This document shows, one piece after another, positions 1 through 7,320 of a stretch of DNA of 7,320 bases (positions within the stretch are counted from its first letter, which is position 1; each line of letters begins with the position of its first letter). The position numbers and the translations under genes were made by a program. The DNA is from Xanthobacteraceae bacterium (GTDB taxonomy: Bacteria; Pseudomonadota; Alphaproteobacteria; Rhizobiales; Xanthobacteraceae): assembly GCA_030037185.1 (NCBI GenBank), contig JASHRR010000364.1, forward strand, positions 1-7,320, written 5' to 3'. Below the pieces are notes generated by a model, which saw only the letters and a list, made by a program, of their open reading frames with translations, ran no database searches and was not told the DNA's origin.

Positions 1-15
1 GGATGTCCGGGCAAT

Positions 16-39
16 CGGGATGCCGCAAAAGTCATCCCG
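16..39. repeat. 7-bp inverted repeat downstream of leuD-like gene
   Basis: The arms CGGGATG (16-22) and CATCCCG (33-39) are perfect complements around a 10-nt loop. They lie about 50 bases past the stop of the leuD-like gene on the minus strand. The repeat could form an RNA hairpin at the end of the operon transcript, but no T-run follows on either strand, so it is not a canonical intrinsic terminator. The remainder of 1-87 shows nothing else I can name. Confidence 0.3.
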
Positions 40-87
40 CGTTGGACGGACCTCAACAAGTTGGTCGGGAACACGACTGTCAGGTCA

Positions 88-699
88 TCAGGAATAGAGC
101 CAAGGGAAGGATTTCTTTTGCCTGTCCTCGAATTGCCTGATGGCGCTGTTGTACTCCTTGGTGTGCGCGATCTCATCCAAGCCCCTGAGCAGGCGACGCT
201 TGCTCAACGGCTCTATTTCGAAACGATGGATTTTACCGTCGGGGCCGGTAACCGCCTGGTTGGGCAAGTCGACCGTAACGTGCGCTCCACGTTGAGCGAG
301 CAACTGGCGCATCAACGTATGTACAGCGGCGGCCGGCAGGCGCACCGGCAGCAAGCCGTTCTTGAGCGAATTGTTGAAGAAGATGTCTCCGAAATTCGGC
401 GCTATGACGCAGCGAATGCCGAAGCCGATCAGACCGAAGACGGCGGTTTCTCGCGAAGAGCCGACTCCGAAGTTTCGGCCGGCGACTGCGATCACCGCCT
501 GACGGTATGGCTCCTGATTGAGAATATAATCGGATTTTTCAGAGCCGTCGGCGTTGAAGCGTCGATCATGAAGGAGAATCTGCGCGAAGCGCGGGCCTTT
601 CGGGACCTTGTTAAAGCGCGTTGGGCACAGCTGATTGGTATCGAGGTTCGCTTCGTCGAGTGGCACGGCTATCCCTGACAGAGTCACAAACGGCTGCAT
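88..699 (-). CDS. LeuD-like small (swivel) subunit of an isopropylmalate dehydratase-family hydro-lyase, divergent paralogue
   Basis: This 203-residue protein matches the usual length of bacterial LeuD (about 200). It is the small swivel-domain subunit that pairs with a LeuC-type [4Fe-4S] subunit to isomerise or (de)hydrate a hydroxy acid in the cytoplasm. Visible landmarks are VPLDEANLDT near residues 12-21, the catalytic Ser-Ser-Arg-Glu in GSSRE (80-84, aligned with aconitase Ser642-Ser643-Arg644) and NNSLKNGLLP (109-118). The motif after SSRE is unusual: housekeeping LeuD has SSREHAPWAL, whereas this protein has SSRETAVFGL. The N-terminal DTDAIIP of LeuD is DTNQLCP here. The ATG at 699 gives the family N-terminus (MQPFVTLSGI), and a purine-rich GGGGAA lies upstream. 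The longer reading that starts inside leuC has no LeuD-like residues before that Met. The start is 5 bases after the leuC stop, so the genes are very likely cotranscribed and coupled. Family membership is secure; the substrate is not known. Confidence 0.93.
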   Translation of the reverse strand: MQPFVTLSGIAVPLDEANLDTNQLCPTRFNKVPKGPRFAQILLHDRRFNADGSEKSDYILNQEPYRQAVIAVAGRNFGVGSSRETAVFGLIGFGIRCVIAPNFGDIFFNNSLKNGLLPVRLPAAAVHTLMRQLLAQRGAHVTVDLPNQAVTGPDGKIHRFEIEPLSKRRLLRGLDEIAHTKEYNSAIRQFEDRQKKSFPWLYS

Positions 700-704
700 G
701 GCGG

Positions 705-2114
705 CTAGTTCCCCGCCTCGAGTTGGCGCACATCGATCAGATGGCCGTGGATCGCTGCGGCGGCGGCCATCGCCGGGCTCATCAGATGCGTTCGCCCGCC
801 CGGACCTTGCCGTCCCTGAAAATTCCTGTTCGAGGTCGATCCGCAGCGCTCGCCCGGCCTCAACTGATCGCCGTTGAGCGCGGTGCAGAGCGAGCAGCCG
901 GCGGCCCGCCATTCGAAACCAGCCTCGGTGAAGATGCGATCGAGGCCCTCGGCCTCCGCTTGGCGCTTGACGCTCTCCGAGCCGGGAACAACCCAGGCCG
1001 GAACGACGGCATGGCCGAGCCTCGCCACCGCCGCTGCGGCGCGAATATCGTCGATGCGGCTGTTGGTGCACGAACCGATGAAAACCCGATCGACCGCGAT
1101 GTCGGTGAGCGGCATGCCGGGCTGCAGGCCCATATACGACAGGGCCTTGCTGTACTCAGTTCGGCGTTCGACGTCTTGCTCCTGTTCGGGATCTGGAACA
1201 CGTTCGGTGACGGGAAGTGCCTGCTCAGGATTAGTCCCCCACGTAACCATCGGCGCTACGCGAGCCGCATCGACCTCCACCTCTTTGCCGAACTTCGCTT
1301 CCGGCTCGGAAGGCAGAGTGCGCCAAAATTTAAGCGCCTCGTCCCAGGCCCGACCTTTCGGCGCAAAGGCGCGATTAGCGAGGAACTCATAGGTGCTGTC
1401 ATCCGGCGCAATCATGCCCGCCTTTGCTCCGGCCTCGATCGACATGTTGCAGATTGTCATACGTTCACTCATCGTCATCCGTGTTACGGTGGAGCCAGCA
1501 TATTCGATCGCATAGCCGATGGCGCCGCCGATGCCGATCTTCGCGATTATGGCGAGGATGATGTCTTTGGCGGTGACGCCAAAGCCGAGCGATCCATCGA
1601 TCCTGATGCGAAGCGTCCCCGGGCGGCGCTGCCAAATAGTCTGCGTCGCCACCACGTGGGTCGTTTCCGAGGCGCCGATGCCGAAGGACAGATTGCCGAA
1701 CGCTCCATGGGTCGAGGTGTGTGAGTCGGCGCCTACCAGGACAATGCCGGGCTGGCTGAGACCAAGCTCTGGTCCGGCGACGTGGAGAATGCCCTGCCGA
1801 TCGTCACCCCAACCGAATCGGGAGATTTTGTATTCATCAGTGTTGCGGATCAAGAGCTCAACCATATCGCGAATTTCCGGGTCGGCAATGCCAGCGATGC
1901 CCCGTGCCCGGATTTGCGGATCGGTCGGGATGTAGTGATCGGAAAATGCAAAGACCTTGTCCGGGTGCGCGACCGACAGTCCTTGCTCATGCAGCGCATC
2001 GAACGTATGCCGTGAGCCCTCATGAATGAGGCAGCGATCGACGTAGAGTAGCGTCTCGTCTTCCTCTTGGGCGACAATGTGATTGTCCCATACCTTGTCG
2101 AACAGTGTCCTCAT
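705..2114 (-). CDS. LeuC-like large [4Fe-4S] subunit of an isopropylmalate dehydratase-family hydro-lyase, divergent paralogue
   Basis: This 469-residue cytoplasmic aconitase-superfamily subunit binds a [4Fe-4S] cluster. All three predicted cluster ligands are present: Cys349 in FIGSCTNSR, and Cys407 and Cys410 in GCSLC, matching E. coli LeuC Cys347/407/410. DSHT (130-133), Arg430 and Arg435 in SNRNFQGRQG, and the late SPAMAAAAA block are also intact, so the enzyme should be active. It departs from biosynthetic LeuC in substrate-loop motifs: the usual HEVTSPQAF is HEGSRHTF (31-38), and MDHNVPT is FSDHYIPT (57-64). I chose the ATG at 2114 because it gives the standard LeuC N-terminus (MRTLFDKVWDNHIV) and length, and a GGAG lies 10 bases upstream (2125-2128). 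The in-frame ATGs at 2156 and 2189 lack a good ribosome-binding site. The gene follows tctC by about 110 bases and precedes leuD by 5. It could be a second leucine-pathway copy, but the operon partner and motif changes favour another branched hydroxy-diacid substrate. Confidence 0.93.
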   Translation of the reverse strand: MRTLFDKVWDNHIVAQEEDETLLYVDRCLIHEGSRHTFDALHEQGLSVAHPDKVFAFSDHYIPTDPQIRARGIAGIADPEIRDMVELLIRNTDEYKISRFGWGDDRQGILHVAGPELGLSQPGIVLVGADSHTSTHGAFGNLSFGIGASETTHVVATQTIWQRRPGTLRIRIDGSLGFGVTAKDIILAIIAKIGIGGAIGYAIEYAGSTVTRMTMSERMTICNMSIEAGAKAGMIAPDDSTYEFLANRAFAPKGRAWDEALKFWRTLPSEPEAKFGKEVEVDAARVAPMVTWGTNPEQALPVTERVPDPEQEQDVERRTEYSKALSYMGLQPGMPLTDIAVDRVFIGSCTNSRIDDIRAAAAVARLGHAVVPAWVVPGSESVKRQAEAEGLDRIFTEAGFEWRAAGCSLCTALNGDQLRPGERCGSTSNRNFQGRQGPGGRTHLMSPAMAAAAAIHGHLIDVRQLEAGN

Positions 2115-2130
2115 CTTTTCATTGCTCCAA

Positions 2131-2167
2131 TCCCATGGGAGTCGGTCGCTAGTCATCCGATTCGGAT
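2131..2167. other. tctC-leuC spacer with two short palindromes
   Basis: The spacer between the tctC and leuC genes (2115-2223) contains a perfect 10-bp palindrome TCCCATGGGA (2131-2140) and an operator-like palindrome ATCCGA-T-TCGGAT (2155-2167). Neither resembles an intrinsic terminator, so transcription probably runs through into leuC. An internal regulatory site is possible but is not supported by any known motif. Confidence 0.2.
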
Positions 2168-2223
2168 TTGGATCGGGCGGGGTTCGCACAACGACACGTC
2201 ATGGCGTCCCTCGCCGATGACGT

Positions 2224-3201
2224 TTACTCCACCTTGATGCCTGCGAACTTCACCACCTTGCCCAACTTATCAGTTTCGTCGGCAACGAATTTGCCGAACT
2301 CGGCCGGCGTCATGGGCATCGGAACATCACCCAGATCGGCGAACCGCGCCTTCAGCTTCGGATCGGCCAGGCCTGCGTTGATCTGCTTGTTGAGCTTATC
2401 GATGATCTCAGCCGGCGTGCCCTTCGGCGCGCCGACCCCATACCACGTAGTGATTTCGTAGCCTGGGATAAACTCGCCTGCGCTCGGAAGATCCGGCATA
2501 GCCTGCGAGCGCATCGCACTGGTTACCGCGAGTCCGCGTAACCTTCCCGCTCTGATGTAGGCGATCGAGGAGGCTAGAGAAGGAAACAGGACATCCACCT
2601 CTCCACCGAGCAAACCCGTGAGTGCAGGTCCGTTACCGCGATAGGGCACGTGGACCAAGTTGACGCCAGCCGCCATCTTAAACAGTTCCCCGGCGAGATG
2701 GCCTATGCCCCCCGTTCCGGCCGAGGCCATGTTGACTTTGCCGGGATTGGCTTTGGCGTAAGCAATAAATTCAGGGATCGTGTTGGCCGGAACGGATGGA
2801 TTGACCACTATGACAAGAGTCGTGCGAGCAATGCCCGCGACCGGCGCGATGTCGCGGATGAAATCGAAATTAAGATTGTCGTAGAGCGCGGCATTGCTTG
2901 CGTTGTTCGAACTGGCGAGAAGGAGCGTATAGCCATCAGGGGGCGCCTTGACGACGGCCTCGGTACCGATATTGTTGCCCGCACCGGGCCGGTTCTCGAC
3001 GATAAACGGCTGACCCAGACGCTCCGACAGCCATTGCCCCATCAGACGCGCGAAGACATCATTACCTCCGCCGGGGGCAACCGCAACGATCCAGCGCACC
3101 GGCCGAACCGGATATGCTTGCGCGAAAGCGGAGCGCGGTACTAACGTCAACGCGACGGCGCCTGTGGCCAAATGTAAAATTTTCCGGCGAGGAACTTTCA
3201 T
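2224..3201 (-). CDS. TctC/Bug-family periplasmic solute-binding protein with Tat-like signal peptide
   Basis: This 325-residue protein belongs to the Bug/TctC family, the extracytoplasmic receptors of tripartite tricarboxylate transporters, which bind carboxylates and related small molecules. The N-terminus MKVPRRKILHLATG is a twin-arginine signal. It is followed by a hydrophobic stretch and a likely cleavage after SAFA (residue 27), leaving mature QAYPVRPVRW. Family hallmarks are VAPGGGNDVFAR (41-52), VENRPGAGNNIGTEAV (68-83), PPDGYTLL (87-94) and VPYRGNGPALTGLLGGEVDV (185-204). The ATG at 3201 is preferred over upstream Mets because it puts the Tat motif at residues 4-8 and has GAGG 9 bases upstream (3211-3214). 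The gene is first in an apparent operon with leuC- and leuD-like genes, suggesting that the bound ligand or a derivative is their substrate. No TctA or TctB membrane subunits lie in the window; orphan Bug receptors are common in related genomes. The ligand cannot be read from the sequence. Confidence 0.93.
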   Translation of the reverse strand: MKVPRRKILHLATGAVALTLVPRSAFAQAYPVRPVRWIVAVAPGGGNDVFARLMGQWLSERLGQPFIVENRPGAGNNIGTEAVVKAPPDGYTLLLASSNNASNAALYDNLNFDFIRDIAPVAGIARTTLVIVVNPSVPANTIPEFIAYAKANPGKVNMASAGTGGIGHLAGELFKMAAGVNLVHVPYRGNGPALTGLLGGEVDVLFPSLASSIAYIRAGRLRGLAVTSAMRSQAMPDLPSAGEFIPGYEITTWYGVGAPKGTPAEIIDKLNKQINAGLADPKLKARFADLGDVPMPMTPAEFGKFVADETDKLGKVVKFAGIKVE

Positions 3202-3684
3202 GGCGTGCCGCCTCATCGCATCAAAGCTATCGCAATTGCCGTTCCTCAAAAAGGGGCCACATGAGCCGATCTTGACCAGGCAGAGCAGTGGGCGCGAGTG
3301 ATTGTTTGATTCCGACACGCCCTCAGCCGCTCAGGCGTCTTTGACGGCGCCAGGATGCGCGCCCGGGCAAGCGCCTGGATGCCATGACGCGTGACGATCT
3401 GCCGGCCGAGCTTGCGCCACTCGGGTAGCGGTTGCGGATTTGCGTGGCGAGCTTACCTCGCTGCGGGCGCAGCTTGAAGCGGGCTGCCACAGTTGCATCG
3501 AAGTCTGTCGTCTACGGGCCCGCGTTGTCAAAACAACGACGATGCTTTCTGGTTGCCGATTCGGTGCGGCATGGCCGGAAACTCTCCGCTTGCGGAGGTC
3601 GCCGGCGCTTGCGATCCTTTGGGCCGAGATCGATCCGCAGCGCCGTTCGTCCTTCCTGCGCACCGTTCGGTTGAAACAGAGTGC

Positions 3685-3722
3685 CTGCAGGATGGGTTGA
3701 GCGTAGCGAGGCCATCCTGCGG
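3685..3722. repeat. REP-like palindromic element
   Basis: The arms GCAGGATGG (3687-3695) and CCATCCTGC (3712-3720) are perfectly complementary around the core GTTGAGCGTAGCGAGG. One more base pair (3685 with 3722) lies beyond a mismatch. The core GGATGGGTTGAGCGTAGCGA resembles an intergenic palindrome, usually closed by AACCCATCC, that I recall as frequent in Bradyrhizobium-type genomes. Here the right arm reads GGCCATCC, so the copy is slightly degenerate. The family assignment rests on memory of the motif, not on a search. Confidence 0.6.
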
Positions 3723-3805
3723 TCGCGACATTTCAAGTCAGCGTATTTCACGGCGGGCGCAGATGCGATTTGAAGGCTGGATCAAAATCTATGGGTTTGT
3801 CCAGC

Positions 3806-3810
3806 GGAGA
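3806..3810 (+). promoter_or_regulatory. Ribosome-binding site deciding the radical SAM start
   Basis: GGAGA at 3806-3810 is the only good Shine-Dalgarno sequence near the possible starts. GGAG sits 5 bases before the ATG at 3815 and 8 bases before the ATG at 3818. It lies downstream of the earlier in-frame candidates TTG 3770 and ATG 3791, which have no comparable site. Confidence 0.6.
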
Positions 3811-3817
3811 CGTGATG

Positions 3818-5254
3818 ATGCTGCACGAATCCCGGCCTTTTGAACGCAAGGCGGCACCTTATATCTTCCATGGCCAGACGGTGAGCCTGTGCGAGACCTG
3901 CCTCGAGCCGACGCCGGCAAAGATCATCATTCAGGACGGCGGCGTCTGGTATCTGAAACGCTGCTTTATTCATGGCCTCCAGAAGACGCTGATCAGCGAC
4001 GACCTCGAGTATTGGCGGCAGCAGAAACTCTGGATCAAGCCGGGCGACCGGCCACTGACCGCGCAGACGCACACCGAGGTCGGCTGCCCGTTCGATTGCG
4101 GTCTGTGCCCCGATCATGAGCAACATAGCTGTCTGGCGATCATCGAGATCAACCAGGCATGCAATCTTGCCTGTCCGGTCTGCTTCGCCGATGCTTCAGA
4201 CGCTGATGGCAGCCACCGGCCCCTTGCCGAGATCGAGTTCATGCTCGATGCGCTCGTGGCAAGCGAAGGCGAGCCTGATCTCGTTCAATTGTCCGGCGGC
4301 GAGCCGACCATCCATCCCGATTTTTTCGCGATCCTTGGCGCAGTCAAGCGGCGCCCGATCCGGCACGTCATGATCAACACCAATGGTGTTCGAATCGCCC
4401 AGGATCGCGACTTCGTCGCCCGCCTGGCCAGCTATACGCCGCGTCTCGAAGTCTATCTGCAGTTCGACTCGATGAACGACGAGGCTCTGGTCGATCTGCG
4501 CGGCGCGCGGCTGTCGCGCATCCGCCGCCGGGCGCTGGAAGCCCTGGAGGCCGCCGGGCTCTCGACCACCCTGGTCGTGGTCGTCAAGCGCGGGGTCAAT
4601 GACGGCGAGGTAGCCGAGATCGTCACGGAGGCGCTGCGCTGGTCGTGCGTACGCGGCGTTACTTTCCAGCCGGTGCAGGATGCCGGGCGCAACGCGGGAT
4701 TCGATGCCAATGTTCATCGGGTGCTGCTCACCCAGATTCGGCGCGAGGTTGCAAGATCCGGTGTGTTCGGGCTGGAGGACATGATCCCGCTGCCCTGCAA
4801 CCCCGACCAGATCTGCATTGGCTATGGCATTCGCAACGGACCGCGTGTCACGCCCATCACCTCGCTGTTGCCCCGCGAGGTGATTTTGAACGGGCCGAAC
4901 ACGATCAGCTACGAATCCTATCCCGAACTGCGCGCAAAGATTCTCGATTTGCTCTCGCTCGCGACTGCCCAGGCCAATACCGAGGAGAAGCTGGCCGCGC
5001 TGCTCTGCTGCCTGCCGCAAGCGATGGTACCCGAAACTCTGTCCTATGCGAACAGCTTTCGGGTGGTGATCCTGCAATTCCTTGATCGCTACAATTTCGA
5101 TCTTGGCACGGTGAAGCGCAGCTGCGTGCATTTTGTGACCGGCGACGGACGCGTCATCCCGTTCGATACCTATAACAGCTTCTATCGCGATGGCGCGGAG
5201 GGGGCAGGCGTACTCGCGCGCCATCGCGCTCTTGCCGTGGCGGGCCGGCGATGA
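3818..5254 (+). CDS. Radical SAM enzyme of the MJ0619/Tes (tetraether synthase-related) group, two CX3CX2C motifs
   Basis: This 478-residue protein has the canonical radical SAM cluster motif CNLACPVC (Cys115, 119, 122), then the SAM-binding SGGEP (159-163) and INTNG (186-190). Before it lies a second CX3CX2C, CPFDCGLC (Cys90, 94, 97), followed by PDHEQHSC (Cys105). An N-terminal Cys set, CETC (25-28) and RCFIHG (Cys49), could bind another metal. The C-terminal signature CVHFVTGDGRVIPFDTYN (436-453) completes the group's pattern. In this group MJ0619 is linked to pterin methylation, and archaeal Tes and GrsA/B build C-C bonds or rings in membrane ether lipids; bacterial members are mostly uncharacterised. 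The likely chemistry is 5'-deoxyadenosyl-radical attack on an unactivated carbon; the substrate is unknown. The start at 3818 (or 3815) is chosen from GGAGA at 3806-3810; TTG 3770 and ATG 3791 would add a non-conserved tail. The stop overlaps a tiny hydrophobic ORF by ATGA. I am confident of the family, not of the function. Confidence 0.93.
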   Translation: MLHESRPFERKAAPYIFHGQTVSLCETCLEPTPAKIIIQDGGVWYLKRCFIHGLQKTLISDDLEYWRQQKLWIKPGDRPLTAQTHTEVGCPFDCGLCPDHEQHSCLAIIEINQACNLACPVCFADASDADGSHRPLAEIEFMLDALVASEGEPDLVQLSGGEPTIHPDFFAILGAVKRRPIRHVMINTNGVRIAQDRDFVARLASYTPRLEVYLQFDSMNDEALVDLRGARLSRIRRRALEALEAAGLSTTLVVVVKRGVNDGEVAEIVTEALRWSCVRGVTFQPVQDAGRNAGFDANVHRVLLTQIRREVARSGVFGLEDMIPLPCNPDQICIGYGIRNGPRVTPITSLLPREVILNGPNTISYESYPELRAKILDLLSLATAQANTEEKLAALLCCLPQAMVPETLSYANSFRVVILQFLDRYNFDLGTVKRSCVHFVTGDGRVIPFDTYNSFYRDGAEGAGVLARHRALAVAGRR

Positions 5255-5346
5255 GGAAGCTGCTGGGAGACATCCTGTTCGCCGTCGGCATTGTTGTCGC
5301 TGGCGCAAGCGGTCTGTGTTCGCTCGCCGTCCGGTGGGGCGAATGA
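5251..5346 (+). CDS. Small hydrophobic ORF translationally coupled to the radical SAM gene (probably frameshifted)
   Basis: The ATG at 5251 overlaps the radical SAM stop as ATGA, the usual geometry for translational coupling. The 31-residue product begins MRKLLGDILFAVGIVVAG, continues ASGLCSLAVRWGE and stops at 5344-5346. It has a positive N-terminus followed by one hydrophobic segment (about residues 8-27) and reads like the first helix of an inner-membrane protein with its N-terminus in the cytoplasm. Just before the stop lies a GGGG run (5336-5339). One frame over, the sequence continues as a second hydrophobic segment (listed separately), so the intact gene may have encoded a two-helix protein. 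It is too short to recognise by family. The coupling and composition argue that it is real. It could also be functional as a 31-residue single-helix peptide. Confidence 0.5.
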   Translation: MRKLLGDILFAVGIVVAGASGLCSLAVRWGE

Positions 5347-5442
5347 CGGCGTGGTGTCAACCGCCGTCACGCTGGGAGGAAGCCTGTCGGTGACAGGATC
5401 GGTCCTGATTTTCGCGGGCCACGCTCCGTCGATAGGCGCCGA
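5330..5442 (+). pseudogene. Out-of-frame second helix of the small membrane protein
   Basis: In the frame one base ahead of the 5251 ORF, the sequence reads SGGANDGVVSTAV, then TLGGSLSVTGSVLIFAG and HAPSIGAE. This is a membrane-helix-like segment with no start codon or ribosome-binding site of its own near the helix. Removing one G from the GGGG run at 5336-5339 would join it to the upstream 31-residue ORF, as ...CSLAVRWANDGVVSTAV..., and give a two-helix protein. The frame stays open to about 5629, but past roughly 5440 the composition no longer looks like a membrane protein, so the true end is unclear. This is an inference from hydrophobicity and frame geometry, not from a recognised homologue. 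Confidence 0.35.
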
Positions 5443-5644
5443 GGCTGGTCCGGATCAGAGCTGCTGTTTGGCGGTGACGAAATCGATGGTAGGATCGGTG
5501 TGGCCTTTCATTCTGGTGGGTACGTTGAATTTCCAGCGAGGGCGCGCGGTTCTTCACTTGCCCGCAGGGCACAGGCGAGGCGTCCCACGTGCGATCGTTG
5601 GCGCCGACGCCAGAGTAAGGAGTGAATGAACGATCGCAGACCGC
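5347..5644. other. Convergent intergenic region between radical SAM unit and efflux operon
   Basis: This stretch of about 300 bases lies between two convergent transcription units. Apart from the out-of-frame hydrophobic segment at its left end and the inverted repeat at its right end, I see no gene, promoter or RNA. Several short frames are open, but none has a ribosome-binding site and recognisable content together. Confidence 0.4.
5590..5638. repeat. 10-bp inverted repeat at 3' end of emrB-like gene
   Basis: TGCGATCGTT (5590-5599) and AACGATCGCA (5629-5638) are perfect complements around a 29-nt loop, which itself holds a small GGCG/CGCC hairpin (5600-5611). The repeat begins 6 bases beyond the emrB-like stop on the minus strand. 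It could end or stabilise the efflux transcript or serve the convergent transcript, but it lacks a T-run. Confidence 0.35.
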
Positions 5645-7189
5645 TCAATCCATGGCATGAGCTTCGCGCTTAGCGAGCTGCTGCACCATTCGTGACGGGC
5701 CGACGAACACCACCAGCGGCATCGCGATGACCGACAGAACCAGCAGCATCTTGTAGTCGTTGGCGTAGGCGATGATCGAGGCTTGCTGGGTCACCACCAG
5801 GTCGAGCAGGGCCCTGCCGGCATCAGTCGCCATGTTGAGCGTGGGGGCGATGTCCGGCATTCTCAAAGCATCGTTGAACGGCGTGACGCTTTCGACGATG
5901 CGGGCGTGCATCACCGTCGTGGTGTTGGTCAGCTCCGCGATCATCACCGAAATCCCGATCGAGGAGAAGATGTTGCGGATCAGCGTGAGCATCGCGGTGC
6001 CCTCGGTACGAAGCTCGTTGCGGAGAGTGAGGAACGCGATAGTGCTGAGCGGCACGAATAGCATGCCGATGCCGAACCCTTGGACCACGCTTGTCACCGC
6101 GATCGTTGTGCCGGAAGTCTGCTCGGTGAACAGCTCCATCTGATAGAGGGTGCCGGCCATCAGGATGAGGCCGATCAGCAGTAGCCAGCGCGCTTCGATG
6201 AAGCGCAGCAGACGGCTGATCACCATCATGCTCAACAGCGTGCCGATGCCGCGGGTGCCGAGCAGCCAACCCGCGGTCGTCACCGGGTAGCCAATGTTGT
6301 TCTGCATGAAAGGCGAGACCAGCGCCATGGTGCCGAACAGCGCCACGCCGATGAAGGCCATGAACACAAAGCCGGTCACGAAATTGCGGTCGCGGAAGAC
6401 TTCAAAGCGCACGAAGGGATTATCGGTCGTCAGGGAGTGGGCGAAGAAGAAATAGAAGCCGACGATCGATATCACGAATTCGGATACGATCTCGGCCGAG
6501 GAGAACCAGCCAACCTGCTCGCCGCGATCGAGCATGATTTGCAAGGCCCCGATTCCCGTCGCCAGCGCCAGGAACCCGAACCAATCGAAGCGCCGGCTAT
6601 TCTCTGTCGGAGAAGCGTCCATGAAAATCACGAGGCCGATGACGGTAACGATGCCGATCGGCAAATTGATGAGAAAGACCCAGTGCCAGCTGTATTGGTC
6701 GGTCAGCCATCCGCCGAGTGTCGGACCCATGATGGGGCCGAGCATCACGCCGATGCCCCAGATCGCCATGGCAGAGCCACGCTCGGCGAGTGTGTAGGCG
6801 TCGAGCAGCACGGCCTGCGACAGCGGCACCAGTGCGGCGCCGAACGAGCCTTGCAGCGCACGGTAAAGGACCATCTGTTCGATGTTCTGCGCCGAAGCGC
6901 ACAGTACCGACGCGACCGTAAAGCCGGCGACGCAGACGATGAAGAGCCTCTTGCGACCGAACCGCTCGGCGACCCAGCCGATTGGCGAAGTCATGATGGC
7001 GGCGGCGACGATATAGGAAGTGAGCACCCAGTTGATCTGGTCAAGAGAAGCCGACAGGCTGCCCTGCATATAAGGCAGCGCCACATTGGCGATGGTCGAG
7101 TCGAGTGCCTGCATGATGGTTGCCGTCATGGCGCAGACGGTAAGCATCGAGCGGTGCATGCCTGGAGAAAGAGGCGCGGCGGCGGTCAC
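5645..7189 (-). CDS. emrB: DHA2-family (EmrB/QacA-type) MFS multidrug efflux permease
   Basis: This 514-residue inner-membrane protein has the length and pattern of the 14-helix DHA2 drug:H+ antiporters (E. coli EmrB is 512). Conserved marks are ALDSTIANVALPYMQGSL (28-45, motif D1), GWVAERFGRKRLF (71-83, motif A) and IWGIGVMLGPIMGPTLGGWL (143-162, the antiporter motif C region). The long polar loop around 420-468 before the last helix is also seen in EmrB-like proteins. It would export hydrophobic compounds together with an EmrA-type adaptor and an outer-membrane channel. The start is uncertain because no ATG lies near the expected N-terminus. GTG at 7189 has GAG 7 bases upstream and gives MTAAAPLSPGMHRSM; TTG at 7201 would add four residues and has no good site; ATG at 7159 would remove ten. 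The EmrA-like stop is 14 bases upstream, so the two form an operon. The exact drug or metabolite is unknown. Confidence 0.93.
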   Translation of the reverse strand: MTAAAPLSPGMHRSMLTVCAMTATIMQALDSTIANVALPYMQGSLSASLDQINWVLTSYIVAAAIMTSPIGWVAERFGRKRLFIVCVAGFTVASVLCASAQNIEQMVLYRALQGSFGAALVPLSQAVLLDAYTLAERGSAMAIWGIGVMLGPIMGPTLGGWLTDQYSWHWVFLINLPIGIVTVIGLVIFMDASPTENSRRFDWFGFLALATGIGALQIMLDRGEQVGWFSSAEIVSEFVISIVGFYFFFAHSLTTDNPFVRFEVFRDRNFVTGFVFMAFIGVALFGTMALVSPFMQNNIGYPVTTAGWLLGTRGIGTLLSMMVISRLLRFIEARWLLLIGLILMAGTLYQMELFTEQTSGTTIAVTSVVQGFGIGMLFVPLSTIAFLTLRNELRTEGTAMLTLIRNIFSSIGISVMIAELTNTTTVMHARIVESVTPFNDALRMPDIAPTLNMATDAGRALLDLVVTQQASIIAYANDYKMLLVLSVIAMPLVVFVGPSRMVQQLAKREAHAMD

Positions 7190-7203
7190 GGCGTTTCTCA
7201 AGC

Positions 7204-7320
7204 CTATCGTGTCGCCATCTTCTCCTCCGCAAGCGAGTCTGACGGTGCGAACACAGAGGCGATCAACTTGCGGAACGATCGGCTTCGACCGGTATCGATC
7301 TTCACCGACACGCTCATTCC
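7204..7320 (-). CDS. emrA: C-terminal end of an EmrA/HlyD-type membrane fusion protein (partial, cut by window edge)
   Basis: Reading the minus strand from the window edge gives 38 residues beginning GMSVSVKIDTGRSRSF and ending EEKMATR, then TAG (7204-7206). The G-M-S-V-x-V-x-I-D-T pattern is typical of the last strand of EmrA/HlyD periplasmic adaptors, just before a short variable tail. The N-terminal helix, coiled hairpin and lipoyl domains lie outside the window. Its position immediately upstream of the DHA2 permease, in the same direction, supports an emrAB operon. The call rests on a short segment plus context. Confidence 0.75.
   Translation of the reverse strand, partial: GMSVSVKIDTGRSRSFRKLIASVFAPSDSLAEEKMATR

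Follow-up and report, generated by a model that had tools for sequence, protein, structure and literature searches.

A Tes-like radical SAM protein of bacteria, encoded with Lgt-like and small cysteine-containing membrane proteins, as a candidate component of a lipid-modifying module

Background

On what does a bacterial relative of the archaeal enzyme Tes act, and with which partners? The question is raised by a gene in the window, by which we mean the whole stretch of DNA analysed here (7,320 nucleotides of a contig assigned to a Xanthobacteraceae bacterium), the product of which resembles Tes, also known as GDGT-MAS and MJ0619. The biphytanyl chain of GDGT is formed by the product of mj0619, which abstracts hydrogen from a lipid tail and passes through an intermediate bond between carbon and a cluster sulfur (PMC9433317). 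The earlier note on this DNA had listed MJ0619, as a pterin-methylating protein, and the tetraether enzyme as two things; according to the same study, they are one protein. Homologs of Tes in bacteria are numerous: one survey counted 456, Proteobacteria included (PMC8941075), and another study, which calls their function unconfirmed, places them in Planctomycetota, Chloroflexota and other groups (PMC11868695). In the open-licence literature, we found no report of the unit described below, which combines a Tes-like gene with an Lgt-like gene and genes for small proteins.

The radical SAM protein and its relation to Tes and TrsS

The gene and the motifs of its N-terminal part are the following (numbering by the 487-residue protein unless the 478-residue form is named).

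3791..5254, + strand: gene for the Tes-like radical SAM protein, 487 aa plus stop
3890..3973, + strand: rubredoxin-type motif C-X2-C-X20-C-X2-H, residues 34-61 of 487
4085..4108, + strand: upstream CX3CX2C motif (C99, C103, C106 of 487; C90-P-F-D-C94-G-L-C97 of 478)
4160..4183, + strand: radical SAM motif CX3CX2C (C124, C128, C131 of 487; C115-N-L-A-C119-P-V-C122 of 478)

All the motifs named in the earlier note lie in the + strand frame that ends at 5254. The start had been placed at 3818, yielding 478 aa, but ATG 3791 is probably the right one, because an aligned Met is present in 73 of 74 rows, that of the window among them, and the database protein P0001, 100% identical to the window protein, is 487 aa long. 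In the 478-residue numbering, the first motif group reads C25-E-T-C28 and R-C49-F-I-H52-G, C90 and C115 are 25 residues apart, and CVHFVTGDGRVIPFDTYN is found near the C-terminus. In a 47-row alignment that includes the window, the nine cysteines of the three motifs, and likewise the His of the first motif, show no variation. From the rows first chosen for alignment A3, the loci L035, L049, L051, L056, L062 and L076 were left out.

The protein exceeds the Pfam cut-offs of both the HMPTM-type zinc ribbon (PF23545, 53 bits, cut-off 27) and the radical SAM superfamily (PF04055, 78.2 bits, cut-off 29.5), and is homologous over nearly its full length to the solved GDGT-MAS (PDB 7TOL, 7TOM), with which it shares the overall fold, an E value of 1.6e-56 and 27% identity within the aligned part. 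Compared with the metal ligands of GDGT-MAS (PMC9433317), the first motif has the same spacing as C9-X2-C12-X20-C33-X2-H36, and C99, C103 and C106 correspond to C73, C77 and C80, which are ligands of the N-terminal cluster. Judged from these comparisons, the motif set and the homology are far beyond chance, and the original placement with MJ0619/Tes is borne out by sequence and fold.

The profiles draw a finer line. The window protein scores 251.9 bits against the Tes equivalog NF045702, below the cut-off of 450. Its best NCBIfam match, covering nearly the whole length, is the TrsS radical SAM (seleno)protein NF045646, at 287.2 bits against a cut-off of 490 that is reached in none of the 299 Pseudomonadota genomes and none of the 246 genomes of a second phylum (the group of the genome behind locus L030, titled Candidatus Kuenenia). 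By these cut-offs, the protein is neither a Tes nor a TrsS equivalog. It further differs from Tes in being bacterial and in having relatives that are accompanied by an Lgt-like partner.

The clearest departure from Tes lies in the C-terminal part.

4796..5170, + strand: C-terminal region with C336, C406, C407 and C445, in which S444 and D459 replace two Tes cysteines

In the alignment with GDGT-MAS, S444 and D459 occupy the positions of Tes C455 and C470, so that the Tes C-terminal pattern CC-x-H ... PFC-x-YN gives way to one with Ser and Asp. L428 stands at Tes Met439 and F448 at Tes Tyr459, changes that say little because both residues are dispensable in GDGT-MAS mutants (PMC9433317). Among 54 compared rows from several phyla (a chosen subset of related sequences that omits L110 and includes near-copies such as L055/L081 and L028/L133), the two cysteine positions co-vary: S/T/A goes with D/E in 42 rows and Cys with Cys in 12, with no mixed case. 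The C406-C407 pair is present in 39 of the 42 S/T/A plus D/E rows vs 3 of the 12 Cys plus Cys rows. This pattern suggests that a different set of cysteines holds the C-terminal cluster. The resemblance to MJ0619 is therefore incomplete: it extends to the rubredoxin-type, N-terminal and radical SAM motifs and stops short of the C-terminal cysteine set, which is different. In two actinobacterial loci with an Lgt-like neighbor (L091, L092), it is the N-terminal cluster cysteines that are missing.

An Lgt-like gene as the usual neighbor

In the relatives, a membrane protein of ~240 aa is encoded upstream of the radical SAM gene and matches PF01790 at 61.7 bits, above the cut-off of 24.9. Among the matches listed (the protein matches being the best 120 of 7999 scored), 76 of the 79 loci have such a divergent homolog of Lgt upstream; Lgt itself transfers the diacylglyceryl moiety of phosphatidylglycerol (PMC4728403). 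In the other three loci, L068, L070 and L073, the contig end is no more than seven bases from the match, so that their upstream regions are invisible. The 76 include L064, where ~1.4 kb separates the Lgt-like gene, with its start 2.1 kb upstream, from the radical SAM gene; in the 11 loci inspected, the stop of the Lgt-like gene falls anywhere from a few bases before the radical SAM frame to well inside it.

The Lgt-like protein is distinct from the housekeeping Lgt, since each of 12 genomes examined (12/12) encodes a separate canonical Lgt scoring 235-270 bits vs 52-64 for the Lgt-like copy; against the Lgt equivalog, the Lgt-like partner scores 29.3 bits, below the cut-off of 334. In our alignment, the residues that correspond to R143 and R239 of Lgt are kept in the Lgt-like proteins, which, unlike Lgt, have no counterpart of His103 (the HGGL motif) and have Cys at the position of N146. 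His103 is essential in the Escherichia coli enzyme (PMC4728403). Given the loss of His103 and the Cys at N146, we are unsure whether the Lgt-like proteins would transfer diacylglyceryl groups.

The linkage holds from the genome side as well. The radical SAM protein occurs in 9 of the 299 Pseudomonadota genomes (E up to 1e-15, 50-79% identity), one of which, the centre genome G001, was chosen because it carries the gene. The same 9 are picked by the TrsS profile, below its cut-off, and by the Lgt-like profile at 122-392 bits, and in all 9 the two genes are within 0.8 kb of each other, in one case (L088) separated by another gene. Eight more genomes match the Lgt-like profile at 58 bits or less, presumably through canonical Lgt.

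In the second phylum, the radical SAM family is found in 47 of the 246 genomes (E up to 1e-30). An Lgt-like gene adjoins it in 22 of the 30 loci fetched, upstream in 15 and downstream in 7; the 22 include L030/L133, which looks like a mis-binned sphingomonad contig. At L107 (seen in L134), the Lgt-like gene is ~3.5 kb downstream, and in the wider stretches of 7 of the 30 loci none was seen; L115, L122 and L130 lie near contig ends. Six of ten plasmid records were examined: those of Persicobacter, Nonomuraea and Mycobacterium carry the pair, and in the Mycolicibacterium, Salinirubellus and Haloarcula records a methyltransferase gene is found instead. The radical SAM gene and the Lgt-like gene thus form a unit that is conserved in several phyla, in either gene order.

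In a 54-row tree with open forks and some long branches (ORFs >700 aa were trimmed to the last 560 residues), the window protein falls within a 42-row clade (100/99), 37 rows of which are Lgt-associated; the other five are the window, L115, L122 and the sister pair L120 and L130.

Several features of individual loci were seen along the way. In three contigs, L026, L028 and L030, which bear the titles Planctomycetaceae, Planctomyces and Candidatus Kuenenia, the operon resembles that of sphingomonads at 77% identity; these contigs are possibly mis-binned. At 4835-5653 of L147 (= L088), a gene for a Sel1-repeat protein, lipoprotein-like at its N-terminus, stands between the Lgt-like gene and the radical SAM gene. 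A DUF547 protein gene stands beside members that have no Lgt-like neighbor, in L120 (wider stretch L137), from a bacterial genome, and in two haloarchaeal plasmids, L093 and L094, the latter two with a peroxiredoxin-type gene and a methyltransferase gene as well.

Small two-helix proteins

Beyond the radical SAM gene, most of the loci encode small proteins of two predicted helices. An iterated profile run on both strands found them, among the loci listed, in 74 of the 77 with enough flank (the short-flanked L078 and L079 being omitted), and gave no match in L053, L064 and L065 despite sufficient flank. There are 101 copies, with two to four in each of 22 loci, and all 101 are downstream on the radical SAM strand, 6 to 1079 bases past the match. 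An xGxC motif near the start is present in 100 of the 101, a conservation partly built in because the profile seeds were chosen by a Cys-containing pattern. Two representatives matched no Pfam or NCBIfam family, and most of the relatives that carry a name among the database matches listed are called 'hypothetical protein'.

Of 39 loci that are more distant, 15 have a small two-helix ORF near the gene on the same strand and 3 have one on the opposite strand; when a hydrophobic GxC is required, the counts are 6 vs 1. Four loci of the second phylum (L114, L123, L124, L127) encode another small membrane protein downstream, with Cys near the end of the last helix, and in L124 and L127 this second type occurs in tandem copies.

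The window copy and its surroundings

In the window itself, the unit is broken. The features around the radical SAM gene are as follows.

88-705 (the part tested), - strand: LeuD
705-2189, - strand: LeuC
2224-3213 (the part tested), - strand: TctC-type binding protein
3775..3843, + strand: apparent remnant of an Lgt-like gene, ~22 codons plus stop, recognized by eye from a short similarity to Lgt-like tails
5251..5346, + strand: small membrane protein gene, 31 codons, with a premature stop; first helix with SGLCS kept
5351..5428, + strand: stretch similar to the small protein's second helix, in a different frame, recognized by eye
5645-7201, - strand: EmrB-type efflux protein

The Lgt-like remnant reaches its stop 52 bases into the radical SAM gene, an arrangement similar to that of L001, and no other part of an Lgt-like gene was found within the 7320-base window. 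The small gene begins at 5251, in an ATGA overlap with the radical SAM stop. The affinities of the parts are mixed: among the few named records, LeuC is nearest to Xanthobacteraceae (86%) and Rhodospirillales (82%), and the radical SAM protein groups with sphingomonads, both among the database matches listed and in the tree. The segment 88-3213, with leuC/leuD and the TctC-type receptor gene, suggests a host unlike sphingomonads.

It is possible, although we would hold it somewhat doubtful, that this particular copy is what remains of an operon gained by lateral transfer, either orphaned or in decay. The truncated partners and the differing affinities of LeuC and the radical SAM protein point that way, as does the end branch of the window protein in the tree, 0.19 vs ~0.10 for L002 and L075. 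On the other side, the reading frame and motif cysteines are intact, and comparison with six relatives gives dN of 0.09-0.14 and dS of 0.9-1.6, values that for the most part tell of older history; moreover, the partners may be elsewhere in the genome, or the contig may be chimeric. Both the broken unit and the mixed affinities would be explained either by lateral transfer followed by loss or by a chimeric contig, and the window copy may act alone, act with partners encoded elsewhere, or be a relic.

A possible role in lipid modification and its rivals

Tes and Lgt are both glycerolipid enzymes, and a conserved pair of Tes-like and Lgt-like enzymes would most simply work on the same glycerolipid. 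We therefore see about an even chance that the window protein serves as the radical SAM enzyme of a bacterial module for membrane-lipid modification, to which the Lgt-like and small Cys proteins would also belong. In such a module, the Lgt-like protein would bind or transfer the diacylglyceryl group of a glycerophospholipid, and the radical SAM enzyme would take hydrogen from an acyl chain, either of the same lipid or of what the Lgt-like protein produces, and form a new bond at this site, by analogy with Tes on archaeal lipids. For the module speak the homology to GDGT-MAS and its fold and the Lgt-like linkage in 76 of the 79 loci listed, in 9 of 9 genomes and in 22 of 30 second-phylum loci. 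Against it count the missing His103 and the Cys at N146 of the Lgt-like proteins, along with the 7 of 30 second-phylum loci and 3 of 6 plasmid records that have no pair, the window without its partner, and the altered Tes-associated C-terminal cysteine pattern. The earlier note had left the choice among lipid, hopanoid and pterin open; with an Lgt-like protein and small membrane proteins as usual partners, we infer that a glycerolipid or lipopeptide is a likelier substrate than a pterin or hopanoid.

The other readings differ from this one mainly in the substrate. The small two-helix protein could itself be the substrate, its Cys lipidated by the Lgt-like enzyme and the resulting lipopeptide, or the peptide, modified by the radical SAM protein. 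We consider this unlikely, even though it would account for the presence of the small genes in 74 of 77 loci listed (22 with two to four copies), the constant downstream, same-strand position of all 101, the xGxC of 100 of the 101, the placement of the Cys ~23 residues from the start in sphingomonads, like a lipoprotein signal, and the likeness of tandem small genes beside an enzyme to precursor peptides; the motif is not a standard lipobox, the segment stays hydrophobic past the Cys, the Cys conservation is partly built in by the profile seeds, and membrane anchors or subunits would fit equally well. A more specific scheme, in which the Lgt-like enzyme would place a diacylglyceryl group on the xGxC Cys and the Tes-fold enzyme, its C-terminal cluster rewired, would then join or thiolate the acyl chains to give membrane lipopeptides of a new class, with peptide-anchored cross-linked or membrane-spanning lipids, in mesophilic bacteria, seems to us very unlikely.

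A special case of the lipid module, a bacterial membrane-spanning-lipid synthase that couples the ends of fatty acids, strikes us as quite unlikely. Neither sphingomonads nor Caulobacter are known to us to make membrane-spanning lipids, two of the Tes C-terminal cysteines are replaced, and the Lgt-like partner would be left unexplained; moreover, the activity of bacterial homologs is called unconfirmed in PMC11868695. Yet the fold is that of Tes, such a role has been proposed for bacterial Tes homologs (PMC8941075), and phosphatidic acid was bound by GDGT-MAS that had been produced in E. coli (PMC9433317). Mss, the bacterial membrane-spanning lipid synthase, has likewise been proposed to couple acyl chains by a radical route and has been likened in architecture to Tes (PMC13274423). 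Mss nevertheless seems to stand outside the window protein's family, as judged indirectly through a Thermotoga maritima control genome (a species with reported membrane-spanning lipids) that has no PF23545 or NF045646 match. Action on a pterin or another soluble molecule, which the old HMPTM name would imply, is highly improbable: it is backed by the name of the Pfam zinc ribbon and by the database naming of P0001 and P0051 as 7,8-dihydro-6-hydroxymethylpterin dimethyltransferase, but the namesake MJ0619 has been shown to be a lipid enzyme (PMC9433317) and the partners here are membrane proteins.

Implications

Bacterial Tes homologs serve to infer the makers of membrane-spanning lipids that are used as climate proxies. 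The partner gene, linked in both directions, and the C-terminal cysteine change suggest that many of these homologs may not be tetraether synthases. For the lipid-modifying module, the gene neighborhood translates into a concrete pathway that can be tested in culturable strains of Sphingomonas, Novosphingobium and Caulobacter and, should the small Cys proteins prove to be substrates, they would represent a new kind of lipidated peptide.
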